The position numbers and the translations under genes were made by a program. A stretch of DNA of 64,000 nucleotides, taken from contig NZ_CP113361.1 in NCBI RefSeq assembly GCF_026684035.1, forward strand, positions 310,001-374,000, read 5' to 3'. Shown here piece after piece: positions 1-64,000 of this stretch. This stretch comes from Methanogenium organophilum (GTDB taxonomy: Archaea; Halobacteriota; Methanomicrobia; Methanomicrobiales; Methanomicrobiaceae). Positions within the stretch are counted from its first letter, which is position 1. Every line of letters starts with the position of its first letter. The notes under the pieces are model-generated. The model was not told the DNA's origin. It saw nothing but the letters and a program-made list of their open reading frames with translations, and made no database searches.

Positions 1-158
1 CCATGCTGGCCCACATGAAGATACTCACACCCACCACCGCAGAAACAGAATTTGTCCGCAACCCGGCAGCATCAGAATTCCAAAAAGCAGTGGAAGTCTA
101 TCACACTCTTAATATACCCTCAATAAACCGTACATTTCTCATGGAATGGGGGTATTGA
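1..158 (+). CDS. C-terminal end of an unidentified protein (5' truncated by window edge)
   Basis: A reading frame in phase with position 3 is open from the left edge to a TGA at 156-158, about 51 codons, ending in FLMEWGY. The next gene (MscS-like channel) begins three bases after this stop, so the two are probably co-transcribed. The visible tail contains a short stretch likely to be helical (EFQKAVEVYHTLNIP) and no recognisable motif. I do not recognise the family. It is called coding because of its codon use and its tight junction with the next gene. Confidence 0.6.
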   Translation, partial: MLAHMKILTPTTAETEFVRNPAASEFQKAVEVYHTLNIPSINRTFLMEWGY

Positions 159-161
159 CAG

Positions 162-1154
162 ATGGATGCCAATGCAACTTTTATCATTTTTGAATCTCCG
201 ATATTTACAGACCCAATCTATGGCCAGACCACCATGGCCAATATACTCTGGTTTTTTGTCATCCTCATCATAGCAGTTATCGTCGCAAAAATTGTCTCCC
301 TCAACCTCACTCGATTTCTCAAAGACCGAGTCCGGAAAAATGACCTGAACCTCATCAGCAAGGCAGCATACTGGGTGATATTCGCCATCGGATTTTTAAC
401 TGCCCTACCATACCTCGAAGTAGACCTCTCAGGCATCCTTGTTGCAGGAGGGGTTGTTGGTATCATCATTGGTTTTGCTGCTCAAAGCGTCGTTGCCAAT
501 CTTATTTCAGGCATCTTTCTCATCTTCGAACAGCCGCTCAAAATCGGCGAAAATGTGCTGATTGAAGACACACACATCATAGTGGAAGACATCCGGATCT
601 TTTCCACCATAGGAAAGACATTTGAAGGCATTTATGTCCGCATCCCAAATGAGAAGATATTCACCACAACAATCATCAACTATGTGGCAAATACCGCCCG
701 CCGGTTCGAATATGATGTAGAAATCCGTTATCAGGACGATGCATCCCGGGCAATAGAAATAATTAAAGCGCTCATTGAAGAGGAGCCATTCTGCCTGAAA
801 AATCCAGGACCATCCATATATGTTGATGAACTTGCATCAGACGGAGTTATAATCAAAACACGCATGTGGGCACCCTCCGAGGTCTGGTGGGACATCAGAA
901 CAACCATGCTATGGAAAATAAAATCCGCACTTGAAGCCGACGGCATGGAGATCCCATTCCCACAGCGCACCATCTGGATCAACCCCGAAGAAAGGGACGA
1001 ATTCCCGTCCAAAATACTACCTGATGCACAGGATTCTGGAGAAAATCATAAGCAGACGCACATATGCTGCAAATCAGCCATCCTACCCAATAACAGGGAA
1101 AGCAGCCATTACAGCACCACCCCGTACAATGGTCCGGACGAACAAGAAAAATAA
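162..1154 (+). CDS. MscS-family small-conductance mechanosensitive channel
   Basis: A protein of 330 residues predicted to sit in the cytoplasmic membrane and release solutes on hypo-osmotic shock. Three hydrophobic segments are visible at about residues 28-48, 66-85 and 91-115. The third is the Gly/Ala-rich pore helix (GGVVGIIIGFAAQSVVANL), the hallmark of MscS, followed by the beta-domain stretch IFLIFEQPLKIGENVLIED. The C-terminal domain continues to about residue 275. The last 50 residues are polar and look poorly conserved. The start lies three bases after the preceding stop. Family assignment is firm; gating and ion preference cannot be read from sequence. Confidence 0.9.
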   Translation: MDANATFIIFESPIFTDPIYGQTTMANILWFFVILIIAVIVAKIVSLNLTRFLKDRVRKNDLNLISKAAYWVIFAIGFLTALPYLEVDLSGILVAGGVVGIIIGFAAQSVVANLISGIFLIFEQPLKIGENVLIEDTHIIVEDIRIFSTIGKTFEGIYVRIPNEKIFTTTIINYVANTARRFEYDVEIRYQDDASRAIEIIKALIEEEPFCLKNPGPSIYVDELASDGVIIKTRMWAPSEVWWDIRTTMLWKIKSALEADGMEIPFPQRTIWINPEERDEFPSKILPDAQDSGENHKQTHICCKSAILPNNRESSHYSTTPYNGPDEQEK

Positions 1155-1173
1155 TGAGAATTTATTTTACTTT

Positions 1174-1566
1174 TTAGTTCAGTTTACGGCAAATTATATC
1201 CAAAACACCGTTTTTTATGCCATATCTGCACTGTCCCAGATGAATGGGGGCAGAAAGGGGCACCTCAAAGTCACGACCATCAATGGTCACCCGCACTTCC
1301 TGTTCAAGAAATTCCACACGGGGCACATCAGATTCTTCACCTGACAATTCCAGGGTGATATAGAAATAATCTGAATCTTCAACAAGGTCATAATCAAATT
1401 CATCTTCGAAATCGTCCATATGAAAGATACGCCCATCATCACCTGAGCCCGATATGATCGTACAACCTACAAACCGTGGGGATTCATCCCCGGGCAGATT
1501 GCGAATCATCTCCTCCATAGCCTTTGCAAGATTCCTAAAGATGTCGTCGTTTGGTTCATTTGCCAT
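1174..1566 (-). CDS. Hsp20/alpha-crystallin-like (GvpH-like) protein
   Basis: A 130-residue acidic protein. The N-terminal 35 residues look helical (RNLAKAMEEMIRNLP). The last 80 residues resemble the beta-sandwich of small heat-shock proteins: DYFYITLELSG, a central EVRVTIDGRDFEVPL and a final YGIKNGVLDIICRKLN, close to the GVLxI consensus. The start is placed at the ATG at 1566 because the extra upstream residues of the longest frame lie inside the preceding regulator gene. It overlaps the end of that gene by 11 bases, so the two are probably translationally coupled. A chaperone role is inferred from the fold only; gas-vesicle GvpH-type proteins are the nearest alternative. Confidence 0.6.
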   Translation of the reverse strand: MANEPNDDIFRNLAKAMEEMIRNLPGDESPRFVGCTIISGSGDDGRIFHMDDFEDEFDYDLVEDSDYFYITLELSGEESDVPRVEFLEQEVRVTIDGRDFEVPLSAPIHLGQCRYGIKNGVLDIICRKLN

Positions 1567-2176
1567 TTGTTTCACGCACCGAATATTTTTGTCCATGACG
1601 CGTTACAATCCCCATTCCCTCAAGCCGTTTCATTGCACACTCGATGTGGGAAACAGGAACATCTGTTATCCTGTGAATTTCAGGAATTGACAGATCACTG
1701 TTACATAGTGCGGTTATAAGATTGATTTCTGTCTCGCCTGCTAATATGTCTTTGCTCGCATGCACAAGATCGTCAATAGCGGCATCAATATCTCCCTCAA
1801 GATATTCCAATGTCTCAATATACCGATTGCGGGTATTAAGGAGAGAACGAAGATTCACCACGGAATTAATAAATTTGTCATGATATGAGGGAACATTGTT
1901 CAGCAGCATGCCCGGAGCATCTGCAACCTTTATATCAATGCTTATGTCACGAACAAGGTAGTAATATTTTCGCCTCCGCGCATCTTTACGAGAAGAAAGA
2001 AACTCTGCCCGTTCCATATACTGAAGATGATCCACCACCGCCTTCGGGTTCAACGTCAACCGCTCTGATATCTCCGTAACATAGCATGGCTTTTCACGAA
2101 GCAGTTTGATGATGCGCCGCCTGTTTCTGTTACCAAGTACATCAAGGAGACCAGAACCCCCATCATCATCGATCAT
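1556..2176 (-). CDS. ArsR-type transcription regulator with two winged-helix domains
   Basis: A 206-residue DNA-binding protein. Residues 10-75 form an ArsR-type winged helix (RRRIIKLLREKPCYVTEISE, then LNPKAVVDHLQYMERAEFL, then the wing RKYYYL). Residues about 155-205 form a second helix-turn-helix (LSIPEIHRITDVPVSHIECA followed by MGIVTR). The middle is helical and probably dimerises. No metal-binding cysteine cluster is present, so a metal-sensor role is unlikely. Its own promoter carries a short inverted repeat over the predicted transcription start, suggesting autorepression. It is followed by the overlapping Hsp20-like gene, a pairing that suggests a stress-response regulator. Confidence 0.8.
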   Translation of the reverse strand: MIDDDGGSGLLDVLGNRNRRRIIKLLREKPCYVTEISERLTLNPKAVVDHLQYMERAEFLSSRKDARRRKYYYLVRDISIDIKVADAPGMLLNNVPSYHDKFINSVVNLRSLLNTRNRYIETLEYLEGDIDAAIDDLVHASKDILAGETEINLITALCNSDLSIPEIHRITDVPVSHIECAMKRLEGMGIVTRHGQKYSVRETNGK

Positions 2177-2178
2177 AT

Positions 2179-2212
2179 TTACCTAAAGTAAGTGAAAAGA
2201 AAATATATATAG
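2179..2212 (-). promoter_or_regulatory. TATA box and inverted-repeat operator of the ArsR-type gene
   Basis: Read on the minus strand, an AT-rich TATA box (CTATATATATTTTC) occupies about 2200-2212, roughly 30 bases before the ATG at 2176. An inverted repeat TTAC-N5-GTAA lies at 2179-2191, where transcription should begin if initiation occurs about 25 bases from the TATA centre. A bound repressor there would block initiation. The mRNA leader would be only about 5 bases, close to leaderless. Autoregulation by the adjacent winged-helix protein is inference. Confidence 0.55.
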
Positions 2213-2220
2213 ATTCCGCA

Positions 2221-3687
2221 TCATTCCATGACGCGGTAATTCGGTGCCTCATCAGTTATGAGGATATTATGCGGATGACTTTCAGAATATCCGGCTGACG
2301 TTATCTGAACAAATCTTCCATTCTTTCTGAGATCCTGAATGGTCTTTGAACCCGTGTATCCCATTGCAGATTTCAGACCACCGACAAGTTGGTAAAGAAC
2401 ATCAGATACATTACCAACGTATGGAGTCGCCCCTTCCACACCCTCCGGAACAAACTTGTTCTTTCCGATATCTTTCTTCTGGAAATAACGATCACTGGAT
2501 TCTCCACCGCTCATCACACCAAGAGATCCCATACCCCGGTACTGTTTGTAGCGTCGGCCTTTCATTGCAATAAGACGGCCAGGAGACTCGTCTGTTCCCG
2601 CAAGAAGGCTTCCAACCATCACAGAATCCGCACCGGCGGCAATTGCCTTTGCAATGTCACCGCTGTATCTGATACCACCATCAGCGATAACGGGTGTGTC
2701 ATACTCCATCATCACTTCAGCAACGTTTGCAATAGCAGTGATCTGGGGCACGCCCACACCTGCGACAATACGAGTAGTACAGATTGAACCCGGGCCGATG
2801 CCGACTTTTATTGCATCAACATCTGCACCAAATTCCTCTGCAGCCTCTCTCGTAGCAATGTTACCGGCAATAACATCTGAGGAGACACTTCCCACAATGT
2901 CACGGACAGCGGATACCACATTCATATTATGACCATGCGCACAGTCAACGGCAAGAGCATCAGCACCAGCCTCAGCGAGCATGACCGCACGCTCAAAATC
3001 GAACGGCCCAACCGCAGCAGCAACACAAAGATTCCCATCACGGTCACGCAGTGCGTTTGGATTCTGGTGACGCTCCAGGAGGTCCTGCATTGTGATAATA
3101 CCCAGAAGGCTCCCATCTGCATTTGTGACAGGGAGGCGCTCAACCTTATTGGTGTACATCTTCTCAAGCGCATCCTCCAGACCGATACCATCCTCTGCAG
3201 TAATAGGCTCGTGAGTCATTACATTCCGGATATTCTCATCACCACGTTTTCCGACAATACCACGCAGATCCCTGCGGCTGACAATGCCAATGATCATGTC
3301 GCCATCCATCACAGGCACGCCACCAATGTCATGGTAGCGCATCATCCGGTCCACTTCCCCGACGGTTGAATCAGACTGAACGGTAACCACTTCGCGCTCA
3401 ATAATATCTTCTGCCTGCTTCACCAGACGTATCTCTTCTACTTCCCGCTCTGCACTCATATTCCGGTGAATTACCCCAATACTCCCCTCCCGGGCCAGGG
3501 CAATCGCCATTCGTGCCTCAGTAACGGTGTCCATGGCTGATGAAAGGATAGGAATATTGAGATCAATGTTCCGTGTCAGCCGGGATCGGGTGTCTGCTTC
3601 TGATGGCTCAACGTATGACTCCTCCGGCACCAGCAAAACGTCATCGAATGTCAGGGCCAGCGGGATATCCAGTTTTCCGGCACACAT
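2221..3687 (-). CDS. guaB: Inosine-5'-monophosphate dehydrogenase
   Basis: A 488-residue enzyme that oxidises IMP to XMP with NAD+, the committed step to GMP. N-terminal barrel motif [13 protein letters not shown], a CBS-domain pair at about residues 95-210 ([30 protein letters not shown]), the second half of the barrel with the active-site loop [17 protein letters not shown] (catalytic Cys) and the flap motif RYFQ. The ATG at 3687 is chosen over the GTG at 3696 because GAGGTGA lies five bases before it. The alternative GTG overlaps the stop of mfnB as GTGA, so in either case translation is coupled to mfnB. Confidence 0.95.
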
Positions 3688-3692
3688 GCTGC

Positions 3693-4379
3693 TCACCTCA
3701 CAAGTGACATTGCCTTTTCAACAAGCTCTTCCCTGATCACACTGCTGCGGTCTCCACCGCAGACCATCCCACGGACACCAATAATTTCAGGATTGATACT
3801 CCGCAGAGGTGCAAGGTCATCAAACTTCAGAGAGCCTGCAAGAGCAGTCTTTTGATTCAGGCTGCGGTTGAGATCGGTAAATTCCCCAAGAACAGATTCA
3901 TCCATGAAATCAAAGAGGCTCTTTCCATCCTTAATACCTGTGTCGATCATGGCGATATCTGCTCCATTTTCGGCCACAAGAGGGGCCATCTCCATCGGAG
4001 AAATTGTACCCATCCGTTCGTAATCCGCATATGCTGCAATCACAACAGTCTTTTCCGGATACTGCCAGTGCACTGCCTTTGCAACTGAGGAAATCAATTC
4101 CGCTGCACGCTCAGCTCCATCGAACTTCAGGCCGACCTTTACATAATCCGCACCGGCAGATGCCGCACCATATGCCGCCTGTGACGCACCGCCGGGAAGA
4201 AATGAATAATCACCGATAGCAGCACTGACAGGCTTATCTGACAGTTCCTTTATAGCATGAATAACCCAGGGAAAATTGGCACCGAGTGAACCTTCTGACG
4301 GTTTCTTCACATCGATGATATCAGCAGCAAGGGCACTCCGTGCCTCCTCAACACTGCTGGGGCTTACTAATAGTTCCAT
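3693..4379 (-). CDS. mfnB: (5-formylfuran-3-yl)methyl phosphate synthase, methanofuran biosynthesis
   Basis: A 228-residue protein of the MfnB family (formerly DUF556). MfnB condenses two triose phosphates into the furan precursor of methanofuran, the C1 carrier of the first step of CO2 reduction. Family signatures are visible: MELLVSPSSVEEARSAL at the start, DIIDVKKPSEGSLGANFPWV with the active-site Lys, and VKVGLKFDG. The start is set at this conserved MELLVSP; the in-frame upstream residues look non-coding. It is translated together with guaB. The other methanofuran genes seen here, mfnF and mfnD, lie 22 kb away. Confidence 0.93.
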   Translation of the reverse strand: MELLVSPSSVEEARSALAADIIDVKKPSEGSLGANFPWVIHAIKELSDKPVSAAIGDYSFLPGGASQAAYGAASAGADYVKVGLKFDGAERAAELISSVAKAVHWQYPEKTVVIAAYADYERMGTISPMEMAPLVAENGADIAMIDTGIKDGKSLFDFMDESVLGEFTDLNRSLNQKTALAGSLKFDDLAPLRSINPEIIGVRGMVCGGDRSSVIREELVEKAMSLVR

Positions 4380-4541
4380 ACTTATTTTTGGATATTCCCC
4401 ATAATAGTGATTACGTATGATCATATCCCGAAAGGAGAAAACCATCCCCGACATAACCATAATTTCCCCGAACAGACAGATGCCACGCGCCCACTCATTC
4501 AGAATAAGTGGTATGACTAAAATATGCAGGACGGAATTAGA

Positions 4542-5141
4542 ATGCTGATTACTATCGAAGGAATAGACGGAACAGGGAAATCCACACTTATCAGATTCCT
4601 GAATGAAAATTTAAAAGACATTGCGCCGGTCATTACCCGTGAACCCGGCTCAACATGGATTGGAGAACAGGTAAGAAGAGGGATTGCAGAAGAAATTGAC
4701 CCGGTGGCTGAAGCCCTCCTCTTCACCGCAGACCACGCCGCGCATATACGCGATGTGATCCGACCAGCCCTTTCTGCCGGAAGACTGGTCATCTCTGATC
4801 GATATAGTGATTCACGCTATGCCTACCAATCTGTCACGCTGGATTCCATCCTACCGGATGCTCTGGGGTGGCTGGAGGCCGTCCATCACGGGTGGACCAT
4901 TCTCCCCGACCGAACCTATCTCCTGACCATTCCGGTAGATGAAGCCATGTCACGTCTCTCAAACAACCGCGATGGTACTGAACACTTTGAAAAAGCAGAG
5001 ATCCTCTCCCGTGTCCAGAAAAACTACCTGGCGGCGGCAGAAAAGGATCCGGAACGATTTGTCATCATCGACGCAATGTTGGAAAAAGAGAAGATCGGGA
5101 ATTATGTTGCCGACAGTATCAGGCAGTTCGTGAAACGGTGA
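4542..5141 (+). CDS. tmk: Thymidylate kinase (dTMP kinase)
   Basis: A 199-residue kinase that phosphorylates dTMP to dTDP. P-loop GIDGTGKST at residues 7-15, TREPGST substrate loop, the DR(Y)xDS motif in [13 protein letters not shown], and a lid region near [14 protein letters not shown]. The ATG at 4542 ([10 protein letters not shown]) is preferred over the one at 4524 because GGACGG precedes it by seven bases and the family starts here. It is transcribed divergently from mfnB and converges with valS, sharing its last 23 bases with the antisense 3' end of that gene. Confidence 0.93.
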
Positions 5142-7719
5142 CAATGACCCCATCATCAAGGGTCAGCACATCCACCTCTTTTCCTGCAACACGGTAGGCA
5201 TAGACAAGCTCGTAAGCGCCCTCCGGCACTGCAACCTCCTCCCCGTCAACAGTAACATGTGATACACCATCGCGAAGGTCGTCCTCAGAAAGCGCACGCA
5301 CCACATCCATAAACCCACGGGCTTTATTTCTCAATTTCGGCCCTATGACCGCCATCGAGAAGTCCACGTCTGATATTACCCGTTCAAGCTGCGGTTCTTC
5401 TGTACTCCAGGTCACAGTAGCATTCAGAGCGCGGGATGCGTCACCGGCATCATCGACTTCATCAGGTGCATACACAAAGACACTACCAAGGGGAGCGTTG
5501 AGTGCCATACCATTGTCATGCTTAAACCGACGCACCTCTGAGACCACAGTGGAGAGAAGGGCACCTTTTCGGTCTGCATCCTCATCGACAAACGAGAGAT
5601 CAGGCCATCCTGCGGCATGCACACTTCCGCAACCAAAGTATGAATAGCACTCCTCAGAAAAGAACGGCGTAATCGGTGCAAACATTCTGCAGATCGTGGC
5701 AAGCGAGAGCCTCAGGGTATAGAGGGCACTGTCACGTGCCGGTCCTTCGTCTTCATACAGCCTGCCTTTCACCAGCTCAATATAATTGTCTGCAAAGACA
5801 TCTCGAGAAAATTCACGGATGGCACGAATGGCACGGTCAAACTGGTATCCCTCCATTGCCTCTGTTACTTCTGCTACCGTTGCAGAAAGCCGGCACATCA
5901 GCCACCGGTCAGCAAGGGCGGTCACCGAATCTTCGCTCAGGGAACCCGTATTACCCGGCTGCATCAGGACAAAGCGTGAAATATTCCAGAGTTTTGTCTG
6001 GAACCGTGACGCAGCGACCACATCAGTCCAGTTGAAGACGATATCAGACCCGGTTGCCGCACCGATAGCACTCCACTGGCGGAATGCATCTGCTCCATAG
6101 TCCTTCAGGATAGCTTCCGGCGGAATGATATTGTCACGACTCTTGCTCATCTTATAGCCGTCTTCACCAAGCACCATCCCGTTCACAAGGATCTCATTCC
6201 AGGGTTTGGACCCGGTCAGAGCAAGGGAGCGCAGAATAGTATAGAATGCCCACGTCCGGATGATGTCATGACCCTGAGGCCGGATTTGCGCAGGGAAACG
6301 CTCGGGTATTTCCCCACCGTCCCATCCGGTGACATTCAGAACAGAAATCGAGGAGTCCATCCAGGTATCAAGCACATCTTCTTCCCCGGTAAACGAGGTG
6401 CCGCCACAGACCGGACAGGCATGTTTTGGAGACTCGGTAGTCGGATCAATCGGCAGGTCTGCCTCATCCGGCACAATAACCTCACCACAGGAATCGCAGA
6501 ACCACACGGGAATCGGGGTTGCAAAGATACGCTGGCGTGAGATACACCAGTCCCATTCCATCTGTGATGCCCAGTTTTCCAGCCGGGAATACATGTGATC
6601 CGGTGTCCACATGATATTTTTCGCCGCTTTGATGATGCCTTCATTATGAATCTTCACAAACCACTGGCGCTCACTGAGAATCTCAATGGGTGTCTTGCAC
6701 CGCCAGCATGCACCGACACGCTGATCCAGATCTTCCTGCCGGATTAAAATACCCTGTTCCTTCATATCTGCAAGGACTCTCTCACGGCACTCCGTTGTGG
6801 TAAGACCATCATAGGGGGCTGCGGTGGCAGTCATCCTGCCGGAGAGGTCAATGGCCTTTCTCAGGTCAAGGTTGTGCTGCTTCCACCAGTGCACATCCTG
6901 TTTGTCACCGAATGTACAGATCATCACCGCACCGCTGCCAAACTCCGGGTCAACTGCCGCATCGGTTATAACCGGCACATCGTAGCCAAAGAGCGGAACC
7001 GTCAGAGTATTTCCTTCCATTCCCACATACCGTTCATCATCCGGATGAACAGCAACTGCCACACAGGCTGCGAGAAGTTCAGGGCGGGTGGTCGCAATCT
7101 CTACACCATCAAAATTAAAGAAGTTCAGGAGCGTGGTACGGTCATCGTAGGCCACTTCTGCAAATGCGATGGCTGTCTCACAGCGGGTGCAGAAATTTAC
7201 CGGATGTTCACTCTGGTATATGTCGCCTGCCTTAAGCATCCGGAGAAATGATATCTGCGTCTTCCGGTAATACTCCGGCATCATGGTGATATATTCATTA
7301 CTCCAGTCTGTTGAAAATCCACACCGTCGCATCGTCGCGCGCATTTTTTCGATATTCTGAATGGTCAGTTCACGACACATGCGCCGGAATTCATCGCGGG
7401 GCACGTCATTTTTTGTGATACCATGAATCTCCTCAACCTTCACCTCTGTGGGAAGGCCATGGCAGTCCCATCCCTGGGGGAACATGACATTGAATCCGCG
7501 CATCCGCTTATACCGGGCAATAAAATCGATATAACACCAGTTAAAGCCATTTCCAATGTGGAAATTGCCCGTGGGGTAGGGAGGAGGGGTATCAATAATA
7601 AATTGCGGTTTGCATGAGAGGGGATCAAAATAATTGTCCTCATCGTTCCATTCCTGCAGCCAACGCTCTTCCACAGAATTTGGATCATAGGTTTTCGGTA
7701 TTTCCGTTGATGGCGACAT
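5119..7719 (-). CDS. valS: Valyl-tRNA synthetase
   Basis: An 866-residue class I aminoacyl-tRNA synthetase charging tRNA-Val. The HIGH signature reads HIGN at about residues 54-57, after PPPYPTGNF. The editing (CP1) domain follows with [24 protein letters not shown]. The KMSKS loop is present as YKMSKSRDN. Paired CxxC motifs (CWRC; CDSC and CPVC) look like zinc knuckles. The C-terminal anticodon-binding helices end in a short domain rather than the bacterial coiled-coil arm, as in archaea. Probably monocistronic; its 3' end overlaps tmk in antisense. Confidence 0.95.
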
Positions 7720-7878
7720 TTCGAAAATATTGGTTGTTTTTTCTCTTAATAGTAATCGCAGTTACGCCATTCACCAGAAGACAGCCTGCACTAGTTTATC
7801 ATGACATCCGTGATTTTAGAGTGGAATGGCATGGAACAGGCATAAACCCATTAAGCATGAATTACAGAAATAAAAGCA

Positions 7879-9084
7879 ATGGAACGGGAGACAGGCATGT
7901 GGGCAGTATCGGCTCTCGCACTGGCATGCATTATAATCGCCCCATATATCACCCCCCCATGGTTGCTCTCCCTTTTTGTTGTGCTCATCTGTGCACTGCT
8001 TTTTCTAATAAAAAAGTCCAGATATACCTCATTTTCCATCGCAACGATAGCAGTATTCTATGGTCTTGAACTGATACCGCTGGTGGTATTCTCCACTACA
8101 TTTGCAATTGTAATCATGGGCGAAGCAGCATACCGGATCGCGGGGAGAGGAACGAAAGGATATATTCCGTTTACCATTGTCGCTTTCACGAGCGCGTTTC
8201 TGGTGATGATGTACTCCGGATATACGGCTCCCTTTGTAGCAGTCACCGGAGTAATCGTTGCCCTGATGCTCCATTCCATTCTTCGGGAGCGACAGGACAG
8301 TATCTTTATTGAGACACTGGGCGTTGCGATGACAATGCTCCTATTCTATGAGATTGGATATCACGTCGAGACGACCATCCTCATCTTTGCAGTCATCATT
8401 GGATTCGGATTTGCATTTACCTCATACAAACTAAAGGCAGCAGACGTTTCAGGTCTCTTTTCCGGAGCACTGATGGGTATCCTCATCATCGTTTTCACAG
8501 ACGTGAGCTGGTTTCTCATTATGCTTGCATTCTTCATACTTGGTGCAGGCACCACCAAATTCCGGTTTGAAAAGAAGACCGCAATGGGAGTGGCAGAATC
8601 TCACGGCGGAGTCCGCGGATATTTCAATGTATTTGCAAACGGCCTCGTCTCACTCTGCGGTGCGATTTTGTATGGGGTCACCCAGGACCCTATATTTATT
8701 GCACTCTTCCTCGGAAGTGTCGCCTGTGCTACTTCAGATACCCTTGCAAGCGAGGTAGGTGTTGTGGGAAAGACACCACGGCTCATCACCACATTCAGGG
8801 AGGTGCCTCGCGGCACAAATGGCGGAGTAACCATGGTAGGAGAGGTTGCAGCAGTTACCGGTGCCATCATTATCGCCCTAATCGCATATGCGCTGAATGT
8901 TGCAGATCCAATCCTCGTTGTGGTTACCATACTTGCAGGATTTTTCGGCACCAACATCGACAGTCTCATCGGTGCACTGTATGAGAATAAAAATCTTATA
9001 GGGAACGCCGGAACGAATTTCCTCGCCACTCTGTCCTCCGGACTCTTTGCGATGGTAGTGTATTATGCACTCAGCTCTTTCTGA
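7879..9084 (+). CDS. DUF92-family integral membrane protein (phytol/polyprenol phosphate kinase-like)
   Basis: A 401-residue protein with about ten hydrophobic segments. The C-terminal half carries the DUF92 signature: GAGTTKFRFEKKTAMGVAES, ATSDTLASEVGVVGKTPRLI and NGGVTMVGEVAA. The family includes plant VTE6, a CTP-dependent phytyl-phosphate kinase. A role in phosphorylating or recycling isoprenoid alcohols is plausible in an archaeon with isoprenoid lipids but is unproven. The N-terminal half is a run of membrane helices that I do not recognise. The gene stands alone, about 160 bases from the divergent valS. Confidence 0.8.
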   Translation: MERETGMWAVSALALACIIIAPYITPPWLLSLFVVLICALLFLIKKSRYTSFSIATIAVFYGLELIPLVVFSTTFAIVIMGEAAYRIAGRGTKGYIPFTIVAFTSAFLVMMYSGYTAPFVAVTGVIVALMLHSILRERQDSIFIETLGVAMTMLLFYEIGYHVETTILIFAVIIGFGFAFTSYKLKAADVSGLFSGALMGILIIVFTDVSWFLIMLAFFILGAGTTKFRFEKKTAMGVAESHGGVRGYFNVFANGLVSLCGAILYGVTQDPIFIALFLGSVACATSDTLASEVGVVGKTPRLITTFREVPRGTNGGVTMVGEVAAVTGAIIIALIAYALNVADPILVVVTILAGFFGTNIDSLIGALYENKNLIGNAGTNFLATLSSGLFAMVVYYALSSF

Positions 9085-9357
9085 AATAGGAATGCACGGG
9101 ATATCATTCAGGGTATGTTCATACAAAAGATTTTATCCCTCCGGTAACTGAAAACATTGGTACGCTCTTGCTTCACATCACAAAGTGTTCCCCAAAAACA
9201 ATGGCATACCCAAACAATACCAACAGCGAAATCCTACAAAATGGTGCAACGTCTCCTGAGATCCCAGATGACATTCAGGATATTGATCTTTTTTCAGAAA
9301 TAAAACACCTTCATCTCCAGAATTAAATGAAACTATACCCGAAGAAAAAAAGAGGAA

Positions 9358-10212
9358 TCAGGAATATTTGTACCAACGTCCCTTTTCATCATAAACCCCT
9401 TCCTGTACCTTTTTATCAGAATTTGCTTCAGGAACTGCCTGCACATACCGCCGATAAAAAGCCGCTTTAAAGGGTAGAAGAATGGCGGAAAAAATCCCTG
9501 TAACCACCGCATACAGAACAATTATTAGATTCATCCCTTCTTCTCCAATCAGATTCTGCTGCTCCTCAACAGTCATATTCAGAAGCGTGTTAACATCAAG
9601 GGACGGATCAAAGACCATTGAACCTGCAAGGAAAATGGATCCCAGAAAGGCACTGACCACAAATAACGCAATGAGGAGAATAAAACAGCCACAATAAAAT
9701 GCGATAACCTCAAAGGGCCGGGAACGGACGAATGCCGCACTCCGTAACAGTGATGTAAATACCTTCTTTTCCTCGAAAACCGCAGCGGTATCATAGAAGA
9801 AAAAGAAGAACATGAGCGGGATAAATATCCAGAAGATACCTACGACCATAAGGGTATCATCATTCCCCCCACCAAATGTTGCCAGCAGTACAGTGACAAT
9901 CATTACTGCAATGGCTCCAAAGAATGTCAGAAAGGCTCCCGGTAGCAGGATTGCGAAATACCGCGAAATGCCCCCTGTACCATATGCAGAAAGTGATCGA
10001 TCATCCCGGCGTATCATCTCATAGGATGCTCCCACAAAAAACGGGAATACAATAACGCCAAAGAATCCAATCGTCTCACCATAGAAATCAAGGCCATTGA
10101 ATATACAGTATTCAACAGCTGCAACAATACATCCGGCCCACACTCCGGAGAGCAGGATAAGGGGATATCTCCCAATATTACGGAGGGCTTCCCTGAGTGA
10201 ATAAACGACCAT
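9358..10212 (-). CDS. Polytopic membrane protein of unknown function (DUF4013-like)
   Basis: A 284-residue protein with about six hydrophobic segments (for example residues 17-36, 46-62, 86-112 and 120-142). It opens with a short amphipathic stretch (SLREALRNIGRYP) typical of DUF4013-like archaeal membrane proteins. No catalytic motif is visible. It ends in a polar tail (VPEANSDKKVQEGVYDEKGR). It lies eight bases downstream of the pyruvate-kinase-domain gene on the same strand, so the two probably share a transcript. Function unknown. Confidence 0.7.
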   Translation of the reverse strand: MVVYSLREALRNIGRYPLILLSGVWAGCIVAAVEYCIFNGLDFYGETIGFFGVIVFPFFVGASYEMIRRDDRSLSAYGTGGISRYFAILLPGAFLTFFGAIAVMIVTVLLATFGGGNDDTLMVVGIFWIFIPLMFFFFFYDTAAVFEEKKVFTSLLRSAAFVRSRPFEVIAFYCGCFILLIALFVVSAFLGSIFLAGSMVFDPSLDVNTLLNMTVEEQQNLIGEEGMNLIIVLYAVVTGIFSAILLPFKAAFYRRYVQAVPEANSDKKVQEGVYDEKGRWYKYS

Positions 10213-10220
10213 AGTGTCTC

Positions 10221-10811
10221 TCAGCGATTCCGGGGCATGGCTACGATCTCACGAACCTGCAGGTCAAAGTAGCGGGCCGTATTTGCAGGAAGCACCACAC
10301 AGACCGTATCCGCACCCTGCGCTGTACCACCAACGGCAATTACTTCGGAATCTGCCGGTACTTTACCCTGGTCTGCAGCAATAAGCGTACACTCAACAGC
10401 CACCTTCAGTCCTATCGCAATCGTCCGGCGGAGTGTCTCTGCAACAGCATCAGTACGGGATCCACCGCCCACCTTCGGGTTTGATGATAGTGCGCGTTCG
10501 AGGCCTGAGAGGACATGTGTCCCCATGATCACATCTGCTCCCTGCTCTTTGAAGTACGGCAGATTTGCCTCATCAAATTCCCACACTCCTGGTTCACGGA
10601 ATCCAACGGTATGTGTCACACAAACCAGATGAATATCCGTCCCTTCCATCGCCTCAGCAAAAACCTTCGCCGTTTCACCGGTTGTACTTGCAACAACAAT
10701 GGTGGATATTCCAAGTTCCTGTGCACGTTTCACTGCAATCTTTGCAGCGTCATGTGAATTTTCTTTTCCCGGCCGGTCAAAGAAAAAAACCGATTTTTCA
10801 GAAAAACTCAT
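10221..10811 (-). CDS. Stand-alone pyruvate kinase C-terminal (alpha/beta) domain protein
   Basis: A 196-residue protein resembling the C-terminal alpha/beta domain of pyruvate kinase without the catalytic barrel. The fold signature is visible in FDRPGKENSHDAAKIAVKRA, STIVVASTTGETAKVFAEA, and the late GGTAQGADTVCVVLPANT. Such free-standing domains are conserved in methanogens; the ligand is unknown. Because the barrel is absent it cannot be a pyruvate kinase. The adjacent membrane protein gene follows after eight bases. Confidence 0.8.
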   Translation of the reverse strand: MSFSEKSVFFFDRPGKENSHDAAKIAVKRAQELGISTIVVASTTGETAKVFAEAMEGTDIHLVCVTHTVGFREPGVWEFDEANLPYFKEQGADVIMGTHVLSGLERALSSNPKVGGGSRTDAVAETLRRTIAIGLKVAVECTLIAADQGKVPADSEVIAVGGTAQGADTVCVVLPANTARYFDLQVREIVAMPRNR

Positions 10812-10928
10812 GATAACGTTTTTTGCATCTTATCATTTATACTCTGGTACGACAATCAGATACCATATGCAACGGCACGAAAAATGCCCGAGATATGAAT
10901 CAATTTTGAAGACGAGAGGAGGAGTATA

Positions 10929-12098
10929 ATGCTTACAATTGCTATAGCAGGAAAACCAAATTGTGGAAAATCAACGTTTTTTACCGCATCCACACTCGCA
11001 CCTGCCGAGATTGCAAATTATCCGTTCACAACGATTGACGCAAACACGGGCGTTGCCTACCTGCGTATCCCATGCGCGTGCCAGGAACTGGGCATTGAGT
11101 GCGGCAACTGCACAAACGGTGTCCGCTTCATTCCGGTGGCGCTTATCGATGTTGCAGGACTTGTGCCCGACGCCCACCAGGGGAAAGGACTGGGCAATCA
11201 GTTTCTGGACCACCTGAGAGAAGCAGACGTCATCATCCATATCATTGACGGAAGTGGCGGAACAGACAGTGAAGGAAACCCGGTTGATGTAGGATCCCAT
11301 GACCCGCGCGAAGATATCGGGTTTATTGAATACGAAATGTCCATGTGGATCTACGGCATTCTTGAAAAGAACTGGCCAAAGATGCAGCGTTCAACCCAGC
11401 AGCGCAACTATGACATCCTTGATGCTGTCGCAGAGGCCCTTGCAGGCCTCAAGATCACGTATGAACACGTCCGTGATGCTGAACGTGAAGCTGGAGTCGA
11501 CCTGAAATCCTGCACCAACGATGAACTGATCAAATTCTGTTCCGTCCTCGTGCCCCTAAGCAAACCAATGGTAGTGGTTGCAAACAAGGCAGATCTCGCA
11601 TCTGAAGAAATGCGCAACAATCTGAAAGAGACCGGCATCTTATTTGCATCTGCAGCCGGTGAACTGGCACTGAGAAAAGCAGTGGAAGGTGGATTTATTA
11701 ATTATCTGCCCGGAGATCCAACCTTTACCATTGCACCGGACTCCCTACTCAATGATGCCCAGAAGAAAGGTCTCATGGCAATTCAGGACGTTATGGACTC
11801 ACTGGGCGGCACGGGTGTTCAGCAGGCAGTCAATGGATCCATCTTTGACCTTCTGGATATGATCGTTGTCTACCCGGTAGAAGATGAGAATAAATTCTGT
11901 GACGGACAGGGGCGGGTATTGCCGGATGCATTCCTCATGAAACGTGGTTCAACGCCCCATGACCTTGCCTACCAGGTGCACTCCGATATCGGGGACGGAT
12001 TCTTGTATGCCGTTGACGCAAAGACAAAGATGAGAATCAAGGAAAACCATGAACTGCATACCGGAGACGTCATCAAGATCGTCTCAACCAAAAAATAG
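10929..12098 (+). CDS. YchF/OLA1-type P-loop GTPase with TGS domain
   Basis: A 389-residue translation-factor GTPase. G1 is GKPNCGKST (residues 8-16), switch region YPFTTIDANTGVAYLR, G3 DVAGLVPDAHQGKGLGNQFL, and the C-terminal TGS domain RGSTPHDLAYQVHSDIGDG near residues 335-355. The G4 motif is a canonical NKAD. Bacterial YchF and human OLA1 have lost this motif and prefer ATP, so this archaeal form is expected to bind GTP. A strong GAGGAGG ribosome site lies just before the ATG. A role in ribosome-associated control is inferred from the family. Confidence 0.9.
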   Translation: MLTIAIAGKPNCGKSTFFTASTLAPAEIANYPFTTIDANTGVAYLRIPCACQELGIECGNCTNGVRFIPVALIDVAGLVPDAHQGKGLGNQFLDHLREADVIIHIIDGSGGTDSEGNPVDVGSHDPREDIGFIEYEMSMWIYGILEKNWPKMQRSTQQRNYDILDAVAEALAGLKITYEHVRDAEREAGVDLKSCTNDELIKFCSVLVPLSKPMVVVANKADLASEEMRNNLKETGILFASAAGELALRKAVEGGFINYLPGDPTFTIAPDSLLNDAQKKGLMAIQDVMDSLGGTGVQQAVNGSIFDLLDMIVVYPVEDENKFCDGQGRVLPDAFLMKRGSTPHDLAYQVHSDIGDGFLYAVDAKTKMRIKENHELHTGDVIKIVSTKK

Positions 12099-12185
12099 AA
12101 TCCCTATTTTTCAATAAAAATTACGACGTGAATTTTCATCAGATTGAGCAGAGAACCATTCGTATCATCCTGTGTATCCACAAAA

Positions 12186-12193
12186 GATATATG
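12186..12193 (+). promoter_or_regulatory. TATA box for a probably leaderless gene
   Basis: GATATATG lies about 30 bases before the ATG at 12220. With initiation about 25 bases downstream of the box, the mRNA would begin within about 5 bases of that ATG. This supports 12220 rather than the upstream in-frame GTG at 12172 as the start. Confidence 0.45.
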
Positions 12194-12219
12194 CAATTAG
12201 TAAAAAGATTGTATCTATT

Positions 12220-12540
12220 ATGGGCGGAGAGATCTATCAGGCTCAGGTGATCAAAAATTTCTTCGAAACGATCACCGGGCCGGACCGGAACATGACACGG
12301 ATTTTCATGTGTGTTGTTAGTACGGCAAAACTCCGGATGGAGCCGCCTGAGAGGATCACGTTCCTTGTGGACCAGATTAAAAAATCGAAGCAGAAACGTG
12401 AACTCTCCATTGATATCATCGATTATATGTGTGAGGCGGCAATCGATATTGACCTCACATCCGTCATGACAGCATTCGGGGTACAGGAAGTAGCCGGAAT
12501 TGCCGATGAAATCGGAGATATCAGTTTCAATTCTCTCTGA
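12220..12540 (+). CDS. Conserved hypothetical protein, 106 aa
   Basis: A small, mainly helical soluble protein starting MGGEIYQAQVIKNFFETI. A middle segment reads PPERITFLVDQIKKSKQKREL and the end reads VAGIADEIGDISFNSL. I do not recognise the family. The ATG at 12220 is preferred because a TATA box at 12187-12192 would give an almost leaderless transcript; an in-frame GTG at 12172 would add 16 residues. It converges on the MATE gene, the two stops being 11 bases apart. Confidence 0.6.
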   Translation: MGGEIYQAQVIKNFFETITGPDRNMTRIFMCVVSTAKLRMEPPERITFLVDQIKKSKQKRELSIDIIDYMCEAAIDIDLTSVMTAFGVQEVAGIADEIGDISFNSL

Positions 12541-12550
12541 CAGACAACCT

Positions 12551-13897
12551 CTAAATCCGAATATTTCTCCATTTTCCAGACCGAAACATCAGGTAGAGTG
12601 CAACGGTCTGAACAAGAATACCAATTGCCATTGCATACCACACTCCTGCAAGACCTGTCCCCGTGAGTGCAGGGAGAATCAATGCAAGCGGCACCTGTAC
12701 CAGAAAATACGAGACAAGCGTGGCATACATCGGTTTCTTTGTGTCACCAGCACCATTCAGAGCAAATGAGAGAACAATTGCAATAGCAATCAGCACATAA
12801 AATGGCGACACTATCTGAAAATAAGAGACTGCATATGCATCCGAAAGACCGCTTGGGTCAAAAAACTGAGCTATGTCTGCTCCAAAAAACAGGAATAACA
12901 CGGTGATTATTGCCATAAAACCGCCATATAATTCCAGCGCCTTCCAGACAGACTGTTCTGACCGGTCCGGATTTTCTGCACCCAGATTCTGCCCGACCAT
13001 CACCGCTGCAGCAGTCGCAAGACCGAACCCGGGCATCAGCGCGAACATCTCTATACGACTGACAATGCCAAAGGCGGAGAGAGCAAGCGTGCCATATGAC
13101 GCGATGATGACATACATGACAAGATAACTCACACTCCGAACCCCGGACTGGACCATATTCGGAACCGCAACCCGCAGTATCCTACGCATCAGACTGAGAT
13201 CAGCCTCTAAATGCCGGGTAAATTCCATCTGTGCATTCAGGCGGGTTAAAAGCAAAAAAACACCAATCCCAAGCCCAAAAGCACGGGTAATGACCGTGGC
13301 TGCTGCGGCACCGGACACACCCATTGGGGGGACAAGCCATATCCCGAATATCAGAACAGGGTCGAGGATGATATTGAGTATATTTATTACGAGAATTATC
13401 AGGAGCGGCGTCTTAGTGTCGCCAATACTCTGGAAAAAAGTTGAAACAATCCAGAATTCAACCAGGGTCACGATTCCGAGGGAGAGTACCCTGAGATATG
13501 CCCCCCCCTCAATAATAACATCTACAGGCGCCTGGAACAGACTCAGCATTTCATCTGCAAAAAGTGCCCCCACAACTGAGATCACCACCGAGAGTATGAA
13601 ACCCAGTATTAACGCCTGAATCAGGACACGACCCGCATACGGATAATTGCTCTCACCATAATAACGGGAGACAAAGGCAGTCGTCCCCCCCGCAAGGCCG
13701 ATAATAAGCGTCATTAAAACAAAAATTACTGAAATTGCAAGGCCCACTCCACCAATTGCCGCCGGGCTGAGGCGCCCGACAAAGAAGAGGTCGGCAACCT
13801 CCACAAGCCCCTGAAGAATATTACCGGCAACGAGCGGCGCTGCGATAGCAAGAAGGGAGCGTGTGATAGGGCCCTTTGTCAGATCAATTGATTTCAT
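12551..13897 (-). CDS. MATE-family multidrug/organic cation exporter
   Basis: A 448-residue membrane antiporter with twelve predicted helices. MATE signatures are clear: ITRSLLAIAAPLVAGNILQGL at the N-terminus with a downstream VADLFFVGRL, FQSIGDTKTPLLIILVIN after helix 5, and the duplicated second half (NMVQSGVRSVSYLVMYVI; LNGAGDTKKPMYATLVSY). MATE proteins exchange H+ or Na+ for cationic compounds. The ATG at 13897 is chosen because GGTGGGCGGGAC precedes it and the residues upstream look non-coding. It lies 50 bases downstream of the coiled-coil gene on the same strand. The substrate is unknown. Confidence 0.92.
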   Translation of the reverse strand: MKSIDLTKGPITRSLLAIAAPLVAGNILQGLVEVADLFFVGRLSPAAIGGVGLAISVIFVLMTLIIGLAGGTTAFVSRYYGESNYPYAGRVLIQALILGFILSVVISVVGALFADEMLSLFQAPVDVIIEGGAYLRVLSLGIVTLVEFWIVSTFFQSIGDTKTPLLIILVINILNIILDPVLIFGIWLVPPMGVSGAAAATVITRAFGLGIGVFLLLTRLNAQMEFTRHLEADLSLMRRILRVAVPNMVQSGVRSVSYLVMYVIIASYGTLALSAFGIVSRIEMFALMPGFGLATAAAVMVGQNLGAENPDRSEQSVWKALELYGGFMAIITVLFLFFGADIAQFFDPSGLSDAYAVSYFQIVSPFYVLIAIAIVLSFALNGAGDTKKPMYATLVSYFLVQVPLALILPALTGTGLAGVWYAMAIGILVQTVALYLMFRSGKWRNIRI

Positions 13898-13946
13898 GTC
13901 CCGCCCACCGGTTGCGCCCTGTACCCTGCGCACATCTGAGAGGCTG

Positions 13947-15245
13947 TCAGGAAAAATCCGGCACCTGAGTAAGGGAAATACGGACACCCTCACCGGCCAG
14001 ACATTCAATATTTAGCCTGAGCTTTTCCGTCAGCTCAGGTACAGATACACGAATATCCTCTGTAACATCCTGAATGCTATTAATCTGCGCTGAATTCGCA
14101 GCAATCTTCTCCGTAACGCTACGAATATTCCCTTCCATATCATCCCTTTTCCCGGCATGCGGCAGTTTTTCCAGAACGCCCATAATCCGCTCATTCTCCG
14201 CATTCAATTCATTTAAGCTGGATATTGCATCACTTAGGGGAACGATAAAGGCATCCTGCTCTGCAAACAGGGACACCTCATCTTTGTTTTTGACAAGCCC
14301 TTCATTCTCACGGATCATCCGTGCAAGGAGAGGAAAGAGGGACGGGTAGGCAGCAAGTGCCTGAACACGCTCTTCGGAAGATGGTGACTCAAGGCCATTC
14401 CGGACGCCTTTCAGAAGCGCAATTGTCTCTTTATCTCCGGAAAGTTCACAGATGTGGACTGCCTTTCTAAAGACATTTGCAGAACGTGATAATATCCGTT
14501 CATAGTCAGCATTTGCGTTATGGAGTTTTGCCTCATATTCTCTCTGCTCCAACATGAGCTTCTCATATTGCTTCGCGTTCGCCCCCGCCAGATACACCTG
14601 AAGGTCCTGTTTTCGTGCGGAGAGCTCGGCGGCCAGTGTTTCATTATCCTCTGCCAGTTGAACGGCTTTCTGCTCTGACGCTGAAAGTTGATTCCATTTT
14701 GAAACAATCAGGGCATGTGTCTCATTGGCTTCATCAACCCACCCGGATTGTTCCCGTGTTTTTAAAAGAACACCGGAAATTGCATTCACTTCCCGTCCGA
14801 TGACATCGGTCTGAATCCGAATCTCCTTCATCTGCACAGGGAACACATTGCCGATATAGCGGCCAGGTCCTTTGGTATTCTTTGCAATCTGTGAGATCAG
14901 TTCGACACAGTTGTCATAATATTCTCCCGGCACCTCCGAGAGGGGAAGTGAAAGCGTCTTCTCCATCGCAGCCGCATACCGTGGCACCCCCTGTTCAACC
15001 ACCTTTAGCAGTTTGGGATGGAGCACCTCATTCTCATCGGGTGTTGCGCCCTTCAGTGCATCGACCATCTCCTGCATCTCCCGAAGTGCTTCAAGCACAC
15101 GGGGACGTGATTCTCGAACCGCACCATCGGCCTCTTCATGAATGGCATGTTCTTTTTCCGATATCCACCCAGGAATGTCGGGAAATGCAAGTTCTATTTC
15201 TTCCGGCTCTGTACTGCGCCCCAATAATTTATCAAGAAAACTCAT
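13947..15245 (-). CDS. Coiled-coil protein of unknown function
   Basis: A 432-residue soluble protein, mostly helical, with long heptad-like stretches around residues 185-245 (QKAVQLAEDNETLAAELSAR; LMLEQREYEAKLHNANADYE) and near 320-390. The N-terminus reads MSFLDKLLGR, and there is a conserved-looking PGEYYDNCVELISQIAKN. No signal peptide, membrane helix or enzymatic motif is visible. A GGGGAG ribosome site precedes the ATG. A scaffold or segregation-related role can be imagined from the coiled coils, but nothing in the sequence shows it. Confidence 0.75.
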   Translation of the reverse strand: MSFLDKLLGRSTEPEEIELAFPDIPGWISEKEHAIHEEADGAVRESRPRVLEALREMQEMVDALKGATPDENEVLHPKLLKVVEQGVPRYAAAMEKTLSLPLSEVPGEYYDNCVELISQIAKNTKGPGRYIGNVFPVQMKEIRIQTDVIGREVNAISGVLLKTREQSGWVDEANETHALIVSKWNQLSASEQKAVQLAEDNETLAAELSARKQDLQVYLAGANAKQYEKLMLEQREYEAKLHNANADYERILSRSANVFRKAVHICELSGDKETIALLKGVRNGLESPSSEERVQALAAYPSLFPLLARMIRENEGLVKNKDEVSLFAEQDAFIVPLSDAISSLNELNAENERIMGVLEKLPHAGKRDDMEGNIRSVTEKIAANSAQINSIQDVTEDIRVSVPELTEKLRLNIECLAGEGVRISLTQVPDFS

Positions 15246-15317
15246 TTGCTCCCCTCTCTGTCTCTACTCAGATTCTGTTTGTATGTATCACATATCACTA
15301 CGACACGAAAATGCTGG

Positions 15318-16602
<1,285 letters not shown>

Positions 16603-16624
16603 GGCTGATAATTATCATATTGGT

Positions 16625-16645
16625 ATACGTAAAATAACTACGTAT
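16625..16645. promoter_or_regulatory. Inverted repeat in the larB / membrane-gene divergent promoter
   Basis: A perfect 7-bp inverted repeat, ATACGTA-N7-TACGTAT, lies in the 46-bp gap between the divergent starts at 16602 and 16649. Half-sites are 14 bp apart centre to centre. The repeat overlaps the AT-rich sequences that must serve as TATA elements for both directions. It is a good operator candidate for a dimeric regulator; no bound protein can be named. Confidence 0.45.
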
Positions 16646-16648
16646 TGC

Positions 16649-16999
16649 ATGGCATCAACATACCTTCTCTATGTAACAATCTTCGGAGTCATCGGGGTAG
16701 CTTATCTCTGGCTGCGAGATGCACGGATCTTTTACCGTACAGGCGACCAGACCTACCGGAAGGCTGCATATATGGGGGTATTATTTACCGCATTTGCATC
16801 GATGGGGATCTATTTTGCATTACAGGAAGCGGAATTTCTTGGATTGGGAATTGTCCTCATCGCATTATACCTGCAGGGAAGAGTTGAGCGAAATAAACTC
16901 TTTGGCCCTGATGCCACGGCAACAGACCGGTTACTGGGAGCAGTACCACAACAGATATCCGCGGGGAAGTCCCCCAAAAAGGAGCGAAAAAATACATGA
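16649..16999 (+). CDS. Small membrane protein of unknown function, first gene of the hisS-top6 operon
   Basis: A 116-residue protein with three hydrophobic segments (LLYVTIFGVIGVAYLWL; AAYMGVLFTAFASMGIYFAL; FLGLGIVLIALYL) and a basic C-terminal tail ending KSPKKERKNT. The ATG at 16649 (MASTYLLYV) is preferred over upstream starts because TATA-like sequence precedes it by about 20-25 bases and the first helix starts there. Its stop overlaps the hisS start as ATGA, so translation is coupled. Family and function not recognised. Confidence 0.65.
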   Translation: MASTYLLYVTIFGVIGVAYLWLRDARIFYRTGDQTYRKAAYMGVLFTAFASMGIYFALQEAEFLGLGIVLIALYLQGRVERNKLFGPDATATDRLLGAVPQQISAGKSPKKERKNT

Positions 17000-18225
17000 T
17001 ACAGCGACCGCGAGGTACACGGGACTTTCTTCCCGACGAAATGGAATTCCGCCGAAATACCGAGATAAAGATGCGGGAGGCAGCACGGCGATGGGGATAC
17101 CGCGAGATCTGCACACCCACTTTTGAGACACAGGACCTCTATACCATTCGTTCAGGAGAGGGCATCATCAATGAGATGTATACCTTCGAAGATAAGGGCG
17201 GCCGGGCACTTGCATTGCGTCCGGAAGGCACTGCAGCAGTCCTGAGGATGTATGTGAACGAAGCGAAGGCGCTTTCAAAGCCGGTTCGCTGGTGTTACCT
17301 GTCCGACTGCTACCGCTACGAACGACCCCAGAAAGGCAGGTACCGCCAGTTCTGGCAGTTTGGTGCAGAACTTATCGGCGCCGACACGGCGGAAGGAGAT
17401 GCGGAAGCCATCCTCCTCGCTGATGACATCCTGCATGCGGCAGGCGTCACCTATGACCTCCATGTCGGTCATCTCGCCCCGATGCGGGCCATCCTCAAAG
17501 ACATACCTGAAGACCGGAAACGGATCATCATGGCCCTTCTGGATAAGAAGAACATCGGGGGACTGGAAGAAACGCTCGATGGATGGCGCCTGGAAGAACT
17601 CGAATCATCCCTGAAAGGCCTCCTGGAGGTACATTCAACAGATGAACTCTTTGCAATCACCGGACCTATCCCAGAACAGGAACGTATTGAGGCAATGGTT
17701 GGGATACTGGAGAATGAAGATACTGCGTTCTGTCAGAATTACGGCATTGTCCGGGGCCTCGATTACTACACCGGCATGGTCTTCGAAGGGTTTGCGGAAA
17801 ACCTTGGCGCAGAGAACCAGATCATCGGCGGCGGTGCATATCGTCTCGCCCACCTCTTCGGCGGTGAAGATGTCGGTTCCTGTGGATTTGGAATTGGATT
17901 TGACCGGGTTATGGTCTCCCTTGGTGAAGTCCCCGCACCGGAGGACACCGTTGTCGCTGTACTCTACAAAAAAGATGCACGGGGATATGCATTCTCCCTT
18001 TCCCGGCAGTTCAGGGAGGCCGGGTTCAGGGCAGAGATGAATCTCCTGGAGCGCGGCATCGGAGCACAAATGAAACATGCGGCAAAGACTGCCCGGTATG
18101 CCGTCCTCGCCGGAGAACGTGAAATGGCGGCAGGCACGGTCACGCTCAGGAATATGAAAGCTGGAACCCAGAAAGAATGCAGTGTCGCAGAGGCAATCCG
18201 CGGGGTGAGCGAGGATTGGGACTAG
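16996..18225 (+). CDS. hisS: Histidyl-tRNA synthetase
   Basis: A 409-residue class II synthetase. Motif 1 region QRPRGTRDFLPDE, motif 2 CYRYERPQKGRYRQFWQFG, the histidine-specific signature GLDYYTGMVFE, and motif 3 GGGAYRLAHLFGGEDVGSCGFGIGFDR. The C-terminal anticodon-binding domain follows (VVAVLYKKDARGYAFSLS). It starts inside the stop of the upstream membrane gene (ATGA), and its last 10 bases overlap the TTG start of top6B. The two genes are therefore tightly coupled. Confidence 0.95.
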   Translation: MIQRPRGTRDFLPDEMEFRRNTEIKMREAARRWGYREICTPTFETQDLYTIRSGEGIINEMYTFEDKGGRALALRPEGTAAVLRMYVNEAKALSKPVRWCYLSDCYRYERPQKGRYRQFWQFGAELIGADTAEGDAEAILLADDILHAAGVTYDLHVGHLAPMRAILKDIPEDRKRIIMALLDKKNIGGLEETLDGWRLEELESSLKGLLEVHSTDELFAITGPIPEQERIEAMVGILENEDTAFCQNYGIVRGLDYYTGMVFEGFAENLGAENQIIGGGAYRLAHLFGGEDVGSCGFGIGFDRVMVSLGEVPAPEDTVVAVLYKKDARGYAFSLSRQFREAGFRAEMNLLERGIGAQMKHAAKTARYAVLAGEREMAAGTVTLRNMKAGTQKECSVAEAIRGVSEDWD

Positions 18226-20024
18226 CCGAGAAGCTGGCATCACAGCAGAAGAGCATCAGTGTTGCAGAATTCTTTGAGAAAAATAAACATCTGCTCGGAT
18301 TTGATTCTCCAACCCGCGGCATCATCACCACCATCAAAGAGGCGGTGGATAATTCCCTCGACGCCTGCGAAGAAGCAGAAGTGCTGCCGGACATCTGGGT
18401 TTCCATCACAAAGCTCACGAAAGAGACACTCCGGATAGCAGTCGAAGATAACGGACCGGGCATTGTCCCGGACAATGTGCCATATGTATTCGGAAAACTT
18501 CTCTATGGGTCACGGTTTCACCAGATTCGCCAGAGCAGGGGACAGCAGGGAATCGGTATTTCGGCAGCAGTACTCTTTGCACAGTTGACAACGGGTGTGC
18601 CCGCCCGTGTCATTTCCCGAACCGGTGCAAAGGAACCGGCATACCTCTTTGACCTGATGATCCGGACGGAAAAAAATGAACCGGAAATCATAAAAAAAGA
18701 GGTATTTGACTGGGACCGGACACACGGCACCAGAATTGAACTTGAATTCACCGGCACTCTTGCCGCAAAACGCCGGCTTGTCGACTACCTGAAGTATACG
18801 GCAGTGGTGAACCCGCATGCACGGATACAGGCGGATATTGACGGAGAACACTATTCCTTTGAACGGGTCAGTGACGAAATAATCGTCCCACCGCAGGCGA
18901 TTGCCCCCCATCCCCACGGGATTGAATTCGGCACCCTGAAACGGATGGCCGCCACCTCATCCGATACCGTACACGACTTCCTTGTCAATGGATTTTCCCG
19001 CGTGGGTAAGAAGAGCGCAGAACAGATGCTTGGAATCGCAGGCATCAAAGGCACACGGAAGGCAAAAGGCCTCTCCTCTGAGCACCTCAAGGCACTCCTT
19101 GCAGCAATGCAGGAAGTGGCGGTACCCCCGCCCCCTGCATCTCTCTGCCTCTCTCCTATTGGTGAGGAGATGATTATTCAGGGACTGGAAAAGGAGTATG
19201 ATCTGGACTTTGTGAAGGCACGGACGAGAAAGGCGCAGGTATTCTCCGGCCACCCATTCATTGTTGAGGCAGCGATTGGCTACGGTGGGAAACTGGAGAC
19301 AGAAGGACAGGCATACCTGCTTAGGTTTGCAAACCGGGTACCGCTTTTATACCAGCAGGGCGCCTGTGCTGTCACAACATCGGTTGCAGACATCAACTGG
19401 CGGTCGTACAACCTCTCCCAGCAATCCCTGCCGATTGGACCCCTTCTCCTGCTGGTACATGTGGCATCGACCAATGTCCCTTTTACTTCAGAATCAAAGG
19501 ACGCAGTTGCAGCGATCCCGGAGATTGAGAAGGAAATCGTACTAGCCCTTCAGGATCTGGGAAGAGAATTAAAGGCCTTTATCAACAAACGTGACCGGAA
19601 TAAACTTGCAGAAGACCGCGCACGTGCTGTCTGCTCCATCATCCCTGATATCGCAGAGAAGGTCGCTGAGATTGTCGAACTCCCGCCCCCCGACATCTCC
19701 CCGATTGAGGGACAGATCATGCGGAGAGTTGTTGCCAAAAAGAAGACCGAAGATGGCATGGTAGGGATCTCTGTGGTAAACTACACCCGAAAACCGATTG
19801 AGGTGATGGTGTACAGCCTCTCGGAAGACAACCCTGAAGATGCTGTTCCAAAACCGGATTTCATCGATAGCATTGGCAATGAATTCAATGCGGTATGGCG
19901 AACAGAGATTGAACCTGAATCCTCATGGAAGACAACATATTCCGGAAAAGGGAGAGGCTCAATTGATATCCGTGGTGTGGATGAGAAGATGAAAGTGGTG
20001 GTGGACCTCGATGGCGAATTCTGA
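18216..20024 (+). CDS. top6B: DNA topoisomerase VI subunit B (ATPase)
   Basis: A 602-residue GHKL ATPase that drives strand passage by topoisomerase VI. The Bergerat fold is clear: [14 protein letters not shown] (N box), [20 protein letters not shown] (G1), and [15 protein letters not shown] (G2). The central H2TH and transducer domains follow. The start is set at the TTG at 18216: family members begin just before AEKLAxx[10 protein letters not shown], and GGGGTGA lies seven bases before this TTG. An ATG at 18177 would read through the end of hisS with unlikely residues. It overlaps hisS by 10 bases and top6A by 14. Confidence 0.93.
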
Positions 20025-21099
20025 AAAAGACAAAATAACACAGGAACGATTGGTATCCATAGCCTCAGACTGGTACGGACAGATGGCAGGGGGCCGTGTA
20101 CCCACAATCACCCTACCAACCAGAACGAAGGCAAATATCGAGTACGATGCAAAGACCGAGGTCTGGAAATACGGCAGTAAAGGGACAACCCGGACGGCAA
20201 ATTCCGCAAAGAGTGCACTGCATATCCTGAAGATGGCGTATGTTGTCGGCTTTTTAAAGCAACAGCTGACAGAATCACGCTCATCAACGCTCAGGGAGAT
20301 GTATTATATCTCGGAAGGCTGGAAACGGGCAAAATTTGCGGCACAGGACGAGAGTAATATGCTCGTCGAAGACCTTGAGATTGTGACGAAACTATCACGG
20401 GAGGCATTCCATCTGCGCCCGGAAGAGGACGGTGCATCCATCTACGGCCCACTGCGCCTTCGCGAACAGACCAAACGGGGAAACCGTGACATTCACTGTC
20501 AGGAGGATGTGGGGGAGGCGGGATATCCTATTCCTTCAAATGTGGAAAATATTGAGTTTCTTGACCATGACGCCTCCTTTGTTATAGCAATGGAGACCGG
20601 TGGTATGTATGCCCGGTTGATGGAGAATGGATTTGACGAGGAGCATAATGCCCTCCTCCTCCATCTCAAGGGACAACCGGCACGTTCCACCCGACGCATG
20701 CTCAAACGGATGAACAGTGAACTGGGTATTCCCGTTGTGATCTTCACTGATGGGGATCCCTGGTCATACCGCATCTTTGCAAGCATCGCCTATGGGTCAA
20801 TCAAAGCGGCCCACATGTCTGAACTCCTTGCAACACCAGGTGCACGCTTTATCGGTGTTCAGCCAAGTGATATCAGTGACTATAACCTGCCCTCTGATAA
20901 GCTCACGGAAGGCGATACGGCGGCCCTGAAATCAATACTGACAGACCCCCGGTTCGATACCGAGTACTGGAAAAAACAGATCAGACTCCAGCTTGAAATG
21001 GGCCTGAAATCAGAACAGCAGGCCTTTGCAAGCAGGGGTCTGGACTTTGTGACAAAGGACTATCTTCCGGCACGGCTGAGTGAGATGGGTATCATCTGA
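20011..21099 (+). CDS. top6A: DNA topoisomerase VI subunit A (Spo11-like)
   Basis: A 362-residue DNA-cleaving subunit. The winged-helix active-site region reads [18 protein letters not shown], with the catalytic Tyr at about residue 99. The TOPRIM domain shows the acidic residues of [13 protein letters not shown] and [13 protein letters not shown]. The ATG lies inside the end of top6B, giving coupled translation of the A2B2 heterotetramer partners. Length matches the family. It is the last gene of this operon; a convergent gene ends 60 bases beyond. Confidence 0.95.
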
Positions 21100-21159
21100 G
21101 GACAGAACCCCTCAACCATAAAACCATCTCATGCACCGGTTCATTTTTTGGGAAAAACC

Positions 21160-21615
21160 TCACTTCCCCTCAATCTCACAAATAACTGCTACTGTCTTCT
21201 GCAAAAGTGCATCCTTTCCTTCAATCCGTGCCACGTCACGAATTGCTTCAAGGGTGTGTACACTCTCCTCCAGAAAACTCAGAATATCGGCAGGATATAT
21301 TTCTACCCCGTAGTCATCCAACAGCACCTCGCTGATCTGCCGGTGATCCAGCCCAAGCTGACGGAATTCAAGAATTTTCAACGCAAATTTTCTTTCCGGG
21401 CACCCACACTGCGGTGAACCCTTACAGTTACATTCCAGAAAATCTTTGTAAAAAAGAATAATCTGTGACCGCAGGTTGCGGTCAAGGGAATCATAATCCA
21501 GAGATGAAACCAGGATGTCCATGAATGCCCCGTTAAAGGCAAAATCGGGCACACGGTATCCTGCTATCTTCTGAAGTTTTTTTGCATTCCGAAATCTGGC
21601 CTTTGCGGCGATCAA
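21160..21615 (-). CDS. Cys-rich helical protein resembling DUF5814 of archaeal helicases
   Basis: A 151-residue protein with a compact cysteine cluster CNCKGSPQCGCPERKF near residues 62-77, probably a metal site. The helical C-terminus reads LEFRQLGLDHRQISEVLLDD followed by PADILSFLEESVHTLEAI. This resembles the DUF5814 module attached to some archaea-specific superfamily II helicases, here free-standing. It starts with TTG overlapping the stop of the DUF2150 gene as TTGA, so it is translated with that gene. Domain assignment is from memory of the family and moderately sure. Confidence 0.6.
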   Translation of the reverse strand: MIAAKARFRNAKKLQKIAGYRVPDFAFNGAFMDILVSSLDYDSLDRNLRSQIILFYKDFLECNCKGSPQCGCPERKFALKILEFRQLGLDHRQISEVLLDDYGVEIYPADILSFLEESVHTLEAIRDVARIEGKDALLQKTVAVICEIEGK

Positions 21616-22238
21616 ATTCCTTCTCCAAACTGCTCTTCGAAATTCTTAAGGGTCTTGAGTGCATTGCCCATCTCATCAACCTCAATCAGCCAGTCATCAA
21701 AGAGTGTCGGGTCATCCAGGTCACCACGGAGATATTTTCCACAGCACGACCCTCCCTGAATAACAAGGGCGCCAATCGTCGCTGCTGTCTTCAGGGCCTC
21801 TTCAGCCTGGTCATCACCCAGCGTCCTGCCATATTTAACAAGGTCTTTTACCTCACCTGTGACACCGCCAATGATGACCTCCTTGCATGCGGCAAAGAGC
21901 ACTAAAAAGCGCATCTGGACACCAGAGATAATATCGGCAAGGTCACTCTCCGGAAGGGGACCCATGACAATCTCCTCAACCTCTTCGACCTTCTGTCTGG
22001 CTGCATCTCCGCTATAATTCCCAAGAAGGAACAATTTGATGATTTTCAGGACAGAGACATTGATATCTTCGGTGAAATTATTGAGCGACTGCAACCCTTC
22101 CGGCATCTCTTCTGAATCTTCATCGTAATCAAAACTCATCTCCTCAAGCGTCTTAATCCAGTTGTCCCACCGTTCCTGTGTATAAAAATAGTATAGGACT
22201 GACTGTGGTTCTACTTTCTCCTTTTTTTTCCTCGCCAT
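21612..22238 (-). CDS. DUF2150-family protein
   Basis: A 208-residue acidic helical protein starting with a lysine-rich MARKKKEKVEPQ and followed by LYYFYTQERWDNWIKTLEEM. A late GGSCCGKYLRGDLDDPTLFDD carries a CC pair. The pattern matches the DUF2150 family conserved in methanogens, of unknown function. Its stop overlaps the TTG start of the next gene. It is divergent from thiI across a 157-bp gap. Confidence 0.7.
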   Translation of the reverse strand: MARKKKEKVEPQSVLYYFYTQERWDNWIKTLEEMSFDYDEDSEEMPEGLQSLNNFTEDINVSVLKIIKLFLLGNYSGDAARQKVEEVEEIVMGPLPESDLADIISGVQMRFLVLFAACKEVIIGGVTGEVKDLVKYGRTLGDDQAEEALKTAATIGALVIQGGSCCGKYLRGDLDDPTLFDDWLIEVDEMGNALKTLKNFEEQFGEGI

Positions 22239-22395
22239 AGTTAATACTCAATTGTTTATCTGCGCTATTAGTGTTTTCGCGTTGCCTTTTTTATGGACGC
22301 TTCACCAGGTAACAATCTACTTCACTTGTCGGTGCCAATGTATCCCCATCATTGCCTGCTACGCAACAGGCGAACAGAGAGGAGTGGAATACTAA

Positions 22396-23598
22396 ATGGA
22401 GATAAAAGAGGCTGTGATGGTACGGTATGGTGAGCTCTTCCTGAAGAGCGAGCCGGTCATGAAATACTATATTAATACCCTGACAAAGAACCTGACCGCA
22501 GCGATTGAAGCAGAAGGAATGGAATGTTCGATAGAACAGTTCAGGGGGAGAATCATCATCACCGGAGATAAGCCCGACATAATTGCAGGGGCTGCATCCC
22601 GGGTATTTGGTATCGTCGGCGTCAGCAAATGTATCATTACACCGCCGGACAGGGAAATCATTGAGGAGACCGCAGCCCGGCTTGCCGCAGAGAAACTTAC
22701 TCCCGGCATGTCATTTGCTGTCCGGGCAAAACGTTCCGGTATGGAAGGATTTACCAGCCAGGAGATGGGCGCATCGACCGGGGCACGGATCTTCGAAAGA
22801 TCTCCGGGCATCAGTGTAGACCTGACATCACCGGACTATGAGATCTTTGCGGAGGCCAGGGCATTTGGTGGAATTGTTTATGACAGCCAGATCACAGGGC
22901 CGGGTGGTCTTCCGCTGGGGACACAGGGGCCATTCCTCTCGCTCCTCTCTGCAGGGCTGGACTCACCTGTCGCCACCTGGATGATGATGCGACGGGGGTG
23001 TGTCCCTGTCTACCTCCACTGTGATGGGGGCCGATATGCCGGACGTGACGTATGTTCCACAGCAGAAAAAAATCTGGCAGTTCTTTCTACCTGGTGCCCC
23101 GGACGGACCGTCCGGATGGCCGTCATTCCTCTGGAATCATTCTACGATGCACTTGTTGCATCAGGCATTCTCAAGACACGATGCATTCTCTGTAAACGCT
23201 TCATGCTCCGGGTGGCAGCAGCCTTCGCCCGGCAGGAGAACCTGTCTGCAATTGTGATGGGTGACAACATCGGACAGGTAGCCACACAGACTCTCGCAAA
23301 TCTCGGGGTAATACAGGAAGTGATGCCTCCGGATATACCCCTCCTGCGCCCGCTCCTGACCTATGACAAGGATGAAATCGTTATCCGTGCCCGGATGATC
23401 GGAACCTTCCGTGACAATGCGGGGGATCTTGGCTGTATGATCGTTCCGAAGCATCCCTCTACTGCAGCAAAGAAGGAAGAGATTGCCGCCGATGAATTAC
23501 GCATTCCACTCGATGACATTCTGCAAGACGCCCTCGCACATATCACCGTCATTCAGGCCCGCAATGGGAAAATCATTGAACAGAATCCATCAGATTGA
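22396..23598 (+). CDS. thiI: tRNA 4-thiouridine synthase ThiI (methanogen type, with CxxC)
   Basis: A 400-residue tRNA sulfurtransferase that makes s4U8. N-terminal ferredoxin-like and THUMP domains (VMVRYGELFLKSEPV; RIFERSPGISVDLTSPDYEI) are followed by the adenylating PP-loop domain with LLSAGLDSPVATW. The C-terminal rhodanese domain of enterobacterial ThiI is absent. Instead there is CILC in LKTRCILCKRFMLR and a later Cys in DLGCMIVP. This agrees with methanogen ThiI, where such cysteines hold an Fe-S cluster and sulfide is the likely sulfur source. A GAGAGGAG ribosome site precedes the ATG. Confidence 0.93.
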   Translation: MEIKEAVMVRYGELFLKSEPVMKYYINTLTKNLTAAIEAEGMECSIEQFRGRIIITGDKPDIIAGAASRVFGIVGVSKCIITPPDREIIEETAARLAAEKLTPGMSFAVRAKRSGMEGFTSQEMGASTGARIFERSPGISVDLTSPDYEIFAEARAFGGIVYDSQITGPGGLPLGTQGPFLSLLSAGLDSPVATWMMMRRGCVPVYLHCDGGRYAGRDVCSTAEKNLAVLSTWCPGRTVRMAVIPLESFYDALVASGILKTRCILCKRFMLRVAAAFARQENLSAIVMGDNIGQVATQTLANLGVIQEVMPPDIPLLRPLLTYDKDEIVIRARMIGTFRDNAGDLGCMIVPKHPSTAAKKEEIAADELRIPLDDILQDALAHITVIQARNGKIIEQNPSD

Positions 23599-23713
23599 TT
23601 CCCGAATCCTCCGGCAGATCACCGTTTATTTACCAAACTGAAAATCACCAGCTCCACATCTCTCTTTATTCAGACATATTTGATATCCACAGCAGCTCTC
23701 ATCCAGAGGAGAG

Positions 23714-23821
23714 ATGGTGGACAAACGAAGGAGAGCTTTATTGATAGCCAGATTTATTCCAAATACGAAAAAGAAAAGAATATTTGAAGAAATACAGACT
23801 CAGATTAATTCTGCATTATAG
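23714..23821 (+). CDS. Possible 35-aa basic small protein
   Basis: An ATG preceded by GAGGAG (spacing only about two bases) opens a 35-codon frame ending TAG. The product is strongly basic: it starts MVDKRRRALLIARF, and an NTKKKR stretch leads into the helical IFEEIQTQINSAL. It lies in the 227-bp gap between the convergent thiI and pscS genes, so it would be transcribed in the same direction as thiI. No family is recognised and chance cannot be excluded. The rest of the gap shows nothing else. Confidence 0.3.
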   Translation: MVDKRRRALLIARFIPNTKKKRIFEEIQTQINSAL

Positions 23822-23825
23822 GAGA

Positions 23826-25004
23826 TTATAGTACCGTAAGATCGTTTTCACGGGCAATCTCCTGGAATGCCCTGCACACATGTGATATCTGTGCCTCGTT
23901 GAGCCCATAGGTATTGAATTTCCAGACACGGGTTGAACCGGGAATCACGCCAATGATACCTTTCTTCTTTAATGACTGCGAGAGGAAGAAACCCTTTTTC
24001 TTATGGGTTTTGGCAACAGTATCAAAGGAATCCATCGTATTGATTCTCGTGAGGGTGTGTTCACGCGGCATGTCACTTTCCACCTGTGTCCCCTCAATCG
24101 CACAGAGTGCATCAACAACCCTGTTACTGTTTTCCACTTCACGGTCCCAGTGCAGGACACGCTCTTTGACTGCCGGGAAAGATGCCATCAGGCCAACAAC
24201 GGTCACACCCATCAGCGTGCACCCCATCATCTCAACTTCCTTGATGCCAAACGTACGGCCGGTGATATCTCCAACCGACTGTGTCGTCCGGAAGACAATA
24301 TCTGCATATTCACTGGTTGTCGCAACAAGCCCGGAGGGCGCCGGTGCAGCCATACTTTTATGGCCGGAACCGATGACAAAGTCCACACCCAGTGCCTTCC
24401 CGTCGACCGGCATGATACCAACACTGTAGGCCCCGTTTAAGAGAACCGGGATGTCATACTGGTGAGCCACCTTTGCGATCTCTGCAATCTCATGAACGTT
24501 GCCATACTGGTAGTCCACATGTTCAACAAAGAGAATGGACGGTGCCTTCCCCGCCTCACGGGTGACCTCCTCTATGCGTGCAGCAGCATTGTCTGCAGTG
24601 ATATGATTATGCTCATCTTTTGGAATCTCGTGAATATCCGCACCTGCCTGTTCAAGTGAGACAAATTCCGTGTAATGCGAAAGAGCCGTCAGGAGAACAG
24701 GATCCCCTTTCTCAACGATTGAACTTGCCACTGCCTGAAACCCACGCCTTGCACCGGGGACCAGACGGACGGCGTCCATGTTCAGCCATTCAGCACAGTC
24801 ACGATGAAACTCTGCAATCGGGGGTTTATTGATATAGTCCAGGCGGAACGGTTTGAGACAGTTATCGCATACAGAGTATCCATCAGAATACGCTATAGCT
24901 GCCTTTTGTGCATCAACAGTCAGACGACCTCCTGCCTGAATGGGATCAATATTAATGTAGAGCTCTTCCACATCACGGGTATCGATGGTTGCGGTGCACT
25001 TCAT
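23826..25004 (-). CDS. pscS: O-phospho-L-seryl-tRNA:Cys-tRNA synthase (SepCysS)
   Basis: A 392-residue PLP enzyme converting Sep-tRNA(Cys) to Cys-tRNA(Cys), the methanogen route to cysteine. The PLP Lys is in GSGHKSMAAPAPSGL. The conserved catalytic cysteines are in SVCDNCLKPFR (C-x2-C) and EVEMMGCTLMG. FVEHVDYQYGNVHEI and LLNGAYSVGIMPVDG are fold-type I signatures. Its ATG overlaps the stop of a 59-codon upstream ORF as TGATG. The nearby thiI uses similar Fe-S/sulfide chemistry. SepRS is not in this window. Confidence 0.95.
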   Translation of the reverse strand: MKCTATIDTRDVEELYINIDPIQAGGRLTVDAQKAAIAYSDGYSVCDNCLKPFRLDYINKPPIAEFHRDCAEWLNMDAVRLVPGARRGFQAVASSIVEKGDPVLLTALSHYTEFVSLEQAGADIHEIPKDEHNHITADNAAARIEEVTREAGKAPSILFVEHVDYQYGNVHEIAEIAKVAHQYDIPVLLNGAYSVGIMPVDGKALGVDFVIGSGHKSMAAPAPSGLVATTSEYADIVFRTTQSVGDITGRTFGIKEVEMMGCTLMGVTVVGLMASFPAVKERVLHWDREVENSNRVVDALCAIEGTQVESDMPREHTLTRINTMDSFDTVAKTHKKKGFFLSQSLKKKGIIGVIPGSTRVWKFNTYGLNEAQISHVCRAFQEIARENDLTVL

Positions 25005-25183
25005 CAGCTCAGTTCCTCCTCAAGTATTGTCACCTGTTTTTTTAATTTTTCAATCGCCATTCCGGCACGAACTCTCTGATCATCATCGAGTTCGTGGACA
25101 GGTGCTGTCTCCCGCAGAATAAACCGAATATCTGTGAGAAGATACAGCGCCTGAAACAGGGCATCTACCGCACGTCTTGACAT
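25004..25183 (-). CDS. 59-aa helical protein translationally coupled to pscS
   Basis: A 59-codon frame starts MSRRAVDALFQALYLLTDIR and ends in a strongly helical, Lys/Glu-rich tail (AIEKLKKQVTILEEELS). Its TGA overlaps the pscS ATG as TGATG. An AGGCAGG-like ribosome site lies upstream of the ATG. The tight overlap and heptad-like C-terminus argue that it is real and works with SepCysS. In class I methanogens a helical protein, SepCysE, bridges SepRS, SepCysS and tRNA. This ORF is much shorter and I see no clear similarity, so a related role is only a hypothesis. Confidence 0.65.
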   Translation of the reverse strand: MSRRAVDALFQALYLLTDIRFILRETAPVHELDDDQRVRAGMAIEKLKKQVTILEEELS

Positions 25184-25347
25184 CTGCTAACCTGCCTATT
25201 CCTCTTTATCTAATGCGTAATAAACCAGACAGAATTATTGGCACCATCCCTTCCTACCAATACCGTCCCTGCCATGGGCAAAGGATATAGAATACATACC
25301 CTTAAGAAACATTTCCAAGTAATTATCCCGACAGGAGAAATATTCGA

Positions 25348-25947
25348 ATGCGCAAGGTTCAGATCCCTTCAATGCTCAGAGATCTCGTCTCTTCAGCAGT
25401 ATTATCAGCCGATGGAATCACATTCACCCGGCTTGATGACTGCCCATACTGCGGCGGACCGGTAAAGGGCCATGACATGCGCCGCAAACGGTTTGCAACA
25501 GTAAGAAATAAGAACGGCAAGCAGACGGTGCACGTATTTGTGAAGAGATATCACTGCGAAGCGTGTGGAAGACTCTGCTATGCAGAGTCACCATTCTATC
25601 ACGATACCAGAATGGGAATCCCAATCGTTGACCTCTGTAATGCCCTGATTCAGGAGCACCCATATCATCATGCGGCCCGAATTCTTGAATCGCTTGGTAT
25701 CGTGGTCGATAGGGGTACACTCAGAAACTATGCACAACGCACGTTTCCCCAGCCCGATGTTATTGAAATGTATGGGGTGCCGATCCCTCTCTCCATCCTG
25801 AATATGAATGAACAGTCATTCAGAGGAGACGAGACGGGTACCATCCCAAGGACAGAACTCCTCCGAACCGGTGGTCTCCCACCCACAGCACGGGCACTTC
25901 TTTTTGCGATGCAGGGGAGCGGCCAACGGAATCAGCGGAATAAATAG
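25348..25947 (+). CDS. Zinc-finger / HTH protein resembling a transposase N-terminal region
   Basis: A 199-residue frame. Residues 30-75 form a zinc finger: CPYCGG, then KRFATVRNKNG, then YHCEACGRLCYAE. A helical segment follows (PIVDLCNALIQEHPYHHAAR ... ILESLGIVVDRGTLRNYAQR) that looks like a helix-turn-helix. This layout resembles the N-terminal part of DDE transposases, but no DDE catalytic domain follows. It is either a domesticated DNA-binding protein or a remnant. The last 40 residues are antisense to a better-looking small zinc-ribbon ORF and may be read-through. AGGAG lies ten bases before the ATG. Confidence 0.5.
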   Translation: MRKVQIPSMLRDLVSSAVLSADGITFTRLDDCPYCGGPVKGHDMRRKRFATVRNKNGKQTVHVFVKRYHCEACGRLCYAESPFYHDTRMGIPIVDLCNALIQEHPYHHAARILESLGIVVDRGTLRNYAQRTFPQPDVIEMYGVPIPLSILNMNEQSFRGDETGTIPRTELLRTGGLPPTARALLFAMQGSGQRNQRNK

Positions 25948-26028
25948 CAGGAAAAAGAAAAAGGGGAGCCCTGCCAGATAGCACAGCAGGGTCACCGCAA
26001 GCGAACCTGCAAGAAGAAGAATGCTCAG
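25816..26028 (-). CDS. Small two-helix membrane protein with zinc ribbon, downstream of mfnF
   Basis: In the frame after mfnF the minus strand encodes two hydrophobic stretches (ILLLAGSLAVTLLCYLAG; LPFFFFLLFIPLIPLAA), a basic turn HRKKK and a four-Cys ribbon CPCCGWETTGSEEFCPWDG, then TGA at 25816-25818. This organised order is unlikely by chance. No ATG, GTG or TTG precedes the first helix in frame. The coordinates assume a CTG that overlaps the mfnF stop as CTGA; a GTG at 25995 would remove most of helix 1. It lies antisense to the 3' end of the transposase-like ORF. Function unknown. Confidence 0.45.
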   Translation of the reverse strand: MSILLLAGSLAVTLLCYLAGLPFFFFLLFIPLIPLAAPLHRKKKCPCCGWETTGSEEFCPWDGTRLVSSE

Positions 26029-26957
26029 GCTTTTGCGTTTCGTTTTGCCACCTCCCGCACAGCAAATGCGGGAAATGCATCCGTTATAATCCCATAGATA
26101 TCTGACAGATTCCTGCCGCCGAATGTCTCTGTGAGAAGTTCTGACCCAATGCCTGCACAGATAAGATCCGGCATTGTCCCACTATCAGAAACACGCATAA
26201 TCTCCGCTTCAATAACTGACCGCTGTTCATCCCAGAATGCAGCAGCCACTGCACGTGCATTTTCCTCCCCAATTTCTGAAAGATCAGAACAGACCATCCG
26301 CGAAAGCCGCTGCAAAGACTCGGTAATCATGACACCCGCACCATCCGGCGTGGGCACTGCATAATTGACCTTGTTGATATGCCCCATCACGAGATGTACA
26401 TCGGCGCTGATGGCAAAGAGTTCGTTTGCAACCAGTGTTCGTGTTGCACCCCCATCCAGATACACCTCCCGTAAAAGCGATGCAACCGGTGCCCGCAGAA
26501 GGCCGGTGTATACGAGCATCCCACACTGCAGGCGATCCAGATCACGCAGAGAGAGAAGGCGATCAAAAGAAGCAAGAGGAATGATATCGGTCGTCGTGCT
26601 CCCCATATCAACAAAGACCGATTCCGGGAATGCATCGCGCAGAAAATCAGCTGATGCCAGCCAGTTGGCTGCTGCCAGAGCCATACAGGGAGTGGTATGA
26701 AATTCCCCATCGGTTCCGTAAAACTGTGCATCCGGAATGGCCGCAAGCACCGCATTGACAATAAAAGCAATACCCGCTTCCTTCGAGGGAAAACCATCTG
26801 CCAGTTCCCCGCTCATCACCACCGCAGCCTTCCGGCCGGCATATGGTTGCAAGAGTTCAGTTATTGGTGATTCCTTCCAGAGCGGACAGTAATGGATGAT
26901 GACATCATCCCCATCCACAATCTTCAGATTTGCTCCACCAACATCAATGCCAATCAC
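26025..26957 (-). CDS. mfnF: MfnF-type hydantoinase/oxoprolinase-like enzyme, methanofuran biosynthesis
   Basis: A 310-residue protein of the ASKHA-like hydantoinase/oxoprolinase superfamily. Phosphate-binding motifs are IGIDVGGANLKIVDG at the N-terminus and VFVDMGSTTTDIIPL in the middle, with ICAGIGSELL later. MfnF joins the aminomethylfuran phosphate to the gamma-glutamyltyramine moiety of methanofuran. It starts inside the end of mfnD (four-base overlap), the ATP-grasp enzyme that makes gamma-glutamyltyramine. The pairing supports both assignments. Confidence 0.88.
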   Translation of the reverse strand: MIGIDVGGANLKIVDGDDVIIHYCPLWKESPITELLQPYAGRKAAVVMSGELADGFPSKEAGIAFIVNAVLAAIPDAQFYGTDGEFHTTPCMALAAANWLASADFLRDAFPESVFVDMGSTTTDIIPLASFDRLLSLRDLDRLQCGMLVYTGLLRAPVASLLREVYLDGGATRTLVANELFAISADVHLVMGHINKVNYAVPTPDGAGVMITESLQRLSRMVCSDLSEIGEENARAVAAAFWDEQRSVIEAEIMRVSDSGTMPDLICAGIGSELLTETFGGRNLSDIYGIITDAFPAFAVREVAKRNAKA

Positions 26958-27838
26958 AGCACCGTCACCATCCCGTCCTTATCGTAACGCGCCGTCCCCA
27001 TCAGATGAACGGATTCAGGAATATCCCCTTTTGATGCACGAACCAGTATCTCTGCAATTTCCTCATCCATCACTGCAGAAAGCCCAATTATACTTGAGGT
27101 GGGCCGCGGATTCACATCCACGACATAGATATCATCGCCGACAATGACATCAACACCCGCATATCCCTGGCAGCCAAGTACCGTAGCCGCTTTAATCGCG
27201 GTTGCAATAATTTCATCTCTGCGGGGATGGTCCACACCAACTTCACCGCCCTCGAACGCCACCATACCATCACCAATACGCAGATACTGGCGGTTCAGAG
27301 AAAGTACCAGAGGTGGGCGCCCGCTGTAGAATGAACAGGCATTTCCAACATACCGGCTGATCACGAGGCTCACACTCATGTGCTCACCTTCGATGAACTC
27401 CTGACCAAATTCACCGGGTCCGGGCTCTTCATCTGCAATACGCATATTCAGAGCACCCGCCCCCTGTTTTTCCTTAATTACCCGAACACCTTCGTTCTTC
27501 TCTTTCGGCACAGCGATTCCCTGTGCGGTGAGAATTGCCCCGGCATGCGGTTTATTTGAACAGATAGCACAATTGAGACTTCCACACCCAATACTGTGGC
27601 AGTTGTCTTCCAATATCTTAGAATATTTTCCAAGCAGATGATCCGGCGCAATAACAAGCCCCACATCCGCGAGGGGAGCAAGGCGCCTGAGTTCTGCTTC
27701 AAAATCCCCGGACTCCGGAGTTATCACATCATATCCTGACCGGATGAAACTCTCTTTTAAGACAGAGAGCATTGCATTTCCTTCCGGTGCAAGTGCAGGA
27801 TTATGAAATACCGTATATTCTGCAAGAAGAGCCAGCAT
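26954..27838 (-). CDS. mfnD: Tyramine-L-glutamate ligase, ATP-grasp (methanofuran biosynthesis)
   Basis: A 294-residue ATP-grasp ligase joining glutamate to tyramine. Visible are GIAVPKEKNEGVRVIKEKQG, the central QEFIEGEHMSVSLVISR, and the metal-binding end YAGVDVIVGDDIYVVDVNPR. A cysteine-containing SIGCGSLNCAICSNKPHAG lies before the grasp domain. The ATG at 27838 (MLALLAEYTVFHNPALAPEG) is chosen because residues upstream fall in the divergent promoter region with surE. It is co-transcribed with mfnF. Confidence 0.88.
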   Translation of the reverse strand: MLALLAEYTVFHNPALAPEGNAMLSVLKESFIRSGYDVITPESGDFEAELRRLAPLADVGLVIAPDHLLGKYSKILEDNCHSIGCGSLNCAICSNKPHAGAILTAQGIAVPKEKNEGVRVIKEKQGAGALNMRIADEEPGPGEFGQEFIEGEHMSVSLVISRYVGNACSFYSGRPPLVLSLNRQYLRIGDGMVAFEGGEVGVDHPRRDEIIATAIKAATVLGCQGYAGVDVIVGDDIYVVDVNPRPTSSIIGLSAVMDEEIAEILVRASKGDIPESVHLMGTARYDKDGMVTVL

Positions 27839-27923
27839 TGTATAATGTATGCATCTTCGGAAAAGAAGAGAGTGCCGATCGAACTCTTTTTGTAGCCATG
27901 ATACCTCATTTTCACCCAGACAA

Positions 27924-28715
27924 ATGAGACCAAAAATACTCCTCACAAACGATGACGGCGTCACGTCTGAAGGGCTGTGGGCAGCCTATGATGCACTCGC
28001 TTCTTTTGCAGATGTAACCGTTGTCGCCCCATCAAGCCAGCAGAGTGCCGTTGGCCGTTCCATATCAATTTTTGAACCCATACGGGTCACAAAAATTCCC
28101 ATACACAACACTGAGGCATATTCGGTGGGTGGAAAACCAACTGATTCAGTGATCATTGGCATCTACTCACTGAATCTGAACCCTGACCTTGTGGTAAGCG
28201 GCATCAATATCGGAGAAAATCTTTCCTACGAGTCCATTATGACATCAGGGACTGTCGGGGCGGCACTGGAGGCATCTAACCAGGGAGTCCCATCCATCGC
28301 CTTCTCACTCGAAGTCGAGGACCAGGGTAAGAAATTTGACGACCCACGGTATTCTGAACAGAATTTTGGCGCGGCAAAAACAGCCATCATAGATATCTGT
28401 CAAAAACTCCTGAAAAACGGATTTCCCCAGGACACCGATGTTGTCAACGTAAATATCCCGTCTGAGGTGACCGGCGGTTATGAGATCACTCATCTGGCAG
28501 AGAAACTCTTCTTCACGGGTGTTGAAGAACGCATTGACCCACGGGGAAGACCATATTACTGGATCAACGGTCCGCTCTGTTCGGACGCAGAGGTAGGGAC
28601 AGATGTGCATGCCATCCATGAAGGACGCATTTCAATCACCCCTATAACCCTAGACTCAACCGCATATCCAGGCAAAAATGGCCTTGAAAACCTATTTTAT
28701 GAGGATATATCCTGA
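27924..28715 (+). CDS. surE: 5'/3'-nucleotidase SurE
   Basis: A 263-residue metal-dependent nucleotidase/phosphatase acting on nucleoside monophosphates. The signature LLTNDDGVTSEGLWAAYDAL at the N-terminus includes the two metal-binding Asp. TVVAPSSQQSAVGRSIS, DLVVSGINIGENLSYESIMTSGTVGAALEA and VNVNIPSEVTGG complete the active site. The ATG at 27924 (MRPKILLTNDDG) is the family start. Its last 19 bases overlap the convergent membrane protein gene. Confidence 0.94.
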   Translation: MRPKILLTNDDGVTSEGLWAAYDALASFADVTVVAPSSQQSAVGRSISIFEPIRVTKIPIHNTEAYSVGGKPTDSVIIGIYSLNLNPDLVVSGINIGENLSYESIMTSGTVGAALEASNQGVPSIAFSLEVEDQGKKFDDPRYSEQNFGAAKTAIIDICQKLLKNGFPQDTDVVNVNIPSEVTGGYEITHLAEKLFFTGVEERIDPRGRPYYWINGPLCSDAEVGTDVHAIHEGRISITPITLDSTAYPGKNGLENLFYEDIS

Positions 28716-29251
28716 GAATCCTCAGGATTATCCACATCTGTCTCATCGGCATACGGAAAGAGAGTTCCTGACCATACCAGCCAGCCTGCCGCGATAAATA
28801 CCGGCACCCCCACCGGAATCGCAAACCCACCACTGGATGAAAACGTAGGGCCATACTGGGCAATCAGTGCCAAAAGATACAAAAACCCCGCACCCATGAT
28901 ACAGATCCCACCGCGACGGGGGGAATACCAACCTCGTATCCGGGACGGGATTGCGATAAAAAAGAGTCCGAAAGACCCGAAAATGACACCCGCAGTCCAA
29001 AAAACAGGCATGAGTGCACTCCTGCCAGTGATGCTGCCCTCCAATACATACTGGAGATCCCGGATAATTGTAATCACATTCGCACCCATATAGGTCTCCT
29101 GATACCGAAAGAGTGGAAACTGCACACCGGCACCCATCATCGAACCAATGACATAAATTGAGACCGGGACACAGAAGATCAGAACTGCAAGGCCCGCAAG
29201 GAACCATTCACGGTGTTCGTATATGTCTCTAGCTGACCAATCAGTTATCAT
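28697..29251 (-). CDS. Four-helix membrane protein of unknown function
   Basis: A 184-residue protein with hydrophobic segments near residues 17-40 (GLAVLIFCVPVSIYVIG), 80-103 (ALMPVFWTAGVIFGSFGLFF), 115-133 (ICIMGAGFLYLLALIA) and 143-165. A basic loop SRIRGWYSPRRGG separates helices 2 and 3. The C-terminus is acidic. The start overlaps the end of the HEAT-repeat gene as ATGA, so the two are co-translated. No motif gives a function. Confidence 0.65.
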   Translation of the reverse strand: MITDWSARDIYEHREWFLAGLAVLIFCVPVSIYVIGSMMGAGVQFPLFRYQETYMGANVITIIRDLQYVLEGSITGRSALMPVFWTAGVIFGSFGLFFIAIPSRIRGWYSPRRGGICIMGAGFLYLLALIAQYGPTFSSSGGFAIPVGVPVFIAAGWLVWSGTLFPYADETDVDNPEDSQDISS

Positions 29252-29832
29252 ATGCCCCCATATTGACCGTTCAGACGGGCCAGTGCCTCTTCCATTACAA
29301 TTCTGGTTTTTTCATATTCTTCCCGTTTCAGGGCGGCTTCAATCAGAGGCACATACGCCGCAAGACACATCTGCCCAAGTGCACGGGCAGCTGACGCACG
29401 AACAAACTCATTCTCGTCTTCCAGAAGGGGAGCAACTGCATCGGCAGCCTTAGCATGAAATAAATTACCCAGCCCTTTTGCTGCCATGTATCTCACATGG
29501 TCTTTTCGATCCTTCAGAGCAGGGATAAGAAGAACAGATGCCGCATCGTCCCCAATAACACCCAATGCTTCTGCAGCACGGTAGCGTACCGTCCATTCTT
29601 CATCCGTGATAAGCACTGCAAGATACTTCACAGCATCACTGCCAACGCAGCAGAAAAGTTCCATTCCCCGATTTCGGATATTTTTCTGGGGTGAGCGTAG
29701 AAGGAGAGAAATTTCAGGGATCACATCTTCAACAGGAAAATCCTTAATCCTGGATTCAGCCGAATTCCTCAGACTATCATCTTCAGAAAGCAGATCTTCA
29801 ATGAGATCTTCAACCGGATTTATCGGCACCAT
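29248..29832 (-). CDS. HEAT-repeat (PBS-lyase-like) protein
   Basis: A 194-residue alpha-helical repeat protein. At least four repeats are visible, for example NIRNRGMELFCCVGSDAVKY, TVRYRAAEALGVIGDDAASV, HVRYMAAKGLGNLFHAKAAD and FVRASAARALGQMCLAAYVP. Such scaffolds bind proteins, and some belong to bilin-lyase-like families, although no cofactor role is indicated here. The ATG at 29832 (MVPINPVEDL) is chosen; one at 29844 adds four residues. It is co-translated with the membrane protein downstream and may be its partner. Confidence 0.85.
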   Translation of the reverse strand: MVPINPVEDLIEDLLSEDDSLRNSAESRIKDFPVEDVIPEISLLLRSPQKNIRNRGMELFCCVGSDAVKYLAVLITDEEWTVRYRAAEALGVIGDDAASVLLIPALKDRKDHVRYMAAKGLGNLFHAKAADAVAPLLEDENEFVRASAARALGQMCLAAYVPLIEAALKREEYEKTRIVMEEALARLNGQYGGI

Positions 29833-29964
29833 GATAACTATCATTTGAACGATTGGAACAAAAACATCTCGGTTTTTGAAGTAGAAACATCACCGCTATA
29901 TATTAAATTTGCCAAATAATGTACAGCGTAACGTTATCGAAATATATATTATGGAATGGTATGA

Positions 29965-31677
29965 ATGAAAATCCAAAAAACTAAACAGATCGCCCTCATA
30001 TTTGCAGTTATTGCAGCCATTCTTTTTATCGGGCTCGCATTTGAAGGAAAAGCAGGGATTGCTTTATTCAATAATACCTCACAAAAGGAAATCGTATCAA
30101 ATTCCGAAGAACCAATTACCTATATTATATCCAACCTGACCCGACCAGCTGAAGTCGAAATTACAGAAGAGGATATTCAGCGTATTCCAAAGGTGGAAGG
30201 AACTGTGCAGTCGAACGGCATCGGGAATTCTTCGGAGTATGAAGAAGTCATTCTTTCCACATTCCTTCAGGCCACTGACCAGTTTTCCGGTGCAGGAAAG
30301 GGTATGGATAGCTATAATATCAAAACATTTGACCTGTTAACCGACCCCGACTTCGCAGACCCCCTCTTCCTTAGCCGTGAAAAAGGAGTGAAAGTTACCA
30401 TCGCCATTAATAGTTCTCCGGGAGTCCTTGAAAACACCTATTGGGGATACCTGACCGATGCCTCCGTCATTGCACATAAAATATATCATAGTACAGCAGG
30501 CCCAAACACCGGATATCTGACTGTATCATACATCAATGAAGGGAGAGAATCACCAAAGTTACAGGTTTCACTTACCGCCAAAGATGCAAAAGCATTTTCC
30601 GACCAGTGGACAGAAAACACCTATCTCCCATTGACTGTATGGTCTGCAGCAACTATCGATTCATCCGCAGGTATTGTCCCATATGAAAATATTGACACGG
30701 CCATACCTGCACCCGAGGGAATCAAATCTCTCTCTTCAGATACCGCTTCAACCAGCGGTATAACAGATGAATATAATCTGTATGTATCAAAAAACGATCT
30801 GAAAGAACTTCTTGGCAGTTATAGTATTGAGATGCAGGACCACATCCAGACAATTTCCAGCTACTCTACCAAATCTGATTTCCAGGGAATGGCAGATGCA
30901 TCAAAAGAGATGATTTCGCGGGCTACAGAGATCGAAGAGGAGATCGCTCAACTACCAATTAACCCAAAATTCATTGATGCGGCAGACGATTTTCTGGAAG
31001 GACTGAGAAATTACCGTTACGCAGGTACCTATTTCTGGTATGGTGCAACATTTACTGAGACTGAACCCGTCGAAACAGGCAACAATTATGTTCAGCAGGG
31101 ATTTTTAAACAATAACGATGCACTCGAAGCACTGGACATGGAAACCATTGAAAATGAAATGCTTGAACTGCCCAATGGAAACCTCTTCCCGGATGCAAAA
31201 TACCTGTATGAAAATTACGAGTATCAGGACAGCAATCAGAGAAACGATATATCAGTGAAACTCAGTGCACTGACCTGCACAAATATGTATGTCCTCTCAC
31301 AGGACGGAGAAAAAGAAAAGAATCTCGCAGGATATGGATATATGTATATATTCCCGGTTATTGAGGTGCACCACCTTGGATACCGGGGCAGCGGCTCCTC
31401 CCGTATCACCATTCCCGACACTGATGATTTTTCCGTCATTTACAACGGAGAGGAATACTCAGACATCACCCCCTCGCCATATGTTGGCCGGACACTCGAC
31501 ACGGCTACATATGTAGACCCGGCAGGACACCCATACTACAAGATGACACTGGACAGAAAGGAAGAATTTGAAGGAATACTGGTCTTTAAGGTACCGCAGG
31601 ACTTTGACCGAGAAAAGGCATATCTTGCACTTGATCTGGGCGACGAGAAAGTAATCTGGCACATGACGCCACGCTAA
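29965..31677 (+). CDS. Large exported, membrane-anchored protein of unknown function
   Basis: A 570-residue protein with a short cytoplasmic KIQKTKQ, one N-terminal hydrophobic helix (IALIFAVIAAILFIGLAF), and a long polar region with N-glycosylation-type sequons (NNTS, SNLT, NSSE, INSS), as expected outside the cell. A helical segment lies near residues 290-335. The C-terminal 140 residues look beta-rich (LSALTCTNMYVLSQDG; GILVFKVPQDF) and recall DUF4352-like modules. A TATA-like AATATATAT lies about 20 bases upstream. It stands alone; AT content is higher than in its neighbours, which hints at a lineage-specific gene. Confidence 0.7.
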   Translation: MKIQKTKQIALIFAVIAAILFIGLAFEGKAGIALFNNTSQKEIVSNSEEPITYIISNLTRPAEVEITEEDIQRIPKVEGTVQSNGIGNSSEYEEVILSTFLQATDQFSGAGKGMDSYNIKTFDLLTDPDFADPLFLSREKGVKVTIAINSSPGVLENTYWGYLTDASVIAHKIYHSTAGPNTGYLTVSYINEGRESPKLQVSLTAKDAKAFSDQWTENTYLPLTVWSAATIDSSAGIVPYENIDTAIPAPEGIKSLSSDTASTSGITDEYNLYVSKNDLKELLGSYSIEMQDHIQTISSYSTKSDFQGMADASKEMISRATEIEEEIAQLPINPKFIDAADDFLEGLRNYRYAGTYFWYGATFTETEPVETGNNYVQQGFLNNNDALEALDMETIENEMLELPNGNLFPDAKYLYENYEYQDSNQRNDISVKLSALTCTNMYVLSQDGEKEKNLAGYGYMYIFPVIEVHHLGYRGSGSSRITIPDTDDFSVIYNGEEYSDITPSPYVGRTLDTATYVDPAGHPYYKMTLDRKEEFEGILVFKVPQDFDREKAYLALDLGDEKVIWHMTPR

Positions 31678-32347
31678 CCCCCCTTTTTATATGACCCATT
31701 ACTGAAGTGTGGAAAAAGATCCCCAAATACTTCTCATATAAATTATGCCGGTTTTTCTGGCTTTCGTCCGTATTTTTTTCATATATCAGGTCATAGAGCT
31801 GCAGGACACATGAAAGACCACCGGAAAACGGGATCGCAAGAAATGATTTCTTATCTCCATCCACATATACCATGTCACATACCTGAGTAATTGGAGGAAG
31901 AGAGCCTCTTGTTCCCCCTCTTTTCTTAGTAGAAACGAAGACAATTTTATTGCAACGACATTGACGGGACAATAGCTTACAGGATTATTGATTCAGCGTA
32001 TACTGATGCGCCTGTATGAAAGTAATGACCTTTTTTACCATACAATTCGCAGACCAAAACGTCAGGCAGAAAAAGTCGTCATCCCACGTTTGCTATTGAA
32101 ACGATTACCACAGAAATGGTACATCTCCTCTATCTGACCCGGAAAATTCATTTCGTGGCGGATGAACCTCGTTGCAGGAATAGCTGTGCGGTTTATTCAA
32201 TTACAGAACGCATTCTGTTCGCGAGATCAGCATACAATGAATAATCTGCCCGCCACCCCATCCCCTTTTCCGCAGGAGAATACTGGTAATTACCAGATAG
32301 TCGGATAAATTCATTGGAAGACAAACAGGACAAAAAGTCAACTATCC
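31678..32347. other. AT-rich intergenic stretch without a convincing gene
   Basis: About 670 bases between the exported protein gene and the tRNA-Asp terminator. All six frames are broken by stops except a weak minus-strand frame over 31586-31972, which also runs into the 3' end of the neighbouring gene. No ribosome site, tRNA fold or repeat stands out. The tRNA transcript runs into this stretch from the right. It may contain decayed coding sequence or an unrecognised RNA, but I see nothing that can be supported. Confidence 0.6.
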
Positions 32348-32366
32348 AAAAAAATCTCAGAAAAAC
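32348..32366 (-). terminator. Oligo-T terminator of the tRNA-Tyr/tRNA-Asp transcript
   Basis: Just past the 3' end of tRNA-Asp the minus strand shows a T5 run followed by a T7 run (A runs on the plus strand at 32361-32365 and 32348-32354). Archaeal RNA polymerase terminates at such oligo-T tracts without a hairpin. Confidence 0.55.
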
Positions 32367-32372
32367 AAGATA

Positions 32373-32445
32373 CGCCCAGGACGGAATTCGAATCCGTGTC
32401 GCAGCCGTGACAGGGCTGCATGATAGGCCCCTACACTACCTGGGC
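32373..32445 (-). tRNA. tRNA-Asp (GTC)
   Basis: The minus strand folds as a 73-base tRNA. The acceptor stem GCCCAGG pairs with CCTGGGC, the discriminator base is G, and the anticodon stem CAGCC/GGCTG encloses the loop CTGTCAC with anticodon GTC. The T arm is CGGATTCGAATTCCG-like. No intron is present. It lies 23 bases downstream of tRNA-Tyr on the same strand, so both probably come from one transcript. Confidence 0.93.
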
Positions 32446-32468
32446 ATTTTGCACACACAAAGGACAAA

Positions 32469-32575
32469 TCCCGCCTCCCGGAGTCGAACCGGGGACATCG
32501 CGGTAGCCGCGCAGTTACCGTCAACCGGCAAACTATACTACAGCCGCGCACTCTACCAGTCTGAGTTAAGGCGGG
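32469..32575 (-). tRNA. tRNA-Tyr (GTA) with a 33-base intron
   Basis: The acceptor stem CCCGCCT pairs with AGGCGGG and the discriminator is A, both typical of archaeal tRNA-Tyr. The anticodon stem CGCGG/CCGCG encloses CTGTAG-A, anticodon GTA. A 33-base intron at 32505-32537 interrupts the loop after position 37, the canonical archaeal site cut by the splicing endonuclease at a bulge-helix-bulge. The T arm is CCCGG-TTCGACT-CCGGG. Mature length is 74. Confidence 0.92.
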
Positions 32576-32596
32576 TTCTGCGCCGTGGTGCTCTAC

Positions 32597-32603
32597 AATA
32601 TAT
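32597..32603 (-). promoter_or_regulatory. TATA box of the tRNA-Tyr/tRNA-Asp transcript
   Basis: ATATATT on the minus strand is centred about 25 bases before the first base of tRNA-Tyr at 32575. Transcription would therefore begin at or very near the mature 5' end. Confidence 0.5.
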
Positions 32604-32738
32604 GACACCGATTGACTTAAAGTTTGCCATTTGAGCCAGAATAAGAGCCATTTCATCAAACCCAACCATTAAATCCGCGCCCGACATATAGATAGACCAT
32701 GTCTCAGAAACATCAAGAGACCAGGACAGTCGCAGGAG

Positions 32739-34271
32739 ATGCGGCAGGTCGCTTTCTTCGGCGATTCGAAGCGTATTCAGAATAGAGTAACCGTTTTTGA
32801 TACCACCCTCAGGGATGGTGAACAGACACCAGGCGTGTCATTTACCCGTGATGAAAAAATAACCATTGCACATCAGCTTTCAGACATAGGAGTCCATACC
32901 ATTGAAGCCGGATTCCCTGCATCGTCTGCCGATGAGAAAGCTTTTGTACGGGAGATTGTATCAGAAGGGCTGGAAAGCAGGATTTGCGGCCTCGCACGCG
33001 CACGAAAGGCGGATGTGGAGGCATGCGCCAGCTGCGGTGTCGACACCATACATGTATTCATTCCAACATCAGAAGTGCAGCGCGTGCATACCATACGAAA
33101 AACCCACGAGGAAGTCATTGACATCACACAGTCAATTGTTCGCTTTGCACGCGACCATGCAGACCATGTGATGTTTTCTGCGATGGATGCGACACGCACC
33201 GGGTTAAAGGAACTTACCGAAGTATACAATGCAGCAGTGGATGCCGGGGCAACGATTCTCAATGTACCCGACACCGTTGGAGTGGCATCTCCCACATCCA
33301 TGAAAGCACTGATCTCAAACCTTGCAGATTCTGTCGCCTGCCCGCTGGATGTGCACTGCCATAACGACTTCGGGATGGCAGTTGCAAACACCATCTCTGC
33401 TGTTGAAGGCGGAGCCTCACAAGTACAGGTGACCGTTAACGGAATTGGTGAGCGGGCTGGCAATGCCGACATCGCACAGACAGTAATGGCACTGGAGTGC
33501 ATATACGGAGTCAAAACAGGAATTAACACCGAAAAACTTGTTGAGACCTCGCGGATGGTTTCACGCATCTCAGAGATCTCCATAGGGCTCACACAGCCGG
33601 TCGTAGGAGACAATGCATTTGCCCATGAAAGCGGAATCCACTCACAGGGAGTGCTCGCAGAAACCAGTACCTTTGAACCCGGCATTATGACACCAGAGAT
33701 GGTCGGCCACCGCAGACGACTGAAACTGGGCAAACATGTCGGCCGTCATGCCGTCGCACGGATGCTCTCTGACGCACACATCATTGCAAAAGAGACTGAA
33801 CTGGACGAGATCGTTGCGAAGGTCAAAGAGATTTCAAACCGCGGCAGAAAAGTTACAGAAAACGACCTCTACGAAATTGCAGAAACAATCATTGGCGAAG
33901 CAGGTATCGAAAAGACGATCTTCCTTGATGACATCACCATAATCAATGGAAACCACGTTCTGGCAACTGCGACAGTAAAAGCACACGTAGACGGCGAAGA
34001 AGCCATTTGCTGCAGAATCGGAAACGGACCTGTCGATGCTGCAATGAAAGCAGTTGTCGGCATCGTTCCCGAAGAACTGACGTTAAAGGAGTTTTCAGTA
34101 TCCGCCATATCAGGAGGGAGTGATGCTATCGGCCACGTATCAATTGCCGTCGAGGACGCAAAAGGCAGAGTCTATGATGCAGGAGCCTCATCGGACGATA
34201 TTGTTCTGGCATCCACAGAGGCGATGGTTAATGCACTGAACCTGATATACAGGCTGAAAAAAGAAGAATAA
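32739..34271 (+). CDS. leuA: 2-isopropylmalate synthase family enzyme (LeuA-like)
   Basis: A 510-residue enzyme condensing acetyl-CoA with a 2-oxoacid. The barrel signature is FDTTLRDGEQTPGVSF, then IEAGFPASS, LDVHCHNDFGMAVANTISAV with the metal-binding HxH, and NGIGERAGNADIA. A C-terminal LeuA-dimer regulatory domain (about residues 390-510) is present. IEAGFP and the regulatory domain favour LeuA over citramalate synthase; AksA homologs usually lack this domain. Substrate is therefore probable, not certain. The ATG has GGAG directly against it, and a 28-codon frame starting at 32699 overlaps the start region in another frame. Confidence 0.85.
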   Translation: MRQVAFFGDSKRIQNRVTVFDTTLRDGEQTPGVSFTRDEKITIAHQLSDIGVHTIEAGFPASSADEKAFVREIVSEGLESRICGLARARKADVEACASCGVDTIHVFIPTSEVQRVHTIRKTHEEVIDITQSIVRFARDHADHVMFSAMDATRTGLKELTEVYNAAVDAGATILNVPDTVGVASPTSMKALISNLADSVACPLDVHCHNDFGMAVANTISAVEGGASQVQVTVNGIGERAGNADIAQTVMALECIYGVKTGINTEKLVETSRMVSRISEISIGLTQPVVGDNAFAHESGIHSQGVLAETSTFEPGIMTPEMVGHRRRLKLGKHVGRHAVARMLSDAHIIAKETELDEIVAKVKEISNRGRKVTENDLYEIAETIIGEAGIEKTIFLDDITIINGNHVLATATVKAHVDGEEAICCRIGNGPVDAAMKAVVGIVPEELTLKEFSVSAISGGSDAIGHVSIAVEDAKGRVYDAGASSDDIVLASTEAMVNALNLIYRLKKEE

Positions 34272-34634
34272 TCAGTTTACAGAGGGTGCCCCGGCACCCT
34301 CAAGCGCACCCTTTATCTGACTCTGCAGCTGCTCAAACTTTGTGGTGAGAGCTTTTTCCTGCCGCTCAAGGGATTTTATTCTGAGTTCAAATGTCTCAAT
34401 TTTCTCTGCCAGATCTGTGGTGACCTTTTCACGATCCTGCTTCATCATTACAGACCCGATGGTGACATACACATCTGAATCATCAGAAAGACCTTCCAGC
34501 TCTGTTTCTGCCTTCCGGGCCTCTTTTGCCATCATCTCAAACTGTGCTTTCTGCTGAACAATGGTTCCAAGCTGCTGCTGGACCTGCTGGATCATTGCAA
34601 TCTGATTCTGAACTTTTGGTGGAACTGCATTCAT
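34272..34634 (-). CDS. pfdB: Prefoldin beta subunit
   Basis: A 120-residue chaperone subunit. Long N- and C-terminal coiled-coil helices (QNQIAMIQQVQQQLGTIVQQ; LRIKSLERQEKALTTKFEQL) flank a central beta hairpin (DVYVTIGSVMM), the layout of prefoldin beta. Four of these with two alpha subunits form a jellyfish-like hexamer that passes unfolded proteins to the thermosome. Last gene of the superoperon; it overlaps pcc1 by four bases (ATGA). It abuts the convergent leuA stop with no gap. Confidence 0.95.
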   Translation of the reverse strand: MNAVPPKVQNQIAMIQQVQQQLGTIVQQKAQFEMMAKEARKAETELEGLSDDSDVYVTIGSVMMKQDREKVTTDLAEKIETFELRIKSLERQEKALTTKFEQLQSQIKGALEGAGAPSVN

Positions 34635-34891
34635 TTCAATACTTCCTGCATCTCTTCTGCAATCATAATTATCCGAAGATATGAATTCACTGCGGCCCTG
34701 AGTGCGGATATATCCTCACCTTCCACAGAGAGAAGGAGCCTCCCATCCGGTTCGCGATGGAGCGAAGCGCACGAACGCCCCAGATCCTCCATCTCCGGAA
34801 GTGCAGCTGCATACACAACATCAGGACAATCTGTCCGGATGCGAAACACCGCTTTGTGTTTCCTGTGGGATCTGTGCAATTTTGAGGACAT
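34631..34891 (-). CDS. pcc1: KEOPS complex subunit Pcc1
   Basis: An 86-residue subunit of KEOPS, which makes t6A at position 37 of tRNAs. The KH-like Pcc1 pattern is visible in [19 protein letters not shown] and LSVEGEDISALRAAVNSYLR. The ATG at 34891, with GGGGAAAGG upstream, gives a 71-base overlap with the Brix gene. A GTG at 34849 would give a shorter overlap and a more typical N-terminus, so the start is uncertain. It overlaps pfdB by four bases. Confidence 0.85.
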   Translation of the reverse strand: MSSKLHRSHRKHKAVFRIRTDCPDVVYAAALPEMEDLGRSCASLHREPDGRLLLSVEGEDISALRAAVNSYLRIIMIAEEMQEVLK

Positions 34892-35267
34892 AGCCTTTCC
34901 CCTGCGTTCCGTGGAACATAATCTCATTCACACCGATATCAGTGAGAGTAATATCAAGGCATTCAGCCATTTCACGATACACACGCTCACTACCGGTACG
35001 AAGTCCCCTCACAAGGGGAACATCACGGCGGGAAACCGTAAATCCGGAGAGTAGCATCTCGGATACCGGATCACCGGAGACATATGTCTCAACGAGAGTT
35101 TTTCTCCCCCTTCGGGAGACGATCATAACGACATCTCCCCAGGATAAAACCTCATCGACCCCTGCCTTGCCCCGAGGGGTGTATTTTCCCCCAAGGGCAA
35201 ACGCAAGATCCTTTCCCAGAGTCCGCAGTTCAGGAGCTGGTTTCCGCGACGTTGTAACAAGCGTCAT
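34821..35267 (-). CDS. Archaeal Brix/IMP4-domain ribosome biogenesis protein
   Basis: A 148-residue protein with the Brix pattern [20 protein letters not shown] followed by [30 protein letters not shown], and [17 protein letters not shown]. Its eukaryotic relatives (Imp4, Brix1, Rpf1/2) act in rRNA processing. It starts inside the rpo12 stop (ATGA), and its 3' end overlaps pcc1. Position within the superoperon is conserved across archaea. Confidence 0.88.
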
Positions 35268-35395
35268 CGGGCCTTGAGGGATTTTATCCCTGCCCCGCGC
35301 TCTTTAAAGAGAATACGGTGACCACAGTAAGGACAACGGACATTGACGTCTATTTCAACCCTCTGTTTGCACCGGGCACACTTGTATCCAGACAT
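35264..35395 (-). CDS. rpo12: DNA-directed RNA polymerase subunit P (Rpo12)
   Basis: A 43-residue zinc-ribbon subunit of RNA polymerase. Cys pairs stand at residues 6/9 (YKCARCK) and 21/24 (RCPYCGH), followed by the near-universal RILFKERG. Eukaryotic counterpart is Rpb12. It lies ten bases downstream of rpl37ae, and its stop overlaps the Brix start (ATGA). It is easily missed because of its length, but the match is complete. Confidence 0.95.
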
Positions 35396-35405
35396 GACGG
35401 AGTCT

Positions 35406-35696
35406 CTACTCCTTGATCAGTGAACGTTCAATCGTACGAAGTGCAACTTTCAGATTCGGTGTCTGCGGCACATATGCACCACCGGCAAACTTGAAACCAC
35501 ACTTACGGCATTCCCATATCCCAGTCCCCTTGCGGGCAACTGCCTGTGTATCACAGCGTGGACAGACATGTTTCGCGCGCGAAACTTTCTCTACCTCGTT
35601 GACACGCTTTCGGATAAATCTGCCATAGCGTGGCCCAAATCTGCCTGCACTTCCTGTAATACGACCTTTTGCTCTCTGGTTTCTCTTTTTAGCCAT
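35406..35696 (-). CDS. rpl37ae: 50S ribosomal protein L37Ae
   Basis: A 96-residue zinc-ribbon protein of the large subunit. Basic N-terminus ([20 protein letters not shown]), [12 protein letters not shown], then CPRC and CRKC at C-x2-C-x14-C-x2-C. A strong TATA box lies about 29 bases upstream, so a promoter begins here and the mRNA is nearly leaderless. In many archaea Rrp42 directly precedes this gene; here SBDS does. Confidence 0.96.
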
Positions 35697-35720
35697 GTAA
35701 TATTGCCCCTGATATGTCTG

Positions 35721-35730
35721 TATATATTTT
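35721..35730 (-). promoter_or_regulatory. TATA box before rpl37ae
   Basis: AAAATATATA on the minus strand is centred about 29 bases before the rpl37ae ATG and lies within the 47-bp gap after SBDS. It should start a nearly leaderless mRNA for rpl37ae-rpo12-Brix-pcc1-pfdB. Confidence 0.6.
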
Positions 35731-35743
35731 CGCTCAACCTTTA

Positions 35744-36445
35744 TTAATCCTGATCAAGAATCTTCACTTCACCGTCCCCTTTGGTGAGACGATTGATGAG
35801 AGAATAGAATTCCTCCTGGATGCCCGCAGGGATGCGGACAACACAGATCCATGATCCATCATTCTGCCATTGGTCCTTCTCAATCGTTGTTGCCGAATGA
35901 AGTTCACCATACGCCTTTGGCGCATAATCAGCAGGAATTTTCACTGCAAACTTCATCTCAGCAAACTTGATCGGTATCAATGGCCGCAATGCCTTTACGA
36001 CATCCTTGACCTGCTCATCAACATGTTTGAACGGGTCAATATTGACCTTCGCCTCCTCCATTGCCATCTCAATACGCTGAGGAGGGTGGGGAAGTTTTGT
36101 CTGAGGGTTGATGGCATTCCGGGAGATGAATGTCACAACCTGTTTCCGCTTATCCTCAATCATCCGTTTCCGCTGTTCAGCGGTCAGGTGAATTTCTCCC
36201 TTCTTGATAATCCGCTCGGCAACCGACTCAAACTGAACCGTGTCAAAGACCTTTTTGAGCATCTCTTCAGGTGCCTTTTCAGCTTTTGACGCATTTTCAA
36301 AGACATACAGTGCTGCCACCGCATCCTCTATCGGAATATCCTCACCATGCCGGATATCAGCTGCCATTTCAGGATCTACAAGAATTTCAAACCGTTCCCC
36401 ATGGCTCTCAAGCCGTGCGACAACTGCCTGATCAAGCGGAATCAT
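35744..36445 (-). CDS. sdo1: Ribosome assembly factor SBDS
   Basis: A 233-residue protein of the Shwachman-Bodian-Diamond family, which helps release the anti-association factor during 60S maturation in eukaryotes. Three domains are visible: N-terminal FYSH ([40 protein letters not shown]), a middle helical domain ([40 protein letters not shown]) and a C-terminal ferredoxin-like domain. GGTGA lies nine bases before the ATG. It follows psmA by 16 bases. Confidence 0.94.
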
Positions 36446-36461
36446 ATCTCAGGTTCACCGC

Positions 36462-37205
36462 CTACTCTTCCGCACCCTTTTCCGGTTCAAAGGTGGTAGT
36501 ATATTCACTGACTTCTGCCTTACTCATCTTCCTGAACATACCGGTTTCAAGAGGTATGATGCCAATCTCAACATTGTCCACATCGAATTTACCCTCCGTT
36601 GCTGCATAGAGCGCCGCAAGTCCAAGATTAATTGCATCAGCACAGCCCATCTCATCCGAGTATTTCTCATCAAAGACCTTCATAACTGCAGGACGGCCAG
36701 TACCAATCCCTGTTGCCTTATACTCAAGCAGTGTGCCGGACGGATCCGTCTCAAAGAGACGCGGAACACCGTCACTCACACCAGCGATGAGAAGTGCAGT
36801 ACCATACGGACGGGCGCCGCCGAACTGCGTATATGTCTGCATGTGATCACAGAGTTTCTTTGAGAGCGTCTCAATATCGATTGCCTCATTATAAGAAACA
36901 CGATTAATCTGACATTCAACCCTGGCCCGGTCAACAAGTGCCCGGGCGTCTCCAACAAGACCGGAAGAAGCTACGGCAATGTGACCATCAATCTTGAATA
37001 TCTTTTCAATTGATGTCTGTTCAAGAAGGCGGGAACTGACCCGCTTATCCACAATGAGAACAACCCCGTCTTTGCATTTAATGCCGACTGCGGTTGTCCC
37101 CCTCTTTACTGCTTCACGGGCATACTCTACCTGGTACAGTCTGCCATCAGGGCTGAATACGGTAATTGCCCTGTCATATCCCATTTGTGCCTGCATTGGC
37201 TGCAT
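36462..37205 (-). CDS. psmA: Proteasome alpha subunit
   Basis: A 247-residue subunit of the outer rings of the 20S core. The alpha signature YDRAITVFSPDGRLYQVEYA follows a short N-terminal gate peptide. KRGTTAVGIKCKDGVVLIVD and GVSDGVPRLFETDPSGTLLE are typical. The catalytic Thr of beta subunits is absent, as expected. The C-terminus is acidic and lacks an obvious HbYX motif, which belongs to the regulatory ATPases. Its ATG overlaps the rnp2 stop (TGATG). Confidence 0.96.
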   Translation of the reverse strand: MQPMQAQMGYDRAITVFSPDGRLYQVEYAREAVKRGTTAVGIKCKDGVVLIVDKRVSSRLLEQTSIEKIFKIDGHIAVASSGLVGDARALVDRARVECQINRVSYNEAIDIETLSKKLCDHMQTYTQFGGARPYGTALLIAGVSDGVPRLFETDPSGTLLEYKATGIGTGRPAVMKVFDEKYSDEMGCADAINLGLAALYAATEGKFDVDNVEIGIIPLETGMFRKMSKAEVSEYTTTFEPEKGAEE

Positions 37206-37687
37206 CAGAAATCCTCCAAATCCTCTTTATTAAAGTACAGTGCTGTTGTTTGTTTAATACCCTGTTGAACTAAATCAACCTTTTGACCTGAAATCCCCAG
37301 AATCCGATAGGTATTTTCGCCGATTTTACAATTCCCCTCTTCAGATGGACGAGAACAGGGCCGGATCTTTTTCCTCAGTGCATGGAGCGTCCCGGAGGTG
37401 GCGAACGGGTGGAGAGCCACTGAAATATTTCCCACATCCGTAACAGTTGCAAGAACAGCCTCCACATCCGTCTCGGTTCCACGGATACAGCGCAGGACAA
37501 CCACACCATCACCACAGGAAATCACACTGGTGCGCATCGTTGCGGCAGCACTGTCTCCAAAGAGGGATGCCTCACAGCCCACAATAGCATAATGCATATC
37601 CCGTGCCGAAACATTGCACCACTGTGGCACCATCTCGGCAGCGATATAACGCCAGTTTGGTCGCTGTGTCGGGGGAAGTGGTTTCAT
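37205..37687 (-). CDS. rnp2: RNase P protein component 2 (Pop5)
   Basis: A 160-residue RRM-like protein of archaeal RNase P, which removes 5' leaders from pre-tRNA. LPPTQRPNWRYIAAE is the Pop5/Rpp14 start, with VSARDMHYAIVGCEASLFGD, VVLRCIRGTETDVEAVLATV and the late RILGISGQKVDL. The C-terminal extension of about 35 residues is longer than in some homologs. It overlaps rnp3 upstream by four bases and psmA downstream. Pop5 and Rpp30 form a heterotetramer, matching their order here. Confidence 0.9.
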   Translation of the reverse strand: MKPLPPTQRPNWRYIAAEMVPQWCNVSARDMHYAIVGCEASLFGDSAAATMRTSVISCGDGVVVLRCIRGTETDVEAVLATVTDVGNISVALHPFATSGTLHALRKKIRPCSRPSEEGNCKIGENTYRILGISGQKVDLVQQGIKQTTALYFNKEDLEDF

Positions 37688-38328
37688 TCGATTACCTCCA
37701 CAGACCGCTGCGGGGAGAGAAGTGCTTCCGGAGTAGCAAGAGCACGACGAACCTGCTCTTTCTCAAGCCCCGCCAGTTCCCCCAGGAGAGAGAAGGCCCG
37801 TACAGACCTTACACCGGTAATAGAACGACCACCGGACGAAAGCGTCAGCATAAATCCATATTTTCGGGAGAAACGCCCAATATCCCGGTATCGTTCCAGT
37901 GCTCGTTGTCGTCTGTTCCCTGATTCCGAGATGATGCGAGACAAATCAATATCCACCGCAACACCACGGTCCGCTGCCATTCGGGCACTGACATGATCAA
38001 ATGCACGCTTGTCAGCATGATAGATACCCCGGAGAATATGGAACTGAATGTTCCCGAGAACAGCTCGGTTAAAAGCAGCATCTCCCGCATGAACCATCAC
38101 AATATCTACCTCACGTGCATTCCGGAGTGCGTCCCGGCATGATTTGACGGTATTCGCAGTAATTTCTGCTCCCGAAAGAAACCGGACGTTTCCAACGGTA
38201 CACCCCGCAGGGAGTCCAACCGCAACTGCCCCGGTAAAACCCCGCAGCTCAAGTTCACTTGCAAACCTCCGGAGAGAAGTATCCCCTGCCGGATATGGAT
38301 AGATACATGCATCAGCAGTCTTCATCAT
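37684..38328 (-). CDS. rnp3: RNase P protein component 3 (Rpp30)
   Basis: A 214-residue TIM-barrel-like protein. The N-terminus MMKTADACIYPYPAGDTSLR is in the usual Rpp30 position (typically DxxVxP). GIYHADKRAFDHVSARMAAD, GVAVDIDLSRIISESG and the late SSGGRSITGVRSVRA are family features. It partners Pop5, encoded next with a four-base overlap. The start could be either of the first two Met codons. Confidence 0.88.
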   Translation of the reverse strand: MMKTADACIYPYPAGDTSLRRFASELELRGFTGAVAVGLPAGCTVGNVRFLSGAEITANTVKSCRDALRNAREVDIVMVHAGDAAFNRAVLGNIQFHILRGIYHADKRAFDHVSARMAADRGVAVDIDLSRIISESGNRRQRALERYRDIGRFSRKYGFMLTLSSGGRSITGVRSVRAFSLLGELAGLEKEQVRRALATPEALLSPQRSVEVIE

Positions 38329-38413
38329 AAACGCCCCTGCGGCAGGAGTGAATAATTCATGTCAGCCGGAAACCGCCACATATGTCCCGGCATCGGCTGG
38401 AAAAGAAAAAGGG

Positions 38414-39004
38414 TTATTTCCCTTTGTTTTCGTTCGAACGAATACTTGGGCGGGTGTGCTCTGTGCCTTTTCCGCGTCTGCGCATACCACGTCCCTTCAC
38501 ACCGGCGCTGGTCAGACCACGTTCGGCACGGCCACGGTGTACAGAATCCGCCATCCATCCGAGATGAGGGTCATTGATGATTGCCGGGTGGTGCCCGTCA
38601 ACGAGAATAACCTCATACCATTTCTGGCGTCCGTCTTCACCAACCCAGTAGGAGTTCAGCACTTCCATGTTGCGGAACCTGCGGGCAGCACGCTCTTCAG
38701 CAATACGCTGGATGCTCTTCCCCATGGTTGCCCGGCGCATGCCCATGCGGTTTGTTCGGCGTCCACGGATATAGCGAGCTTTCCTTCGGCCACCACGGCG
38801 TACAGAAACACGTGCCACAATGATACCCTGCTTTGCACGGTATCCAAGGGTGCGTGCACGGTCGATACGGGTTGGGCGTTCGATACGCACAACACTGCCT
38901 TCCCGTCTCCAGATCTGCATTCTGTTCCACAGAAGCTGCTTGACTTCTGTTTCGTCAGGTTTTTTCCATGCCTCACGGACATAGGAATACATTGATTTTG
39001 TCAT
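38414..39004 (-). CDS. rpl15e: 50S ribosomal protein L15e
   Basis: A 196-residue basic ribosomal protein. The start [13 protein letters not shown], then [60 protein letters not shown], and a lysine/arginine-rich tail are diagnostic. The ATG at 39004 is preferred over 39019 because GGTGA lies about eight bases before it and the family begins M-x-K/R-SMY. It opens the superoperon, followed after 85 bases by rnp3. Confidence 0.95.
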
Positions 39005-39064
39005 TTGGTTTTTCACCATGAAGGTTCAGCCATCCGTAATGTATGGCCACATCCCTTTTTCCAG

Positions 39065-39095
39065 CGGGTATACACCCGGCGGTTCTTATATATTT
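39065..39095 (-). promoter_or_regulatory. rpl15e promoter with hairpin at the predicted transcription start
   Basis: On the minus strand a TATA box (AAATATATAA, 39086-39095) should direct initiation near 39066. A 5-bp inverted repeat CGGGT-N4-ACCCG lies at 39065-39078, at the start of the about 60-base leader. It could be an operator or the first hairpin of a leader used for autogenous control, as known for other ribosomal protein genes. Control is inference. Confidence 0.45.
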
Positions 39096-39129
39096 GACCT
39101 TACGATATTAAATATCTGGGGGTGGAAGA

Positions 39130-39594
39130 TCAGGATTTTCGCTTCTCAGTGACACAGATACCTTCTATAGAGGTCTCAGGATACTGCCCGTCCTCATCTT
39201 TTTCTGCTGATTTGACCATGTCCCAGATGGTCAGAAGTGCCACACTGACACCGGTAAGGGCCTCCATCTCTACCCCTGTCCGACCATATGTCCGCACTGC
39301 AACCTCTGCTGTAATGTATCCATCACCATCATGGAAATCCACATCAACCCCACCGACCGGTAGGGGATGACACATTGGAATCAGTGACGAGGTCTGTTTT
39401 ACAGCCTGTATAGCCGCAATCCGTGCGGTCGCAAGCACATTCCCCTTGATTACATCTCCCGTCCGGATGGCATCAAGTGTCTCGGGACGGAGGTGTATCC
39501 TGCCCTCTGCACGTGCGAGACGGTGCACATCATCCTTGTCAGTGACGTCCACCATATAGGCACGGTCATTATTGATATGTGAAAATTCAGGCAT
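39130..39594 (-). CDS. moaC: Cyclic pyranopterin monophosphate synthase MoaC
   Basis: A 154-residue enzyme of molybdenum/tungsten pterin cofactor synthesis, converting the MoaA product to cyclic pyranopterin. Key sequences are MVDVTDKDDVHRLARAEGRI, KGNVLATARIAAIQAVKQTS, LIPMCHPLPVGGVDVDF with the active-site His, and RTYGRTGVEMEALTGVSVAL. The cofactor is needed for formylmethanofuran dehydrogenase, the first enzyme of CO2-reducing methanogenesis. moaA is not in this window. Confidence 0.95.
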   Translation of the reverse strand: MPEFSHINNDRAYMVDVTDKDDVHRLARAEGRIHLRPETLDAIRTGDVIKGNVLATARIAAIQAVKQTSSLIPMCHPLPVGGVDVDFHDGDGYITAEVAVRTYGRTGVEMEALTGVSVALLTIWDMVKSAEKDEDGQYPETSIEGICVTEKRKS

Positions 39595-39675
39595 ATTGTC
39601 TCAATATCCCATCCCTGACCATTAACGTGCCGGGATATTCTTTCTCAGGAAACTTCGTCATGATCTGACTTATCA

Positions 39676-41088
39676 CTACGCCCCCCCATGGATGCCGGAA
39701 AGAACCATGGGAATCTCTTTAAGAAGGTCCGTGGCTGCAAGGCCGTCACCCAGACCCTGCAATGATTCACCCGCAGAACCATTCACATAAGCACCCACCG
39801 CTGCCGCTTCAAATGCCGGGAGATGACAGAACAATGCCCCCACAATACCTGCAAGGACATCACCGGTGCCCCCAACAGTCATATGCGGCGTACCGGCGCG
39901 GTTGAAACGTACACGGGCGTTGTCAGAGATTACATCAACCGGGCCTTTCGCCAGAGTAACCCCGGCAGGCCCATGGTCACGCACCATTCGGCCCCGCCCC
40001 ACAGGATCCTCCGGAAGGCGGCACCCGGTCATCCGGAAAAATTCACCCGCATGAGGTGTGTAGATGGTATTGTCTGCAACAGGCAGGGGGAGGCTAAGGG
40101 CATCCGCATCAAAGACCGCCCTCCCCATATCCCCGGCAATTTTTGAGATGACGCCATGACTTTCAGTTCCAAGGCCACACCCGCAGACGGTAACATCTGC
40201 ACGCTGCGCAAGCGCTGCAAGCCGGTCCACATCATCCTCACCGATCACCTGCCCACACGTCCGCTCTACAATCAGGTCGGGACAGGGCAGCAAATTAGGG
40301 GTTGCAACCCGGACAATATCCGCCCCGGCGCGGATGGCTGCCATCCCGGCAAGATAGGGCGCACCCTGATATGGCCCACCGCCGATAACCAGCACCTCGC
40401 CTCCAACACCCTTGTGACTATGCTTCCCTTTTTTCCGCAGGAGCAGCAGATCACCGGGTCCCGTGAAACACTCGGCCTCATCGGGGATGCCAATGTCGAT
40501 GACCACAGGTTCTCCTTCCTTTGCCCGGTGAAATGAACAGACAACAGCAGCAGGAAGGCCGGGAGTCGGCACATCTGCGGCCACGACCGGTACGCAGGAT
40601 TCGCACACGACCCTGGCACAGGTGGCGTATGGCTCCCTGAGTCCGCCGGCGATACCGGTTCCCAGCATGGCATCGATTACGACATCCGCAGAAGTGATCC
40701 GGTCCCTGCATGCACAAACAGCGTCCGGCGTTTCAGCAATGATAACATCCACACCACAGTGAGAGAGCACATGGAAATTTCGGAGCGCTTCTCCTGAGCG
40801 TATGTCCCGTGAGAGAACGATCACTGTTACCATACAGTCCCGACAGAGATGGCGCGCCGCGACAAACCCATCACCTCCGTTGTTCCCCTTCCCACAGAGC
40901 AACACCACATGTCCGGGAGACATGCCCCTCACATAGTCTGCGAGGCCTTTCCCCGCGCACTCCATCAGCTGAACCGCAGAGACTCCCAACCCCTGTGCAT
41001 TAGTGTCAACTGCACGCATCCTCTCCGGGCTGATGACACCCTTCTCCAGAAATTCACGAAACTCCACACAATTCTTCCCGGCAATCAT
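39676..41088 (-). CDS. nnrDE: Bifunctional NAD(P)H-hydrate epimerase / ADP-dependent dehydratase
   Basis: A 470-residue repair enzyme that restores NADH and NADPH from their hydrates. The N-terminal epimerase domain (about residues 20-215) shows LLCGKGNNGGDGFVAARHL and VVIDAMLGTGIAGGLREPY. The C-terminal ribokinase-like dehydratase domain shows KHSHKGVGGEVLVIGGGPYQ, YTPHAGEFFRMTGC and TVGGTGDVLAGIVGALF. The fused order matches archaeal and bacterial homologs. GGTG lies eight bases before the ATG at 41088. It is divergent from the DHH phosphoesterase gene across 108 bases. Confidence 0.93.
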   Translation of the reverse strand: MIAGKNCVEFREFLEKGVISPERMRAVDTNAQGLGVSAVQLMECAGKGLADYVRGMSPGHVVLLCGKGNNGGDGFVAARHLCRDCMVTVIVLSRDIRSGEALRNFHVLSHCGVDVIIAETPDAVCACRDRITSADVVIDAMLGTGIAGGLREPYATCARVVCESCVPVVAADVPTPGLPAAVVCSFHRAKEGEPVVIDIGIPDEAECFTGPGDLLLLRKKGKHSHKGVGGEVLVIGGGPYQGAPYLAGMAAIRAGADIVRVATPNLLPCPDLIVERTCGQVIGEDDVDRLAALAQRADVTVCGCGLGTESHGVISKIAGDMGRAVFDADALSLPLPVADNTIYTPHAGEFFRMTGCRLPEDPVGRGRMVRDHGPAGVTLAKGPVDVISDNARVRFNRAGTPHMTVGGTGDVLAGIVGALFCHLPAFEAAAVGAYVNGSAGESLQGLGDGLAATDLLKEIPMVLSGIHGGA

Positions 41089-41196
41089 CTACGACACCTG
41101 TTGTTCCTATCAGATTCATGTACTGTCCTCCTCCATTAACATTCCACCACATAGCCACCATTCAAGAGAGAGCAATGACAACCAATACCATAACAA

Positions 41197-42582
41197 ATGA
41201 CGTTTGAGGATGACATCCGGGCGGTTGCCCACCAGATACAGGATGCAGACGCGGTCACCGTTATATCCCATATTGATGCGGACGGCATCACCAGTGAAGC
41301 AATTATGATGCAGGCATGCACAGATGCAGAGATCCCTGCAAAAAGTGTCTTTGTACGTCAGCTTGAGCCCATGACCATGAAATACGTGCCTGAAGACAGC
41401 AGCCTGAAGGTATTCATTGACCTTGGAGCAGGGCAGCAAAATCTGATGGAGGAACGAGGCATGCGTACCGAAGAGGTAGCAATTATTGACCACCACATCA
41501 CGCAGAATGTAGAAACACCATATCTGCAGGCAAATGGTCAGCCCTACGGCCACACACAGCTATCTGCAGCAGGTGTCGGATACCTCGTTGCAAAAGAGAT
41601 GAATCCAAGACACCCCCACCTGGGAATGCTTGCAAAGAACGCGGTCGTCGGGAATGTCGGCGATATGATGGCGCGGGAACACTGCGGCCTGACAGGACCC
41701 GCACGCGAGATCGCAGCAGATGGAGAAAAAGCCGGAACCATCGAAATTCTGCAGCGGCAGTTTAACTCCTACGGGATCTCCACCCGTCCCCTCCGAATCT
41801 GCCTCTCATACAGCGATGACCCGTTCATTCCGGGCATCTCCAACAATGAACTGAAAGCAGAAACATTTCTCCGTAAACTGGAGATAGAAGAGCGGACCGC
41901 AGGAGGGAGACAGCGGGTCTGGGAAGACCTTGACCAGGATGAAAAATCGGCCATTATCAACGGCCTTGCACAGCAGATGCTTGCAACGGGACAGGACATA
42001 TCCCGCCTTCTCGCAGAACACTACATATTCCCTGAAGAGGAAAGAGGAACACCCCTGCGCAATGCATCAGAGTATGCGACCATGCTCAACGCCTGCGGAC
42101 GCTGGGCGCGGCCCCGTGTGGGAAGTGCGGTCTGTGCAGGCGATCGGGCACAGGCATATCGTGAAGGAGAAGAGATGCTGCGCCACCACAAACGGATTAT
42201 CCGGGAGATGATGGAGTACATCCTTGACACCGGCACCATTGCACTGAGCCACATCCAGCACATCCATGTCAGAGACCGGTTCCCGGACACCATCGTTGGT
42301 ATCGGGGCAGGGATGGCGCTCTCGAAACTGGACTTTGAAAAACCAATCATGGTTCTCTGTTACCTCAATGACGATCCTGAACTCGTTAAAGTCTCTATGC
42401 GAACCAATACCCGCATGGTGGAACGGGGTATTGACCTGCAGGCCGCACTCATGGCAGCATCAGAAGAGATCGGTGGTGGTGGCGGAGGACATAAGATAGC
42501 TGCGGGAGCATATATTCCACGGAATGCCGAAGAGGGGTTTGCAGAACGTGTCAACAGAATTATCGCAGAACAGCGCAGGTAA
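41197..42582 (+). CDS. DHH-family phosphoesterase, archaeal RecJ-like nuclease
   Basis: A 461-residue protein. The DHH core has SHIDADGI, an Asp in VFIDLGAGQQN, IIDHHIT and a late NVGDMMAREHCG. The C-terminal DHHA1 substrate domain ends EIGGGGGGHKIAAGA. Archaeal RecJ homologs are single-strand exonucleases; one (GAN) associates with the GINS complex at replication forks. Which activity applies here is not decided by sequence. It overlaps the PUA-domain gene downstream. Confidence 0.88.
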   Translation: MTFEDDIRAVAHQIQDADAVTVISHIDADGITSEAIMMQACTDAEIPAKSVFVRQLEPMTMKYVPEDSSLKVFIDLGAGQQNLMEERGMRTEEVAIIDHHITQNVETPYLQANGQPYGHTQLSAAGVGYLVAKEMNPRHPHLGMLAKNAVVGNVGDMMAREHCGLTGPAREIAADGEKAGTIEILQRQFNSYGISTRPLRICLSYSDDPFIPGISNNELKAETFLRKLEIEERTAGGRQRVWEDLDQDEKSAIINGLAQQMLATGQDISRLLAEHYIFPEEERGTPLRNASEYATMLNACGRWARPRVGSAVCAGDRAQAYREGEEMLRHHKRIIREMMEYILDTGTIALSHIQHIHVRDRFPDTIVGIGAGMALSKLDFEKPIMVLCYLNDDPELVKVSMRTNTRMVERGIDLQAALMAASEEIGGGGGGHKIAAGAYIPRNAEEGFAERVNRIIAEQRR

Positions 42583-43027
42583 CCGCGTACGGACAATCGC
42601 AGATTACCAGTTCGGGAAAGGGGCAGGAGCTGCCATCTTTCCTGACGAATGCACATTCAAACTGTCCACCACCAAACGAATACGCTATGTGATGCTGGAT
42701 GGTGTCCGTATCGCCACAGTCCGGGCACATGACGGAAGATTCACCCTGTCCATTGAAGGGGCAGAACGTCTCTGGCGCTACCTCCCCGCGCCCGCATACC
42801 GGGTAACTGTTGCAGAAGAGGTGGCCGAATATATCATGAAAGGAAAAAATGCAATGGCAAAACATGTCACCGCAGCAGACCCGGCAATCATGGCCGGAGA
42901 AGAAGTCCTCGTTGTCACAGGCGATGATAAGCTCATCGGTACCGGGAATGCGCTTCTCTCCGGTGATGAGATGATGGCATTTAATTATGGTGGAGCAGTA
43001 CAGGTACGGTCAGGAAGGTTGATCTGA
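42548..43027 (+). CDS. PUA-domain RNA-binding protein
   Basis: A 159-residue protein. The C-terminal 75 residues form a PUA domain (NAMAKHVTAADPAIMAGEEV; DKLIGTGNALLSGDEM), which binds RNA, often tRNA or rRNA. The N-terminal part (IADYQFGKGAGAAIFPDECT) is a pre-PUA domain as in archaeal tgtA-like and pseudouridine synthase relatives, but no catalytic domain is present. The GTG at 42548 is chosen because GAGGGG lies ten bases before it; an ATG at 42524 is possible. It precedes NAC and trmI, a group concerned with RNA and nascent chains. Confidence 0.85.
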   Translation: MSTELSQNSAGNRVRTIADYQFGKGAGAAIFPDECTFKLSTTKRIRYVMLDGVRIATVRAHDGRFTLSIEGAERLWRYLPAPAYRVTVAEEVAEYIMKGKNAMAKHVTAADPAIMAGEEVLVVTGDDKLIGTGNALLSGDEMMAFNYGGAVQVRSGRLI

Positions 43028-43028
43028 A

Positions 43029-43370
43029 ATGATGCCAGGATTAAATCCAAAAAAGATGAAACAGATGATGAAACAGCTCGGCATGAAGATGGAAGAGATC
43101 GAGGGTGTCGAGCGGGTTGTCATCTATACGACTGAAGGTGAATATGTCTTTGAACCCGCAGAGGTTGTGGCAACCACCATGCAGGGAACAAAGACCTATC
43201 AGATTCAGGGTAGTGATCCGGTATTTGTCCCGAAAGAACTGGACATACCCGATGAGGACGTGATGCTTGTCGCAGAACAGGCGCAGGTATCACCTGACGA
43301 AGCACGTACTGCACTTAAAGAAACAAACGGCGAGATTGCAGATGCGATTATCAGACTTACAAGCGCATGA
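43029..43370 (+). CDS. nac: Nascent polypeptide-associated complex protein (archaeal alpha-NAC)
   Basis: A 113-residue ribosome-associated chaperone. The N-terminal GLNPKKMKQMMKQLGMKMEE and NAC beta-barrel (VERVVIYTTEGEYVFEPAEV) are followed by a C-terminal UBA domain (VSPDEARTALKETNGEIADA). Archaeal NAC is a homodimer that binds emerging polypeptides. It begins one base after the PUA gene stop and overlaps trmI by four bases (ATGA-type). Confidence 0.95.
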   Translation: MMPGLNPKKMKQMMKQLGMKMEEIEGVERVVIYTTEGEYVFEPAEVVATTMQGTKTYQIQGSDPVFVPKELDIPDEDVMLVAEQAQVSPDEARTALKETNGEIADAIIRLTSA

Positions 43371-44095
43371 TTCGTGATGGCCAGCGTGTCCTTCTTATCC
43401 ATGACGGGAAGGAATATTACGTCCGTGCAGGGAATGGAACCCTCTCCACCGACAAAGGCATCATCGATCTGAATGTCTTAATGGATGCAACGCCAGGTGA
43501 GACTATAGAAACACACCTGGGCATCCCATTCTATATCCGAATCCCACGGCCGACAGACTTCTTCTCCCATGCCCGGCGTACCGGCGCACCGATGCTCCCG
43601 AAGGATATCGGGATGGTGTGTGCGCTGACGGGCATGAACAGAAATGATGATGTCCTTGACGCGGGGACCGGCAGCGGAATTGCTTCGATATTCTTTGGCG
43701 GAATTGCCAAAAGCGTGAGAACATTTGAAATTCGTGAGGAATTTGCCAAGGTTTGCCGTAAAAATATCGAAGAGGCGGGTCTTGAGAATGTCGAAGTCGT
43801 TGCAGGAGACATGCTTGATGCAGAAGGGTCTTTTGATGTCGTTCATCTGGATCTGCAGATCACGGAGGCGCATATCCATCATGCCCATGCCCTCCTGAGA
43901 CCAGGTGGATATCTTGCAACGTATACACCGTTTTTAGAACAGACATTCATCGTCATGGATACGGCAGAACCACTCTTTACGGATGTCGTCTGCCACGAAC
44001 TGATAGGACGTGAGCTTACACGGACAAAGCGCGGGACGCGCCCGTCCACGCGCGTAAGCCACAGCGGATATATCACCGTTGCCCGGAAGGAATAA
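43367..44095 (+). CDS. trmI: tRNA (adenine-N1)-methyltransferase TrmI
   Basis: A 242-residue SAM-dependent methyltransferase that makes m1A at positions 57/58 of archaeal tRNAs. The N-terminal beta domain contains the conserved SHARRTGAPMLPKDIGMV-like region. Motif I is DVLDAGTGSGIASIFFGG, with the acidic residue in VRTFEIREEF and motif IV FDVVHLDLQITEAH. It is the last gene of the PUA-NAC-TrmI operon and begins within the end of NAC. Confidence 0.92.
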   Translation: MIRDGQRVLLIHDGKEYYVRAGNGTLSTDKGIIDLNVLMDATPGETIETHLGIPFYIRIPRPTDFFSHARRTGAPMLPKDIGMVCALTGMNRNDDVLDAGTGSGIASIFFGGIAKSVRTFEIREEFAKVCRKNIEEAGLENVEVVAGDMLDAEGSFDVVHLDLQITEAHIHHAHALLRPGGYLATYTPFLEQTFIVMDTAEPLFTDVVCHELIGRELTRTKRGTRPSTRVSHSGYITVARKE

Positions 44096-44172
44096 TACTT
44101 CCCGGCCACCGCCCCCCCATTTTTTCACACCTGCAGGATACTACTATTACTTTTCATCGCGCATTACTGATT

Positions 44173-44265
44173 ATGAAGGGAATCACAGACAGAAATGCCT
44201 GGTGCATTTCCCTGTGTATTATTCCCATTCTTCTTTTACCGTTACAACATGAGGCGGGGCTCTGA
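44173..44265 (+). CDS. 30-aa leader ORF overlapping pyrB start
   Basis: An ATG at 44173 opens a 30-codon frame whose TGA overlaps the pyrB ATG as TGATG. The product begins MKGITDRNAW, has a hydrophobic CISLCIIPILLLPL segment, and ends QHEAGL. The pyrB ribosome site GAGGCGGGG lies inside its last codons, so ribosomes finishing this frame could re-initiate at pyrB. This recalls the pyrL leader of enterobacterial pyrBI in position only. No ribosome site precedes its own ATG, so it may be leaderless or not translated. Confidence 0.35.
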   Translation: MKGITDRNAWCISLCIIPILLLPLQHEAGL

Positions 44266-45158
44266 TGAAACATATCATATCGATAAAGGACTTTGGAAAG
44301 GAGGAGATAGACAGTCTTCTTGCCCGGGCAGGTGCCATTGATGCAGCACCGCAGAACCAAAAAACACTGGATGGAAAACAGGTTGCACTCCTCTTCTTTG
44401 AGCCAAGTACGCGTACACGGATGTCCTTTGCATCTGCAGTCGCACGGCTTGGAGGCACAACAATTACCGTTGACAGTGTTGAGGGGAGCTCAATCTCAAA
44501 AGGTGAGACACTGGCTGACACCGTGCGGGTAGTGAGCAGTTATGTGGATGCCATTGTTCTGCGCCATCCCAAAGAAGGGGCAGCACGTCTGGCAAGCGAA
44601 TTTGCATCTGTCCCGGTAATAAATGCAGGTGATGGGGCAGGACAGCACCCGTCCCAGACACTGCTTGATCTCTACACAATCCGTCAGTCAATGCCGCTAA
44701 AAAATATCCATATCGGCCTGCTGGGTGATCTCAGGTATGGCAGGACAACCCATTCGCTTGCCTATGCGCTCTCCAATTACAATGTCACCATACACACCAT
44801 CGCACCCCCAACCCTTGAACTCCCGGAGAGTCTGGTGGATGAACTACACAGACGCGGGTGCACGGTACAGGAACACGCAGATATCACCGATATCATCCCC
44901 AATCTGGATGTTATATACACCACCAGGATTCAGCGGGAACGATTCCCGGACGCGGCATCATACTACAATGTGGCAGAAAGTTACCGGATAACACCCGAGA
45001 TCCTCGATGAGCGCAAAGAGGGGATGATTGTCCTCCACCCTCTGCCGCGGGCAGGAGAAATTGACCCACGGGTCGATGAACTCCCCTGTGCACGCTACTT
45101 TGAACAGGCACGCAATGGGGTGCCGGTACGAATGGCAATGCTGGAAGAGGTAATCTAA
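44265..45158 (+). CDS. pyrB: Aspartate carbamoyltransferase catalytic subunit
   Basis: A 297-residue enzyme joining carbamoyl phosphate and aspartate in pyrimidine synthesis. Carbamoyl-phosphate site FFEPSTRTRMSF, then the aspartate-side loop VDSVEGSSISKGETLADT, HPSQTLLDLYTI, and the late HPLPRAGEIDPRVD. A strong GAGGCGGGG site precedes the ATG. It lies one base before pyrI, so both subunits of the regulated holoenzyme are made together. Confidence 0.96.
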   Translation: MKHIISIKDFGKEEIDSLLARAGAIDAAPQNQKTLDGKQVALLFFEPSTRTRMSFASAVARLGGTTITVDSVEGSSISKGETLADTVRVVSSYVDAIVLRHPKEGAARLASEFASVPVINAGDGAGQHPSQTLLDLYTIRQSMPLKNIHIGLLGDLRYGRTTHSLAYALSNYNVTIHTIAPPTLELPESLVDELHRRGCTVQEHADITDIIPNLDVIYTTRIQRERFPDAASYYNVAESYRITPEILDERKEGMIVLHPLPRAGEIDPRVDELPCARYFEQARNGVPVRMAMLEEVI

Positions 45159-45159
45159 A

Positions 45160-45630
45160 ATGGAAGATAAACCACAGGGTCTTCTGATAAGCCCCATCAA
45201 AGACGGTACGGTAATCGATCATATCCGGGCCGGTGCCGCACTTACCGTCCTGCGGATGCTTGGCATCACCGGCCAGACCGAGGAGGAGCTCTCTATTGCC
45301 ACCAATGTGACCTCCATGACCTGCGGACAGGAAGGGAAAAAAGATATCGTCAAAGTGAGCAACCGCGAACTTTCAAAAGAAGAAGTCGACAGAATAGCCC
45401 TCATATCACCAAAGGCCACCATCAACATCATCCGGGATTACATCGTGGCCGAGAAAAAAGGCGTAGAGACACCAAAACTTCTCTACGGCATTATAAAGTG
45501 CACCAATTCAGGGTGCATCAGCAATGCCAATGAACCGATAAAAAGTGCATTTGAAGTGACGGAGGCAGGCCTTCACTGTCTGTATTGCGACACCGTCATA
45601 ACAACCGATATTGAAAGCCACATCATCTGA
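45160..45630 (+). CDS. pyrI: Aspartate carbamoyltransferase regulatory subunit
   Basis: A 156-residue allosteric subunit. The N-terminal nucleotide-binding domain (LISPIKDGTVIDHIRAGAAL) is followed by the C-terminal zinc domain with four Cys (CTNSGC and CLYC), which contacts PyrB. Its presence indicates feedback control by CTP/ATP, as in E. coli. Its last eight bases overlap the convergent coaD gene. Confidence 0.96.
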   Translation: MEDKPQGLLISPIKDGTVIDHIRAGAALTVLRMLGITGQTEEELSIATNVTSMTCGQEGKKDIVKVSNRELSKEEVDRIALISPKATINIIRDYIVAEKKGVETPKLLYGIIKCTNSGCISNANEPIKSAFEVTEAGLHCLYCDTVITTDIESHII

Positions 45631-46081
45631 TGACCCGCCCATGGTCATCAATCTCTCCCCGGTATATCCGTGTGGAAGAGATCCACCTTCCGTCATCGGC
45701 AAGGACGCAGGTGATCTGATGAATATCAACCTTTTTTCTGCCGCGTTCTTTTCTCAGACGATTTATTTCAAGACTTACCGGAAAAGTCTCCTCACTGACA
45801 ACAAGGGCATCAAAATCCGTGTCAAGGGTCGCGCCATATCGATCCTCCAGGGGAATGACATTCCATGTCGCAGAATACCCGGAATCCTGAATAAATGTAG
45901 TAAGAATCTCTTTACGCTTTTCATACGGTGCAATTGGATGATTCTTATCCCCAGCGAACTGATCTGTCGAAAGACCGATAATGACGTGCCCGTCATCGCC
46001 TGCAAGCTCAAATGAACGAGATAACAGCTTTTTGTGTCCATCGTGCAGCGGGCTGAAAGTGCCCCCTACCATAATCTTCAT
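45623..46081 (-). CDS. coaD: Archaeal pantetheine-phosphate adenylyltransferase
   Basis: A 152-residue nucleotidyltransferase making dephospho-CoA from 4'-phosphopantetheine and ATP. The motif GGTFSPLHDGHKKLL holds the HxGH signature, followed by HVIIGLSTDQFAG, PYEKRKEILTTF and the second motif ISSTRIYRGEID. It belongs to the archaeal/eukaryotic PPAT type rather than the bacterial one. Divergent from the gamma-carbonic anhydrase gene with a 30-bp gap. Confidence 0.93.
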   Translation of the reverse strand: MKIMVGGTFSPLHDGHKKLLSRSFELAGDDGHVIIGLSTDQFAGDKNHPIAPYEKRKEILTTFIQDSGYSATWNVIPLEDRYGATLDTDFDALVVSEETFPVSLEINRLRKERGRKKVDIHQITCVLADDGRWISSTRIYRGEIDDHGRVIR

Positions 46082-46111
46082 TGGACCGTGAGGTTAAACG
46101 TATTACCTATT

Positions 46112-46603
46112 ATGAATAGCGATACTTCTGCCGGAACACCCGCATTTATTGCAAAAAATGCAACCGTGACCGGCGATGTCAGCATCGCAGACGATGTCAG
46201 CATCTGGTACGGCGCAGTCATCAGGGCTGATAAAGACCGAATCATGGTCCACACAGGTTCAAATATACAGGACAACGCTGTTGTTCACACCACCACCGGA
46301 TGTCCGGTTACCATTGGCAGGGATGTTTCTGTCGGCCATGGCGCCATTATCCACGGTGCAACAATACAGGACCGTGTGCTGGTCGGCATGGGTGCCATCA
46401 TCATGAATAACGCAACTGTCGGAGAAGACAGCATAATCGCGGCGGGCTCTGTCGTCACCGAAGGAAAAGAGATCCCCCCCCGGTCTCTTGTAATGGGCGT
46501 ACCGGGCAAAGTAATACGGGAAGTGTCAGAGGAACAGATCAAACAGATTCTGGATAATGCCCGTTCCTATGTCAAACTCGGTAAGGAGGCAAACAATGGC
46601 TGA
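46112..46603 (+). CDS. Gamma-class carbonic anhydrase family protein (left-handed beta helix)
   Basis: A 163-residue hexapeptide-repeat protein. VSIWYGAVIRADKDRIMVHT, NIQDNAVVHTTTGCPVTIGR, and VGHGAIIHGATIQDRVLVGM place the three metal-binding His as in Cam/YrdA proteins. The acidic loop that carries the proton shuttle in Methanosarcina Cam is absent, so activity may be weak (CamH-like). The ATG at 46112 fits the fold start. It overlaps the HdrA-like gene by eight bases. Confidence 0.88.
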   Translation: MNSDTSAGTPAFIAKNATVTGDVSIADDVSIWYGAVIRADKDRIMVHTGSNIQDNAVVHTTTGCPVTIGRDVSVGHGAIIHGATIQDRVLVGMGAIIMNNATVGEDSIIAAGSVVTEGKEIPPRSLVMGVPGKVIREVSEEQIKQILDNARSYVKLGKEANNG

Positions 46604-47870
46604 AGTGGCAGTTATTGGCGGCGGGGTCGCCGGCATCCAGGCAGCCCTTGATATCGCAAACCACGGTATCCGGGTACACCTAATCGAACGCGAACCATCC
46701 ATCGGGGGACATATGGCCCAGCTGGACAAGACGTTCCCGACAAACGACTGTTCAATGTGCATTCTCTCTCCGAAGATGGTGGATGTCTCCCGCAATCCGA
46801 ATGTCGTCCTTCACACACTGACCGAGGTCACAAGCATCACCGGGGATGTCGGTGATTTCACCATAACAGCCATCCGTCACCCCCGCTATGTCGATGAAAC
46901 TACCTGCAACGGGTGCGGGGACTGCACAGAAATCTGTCCGGTCGAGGTGTACAATCCCTTTGATGCCGGCGTGGGTGTCAGGAAGGCGATCTACAAGCCG
47001 CATCCACAGGTCGTGCCAAACATCACGATTCGCGACGCAGTGCACTGTATTGACTGTGGCCTCTGCTATGACATCTGTGGCAAGGACGCCATCTTACGCG
47101 AAGAAGAGGAGAAAGAGGTAATACTCAATGTTGCCTCTGTCGTAATTGCAACGGGTTACCGGACCTTTGACGCAGAGAAAAAGACGGCATTCGGATACCT
47201 GCGCCACCCCGATGTAATTACCGGCCTTGAATTTGAACGGCTCATCAATGCAAGTGGGCCAACCGGCGGAAAGATCAAGCGACTTTCAAACGGAAAAGAA
47301 CCAAAACATATCGTATTTATCCAGTGTTTCGGATCCCGTGACATCCCGGCCCACCGTCCTTACTGTTCGGGTGTCTGCTGCATGTATGCAATAAAAAATG
47401 CACTTCTTATCAAAGAAAAGAACCCGGATATTGAAGTCACCATCTGCTATATGGACATCCGTGCCTACGGAAAGGGATACGAAGAATATTATGTCCGGGC
47501 GCAGGAACTGGGAGTTCGCTTCCTTAGGAGTAGGCCGGGAGAGATAATCCGGACAAAAGACGGCATGGTGCTCCCGGTGGAAAACACGGAGACATCAGAA
47601 CTGGAAAACCTGAAAGCAGAACTGGTGGTGCTCTCCACAGGTCTTGAACCGGCAGACGGAGCAGCCGAACTTGCAGAAAAGTTTGGCATAGAACTGGATG
47701 AAAATGGATTTTTTGAACAGATTGATACAAAATGCGCACCTGTCCAGACAGTCCGTCCGGGAATCTACATCGCCGGTGCTGCCGTAGCACCAAAGGATAT
47801 CCCGGACAGCGTGACACAGGGAGAGGCAGCGGCAATGCGGGCTTTCCTTGATGCATCCGCCACTGAGTAA
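46596..47870 (+). CDS. Short HdrA-like FAD/iron-sulfur protein (heterodisulfide reductase A paralog)
   Basis: A 424-residue flavoprotein. The FAD-binding GGGVAGIQAALDIANHG starts at residue 8. KTFPTNDCSMCILSPKMV is an HdrA hallmark. Two [4Fe-4S] motifs follow, C104/107/110/114 (CNGCGDCTEIC) and C151/154/157/161 (CIDCGLCYDIC). CSGVCCMYAIKNALLIKEK and CYMDIRAYGKGYEEYY are also HdrA-like. The N-terminal domain and the C-terminal ferredoxin domain of full HdrA (about 650 residues) are missing. AAGGAGG precedes the ATG. It is likely an electron-transfer flavoprotein; no hdrBC lies nearby, so bifurcation cannot be assumed. Confidence 0.85.
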   Translation: MAEVAVIGGGVAGIQAALDIANHGIRVHLIEREPSIGGHMAQLDKTFPTNDCSMCILSPKMVDVSRNPNVVLHTLTEVTSITGDVGDFTITAIRHPRYVDETTCNGCGDCTEICPVEVYNPFDAGVGVRKAIYKPHPQVVPNITIRDAVHCIDCGLCYDICGKDAILREEEEKEVILNVASVVIATGYRTFDAEKKTAFGYLRHPDVITGLEFERLINASGPTGGKIKRLSNGKEPKHIVFIQCFGSRDIPAHRPYCSGVCCMYAIKNALLIKEKNPDIEVTICYMDIRAYGKGYEEYYVRAQELGVRFLRSRPGEIIRTKDGMVLPVENTETSELENLKAELVVLSTGLEPADGAAELAEKFGIELDENGFFEQIDTKCAPVQTVRPGIYIAGAAVAPKDIPDSVTQGEAAAMRAFLDASATE

Positions 47871-47879
47871 GGAGCCTGA

Positions 47880-48914
47880 ATGCGAACAATTACATGGAAC
47901 ACCGGCAGTCAGTGTCTCACATATATCGATCAGACACGCCTCCCTGCAGAGCAGGTGAGTGTGGAGACACGTTCGGTCACCCGTCTTGCAGATGGAATAC
48001 AGCGCCTTGAAGTCCGTGGAGCACCCGCACTTGGGGTTGCCGGCGGCTACGGCGTCGCACTCTCCTGCCTTTCACACCAGGAAGAAATGGCACCGGCGTT
48101 CCGGGAGAGTGTGATACGGGATGCAGCACATCTCAGGGCGACACGCCCAACAGCTATCAACCTGACCTGGGGTATCGACCGTGTACTGCAAACTGCTCTG
48201 CAGGAAAATACTCCCGCTGCTGCATATGCAGCAGCGTTGCGGGAGGCACAGGCGATTGAAGAAGAGGATGTCGCGCTCTGCCACAGGATAGGCGAATTCG
48301 GAGCAAAACTCCTCCCGGACACCTGCACAGTCCTCACCCACTGCAATGCGGGAGCCCTCGCCTGTGTGGAATGGGGAACAGCATTGGGAGTCGTCCGTTC
48401 CGCAGTTAAAGTGGGAAAGAATGTGTCCGTTCTCTCCTGTGAGACACGCCCCTTAAACCAGGGGTCACGTCTCACCGCATTTGAACTGCAGGCAGACGAC
48501 ATCCCTGTGAAAACCATCCCCGACAGTGCCGCAGCGCACCTGATGCGAAAAGGGATGATCGATGCAGTGGTGGTCGGTGCTGACCGGATCACCCCAGACG
48601 CCGTCTTCAACAAGATCGGGACCTACATGCATGCCGTCTGTGCGGACCGCCACAACATCCCCTTCTATGTCGCAGCACCATATTCCACTCTGGATCTTTC
48701 GCAGAAAGAATCAGATATAACCATCGAAGAGCGTTCCCGTGAAGAACTGGCTGTATGCGGCGGGAAACAGTTGATGCCGGACGGTGTTCCTGTGGTCAAC
48801 CCCGCCTTTGACACCACACCGCTCTCCCTTGTGACCGCAATCATTACAGACAAAGGGATCTTGCGGTATCCCTATACCGAACTTGCCGAGCATGACGAAA
48901 GGGTTGAAACATGA
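47880..48914 (+). CDS. mtnA: MtnA-type S-methyl-5-thioribose-1-phosphate isomerase
   Basis: A 344-residue isomerase of the eIF2B-like family that opens the ribose ring in methionine salvage. Signatures are EVRGAPALGVAGGYGVAL, LTHCNAGALACVEWGTALGV with the catalytic Cys (after THCN), and VVVGADRITPDAVFNKIGTY with the catalytic Asp. The aliphatic-isomerase relation leaves ribose-1,5-bisphosphate isomerase as an alternative, but the length and SCETRPLNQGSRLTAFEL favour MtnA. It overlaps the DUF116 gene by four bases. Confidence 0.9.
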   Translation: MRTITWNTGSQCLTYIDQTRLPAEQVSVETRSVTRLADGIQRLEVRGAPALGVAGGYGVALSCLSHQEEMAPAFRESVIRDAAHLRATRPTAINLTWGIDRVLQTALQENTPAAAYAAALREAQAIEEEDVALCHRIGEFGAKLLPDTCTVLTHCNAGALACVEWGTALGVVRSAVKVGKNVSVLSCETRPLNQGSRLTAFELQADDIPVKTIPDSAAAHLMRKGMIDAVVVGADRITPDAVFNKIGTYMHAVCADRHNIPFYVAAPYSTLDLSQKESDITIEERSREELAVCGGKQLMPDGVPVVNPAFDTTPLSLVTAIITDKGILRYPYTELAEHDERVET

Positions 48915-49621
48915 GTGCGGAATATATTGACCCAACGGCTGTTGTCGGCACACCATGGTGGGACCAGTTGATCTATCTCATTGGGGAAGTGACCCTTTTC
49001 TTCTTCCTGTTCATGATCTTTGTCCCGCTCATCATGAGCATCATCATCTTCCTCTCCATTCACAACCGCCGTTTTTATGCCCCGCGCCTGCTGAAGGCAG
49101 GCCTTGTAATGACAGAAGGGATGATCAAAGCGTTTTGCCGTCTTTTCGGGTTGGAAGACCAGGAACTGACCGCCTTTTTCATCAGGCTCCACAATACCCT
49201 CTCAACCACTTCATTTGAAGAAATCCCCGTTAAAGAACGTGCGATATTTATTCCGCAGTGCATGCGGGCAGCAGACTGCCCTGCACATCTCACCCCCGAA
49301 GGTCTTGTCTGCCGGCGTTGCGGCAGATGCGAAGTAGGGGACAATATTGACAACCTCGAAGAAATCGGATATAAGGTCTGGATTGCCCCCGGTTCAACAC
49401 TCATCAAACGGATGTTCAAGAAATATCACCCGAAAGCCATCATCGGTGTCGGATGCCTGATGGAGGTAAAAGAAGGTCTTGAGATGTGTGACAAGGCAGG
49501 TGTCATCGGCATGGGTGTTGTCACCATGCGGGACGGATGTGTGGAGACAGCAGTAAACTGGCCGGATGTCTATGACGTGGCGCTGCTTGGAACAGAAGAG
49601 ACGGATAAGGCGGCCATCTAA
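48911..49621 (+). CDS. DUF116-family membrane protein with cysteine cluster
   Basis: A 236-residue protein. One or two N-terminal hydrophobic segments (LIYLIGEVTLFFFLFMIFVP; LIMSIIIFLSI) anchor a soluble domain with many Cys: FIPQCMRAADCPAHLTPEGL, VCRRCGRCEVGDN, GVGCLMEVKEGLEMCDKAG. This is the DUF116 pattern, thought to bind metal or an Fe-S cluster; function unknown. It is co-translated with mtnA and follows the HdrA-like gene, hinting at redox chemistry at the membrane. Confidence 0.8.
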   Translation: MSAEYIDPTAVVGTPWWDQLIYLIGEVTLFFFLFMIFVPLIMSIIIFLSIHNRRFYAPRLLKAGLVMTEGMIKAFCRLFGLEDQELTAFFIRLHNTLSTTSFEEIPVKERAIFIPQCMRAADCPAHLTPEGLVCRRCGRCEVGDNIDNLEEIGYKVWIAPGSTLIKRMFKKYHPKAIIGVGCLMEVKEGLEMCDKAGVIGMGVVTMRDGCVETAVNWPDVYDVALLGTEETDKAAI

Positions 49622-50034
49622 GGGCCGTTTCCAACCACCTTTACGTTTCTCCCGGTCAGTTTTCCGGACTTTATCTTCCCACACACATAAATAGTTTCAT
49701 CAGAGGAGACGTCGCCCACCTGCACGCCAGGGCGCAGGGTGATATCCCCACCAGCGTGCAGACTGTGAATACGGGCTTCATCGCATACCGTTACGTTCTC
49801 AATGACATCCAGAGAGCCTTTGATGCGCACCTGATTTCCAATAATGGCATTCTCACAGGTGATGTCTCCCCCGACTGTTGAACGCGGGCCAAGTTCAAGA
49901 GATCCACCTACGTCAAGACGCCCCCAGAAATGGGTATCAGGGGCTACGATAAAATTTCCGGGTATTTTCACATTACCGTCAAAGAAAGATCCCTTCGGTG
50001 CAATGAAACTGTCTCCCTGCCGGTAAACTTTCAT
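49618..50034 (-). CDS. Bactofilin-like polymer-forming / beta-helix protein
   Basis: A 138-residue protein made of short repeating beta strands (GNVKIPGNFIVAPDTHFWGR; SLELGPRSTVGGDITCENAI; NQVRIKGSLDVIENVTVCDE; ITLRPGVQVGDVSSDETIYV). It has the spacing of a right-handed beta helix as in bactofilins. No hydrophobic anchor is present. Starting the protein at MKVYRQGDSFIAP (50034) gives a sensible N-terminus. Possible cytoskeletal scaffold; the 3' end overlaps DUF116 by four bases. Confidence 0.65.
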   Translation of the reverse strand: MKVYRQGDSFIAPKGSFFDGNVKIPGNFIVAPDTHFWGRLDVGGSLELGPRSTVGGDITCENAIIGNQVRIKGSLDVIENVTVCDEARIHSLHAGGDITLRPGVQVGDVSSDETIYVCGKIKSGKLTGRNVKVVGNGP

Positions 50035-50093
50035 TGAATAAGTCTCACATTTCAAAGATTATTAATTATACTCTCTGTCCCTGCCAAATGCCA

Positions 50094-50936
50094 CTAGCCA
50101 CTGAGCGCCCACAAGATCAGTATTGCGAGTGCAGCAAACATTCCGGATTTAAGTGTTGTTGTTGCACCCGAATCCCTTACACAGGCAGACGTGGTGCACC
50201 GGATGGACGATACTGCTGCAAAGAGGATGATGACATCTGCCAGAGCAATCGTTGCAAGATACCAGACACTCCACCAGGGAACAATCGGCAGAATACTGAG
50301 AATGACTGCTCCTGCCGCAAGTACTCCTGCTATCCGACAGGAGGGAAGGACGCCGATGACCATCGGCAGCGTGCGGGCACCTCCTTCCTGGTCCCCTTCG
50401 ATATCTTCTGCATCTTTCAGAATCTCACGTGCGATCATCGGGAGAAATACAATGCCTGCAAGAGGAAGATTCAGGATGACCCCGTTTATCCCTGCGGCAG
50501 CACCGCCAAAGAGAAAGATACTTCCCGCCAGATACGACACCACAAGATTTCCTGCAAGCGGCACCCTCTTCAGCCAGGCTGCATAGGTCACCAGAAGAAT
50601 GGAATTGAGACAGGCGAGTCCAAAACACAATGGATTTACGAGTGCTGCGAGCATGATGCCAACGAGAAAAAGAAAGGTACTGTAGAATGCCGCGCCACGG
50701 ATACTGACAGAACCGGAGGGAATAGGTCTCTCTGGCCGGTTGATTGCATCAATCTCACGGTCACAATAGTCATTGACTGCATTCCCCGCACCGGTAATGC
50801 AGAATACCGCCACAACAAGCAGAAAGAGGGGGGGAGTAATCGCAACTCCCGCGACAAGCACACCCAGCAGGACGGCGATGCCTGCCACAAGTGCATTGAC
50901 AGGGCGCACTATCCGCAAATACCCACGAAGACTCAT
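50094..50936 (-). CDS. UbiA-family digeranylgeranylglyceryl phosphate synthase
   Basis: A 280-residue membrane prenyltransferase with about eight helices. The first prenyl-diphosphate/Mg motif is NDYCDREIDAINRPERPIPS, and the second aspartate-rich loop is EILKDAEDIEGDQEGGARTL. In archaea this family adds the second geranylgeranyl chain to form DGGGP, the core of the ether lipids. It starts YLRIVRPVNALVAGIAVLLG as in that subfamily. A long open frame on the opposite strand is a shadow. Monocistronic, next to tRNA-Arg. Confidence 0.9.
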   Translation of the reverse strand: MSLRGYLRIVRPVNALVAGIAVLLGVLVAGVAITPPLFLLVVAVFCITGAGNAVNDYCDREIDAINRPERPIPSGSVSIRGAAFYSTFLFLVGIMLAALVNPLCFGLACLNSILLVTYAAWLKRVPLAGNLVVSYLAGSIFLFGGAAAGINGVILNLPLAGIVFLPMIAREILKDAEDIEGDQEGGARTLPMVIGVLPSCRIAGVLAAGAVILSILPIVPWWSVWYLATIALADVIILFAAVSSIRCTTSACVRDSGATTTLKSGMFAALAILILWALSG

Positions 50937-50990
50937 GTATGGAGATGTTACTGTTCATTTCGGATTAAAGTTACCAAAAACAATAGAAAA

Positions 50991-51065
50991 CGGGCTTGAG
51001 GGGATTTGAACCCCTGATCATTAACTTAGGAGGCTAACGCCTTATCCAGGCTAGGCCACAAGCCC
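50991..51065 (-). tRNA. tRNA-Arg (CCT)
   Basis: The minus strand folds as a 75-base tRNA. The acceptor GGGCTTG pairs with CAAGCCC, the discriminator is G, and the D arm is GGCCTAGCCTGGATAAGGC-like. The anticodon stem TTAGC/GTTAA (one G-T pair) encloses CTCCTAA, anticodon CCT. The T arm is GGGGTTCAAATCCCC. No intron. Confidence 0.93.
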
Positions 51066-51130
51066 ATGCATGCCTATAACATTCAGCATCAGAAGGTATA
51101 AGATTTCCGAACCACCACGTTTCTGATGCG

Positions 51131-52249
51131 ATGAGTGACAGAGAGGCATTGGAAGGAAGTACACGGTTTTTTATTCCCAAGCAGGACGAAAACAGTTCAT
51201 TCCCCCCCGGAAGTGGCCCGGTTTTTTTTAATCCACGGATGCGGCTGAACCGTGACAGTACGAACTATCTGCTCCGCCAACTGGACGTTTCGTCATACTT
51301 CGATGCCATGGCCGCTTCCGGTGTACGCGGACTGAGGGTGGCGCACGAATGCGGCATTCCGGTTACTATTAATGATTACAACCCTGAAGCTGCAGCCCTT
51401 ATCCGAAAGAATGCCGCTCTCCACCCGGAGAGCGAAATCACCGTTACAGAAGAGGATTGCCGGGCAGTGATGCTGAGACATCGGTTTGATGTCGTGGATC
51501 TCGACCCGTTTGGTACTCCTGCACCCTTTGTGGATATTGCTGCAACCAGTGCACGATGCTACCTCTTTGTCACCGCAACAGACACCGCACCGCTCTGTGG
51601 AGCACACCTGAAGGCAGGCATCCGCCGGTATGGCGCCCGCCCGATGAATACAGAATATCACAGTGAAGTGGGTCTGCGCCTGCTCCTTGGATTTGTCCTG
51701 CGTGAGACCGCAAAATATGACCGTGGTATTGAACCGCTCTTCTGTTTTGCCCGCGAGCACTTTGTCCGTCTCCATCTGCGTATGACAAACGGTGCCGGCA
51801 GAGCCGACAAGGCTCTAAAAAATATCGGCTACATCCATCAGTGCCCTGCCTGTCCATGGCGAACTGCAGAGACCGCGTTTCTTCCATCAGTACAGGAATG
51901 CCCGGAATGTGGTGCAAAAATGAGTCGGATTGGCCCCCTCTGGACAGGGCCCGTGAACAGCCCGGAAGTACTCTCACAGCTGTCTGCTGATATTGAGGAT
52001 GACGGACAAAAGGAGAGTGTGCTTGCACGGTTGGTCACTACTCTCAGCCAGGAACTTGACAATCCCGAATTCTATAATTATCACCGGCTTGCCAAACACT
52101 GGCGGATCTCACCATCCCCCATAGATGATGTTATTGCTGCCATCCGGGACGCAGGATATCAGGCATCACGGACCCATTACGATGGACGAGGAATAAAAAC
52201 AGATGCACCCCTGCATGTTCTCAGGGATGCAATAACTACGGACGGGTAA
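51131..52249 (+). CDS. trm1: tRNA (guanine26-N2)-dimethyltransferase Trm1
   Basis: A 372-residue SAM-dependent enzyme dimethylating G26. Visible are FFNPRMRLNRD, the SAM-binding FDAMAASGVRGLRVAHECGI, the motif VVDLDPFGTPAPFVDIA, NTEYHSEVGLRLLLGFV, and a C-terminal zinc ribbon (CPACPWRT ... CPECGAKM). The last region, SPSPIDDVIAAIRDAGYQAS with a following THYDGRGIKTDAPL, is the family C-terminus. The stop overlaps the DRG gene 3' end in antisense by 14 bases. Confidence 0.94.
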   Translation: MSDREALEGSTRFFIPKQDENSSFPPGSGPVFFNPRMRLNRDSTNYLLRQLDVSSYFDAMAASGVRGLRVAHECGIPVTINDYNPEAAALIRKNAALHPESEITVTEEDCRAVMLRHRFDVVDLDPFGTPAPFVDIAATSARCYLFVTATDTAPLCGAHLKAGIRRYGARPMNTEYHSEVGLRLLLGFVLRETAKYDRGIEPLFCFAREHFVRLHLRMTNGAGRADKALKNIGYIHQCPACPWRTAETAFLPSVQECPECGAKMSRIGPLWTGPVNSPEVLSQLSADIEDDGQKESVLARLVTTLSQELDNPEFYNYHRLAKHWRISPSPIDDVIAAIRDAGYQASRTHYDGRGIKTDAPLHVLRDAITTDG

Positions 52250-53348
52250 CAACAGTCAGAATATCACCATCAATGAGTCCATGCGCCAGCCCGACCCGCT
52301 GGGCGTCATGCTTCACTGACGGACCCCACACTTTTGCATATCGGAATTTCTCAACAAAGTCACGGTGCAGTTTCATACATACCGCCTCTACTGTTGCAGG
52401 TTCGCGGATGATCAGCGGTTCTTCCAGATCCGGCTTGCCACCTACGGGCTTCATGTAGATGCGAATGAAACCCAGCTGGTTGAATATCTCATCTTTAAGA
52501 GTTTCAATGTTGTATCCGCTGACTGCGGAAAGCATAATTGGTGGCCGGCCGAAGCGTTTCGTTACATCCTTATCAATCTGATCCAGCGTCTCTTTGTCGA
52601 CCAAATCGACCTTGTTTATGGCAAAGAACGCCGGGATATAGACACGATTGCCAAACATTGCATCAATAAAGTCGTCTTGTGTCACCTCTCCGCGGATAAG
52701 GATGTCAGCATTTACAATCTTATTATCTGCAAGAAGAGGGCGGATATCATCAAGATCGAGGCTCGAATTCCCAACCGTGTTAAAACGGAGACCGCCATAT
52801 CCTCTCTTCGAGATGGTGATATCCGGTTTTTCTTTATTCAGGCGGATACCAGCGTCATAAAGTTCTTTGATGAGGACATTGATGTGTTTTTCATTGTACA
52901 CATCACCCAGAAGTAAGATGAGGTCAGCACCACGAACGACGCCAATCACTTCTTTGCCACGTCCCTTCCCCATTGCCGCTCCTGCGATAAGGCCGGGAAT
53001 ATCCAGAATCTGGATATTTGCCCCCTTGTGTTCCATAGAACCCGGCACTACTGTCAGGGTGGTGAATGCGTAAGCCGCAGACTCACTCTCAGTATTGGTC
53101 AGTTTATTCAGGAGCGTGGACTTACCAACAGACGGAAAACCAACGAGGACAACGGTCCCGTCACCGGATTTTTTCACTGAATATCCTTCACCACTCCCTG
53201 AAGAGGCCATGGCACGGGAGACGGCATCATCTTTAAGGCGGGCAATCTTTGCTTTGAGCTTCCCGATATGCCCGGATGTCGCCTTGTTATATTTAGTATT
53301 GCGAATTTCGTCTTCGATTAGTTTTATTTCGTCTTCAATTGTGGCCAT
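52236..53348 (-). CDS. DRG-family GTPase with TGS domain
   Basis: A 370-residue Obg-related GTPase. The N-terminal helical region GHIGKLKAKIARLKDDAVSR is typical of DRG. G1 is GFPSVGKSTLLNKL, G2/G3 YAFTTLTVVPGSMEHKGANI then DIPGLIAGAAMGKGRGKEV, G4 INKVD. The C-terminal TGS domain spans about residues 300-368 (VEAVCMKLHRDFVEKF; VGLAHGLIDGDILTVV). DRG proteins associate with ribosomes in eukaryotes and archaea. The window also encodes the related YchF-type GTPase at 10929. Confidence 0.93.
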   Translation of the reverse strand: MATIEDEIKLIEDEIRNTKYNKATSGHIGKLKAKIARLKDDAVSRAMASSGSGEGYSVKKSGDGTVVLVGFPSVGKSTLLNKLTNTESESAAYAFTTLTVVPGSMEHKGANIQILDIPGLIAGAAMGKGRGKEVIGVVRGADLILLLGDVYNEKHINVLIKELYDAGIRLNKEKPDITISKRGYGGLRFNTVGNSSLDLDDIRPLLADNKIVNADILIRGEVTQDDFIDAMFGNRVYIPAFFAINKVDLVDKETLDQIDKDVTKRFGRPPIMLSAVSGYNIETLKDEIFNQLGFIRIYMKPVGGKPDLEEPLIIREPATVEAVCMKLHRDFVEKFRYAKVWGPSVKHDAQRVGLAHGLIDGDILTVVTRP

Positions 53349-53539
53349 TGGTGATGCTATACATATCAGCGGGACACTACTTATTGATAGTGTATCTGCC
53401 GGTATTTCTGCAGAATACCTCTACCACCGGTAGATCCCCATGATAGATTCGGTTCGGGATATATCGGCAGGAACAGGCAATTTTGGTATTGAAAATCTGT
53501 GGCAATCATCGACGGACGGACCCGGCAGACCAGCCTGCT

Positions 53540-54160
53540 TCACCACACGGATACCGTTTTTAACAGATACGAAACACCAAAAAGCATGAGAAAAACCCCA
53601 CAGGCGCCAAGGATAATGCGATAATAACGGAGCGGCAACACGGATGTCCCCCGCGCACTTCCAACAGCAACCAGAGTGAACCACCCAAAATCAGAGAACC
53701 AGTGCCCTGCCATGAAGGCAATAACAATAACTGGTCCTGCAATCAGCGCTTCAAGCACAAGACTGCTGCCCACGGTAAGCCACCAAAGCCAGAAATAGGG
53801 ATTTGCAGCACTGCTAACAGCACCTGCCACATATGAGTTCCCGGCAGGACCGGCAGCATCTGTCGAAATCCCGGCATTCGCACTCTCCTTCAGGGTCAAA
53901 ACCCCGAATAATATCAGAACAACTCCACCAATAATAGCTATAGGAACTGAAATCGTCTCTGCAATCTCTGCAATACCGGCAATAATGACAACAACCATAC
54001 CTGCTTCAATTACCGCATGGCCTGCCGACACCTTTGGCCCGGCTGTCCACCCCTCGCTGAGCGAACCACGAATTGTTGCTATCAGAGTGGGACCCGGCGC
54101 GAGAGCACCGGAAAGCCCGATCACAAAACCAATGAGGAGTGCTGTTCCGGCGCCATCCAT
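53540..54160 (-). CDS. LysE-family amino-acid exporter
   Basis: A 206-residue membrane protein with about six helices. The N-terminus GFVIGLSGALAPGPTLIATI carries the LysE/RhtB PGP motif. GWTAGPKVSAGHAVIEAGMV and SSAANPYFWLWWLTVGSSLV (with the ANP element of helix 4) follow. The family exports amino acids or small metabolites; the substrate is unknown. The 191-bp stretch between it and the DRG gene shows no gene. Confidence 0.88.
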   Translation of the reverse strand: MDGAGTALLIGFVIGLSGALAPGPTLIATIRGSLSEGWTAGPKVSAGHAVIEAGMVVVIIAGIAEIAETISVPIAIIGGVVLILFGVLTLKESANAGISTDAAGPAGNSYVAGAVSSAANPYFWLWWLTVGSSLVLEALIAGPVIVIAFMAGHWFSDFGWFTLVAVGSARGTSVLPLRYYRIILGACGVFLMLFGVSYLLKTVSVW

Positions 54161-54221
54161 GATACTAACAGATTATCCGGGAACAATAAAGTGGTTTTTT
54201 CTCCAGACGCACAAACCTGCT

Positions 54222-54323
54222 TCATAGTAAAGCGATCAGAAACACGATCCCGCCGACCACAAGTGCTGCAATCCCGGCCAGCTGAAACAGGTAAAACAGG
54301 CTGGCATAATCATCAGAATTCAC
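54222..54323 (-). CDS. 33-aa single-helix protein ending the A-ATP synthase operon (AhaG-like by position)
   Basis: Four bases after the atpD stop a GTG opens a 33-codon frame. The product begins NSDDYASLFYLFQLAG and continues in one hydrophobic helix (IAALVVGGIVFLIALL) to the end. The Methanosarcina mazei operon has the same gene order and also ends with a small gene, ahaG, after ahaD. This ORF is the positional counterpart; sequence similarity cannot be checked here. It could be an assembly or ring-associated membrane peptide. Confidence 0.55.
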   Translation of the reverse strand: MNSDDYASLFYLFQLAGIAALVVGGIVFLIALL

Positions 54324-54327
54324 ACCA

Positions 54328-54969
54328 TTAACCCCCAGAACGGACCAATTTTGCTCGTTTTCTTCGAAATAGATCCTCGCGTTCTATTTCTTCAAGATAA
54401 TCTTCAATGTATGCCGCGGTGTTATAGAGCGATGGAATTAAAAGATTTGCAAGTGCGTTAACCCTTCTCCGTGTTATTGTAATCTGGTCTGCAAGACGCA
54501 CAAGAGAGCCTTCTAGTTCTGCAAGAGCGAGAGTTGCCTTCACCGCCGTCTCACATTCCCGGTATGCCACATCCAGATGGGCGGATGGCACGGAAAGCGA
54601 ATACCCCGGCTCGGAGAGATCACGGAAAGGATCAGGGATGAATATGGCAGGAACCGAAGTCCCCATCACCATGCCATTGTCAAATCGGATCTCCTCTGCA
54701 GGTTTTGTCAAAGAAAGTGCTTCGTTCAAACCACGCAGCCCCATTACCATTCCAGCGCGCTGCAGGGGTGGATAAGCGGCAGCAAAGGCTTCTTCAGCAT
54801 CCCTACGCAGGTCTTCACGCATCTCACGGAGACGAAAGAACTCGATCACCATCGTATCCAGTTTCTCCTGCAGAAGTTCATGCCCTTTCTCTGCCACCAC
54901 AATACGTTTTCGAATCTTCAGGAGTTCTATCCGCGTGGGCCGGATTCCACGGATTTTTTGCCTGCTCAC
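54328..54969 (-). CDS. atpD: A-type ATP synthase subunit D
   Basis: A 213-residue central-stalk subunit. Long helices at both ends form the coiled coil that rotates in the A3B3 head ([20 protein letters not shown] with a downstream [28 protein letters not shown]). [10 protein letters not shown] is the family N-terminus. It overlaps the end of atpB by four bases. The tail is basic ([11 protein letters not shown]). Confidence 0.95.
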
Positions 54970-56354
54970 CGCTTGTCACCACCATGATATTTTTCGGTCA
55001 GAACCGTCGGAATCCGGTTGAGTTCTTCCACCGGGAAGGGGTTGAGGAGGTTCCATGCGATGTCCAGACTCTCCGTGATCGTCCGGCCCCTTACACGTCC
55101 CTGGCCGATGAACTCACGTTCAAAACGTTCTGCAAATGTGAGATAGCGACGGTCTGTGTCACTAAGCCCCTCTTCACCGATGACGGCCACAAGGCTCTCC
55201 AGACGCCTGCCCTTTGCATAAGCAGCATAGAGTTGGTCTGAAACAGCACCGTGGTCTTCCCGAGTTTTTTCCTCACCAATGCCACCAGACATCAGACGGG
55301 AAAGAGAAGGAAGGACATCTATAGGCGGATAGATGCCTTTGCGGTACAGGTCTCGTGAGAGGACAATCTGCCCCTCAGTAATATATCCGGTAAGGTCAGG
55401 AACCGGATGGGTGATGTCATCATCCGGCATGGATATGATAGGCAGTTGGGTGATCGAACCCTGTCTTCCGTAAATCCGTCCGGCACGTTCAAAGATGGAC
55501 GCAAGATCCGTATACATATAACCGGGATACCCACGCCGGGCAGGCACCTCATCACGGGCAGCAGAGACCTCACGCAGTGCCTCGCAGTATCCAGTGATGT
55601 CCTGAAGAATGACAAGGATATGCATCCCCCGATCAAAGGCGAGGTATTCTGCAGTGGTCAGGGCAAGGCGGGGGGTTATAATCCGTTCTATAGCGGGGTC
55701 ATCAGCACGGTTAACGAAGAGCACCGCATGCTCCAGTGCACCGGTATCCTCAAATTCATCCAGGAAGAACTGTGCGTCCTCATTTGTTATCCCCATGGCA
55801 CCAAAGACCAGTGCAAACTCCTCATTATCCCTGAGCACACGTGCCTGCCGTGCGATCTGGGCAGCAAGAGCAGAATGCGGCAGACCGGAACCGGAAAATA
55901 TCGGCAGTTTCTGGCCCCGTACAAGAGTGTTCATCCCATCAATTGCCGAGATCCCGGTTTCGATGCAGTCTTCCGGGTAGGCACGGGCCGTCGGATTGAC
56001 CGCCGCACCGGAGATATCCATAACCTTTCCGGGAATCACCGGCCCACCGCCATCCACAGGAGCAGCAGCACCGTCAAACACCCGCCCGAGAATTTCAGGG
56101 CTGACAACCATCTGCATCGGAACACCCATGAACCTGACCGAGGTAATATCCGTGTCGATATCCCGTGTCCCGCCGAATACCTGAATGACGGCAGTATCAG
56201 AACGGCTCTCCAGCACTTCCCCCATGCGCGTCCCTCCACCGGGAAGGCGCACTTCAACAACCTCGCCGTATGCCGCATCACTGACACCGGACACCACCAT
56301 CAGCGGGCCTGCCACCCGGACAACAGACGTGTACTCACGAGAAGGTGATGTCAT
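54966..56354 (-). CDS. atpB: A-type ATP synthase subunit B (non-catalytic)
   Basis: A 462-residue head subunit that alternates with A. Start [36 protein letters not shown], and [20 protein letters not shown], where the Walker A lysine is lost, marking the non-catalytic subunit. [20 protein letters not shown] and [20 protein letters not shown] are characteristic. The ATG at 56354 overlaps the atpA stop (ATGA); longer frames upstream read into atpA. Confidence 0.96.
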
Positions 56355-58114
56355 ACGGTTCCTCCTTCGAGACGATGGAATGCATCTTTCATCTCGCAAA
56401 GGGTCTCCTCAAAATACGTTTTGAAGTCAGCATTTGGAACCGCACCGAGGCGCTTCAGGCGTTGTCCCACCGGGAGCGCTGTGATCACAGAGACCGACAC
56501 GCCGTTCATAACCGCCTCTCTTCCGTATCGGGCATATTCGGTAATGAGTTGCATCATCATATACTGCTTCTCAAACGGACAGAAGGTATCCACCGGATCA
56601 AAGGCATACTGGACAAGGAAAGATTCCCGGACATACTCGGCGATATGCAGAGACAATTTATCCTCCTCGGGCAGGACGTCAGGTCCTACCAGCTGTACAA
56701 TCTCCTCAAGTTCGCTCTCCTTCTGGAGAATCGCCATCATCGTACTGCGCATATCTCCCCACTGATTTCCTGCGTTTTCGTTCCACCAGGCCTCTACATC
56801 ATCCGGATAGAGCGAATAGGACGTGAGCCAGTCAACCGCCGGGAAGTGGCGTTCATGGGCAAGGTCCGCATCCAGCGCCCAGAATACCCGAACAACACGA
56901 AGGGTATTCTGTGTGACGGGTTCAGAAAAGTCACCACCCGGCGGTGAGACAGCACCGATGACAGAGACCGAACCCTCTCTGCCAGACGGCCCAAGGACCG
57001 TCACATGTCCCGCCCGCTCATAAAAACCCGCCAGTCGGGAAGCGAGATAGGCAGGATATCCATGTTCCCCCGGCATCTCTTCAAGCCGTCCGGAGATCTC
57101 CCGCATCGCCTCTGCCCAGCGGGAAGTGGAGTCGGCCATCAGGGCCACATCATAACCCATGTCACGGTAATACTCGGCGATCGTAATGCCGGTATAGACT
57201 GATGCCTCCCGTGCGGCAACCGGCATATTTGATGTGTTGCCGATAAGAACTGTCCTCTCCATCAGAGGAACTCCACTCTTCGGATCTGTGAGAGCAGGGA
57301 ACTGGCGCAATACATCAGCGAGTTCATTGCCCCGTTCCCCACAACCCACATAGATGATAATATCCGCATCCGACCACTTCGCAAGCTGATGCTGCACCAC
57401 TGTCTTGCCTGCCCCAAACGGACCCGGCACCGCAGCAGTTCCACCTTTGACAATCGGGAAGAACGAATCGATGACCCGCTGTCCGGTGAAGAGCGGAGCT
57501 CCGGGTTTTAGTTTTTCTGCAACCGGCCTCTCCTCCCGCACCGGCCAGCGGCGGATCATAGTAACCGGTTCCTCTTTTCCCTCCACGGTGAGAACGATTG
57601 CTATCCCATCTGTCACCGTATACTCCCCGGCATCTGCCACAGAGACAAAAGTGCCCTCTATGCCATGCGGTACAAGGATGGAATGCGTGAACCGCCCTTC
57701 CTGCACAGTCCCGATGACTGTGCCGGGCGTGGCCGCAGTTGATGACTTTGATGTTGGAGTGAATGCGTACTTCCGGTCCCGGTCGAGGGCAGGGAATGAG
57801 GCACCCCGGACAATGAAATCACCCATCCCCTCCCGAATCATCTCCAAAGGGCGCTGTATACCATCATAAACCATACCAAGAAGACCCGGTCCGAGTTCAA
57901 CAGAGAGCGGCGCACCGGTTCGTTCCACCGGTGCACCCGGTGTGAGACCAATGGTGTCCTCATACACCTGGATGGTTGCCACATCCTCCGACAGACCAAT
58001 AATCTCTCCGATCAGGGCAGTCTTTCCCACGTGGACGACCTCATACATGAGTGCCCCCCGCATCCCGTCCGCTTCCACCACCGGCCCGGTGATCCTGATG
58101 ATATTTCCAGTCAC
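56351..58114 (-). CDS. atpA: A-type ATP synthase subunit A (catalytic)
   Basis: A 587-residue catalytic subunit. N-terminal beta barrel ([20 protein letters not shown]), the A-type non-homologous insert near residues 115-190, Walker [15 protein letters not shown], the Walker B/glutamate region [38 protein letters not shown], and the C-terminal helical domain. The length is normal. It overlaps atpF by four bases. Confidence 0.97.
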
Positions 58115-58422
58115 TTCCCTGCCCCCGGCATATGCCTCCCGGCAACTTTCCTGACAGCTATACTCACGGCATCCTCACCACGAATTGGGCCACCCGGACC
58201 GGGAATTCCGATGACTACCGGATATACTCCCTGTGAGGGAGGGAGAGGAATCTCTTTCAGATACCGATCCAGCACACAGATCACACCCACATCGGGGCGC
58301 TCAAGCACCTCTTCCAGGGCCCAGCGAGCCTCCTCTGCATCCTGACAGACGATGCCTTCGGATATCCCCCCGGCCCTGCAGGCAAATACCGCCATATGAT
58401 CGCCAATCGCGATGATCTTCAC
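58111..58422 (-). CDS. atpF: A-type ATP synthase subunit F
   Basis: A 103-residue central-stalk subunit with a Rossmann-like fold: KIIAIGDHMAVFACRAGGIS, VGVICVLDRYLKEI, VYPVVIGIPGPGGPIRGEDA. It binds subunit D and the head. It overlaps both atpC and atpA by four bases, consistent with one polycistronic mRNA. Confidence 0.94.
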   Translation of the reverse strand: MKIIAIGDHMAVFACRAGGISEGIVCQDAEEARWALEEVLERPDVGVICVLDRYLKEIPLPPSQGVYPVVIGIPGPGGPIRGEDAVSIAVRKVAGRHMPGAGK

Positions 58423-59609
58423 TCTTTCACCTCTTCTGTCACAAGCACCCGTCCAATCTCTTCCGGAGGGAGTGACTCGGCAATTCCCACCGCTATTGCC
58501 TGCATATTCTGCGCCTCGTAGCCAAGTGTTACAAGATACCGAAGAAGCGGGCCACTCTCCAGATGATATTGATTAGATACCGCACGGACAACATCAAGCA
58601 TGCACAGGTCGAGAGCTGCTTCAAGCACGGGAATGTCCTCATCCTTCACTGCATCCGGATGGCGGGAGAGATATGGCTCGTACGTTGTCCCCACAAGCGC
58701 CTGAATCAGATCCGGCAGGGATCCAGCACGGATAGCATGGTTCAACCGGTCACCGCTAAGTTCAAATCCCCCTTCCAGGATAAGATAACGAGCGACGGAT
58801 TCCTTTCCCGCTCCAACAGAGAGAGAACGGGCCAGTGACCGGATGTTTGCAATATCAATCATCCGACCGGCCACCTCTGTTACCGGCGGCGAGAGAGAAA
58901 TGTCCACACTCTGTGCCGCGAGGGAAATATTTTCAAGGAGAGCGATCTGCACCAGGGCAAAGAACTGTGCATGGTCACCTGCTGCCTCACGGTATGCTGC
59001 AGCAAGCACAGGACCAAATGGTGCCGGAGCAAATCTGCTGAGAGCATCCTCAGGCCCCGCAGCATGAACCGCCGTGCGGATCATCTCAGGGGTCAATGAC
59101 CCGACAGAGGAAACCTGCCGCTCAATGTCTGCGGGGGAGACATCCCCCCCCATACTAAGAATGATCCATGCAGCCTCCCGTGCCGCAAGCATATCCCTGT
59201 ATGCTGCAAAGAAGTGACTCACACTGTCCGGGACATTTTCAGTAAGGCTTACCACCCTCCCGTAATAATAGCCGCGGATAGTCTGTTCTGCAATCTCAAT
59301 ATTCATCTCTCCTACAGATGGAAAGGCGTACCCGGCAGCCCGGAAACGGTCGAAGAGATCATGCAGGGAATGTGCCTCACGTACGACCGAGACCGTCGCC
59401 CATTCCACCATAGGGTTGCCAATCGCCCGCACCCGTGCATCCGGCCTGGCAAACACCGCAATATTCAGGATGACACGGAAGTATCCGGCCGATGCCGCAA
59501 GCACCAGGCCCATGAGAATTGCAATAGCAAGGGCTGCAACCAAAAGAGCCGTGCCGCCGTCTCCTGAGAGGAGTCCTGAGAATATCGGGGAGAGAGAAAA
59601 GTCAGTCAT
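58419..59609 (-). CDS. atpC: A-type ATP synthase subunit C with N-terminal membrane helix
   Basis: A 396-residue funnel-shaped subunit (V-type d homolog) that couples the central stalk to the rotor ring. Residues from about 60 show AC39-like helices in three repeats (MVEWATVSVVREAHSLHDLF; DIANIRSLARSLSVGAGKES; LLRYLVTLGYEAQNMQAIAV). Unlike the usual soluble form of about 360 residues, it begins with a hydrophobic segment at residues 21-43 (ALLVAALAIAILMGLVLAAS), a likely membrane helix. The ATG at 59609 overlaps atpE by eight bases; even a later start keeps this segment. Confidence 0.9.
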   Translation of the reverse strand: MTDFSLSPIFSGLLSGDGGTALLVAALAIAILMGLVLAASAGYFRVILNIAVFARPDARVRAIGNPMVEWATVSVVREAHSLHDLFDRFRAAGYAFPSVGEMNIEIAEQTIRGYYYGRVVSLTENVPDSVSHFFAAYRDMLAAREAAWIILSMGGDVSPADIERQVSSVGSLTPEMIRTAVHAAGPEDALSRFAPAPFGPVLAAAYREAAGDHAQFFALVQIALLENISLAAQSVDISLSPPVTEVAGRMIDIANIRSLARSLSVGAGKESVARYLILEGGFELSGDRLNHAIRAGSLPDLIQALVGTTYEPYLSRHPDAVKDEDIPVLEAALDLCMLDVVRAVSNQYHLESGPLLRYLVTLGYEAQNMQAIAVGIAESLPPEEIGRVLVTEEVKE

Positions 59610-60198
59610 TGCCACCATACAGTATACACGCGGTTTCACGGGTCAGGCGCTCACGCATTCGTTCACATCTGGCTGAAAACCGCTGATCACACAGGCGACT
59701 TCCGCAGGCGACCACAAGGCCGCCACCCCTCCGGTCTCTGCTCATCTCCTGAAGGAAGGCCATGCCAATTCCCGGAAATTCCGCGAGGGCCGATTCTACG
59801 GCATCCCGATCTCCCTCCCGAAAGAGCACCTGACACTCACCGGGTCCAACGATCTCCAGTCCCTCCGCAATGAGTCGCTGTAACACTTCCGGATATATTG
59901 GCATACCGGGAAGATGAGAGAGTTGCTCTTTTGCACCGGAAAAACACCTGTCGATGCCGTCTTCGCGTGCCTCCCGCACCCCGCCCCGTGCCGCAAGCTG
60001 TGCCCGTGCAAGAATCTTCCGGCGCCGTGCCGCAGCCTCCCGCCTGCCATCATCAGAGATGGTTGTGTATACCGCATCTGCTGCAATTTCGCCCTCACTG
60101 AGGATAAGGGACACCTCATTGTCTGCCGCACGAATGATACGGGTAGCTTCCTCAGCTGCATCCGCATTCATCCGTGCAATGATCTCTTCCACACCCAT
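59602..60198 (-). CDS. atpE: A-type ATP synthase subunit E (peripheral stalk)
   Basis: A 198-residue peripheral-stalk protein. The N-terminal half is a long Ala/Arg/Glu-rich helix (EEIIARMNADAAEEATRIIR; RREAAARRRKILARAQLAAR) that pairs with subunit H. The C-terminal globular domain has YPEVLQRLIAEGLEIV and CQVLFREGDRDAVESAL, ending DQRFSARCERMRERLTRETA. The atpK stop lies one base before its start. Confidence 0.92.
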   Translation of the reverse strand: MGVEEIIARMNADAAEEATRIIRAADNEVSLILSEGEIAADAVYTTISDDGRREAAARRRKILARAQLAARGGVREAREDGIDRCFSGAKEQLSHLPGMPIYPEVLQRLIAEGLEIVGPGECQVLFREGDRDAVESALAEFPGIGMAFLQEMSRDRRGGGLVVACGSRLCDQRFSARCERMRERLTRETACILYGGND

Positions 60199-61647
60199 TC
60201 ACCCACCTCCGAAGAGTCCGATACCGAACATAATGAGGACGGCAATAAGGAGCCCGAATATCGCAAAGGTCTCTGCCATCACGGCAAATACGAGGCTTGC
60301 CCCCATCGCATCACTCCGCTGTGCTGTGGCTCCAATACCCGAGGCGGCAGTCATACCCTGCCCGATGGCTGAAAGACCGGCAAGGCCAACGGCAAACCCG
60401 GCCCCCATTGCGGCAAGTCCTGCAGCGGCCGTTGCCGTGACATCGCGGGTGATCATGCCAGTGAAGGCCATCACGAGGATCGCCACCAGAAGACCATAGA
60501 TAGCCTGTGTCTCGGGAATAACGGTAAAAACCAATGCCTTCCCAAACATTTCCTCTTTTTCAGCGGTGGCAGCAATGCCTGCCGAAGCCGCAATACCCTG
60601 ACCAATTGCAGAAATTCCGGCAAATCCAACAGCGAACCCACAGGCAATGGCGGCAAATCCTGCGGCAAGGGTTGCGGTGAGATCCCGGGTGATCATACCG
60701 GTAAAGACCATCAGAAGAATCGCAACCAACAGGCCATATATGGCCTGTGTCTCGGGGATAACCGAAAACACCAGGTTCTTCCCGAACGTTCCCTCATGCT
60801 CGGCAGTGGTTGCCGTACCCGCCGCAGCGGCGATCCCCTGCCCAATGGCAGAGATTCCGGCAAGGCCAACGGCAAATCCACACCCAATGGCGGCAAAGCC
60901 GAGGGCAAGGTCTGCAGAAGGTTCACCTGCGATCATTCCGGTAAAGGCCATGATGAGAATCGCAATCAGCAGACCATATATGGCCTGCGTTTCCGGGATA
61001 ACCGAGAATACAAGATTCTTCCCAAAACTCTCCTCATGCTCGGCAGATGCAGCCGACCCTGCGGCGGCGGCGATCCCCTGCCCAATGGCAGAGAGACCCG
61101 CAATTCCCACCGCAAGACCACATCCAATAGCAGCAAGACCGGTTGCCTCAGTGGCCGTCGCATCCCCCGTCAGAAGTCCGGTGAAAGCCATGATGAGAAT
61201 CGCAACCAGCAGACCATATATGGCCTGTGTCTCGGGGATAACCGAAAAGATGAGACTTCGCCCCATCGCGGAGTCATGTTCTGTGGTGGCCGCAATGCCT
61301 GCAGAGGCTGCGATTCCCTGCCCGATGGCAGAGAAACCGGCGATGCCCGTTGCGAGGCCAGCACCTACGGCAGCAAGGCCAAGGGGAAGGGGCACCTCTC
61401 CCCCTCCACCGCCGATGATACCGGTTGCAAGCAGGATAAGGACGGCAACCAGAAGGCCATACATCCCCTGGGTCTGTGGCACCGCCTGGAAGACCAGTGC
61501 CCGCCCAAACTTCTCCGGGCGGACCGCAATGACCCCTGCACCGGTGGCTCCTGCAATCCCTACGCCAATACCTGACCCGATGGCGGAGAGTCCGACGGCA
61601 AGCCCTGCTCCCGTCACAGCGAGAATGGTACCTGCATCAACGGCCAT
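60199..61647 (-). CDS. atpK: A-type ATP synthase rotor subunit K (c) with six fused hairpins
   Basis: A 482-residue proteolipid made of six two-helix hairpins (12 membrane helices). Hairpins 2-6 repeat every 80 residues exactly: inner-helix Gln at 110, 190, 270, 350, 430 (SAIGQG) and outer-helix Glu at 139, 219, 299, 379, 459 (PETQAIYG; AETFAIFG in the last). Hairpin 1 has Val29 and Gln58 (PQTQGMYG) at these positions, so no ion ligand. Most archaeal K subunits have one to three hairpins; Methanopyrus has 13. The ATG at 61647 with GGAGGG upstream is chosen; upstream in-frame residues lie inside atpI, which it overlaps by 11 bases. Confidence 0.95.
   Translation of the reverse strand: MAVDAGTILAVTGAGLAVGLSAIGSGIGVGIAGATGAGVIAVRPEKFGRALVFQAVPQTQGMYGLLVAVLILLATGIIGGGGGEVPLPLGLAAVGAGLATGIAGFSAIGQGIAASAGIAATTEHDSAMGRSLIFSVIPETQAIYGLLVAILIMAFTGLLTGDATATEATGLAAIGCGLAVGIAGLSAIGQGIAAAAGSAASAEHEESFGKNLVFSVIPETQAIYGLLIAILIMAFTGMIAGEPSADLALGFAAIGCGFAVGLAGISAIGQGIAAAAGTATTAEHEGTFGKNLVFSVIPETQAIYGLLVAILLMVFTGMITRDLTATLAAGFAAIACGFAVGFAGISAIGQGIAASAGIAATAEKEEMFGKALVFTVIPETQAIYGLLVAILVMAFTGMITRDVTATAAAGLAAMGAGFAVGLAGLSAIGQGMTAASGIGATAQRSDAMGASLVFAVMAETFAIFGLLIAVLIMFGIGLFGGG
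60241..61480 (-). repeat. 240-bp tandem repeats within atpK
   Basis: The hairpin units recur at nucleotide level with a period of 240 bases. The same anchor sequence (plus strand AGACCATATATGGCCTG and variants) occurs just after 60481, 60721, 60961 and 61201, with a more divergent copy 243 bases further on and a degenerate one near 60241. The middle four copies are most alike. The repeat is coding throughout and keeps frame. Confidence 0.85.
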
Positions 61648-63610
61648 CGCTTCCCTCCTGTGGTCGGGTATGCTTCCGCTGGGCGGCGAAGGGGGAGAAG
61701 GGCCTGCCGCCCGCATCAAAGAACCTGCCGAAAAACTCTACATACTGGAGACGAAGTGCGTGAATGAATCCTCCAAGGCACTGAAGAACCAGATTTGCTG
61801 CATGACCACCCACGGCGAAAAGGACACCTGCAATGACAAAGACCGGTCCCGCTCCGGCAATCATGACGGAGAGGATATTGATCATCATCGCAATGCCGCC
61901 GGTGGCAAGGGCAAGTGCAAGGATACGGGAATAACTGAGCCAGTCGCCGAGGTAACCGGTGATTGAGAAGAACCCAAGCGGACCGTTACTCCGGAGAATA
62001 CCCGCAATAGCGACAATGGCACCACCCCATGCAAGAGTGAAAATAAGAGGCGGAAATGCCGCCCACCCAAAGAATGAGAGGATGAGGACTGTGGCACAGG
62101 GCTGGAGCAGAAACCAGGTGCCCTCCGAATAAAGCATCCTTTTTTGTTCACCGAGACGGAGGTGTTCATATGCAGCAATTCCCAGACCGAGGTTGAGATG
62201 GGCAATTCCTATCACGAGCGCCAGAATGAGCAGAGACAGGGGATCGTTCAGGGGTTCAATGATCGTAAACGGCATGCTAATGTCGAAGAGTGACGGAAGA
62301 TTACCAAAGAAACTGCCCATCAAAAGGCCAAAGAACGTGCCCGCAACACCGCAGGCACAGAGAACGACGGCCAGATCATGGGCGGTGCCCGGCGTACGGC
62401 CAACCCCCCGAAGGAGGAATGCAGCAATAAGTAGGAGAAGGAGGCCATACCCGGCATCTCCGAGCATGAGACCAAACGTGAAGACCAATACCGGGGCAAG
62501 GAACAGAGTCGGGTCAATTTTGCCGTATGAAGGCATACCGAACATGGCGGTGAGAAACCCGTACGGTGCCAGCCAGCGGGGATGGTCAAAGGCAGACGGG
62601 ATGTCACCGGCGGCGGGTTCCGTGGTGCAGAAGGTGAGGCCGCCTGCCGAATGGTTGCAGAGTGCCTGTATTCGCGGCAGGTCACGTTTTTTTGTCCACC
62701 CCTGCATGACAACAAGGGACCCGGTTTCACCAAAAAGCGGGGAGGCATCCTCACGTTCCCGCATGACCGACAGTTCCTCTGCCATCGCTTCAAGCGGCGC
62801 AAGATGCCTCCGGGCGATATCTTCAAGGGATGCACGAATCTTGTTTTGTTCCTTCCTGAGACGGTCTCTTTCGCTCTGAATTCTCACAATTCCTGCCGAT
62901 GCCGTACCCTCCGTTGTCTCCGGGACAAACTCCCGGAATGCCAGTGCCCGAAGCACCCGGTCTGTTTCAGCGACTGCATCAGGGTGCATAATGGTTACGA
63001 CGGTTGCCAAGCGGTCTCCCACGCCGCAGAGGAGAAATGGCACGGCAAGAACCGGTATCTCTTCTCGCAGATGCGCCTCAATATCTGCGCATTCACCTAG
63101 GGAAATTATCCCGGCACGCACCTCCAGAAGGCCCCCCATACCAAGCCTGCCGGGTTCGATGCCAAAAGGAATCAGCAGGCGGAGCATCTCTTCCTCATCA
63201 TCAAGTCGTGCCAGACGTTCAGTGGAGGCAGTATCACGGGCATGCAGGGTAAGTATGACATCTGTTATTTCTGAGAAACTGGCCGCTTCATCAAGAGCTG
63301 ATGCGGCATCACTGACCGGGAATCGATATCTTTCATCTTCCGGGCGGGCAAACAGTTTAAGAAACGGATTTTTCTCCGGGATGTGCACTCTAAGAATCTC
63401 AATAGCCCGTTCAATACGGGATCGGGCCTCTGCAAGATCAGGAACAGCCGACGAACGCCGGCACGGAATAAGGAGAGGAAGAAGCTCTGTCTCATCTGCA
63501 ATCGCACGGAGTTCAACCACTCCGGCCTCGTGCAGGGCGGAGATCATCGTCTCCCGCACGGTGGTGTGCACCCCTACCGTAAGACGTACCATCTCAGCGG
63601 GTCTGATCAT
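61637..63610 (-). CDS. atpI: A-type ATP synthase subunit I (a-subunit homolog)
   Basis: A 657-residue stator subunit. The N-terminal soluble arm (about residues 1-330) has coiled-coil stretches (RIQSERDRLRKEQNKIRASL) and begins MIRPAEMVRLTVGVH. The C-terminal part has about seven or eight membrane helices: TFGLMLGDAGYGLLLLLIAA, and the conserved SYSRILALALATGGIAMMIN, whose Arg faces the rotor Glu, and GGFIHALRLQYVEFFGRFFD. It overlaps atpH by 17 bases and atpK by 11. Confidence 0.95.
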   Translation of the reverse strand: MIRPAEMVRLTVGVHTTVRETMISALHEAGVVELRAIADETELLPLLIPCRRSSAVPDLAEARSRIERAIEILRVHIPEKNPFLKLFARPEDERYRFPVSDAASALDEAASFSEITDVILTLHARDTASTERLARLDDEEEMLRLLIPFGIEPGRLGMGGLLEVRAGIISLGECADIEAHLREEIPVLAVPFLLCGVGDRLATVVTIMHPDAVAETDRVLRALAFREFVPETTEGTASAGIVRIQSERDRLRKEQNKIRASLEDIARRHLAPLEAMAEELSVMREREDASPLFGETGSLVVMQGWTKKRDLPRIQALCNHSAGGLTFCTTEPAAGDIPSAFDHPRWLAPYGFLTAMFGMPSYGKIDPTLFLAPVLVFTFGLMLGDAGYGLLLLLIAAFLLRGVGRTPGTAHDLAVVLCACGVAGTFFGLLMGSFFGNLPSLFDISMPFTIIEPLNDPLSLLILALVIGIAHLNLGLGIAAYEHLRLGEQKRMLYSEGTWFLLQPCATVLILSFFGWAAFPPLIFTLAWGGAIVAIAGILRSNGPLGFFSITGYLGDWLSYSRILALALATGGIAMMINILSVMIAGAGPVFVIAGVLFAVGGHAANLVLQCLGGFIHALRLQYVEFFGRFFDAGGRPFSPFAAQRKHTRPQEGSDGR

Positions 63611-63956
63611 GGCCGGTCACCTCCCTGACAACATAAGTAATGGCTTCATCAATCCGTTTATCAGTCACATCCCGAATGGCCACAATCTCCTCTTCAGCCG
63701 CCGCACGAATTGATTCCGCTTCCGCCGCCGCCTCCTGTTCCACGGCAGCGATGTGTACTGCTGCTTCAGCCCCGGCTCGCTCTCTGGCAGCTGCTTCTTT
63801 TGTCTGGGCATCGGCATGGGCTTTCCGTATGCGATTATCCGCCTCTGTGCGTGCCCGCTCAATTTCTGCCAGCGCTGCCGCTTCTGCCTCCCGAATACGA
63901 ATGATCTCCTCGAATGGCACACAGACCCCCCGTGTCTTGATATCTCCCGCAGTCAT
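63594..63956 (-). CDS. atpH: A-type ATP synthase subunit H (peripheral stalk)
   Basis: A 120-residue, nearly all-helical Ala/Glu-rich protein (IRIREAEAAALAEIERARTE; AAVEQEAAAEAESIRAAAEE) forming a coiled coil with subunit E in the peripheral stalk. It is the first gene of the operon, as in Methanosarcina mazei (ahaH). The 44 bases beyond its ATG reach the window edge; a promoter is expected there or just outside. Confidence 0.88.
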   Translation of the reverse strand: MTAGDIKTRGVCVPFEEIIRIREAEAAALAEIERARTEADNRIRKAHADAQTKEAAARERAGAEAAVHIAAVEQEAAAEAESIRAAAEEEIVAIRDVTDKRIDEAITYVVREVTGHDQTR

Positions 63957-64000
63957 TAAGCATTTCGGCCCTACAGAAAGGGAACAGGTGCTTTTTGTAA

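Follow-up and report, generated by a model that had tools for sequence, protein, structure and literature searches.

A short gene overlapping pscS in Methanogenium organophilum matches SepCysSn, a predicted hairpin partner of SepCysS

We analyzed a 64,000-nucleotide window of the Methanogenium organophilum genome (contig NZ_CP113361.1) and identify a 59-codon open reading frame (ORF) immediately upstream of pscS, the gene for the Sep-tRNA:Cys-tRNA synthase SepCysS. On sequence grounds, this ORF is SepCysSn, a predicted small helical-hairpin partner of SepCysS that received its name from Mukai et al. 2017 (PMC5424206), since in other archaea this domain forms the N-terminal part of a fused SepCysS. 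We consider it probable that the protein serves as a small partner or subunit of SepCysS, equal to the N-terminal domain of the scaffold protein SepCysE alone, rather than as a bridge to SepRS. The gene belongs to what is apparently the organism’s only route to Cys-tRNA. A subunit this short is easily overlooked, as the window protein matches no family model in Pfam or NCBIfam.

The SepCysSn gene occupies positions 25004..25183 on the minus strand, encodes 59 amino acids from an ATG start, and ends in a TGA stop codon (25004..25006, minus strand) whose final A is the first base of the SepCysS ATG. The sequence-only reading had described this TGATG junction, and the full frame from ATG to TGA is present as it stated. 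The overlapping downstream gene (23826..25004, minus strand) encodes a 392-residue protein that is identified as SepCysS by its matches to NF006810 (E 7.5e-178) and TIGR02539 (over its cut-off), with 3wkr_A and 2e7i_A as relatives in the PDB. The last codons of the SepCysSn frame contain GAGGAGG (25015..25021, minus strand), read by eye, which we take to be a Shine-Dalgarno-like site for SepCysS, judging it against the consensus from general knowledge. A scan with sigma-70-type promoter and terminator models, which are not meant for archaea, returned no more matches than in shuffled sequence. Alignment with 3wkr_A shows that this SepCysS carries an eight-residue insertion relative to the M. 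jannaschii enzyme, probably the insertion near the catalytic site that is mentioned in a 2022 paper (PMC8762117). A ThiI-family gene (PF02568; 22396-23598, plus strand) converges on SepCysS, and a homolog occupies this flank in 19 of 33 named loci, although several of the loci are truncated. On the other flank, a 199-residue protein with weak zinc-ribbon and transposase-like matches (25348-25947, plus strand) is encoded divergently from SepCysSn and has a homolog at the same place in six of the 33.

The gene pair is conserved among relatives. A search of 60 related genomes yielded 58 matches with E-values of 1.8e-10 or better, from 56 genomes, and SepCysS lies directly downstream in all 58 loci (56/60 relatives), bearing out the expectation that the ORF is kept before pscS. 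Stop and start codons overlap by four bases in 40 loci and by one base in 10, and are zero to three bases apart in the remaining eight. Neither a SepCysSn homolog nor SepCysS was found over the cut-off in the other four genomes (G004, G019, G027, and G058; 71-89% complete); two of these contain weak SepCysS matches of 40-44 bits in frames of 533 to 958 residues that look like other enzymes. In the 33 named loci, drawn from Methanogenium, Methanoculleus, Methanocalculus, Methanospirillum, Methanoregula, Methanocorpusculum, and other genera, SepCysS is invariably the next gene, within 40 nucleotides in 32 and across a 399-N assembly gap in the last. In one draft Methanogenium locus (L007, G001:C22), SepCysS itself is in two pieces, reflecting a frameshift or a sequencing error.

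Conservation extends to the protein level. The median dN/dS of SepCysSn is 0.035 within the genus (15 Methanogenium pairs) and 0.20 across the order (786 usable of 1653 pairs). None of the 58 loci has an in-frame stop in the SepCysSn frame, while the other five frames contain stops in 38 to 54 of the 58. The 59-codon ORF is thus a genuine, strongly conserved gene and not a chance ORF, given stop-free homologs in 56 of 60 relatives, the low dN/dS within the genus, and the stops in the other frames.

Profile comparison connects the protein to SepCysE, a kinship that the sequence-only reading had anticipated. A profile built from 56 SepCysSn homologs (A1) and searched against 177,635 PDB sequences places M. 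jannaschii SepCysE (MJ1481) at ranks 1 and 2 of 12 (E 0.0018 and 0.02), ahead of a third match at E 0.47. The broader profile A3, which includes fused domains, scores SepCysE worse than A1 does (E 0.049), and a search with the single SepCysSn sequence reaches it at no better than E 0.87, at ranks 4 and 5 of five. In the reverse direction, a 42-residue piece of MJ1481 gave eight matches at E 0.1 or better in 246 genomes of the phylum, four of which are small SepCysSn-type ORFs. Pfam and NCBIfam scans of all 56 homologs returned weak, scattered matches, most commonly to DUF2100 (PF09873; 12/56 homologs, E up to 1, best E 0.0025), which is the family of MJ1481 itself (5.7e-16); the window protein does not reach the DUF2100 cut-off. 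Weak DUF2100 matches also occur in 11 of the 60 relatives, and in nine of these they fall on the SepCysSn ORF at profile positions 38-87. The alignment to SepCysE is confined to residues of about 42-99, its SepCysS-binding part. The 59-residue frame therefore does not extend to the SepCysE N-helix that binds SepRS, and upstream extensions of the frame across the 58 loci are not common to the relatives. The tRNA-binding C-terminal domain of SepCysE is absent from the ORF, and the genome contains no DUF2100 match over the cut-off.

Structure prediction gives a two-helix hairpin (residues 3-25 and 34-58) with a pLDDT of 96.5. The coiled-coil-like tail proposed previously is indeed helical, but makes up only part of this fold. 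Foldseek comparison against 350,542 chains returned SepCysE for all of the top five matches (E 0.037-0.11, probability 1.00), with an unrelated sixth at E 1.3. VIA-align superimposes the model on residues 42-99 of 5x6b_F with an rmsd of 1.7 Å over 58 residues and an identity of 22%, the highest in its list. The Z scores of the SepCysE chains (7.9-8.1) nonetheless tie with those of helical hairpins from unrelated proteins, Vps23 among them (Z 8.7), and fold similarity by itself would therefore not settle kinship with SepCysE.

The genomic setting is that of the SepRS-SepCysS pathway. The M. organophilum genome encodes SepRS (692 bits) and a single copy of SepCysS, with no SepCysE over the DUF2100 cut-off. 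The same is true of SepCysE in the relatives (0/60 over the cut-off, with M. jannaschii, the positive control, above it), in keeping with the earlier supposition of a lineage that lacks this protein. No CysRS match to TIGR00435 was detected at E 1e-40 in this genome, nor in 55 of the 60 relatives; PF01406 matches in M. organophilum are restricted to frames of 684, 1302, and 955 residues, which we take for other class I synthetases. No tRNA-Cys gene lies in the window. Since SepRS and SepCysS are present while SepCysE and CysRS go undetected, the SepRS-SepCysS route is probably the organism’s only source of Cys-tRNA.

Beyond the split arrangement, the profile also matches longer SepCysS frames (440-534 residues) at their N-terminal end among 246 sampled genomes of the phylum. 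In the 45 genomes of the order within this sample, all 61 SepCysS matches bear the hairpin domain, 48 as split genes and 13 as fusions. After removal of sequences with fewer than 330 aligned residues, we examined 126 SepCysS: in 78 the domain is a split gene, in 28 it is fused, and 20 lack it, these last having been picked deliberately among SepCysS that score 494 bits or more for the family. A tree built from 89 of the 126, all from one phylum and with only every third sequence of the first batch (loci L002-L059) retained, separates domain-bearing from domain-less SepCysS by a branch with 100/100 support. Split genes form one clade (97/98) nested among fused SepCysS, which favors a single fission from a fused ancestor; by the AU test, a topology with all fused forms in one group is not rejected (p 0.167). 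The passages of Mukai et al. 2017 (PMC5424206) drawn on here suggest fusion in modern archaea. Over 32 split and fused domains, Arg20, Arg24, and Pro28 are the sole invariant columns. One genome also contains a second, fused SepCysSN-SepCysS copy (L190, G013:C3:261900-264500), additional to the 61, that is broken, leaving a 193-residue frame in which the domain is joined to about 90 SepCysS residues.

A related ORF occurs away from SepCysS. In two genomes of another family, f31, a 63-64-residue ORF resembling the SepCysE N-terminal domain lies directly upstream of gyrB (L224, 1427-1615, minus strand; L228, G248:C1:178997-179161, minus strand), with DUF2100 E-values of 2.6e-4 and 1.1e-5, respectively, the second over the Pfam cut-off. 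The best PDB match of the L224 ORF is SepCysE (E 0.0084), and the gyrB neighbor in G248 matches Pfam DNA_gyraseB. In G238, SepCysS is on another contig and falls in the clade without the domain. The remaining 55 genomes of the order that includes f31, all of family f9, contain no such ORF at E below 0.01. The gyrB-adjacent ORF is possibly an unlinked SepCysSn.

The known architecture of SepCysE frames the possible roles of such a protein. According to the sections of Chen et al. 2017 (PMC5688128) considered here, an N-helix (residues 1-24) binds SepRS, an N-terminal domain (35-101) forms a dimer bound to the SepCysS dimer, and a C-terminal domain (111-213) binds tRNA. SepCysSn has just the second of these three parts, so a subunit rather than a bridge is the simplest reading. 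SepCysSn would be translated just before SepCysS from the overlapping genes and, judging from its homology, would bind SepCysS physically, most likely in a 2:2 complex of two dimers by analogy with the SepCysE N-terminal domain in M. jannaschii. There it would act as a fixed structural subunit that stabilizes or shapes the enzyme. The gene overlap, the ribosome-site-like stretch in the upstream frame, and the fusions elsewhere suggest that the two chains may be made and assembled together, co-translationally.

The sequence-only reading proposed instead a minimal SepCysE-like adaptor. Kinship with SepCysE, adjacency to SepCysS, and the absence of SepCysE itself all hold; the proposed linking of SepRS, SepCysS, and tRNA-Cys does not follow, as both the N-helix and the C-terminal domain are missing. 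An adaptor could still join SepRS to SepCysS through a contact other than the N-helix, in line with its homology to a scaffold protein, the SepRS gene in the genome, and the term adapter peptide that Mukai et al. apply to SepCysSn (PMC5424206). We regard this as improbable: the frame begins at about SepCysE residue 42, and in M. jannaschii SepRS binding was lost when the N-helix was deleted (PMC5688128). Of the 14 positions in the M. jannaschii SepRS loops that hold the N-helix (376-380, 411-414, and 494-498, as given in the same source), 3 are identical in the SepRS of this genome, which does not set the loops apart from the surrounding C-terminal region with its 35% identity (P 0.22). A pure translational leader, in which SepCysSn couples or tunes SepCysS translation and the peptide itself is inert, would account for the overlap of stop and start codons seen in 50 of the 58 loci and for the ribosome-site-like stretch inside the frame. 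It is nevertheless highly implausible in light of the conservation at the protein level (dN/dS 0.035), the confident fold, the SepCysE homology, and the existence of fused SepCysS with this domain in other genomes.

A third possibility, unlikely but less so than the adaptor or the leader, is that SepCysSn helps SepCysS hold tRNA-Cys, with Arg20 and Arg24 of helix 1 replacing the grip of the SepCysE C-terminal domain. The invariance of these arginines and of Pro28, at a site where SepCysE has Asp63 and Tyr67 opposite the arginines, agrees with such a role. Lineages that bear the hairpin domain would also need another grip, because tRNA binding by the SepCysE-SepCysS pair became undetectable once the C-terminal domain was removed (PMC5688128, as far as the consulted sections report). 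The arginines may equally form salt bridges to SepCysS, however, and we found no structure of a SepCysSn-SepCysS complex. In the solved complex, moreover, SepCysS and the C-terminal domain of SepCysE together hold the tRNA, and the sections of Chen et al. used here do not describe an N-terminal domain contact (PMC5688128). A more ambitious extension of the subunit reading holds that SepCysS is an obligate two-part enzyme throughout the order. Here, the two-arginine hairpin would perform the tRNA positioning of the SepCysE C-terminal domain, Sep-tRNA would be handled without a SepRS bridge, the split form would trace back to a single fission event in an ancestor with the fused gene, and hairpins unlinked to SepCysS would occur in other places, such as directly before gyrB in one archaeal family. 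We view this combined scheme as a long shot, about as doubtful as the adaptor. The function of the hairpin alone would distinguish the enzyme-stabilizing part of SepCysE from its channelling part.

The M. organophilum protein falls within a type known since 2017. Mukai et al. described C-terminally truncated SepCysE homologs that are fused or genetically coupled to SepCysS and named them SepCysSN and SepCysSn. In the portions of that paper and its 2022 successor on which we rely (PMC5424206 and PMC8762117), SepCysSn is a separate small gene before SepCysS that is homologous to the SepCysE N-terminal domain and occurs in archaea without SepCysE. The same is found here: homology to the SepCysE N-terminal domain, a separate gene before SepCysS, fusion elsewhere, and a SepRS-SepCysS organism, with no difference from SepCysSn as those portions present it. 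The word Methanomicrobiales is absent from the main texts of both papers. What our analysis adds are the association counts, the invariant Arg20, Arg24, and Pro28, and the SepCysS tree. A further parallel, taken only from Mukai et al. (PMC5424206), is PylSn, the small N-terminal protein of split PylRS, which likewise occurs either as a separate gene or as a fusion to a tRNA-linked enzyme. SepCysE itself (MJ1481; PDB 3WKR, 3WKS, 5X6B, and 5X6C) shares with SepCysSn the helical hairpin, the APxHxL turn motif, and the sequence and fold of the N-terminal domain, but additionally possesses the SepRS-binding N-helix, linkers, and a Toprim-like tRNA-binding C-terminal domain. In the profile A1 alignment, the invariant Arg20 and Arg24 of SepCysSn face Asp63 and Tyr67 of MJ1481, so the surface of the small protein is not simply the same as that of SepCysE.

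Follow-up and report, generated by a model that had tools for sequence, protein, structure and literature searches.

The number of live sites in the membrane ring of a rotary ATPase sets the ions moved per ATP. In the V-type Na+-ATPase of Enterococcus hirae, sodium is held in the rotor subunit NtpK by L61, T64, Q65, Q110 and E139, with Y68 holding E139 (PMC10382590), and this tyrosine is recognised as the Glu139-stabilising residue (PMC10382590, PMC2359735). Multi-hairpin K subunits, the sharing of ligands across hairpins and the loss of sites after duplication have already been published, as has the triplicated-hairpin K of Methanocaldococcus jannaschii (PMC2359735). For the Methanomicrobiales, ProAD lists eight genera with H+- and Na+-A-ATPases and recognises multi-hairpin K (PMC11738941); its Na+-A-ATPases of this order are very probably the same enzymes as the one described below for Methanogenium.

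The operon and sodium sites of the six-hairpin K

The window, the whole 64,000-nucleotide stretch of Methanogenium organophilum DNA analysed here, contains on its minus strand a gene (60199..61647; start ATG at 61645-61647, stop TGA at 60199-60201) for a K (c) subunit of 482 residues, with six transmembrane hairpins of about 80 residues each (a DNA repeat period of 240 nucleotides) and, from its open reading frame and ligand map, five complete sodium sites. Its best NCBIfam model is NF004913 (V-type ATP synthase subunit K), scoring 568 bits against a cut-off of 211, and this score, together with its position inside an A/V-ATPase operon, identifies it as an A/V-type ATPase subunit K. The operon, identified with NCBIfam models, runs H-I-K-E-C-F-A-B-D, all on the minus strand: an H-like peripheral stalk gene (63594..63956; NF006256, E 1.7e-5, below cut-off), subunit I (a, the stator, 657 residues; 61637..63610), K itself, subunits E (59602..60198), C (58419..59639) and F (58111..58422), the catalytic subunit A (56351..58114; TIGR01043, 909 bits), and subunits B (54966..56399; TIGR01041, 742 bits) and D (54328..54969). 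The same genome carries a second A-ATPase operon at C1:985 kb (L005, L063), whose K (G000:C1:985511-985759) is an ordinary single hairpin reading Q:PETV, without the outer Gln. Both stator arginines of subunit I, Arg562 and Arg620, are conserved relative to the genome's second copy. By the published motif (PMC2359735), the ATPase of the window is predicted to be sodium-type and that of the second operon proton-type.

Site positions were read with a hairpin HMM after aligning the six hairpins, and the codons were checked. Each site lies between two neighbouring hairpins, j-1 and j: the outer helix of j-1 provides Thr, Gln and Tyr, while j provides Gln and Glu. Written as inner residue followed by the P-E-T-Q motif, the chain reads V:PQTQ, then Q:PETQ four times, then Q:AETF. 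Hairpin 1 (residues 1-85; 61393..61647, minus strand as for all that follow) is the V:PQTQ copy, lacking Glu and inner Gln, and gives Thr59, Gln60 and Tyr63 to site 2. The four Q:PETQ copies are hairpins 2 (residues 86-165; 61153..61392; Gln110/Glu139), 3 (166-245; 60913..61152; Gln190/Glu219), 4 (246-325; 60673..60912; Gln270/Glu299) and 5 (326-405; 60433..60672; Gln350/Glu379). Hairpin 6 (406-482; 60202..60432), the Q:AETF copy, keeps Gln430 and Glu459 and has Phe461 and Phe464 for the outer Gln and Tyr. Sites 2 to 6 thus contain Gln, Glu, Thr, Gln and Tyr throughout, so that the preliminary description was right to count five complete sites per six hairpins, each with the full NtpK-type set. 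This full ligand set at the live sites is the Na+-specific K motif of Mulkidjanian (2008).

At the remaining site, between hairpin 6 and hairpin 1, Gln, Glu, Gln and Tyr are replaced by Val29 (codon GTA, 61561..61563, inner Gln lost), Gln58 (CAG, 61474..61476, carboxylate lost), Phe461 (TTT, 60265..60267, outer Gln lost) and Phe464 (TTC, 60256..60258, Glu-stabilising Tyr lost). The first three had been placed correctly from the outset, and the dead site does fall exactly where the chain ends would meet. The accompanying statement that all ligands are lost there stands for Gln, Glu and Gln, and the loss extends to the overlooked tyrosine (Phe464), but it is overstated because Thr460, the equivalent of NtpK Thr64, is retained. 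This dead site, referred to below as the seam, is organised as in NtpK, the first hairpin lacking Glu and inner Gln while supplying Thr-Gln, and the last lacking the outer Gln; the number of hairpins per chain, six rather than two, departs from the NtpK type. The AlphaFold model of the whole chain (pLDDT 92.2, pTM 0.91) has 2bl2_A as its best PDB match in Foldseek, with 150 columns, one NtpK subunit, fitting at 1.1 A; a fit of that length is compatible with an NtpK-like curvature but too short to fix the ring size.

Conservation and origin of the seam

Relatives were gathered from named genomes and by searching at the level of genus, order and phylum, which also took in the phyla to which several further matches belong. 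The scored set comprised 148 complete proteins, 92 with two hairpins (NtpK included), 13 with three, four with four and 39 with six; the scoring left out genes that were truncated, four Desulfobacterota proteins belonging to a different type, and the all-Gln protein L107. Complete proteins with five or seven hairpins were absent from these 148, in which N takes only the values 2, 3, 4 and 6. At the boundary site Gln, Glu, Gln and Tyr are all lost in 148 of 148, and the boundary Thr is kept in 139; in the same proteins 323 of 325 internal sites are complete. The contrast exceeds what chance would give, although the count is over related sequences rather than independent trials. Random combinations of Gln29, Glu58 and Gln461 in homologs, named beforehand as the result that would speak against a coordinated loss, were seen in none of the 148 relatives. 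Replacing residues do vary in the two-hairpin forms (V/L/I/T/M/C; Q/M/G/C/F; F/M/Y/I/P and others), and what is kept is therefore the dead state and not particular letters. Judged from these sequences, a chain of N hairpins has N-1 sites in the K lineage sampled. The sample consists of proteins similar to Methanogenium K, and the complete multi-hairpin K of Methanopyrus kandleri and M. thermautotrophicus, which lack a dead seam (13 of 13 and 2 of 2 sites, respectively; PMC2359735), fall outside it, so that the N-1 rule applies to the sampled lineage and not to all K.

The coordinated loss had been pictured as three independent positions degenerating together in Methanogenium, and here the survey points elsewhere, since the same seam is present in NtpK (V:PGTQ / Q:VETY) and in all two-hairpin relatives. 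In a hairpin tree (120 hairpins, ligand columns removed, 68 columns, branch supports low) a branch with support 76 has all first hairpins, whatever their N, on the same side; the last hairpins come nearly together (3 changes, where shuffling gives a mean of 29), and the middle hairpins form other groups. On a tree of first and last hairpins, N changes at least six times among 2, 3, 4 and 6. At the level of sequence, then, the seam is ancestral, a single inherited state with complete hairpins gained or lost between fixed ends at least six times, because NtpK and every two-hairpin relative share it and the first and last hairpins are positionally homologous across hairpin numbers. A complete six-site polypeptide that lost three ligands together at its boundary within the Methanogenium lineage, as originally envisaged, is accordingly hard to credit and very improbable. 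It is possible in principle, in that complete multi-hairpin K exist elsewhere (M. kandleri, PMC2359735), and local co-loss does occur at internal junctions: at h3-h4 of two six-hairpin proteins (L161/L162; G552, G586) inner Gln, outer Gln and Tyr are lost and Glu is kept, and at h5-h6 of G400 Glu, Gln and Tyr are replaced by Gln, His and Ser, respectively. These two rare junctions support a coupled decay of ligands. However, the identical seam in 92 two-, 13 three- and four four-hairpin relatives and in NtpK, and the grouping of first hairpins across N, both argue against a loss confined to one lineage.

The reading we prefer, at a probability of about 0.82, is that an NtpK-type two-hairpin K was lengthened by complete hairpins inserted between its original ends, giving the rotor of a second, sodium-type A/V-ATPase. 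The starting form would have been a two-hairpin K with one live site between its hairpins and one dead seam between chains; the direction from two hairpins to more is suggested by breadth of distribution rather than by a rooted tree. Inner helices of the middle hairpins are last-like in 96-100% (N=3, N=6) or 88% (N=4), and the middle hairpins match the first at the site-facing outer positions Pro53, Gln56 and Tyr59 of the hairpin model, a combination expected if the liveness of the facing site shapes each helix. Two simple routes to the middle copies were considered. Clean unequal crossing-over between h2 and h1 is not shown, the inner helix being last-like but the outer helix a mosaic. Wholesale repeat homogenisation is rejected for this gene, since its middle copies are only 65-73% identical in DNA and several same-index hairpins group across genera. 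In the archaeon UBA543 (L022) the middle hairpins alternate, 2 resembling 4 and 3 resembling 5, which suggests enlargement by copying of a two-hairpin block and perhaps a separate origin of six.

Under the insertion reading the seam would persist because reviving it takes about four changes at once, spread over several helices and each of no use by itself. A seam selected for a purpose, such as chain pairing, docking of the central-stalk subunit C or a pause at the stator, is a doubtful alternative: it would be in keeping with a seam conserved without exception through long times while N changed at least six times, and with residues that are mostly hydrophobic here (Val, Phe, Phe) and fit for tight packing, but a seam that can be revived only by several changes at once should be conserved just as well, and no seam-marking residue has been shown outside the site.

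Several other K loci depart from the common pattern. The open reading frames of L161 and L162 reach about 120 residues upstream of hairpin 1. The Thermococci-like genome G400 (L023/L117, L124/L191) has a half-dead junction inside a K array that spans two contigs and counts at least eight hairpins, a lower bound because of a frameshift and of repeat assembly; an apparent five-hairpin K in this genome (L023) was discarded, as it reflects that frameshift and a contig end and joins with contig C62 in the longer array. In a member of the Halobacteriota (L107, G016) two K genes are adjacent, the first a single hairpin of 77 residues with a complete sodium site (Q:PETQ), the second the three-hairpin protein in which Gln stands for all three Glu (T:PQTQ, N:PQTQ, N:PQTQ), and the pair resembles a rotor made from two genes, in which blank units serve as filler. 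In the phylum of the Desulfobacterota-like genome G401, four- and five-hairpin K (L231, L236, L240, L241) mostly have Gln for Glu in their inner hairpins (xQTP) and adjoin a single-hairpin gene (E:SEST) with an extra acidic residue in its inner helix; these loci may encode mixed rotors whose sites have two carboxylates, opposite to what is seen in the window.

Rotor mechanics and ring size

The six-hairpin chains would close head to tail into a ring with five Na+ sites and one blank per six hairpins. At the seam the stator arginine would meet no carboxylate, and the ring would take one two-hairpin step per chain, a double step that is mechanically possible because NtpK rings step two hairpins at every site. 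Raising N from 2 to 6 would lift the live fraction from 1/2 to 5/6 and, depending on ring size, shift a pump-like rotor towards synthase gearing, and a higher live fraction would favour the making of ATP when the sodium-motive force is low. With its fixed dead seam and one to five live sites per chain, the family offers a natural series (1/2, 2/3, 3/4, 5/6), a measure of how gearing evolves and of how a motor runs when one tooth is missing. Ring size, if known, would give the coupling ratio for the sodium ATP synthase of methanogens that live close to the energy limit.

Rings of 12, 18 or 24 hairpins would carry 10, 15 or 20 ions per turn. The preliminary description proposed two chains, hence 12 hairpins, 10 Na+ and 3.3 per ATP, an arrangement compatible with the insertion reading that we hold as tentative, at somewhat poorer than even odds. 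Hairpin numbers in complete proteins (2, 3, 4 and 6, with no 5 or 7) all divide 12, which favours 12 or 24 hairpins provided that the whole family has one ring size; ring size may, however, differ between N. Against two chains, the closest solved ring, that of E. hirae, has ten two-hairpin NtpK subunits, i.e., 20 hairpins (PMC10382590), with a Na+/ATP of 3.3 (PMC10382590, PMC12018189), and the Methanogenium model superposes on one of these subunits at 1.1 A. This similarity favours a ring near 20 hairpins, and among multiples of six 18 and 24 come closest to that. Since the nearest solved ring has 20 hairpins, three copies, with 15 ions and 5 per ATP, would be no less plausible than two. That three chains (18 hairpins) set their dead seams at intervals of 120 degrees, aligned with the three catalytic sites, and move exactly 5 Na+ per ATP, is a more specific and unlikely proposal; if true, the membrane ring and the catalytic head would have no symmetry mismatch, and each change of N would amount to a shift of gear in evolution, with the seam built in.

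Comparison with known systems

What appears to be new here is the N-1 rule; multi-hairpin K and sodium A-ATPases in Methanomicrobiales were known already. The main text of ProAD (PMC11738941), in the portion considered, neither describes a six-hairpin form nor mentions a 5/6 count or a seam rule, and literature searches, with most subscription literature outside their range, returned no six-hairpin, five-site K or strict N-1 rule. Among described systems, M. kandleri K resembles that of Methanogenium in its many fused hairpins and sodium ligands, but its 13 hairpins all carry complete sites and form a one-chain rotor with no dead seam (PMC2359735). The K of M. jannaschii has three hairpins and the length of NF004913 (220 residues), and its genome is among the control genomes matching that model. 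Gln reportedly replaces the carboxylate in its first hairpin (Ruppert et al. 1999). Closest of all is NtpK (PDB 2bl2), the rotor subunit of the E. hirae V-type Na+-ATPase, which shares with Methanogenium K both the ligand set and the seam, its first hairpin having Val for the inner Gln and no Glu, and its last an aromatic residue for Gln; the two differ in that NtpK has two hairpins and one site per chain, whereas Methanogenium K has six hairpins and five sites.
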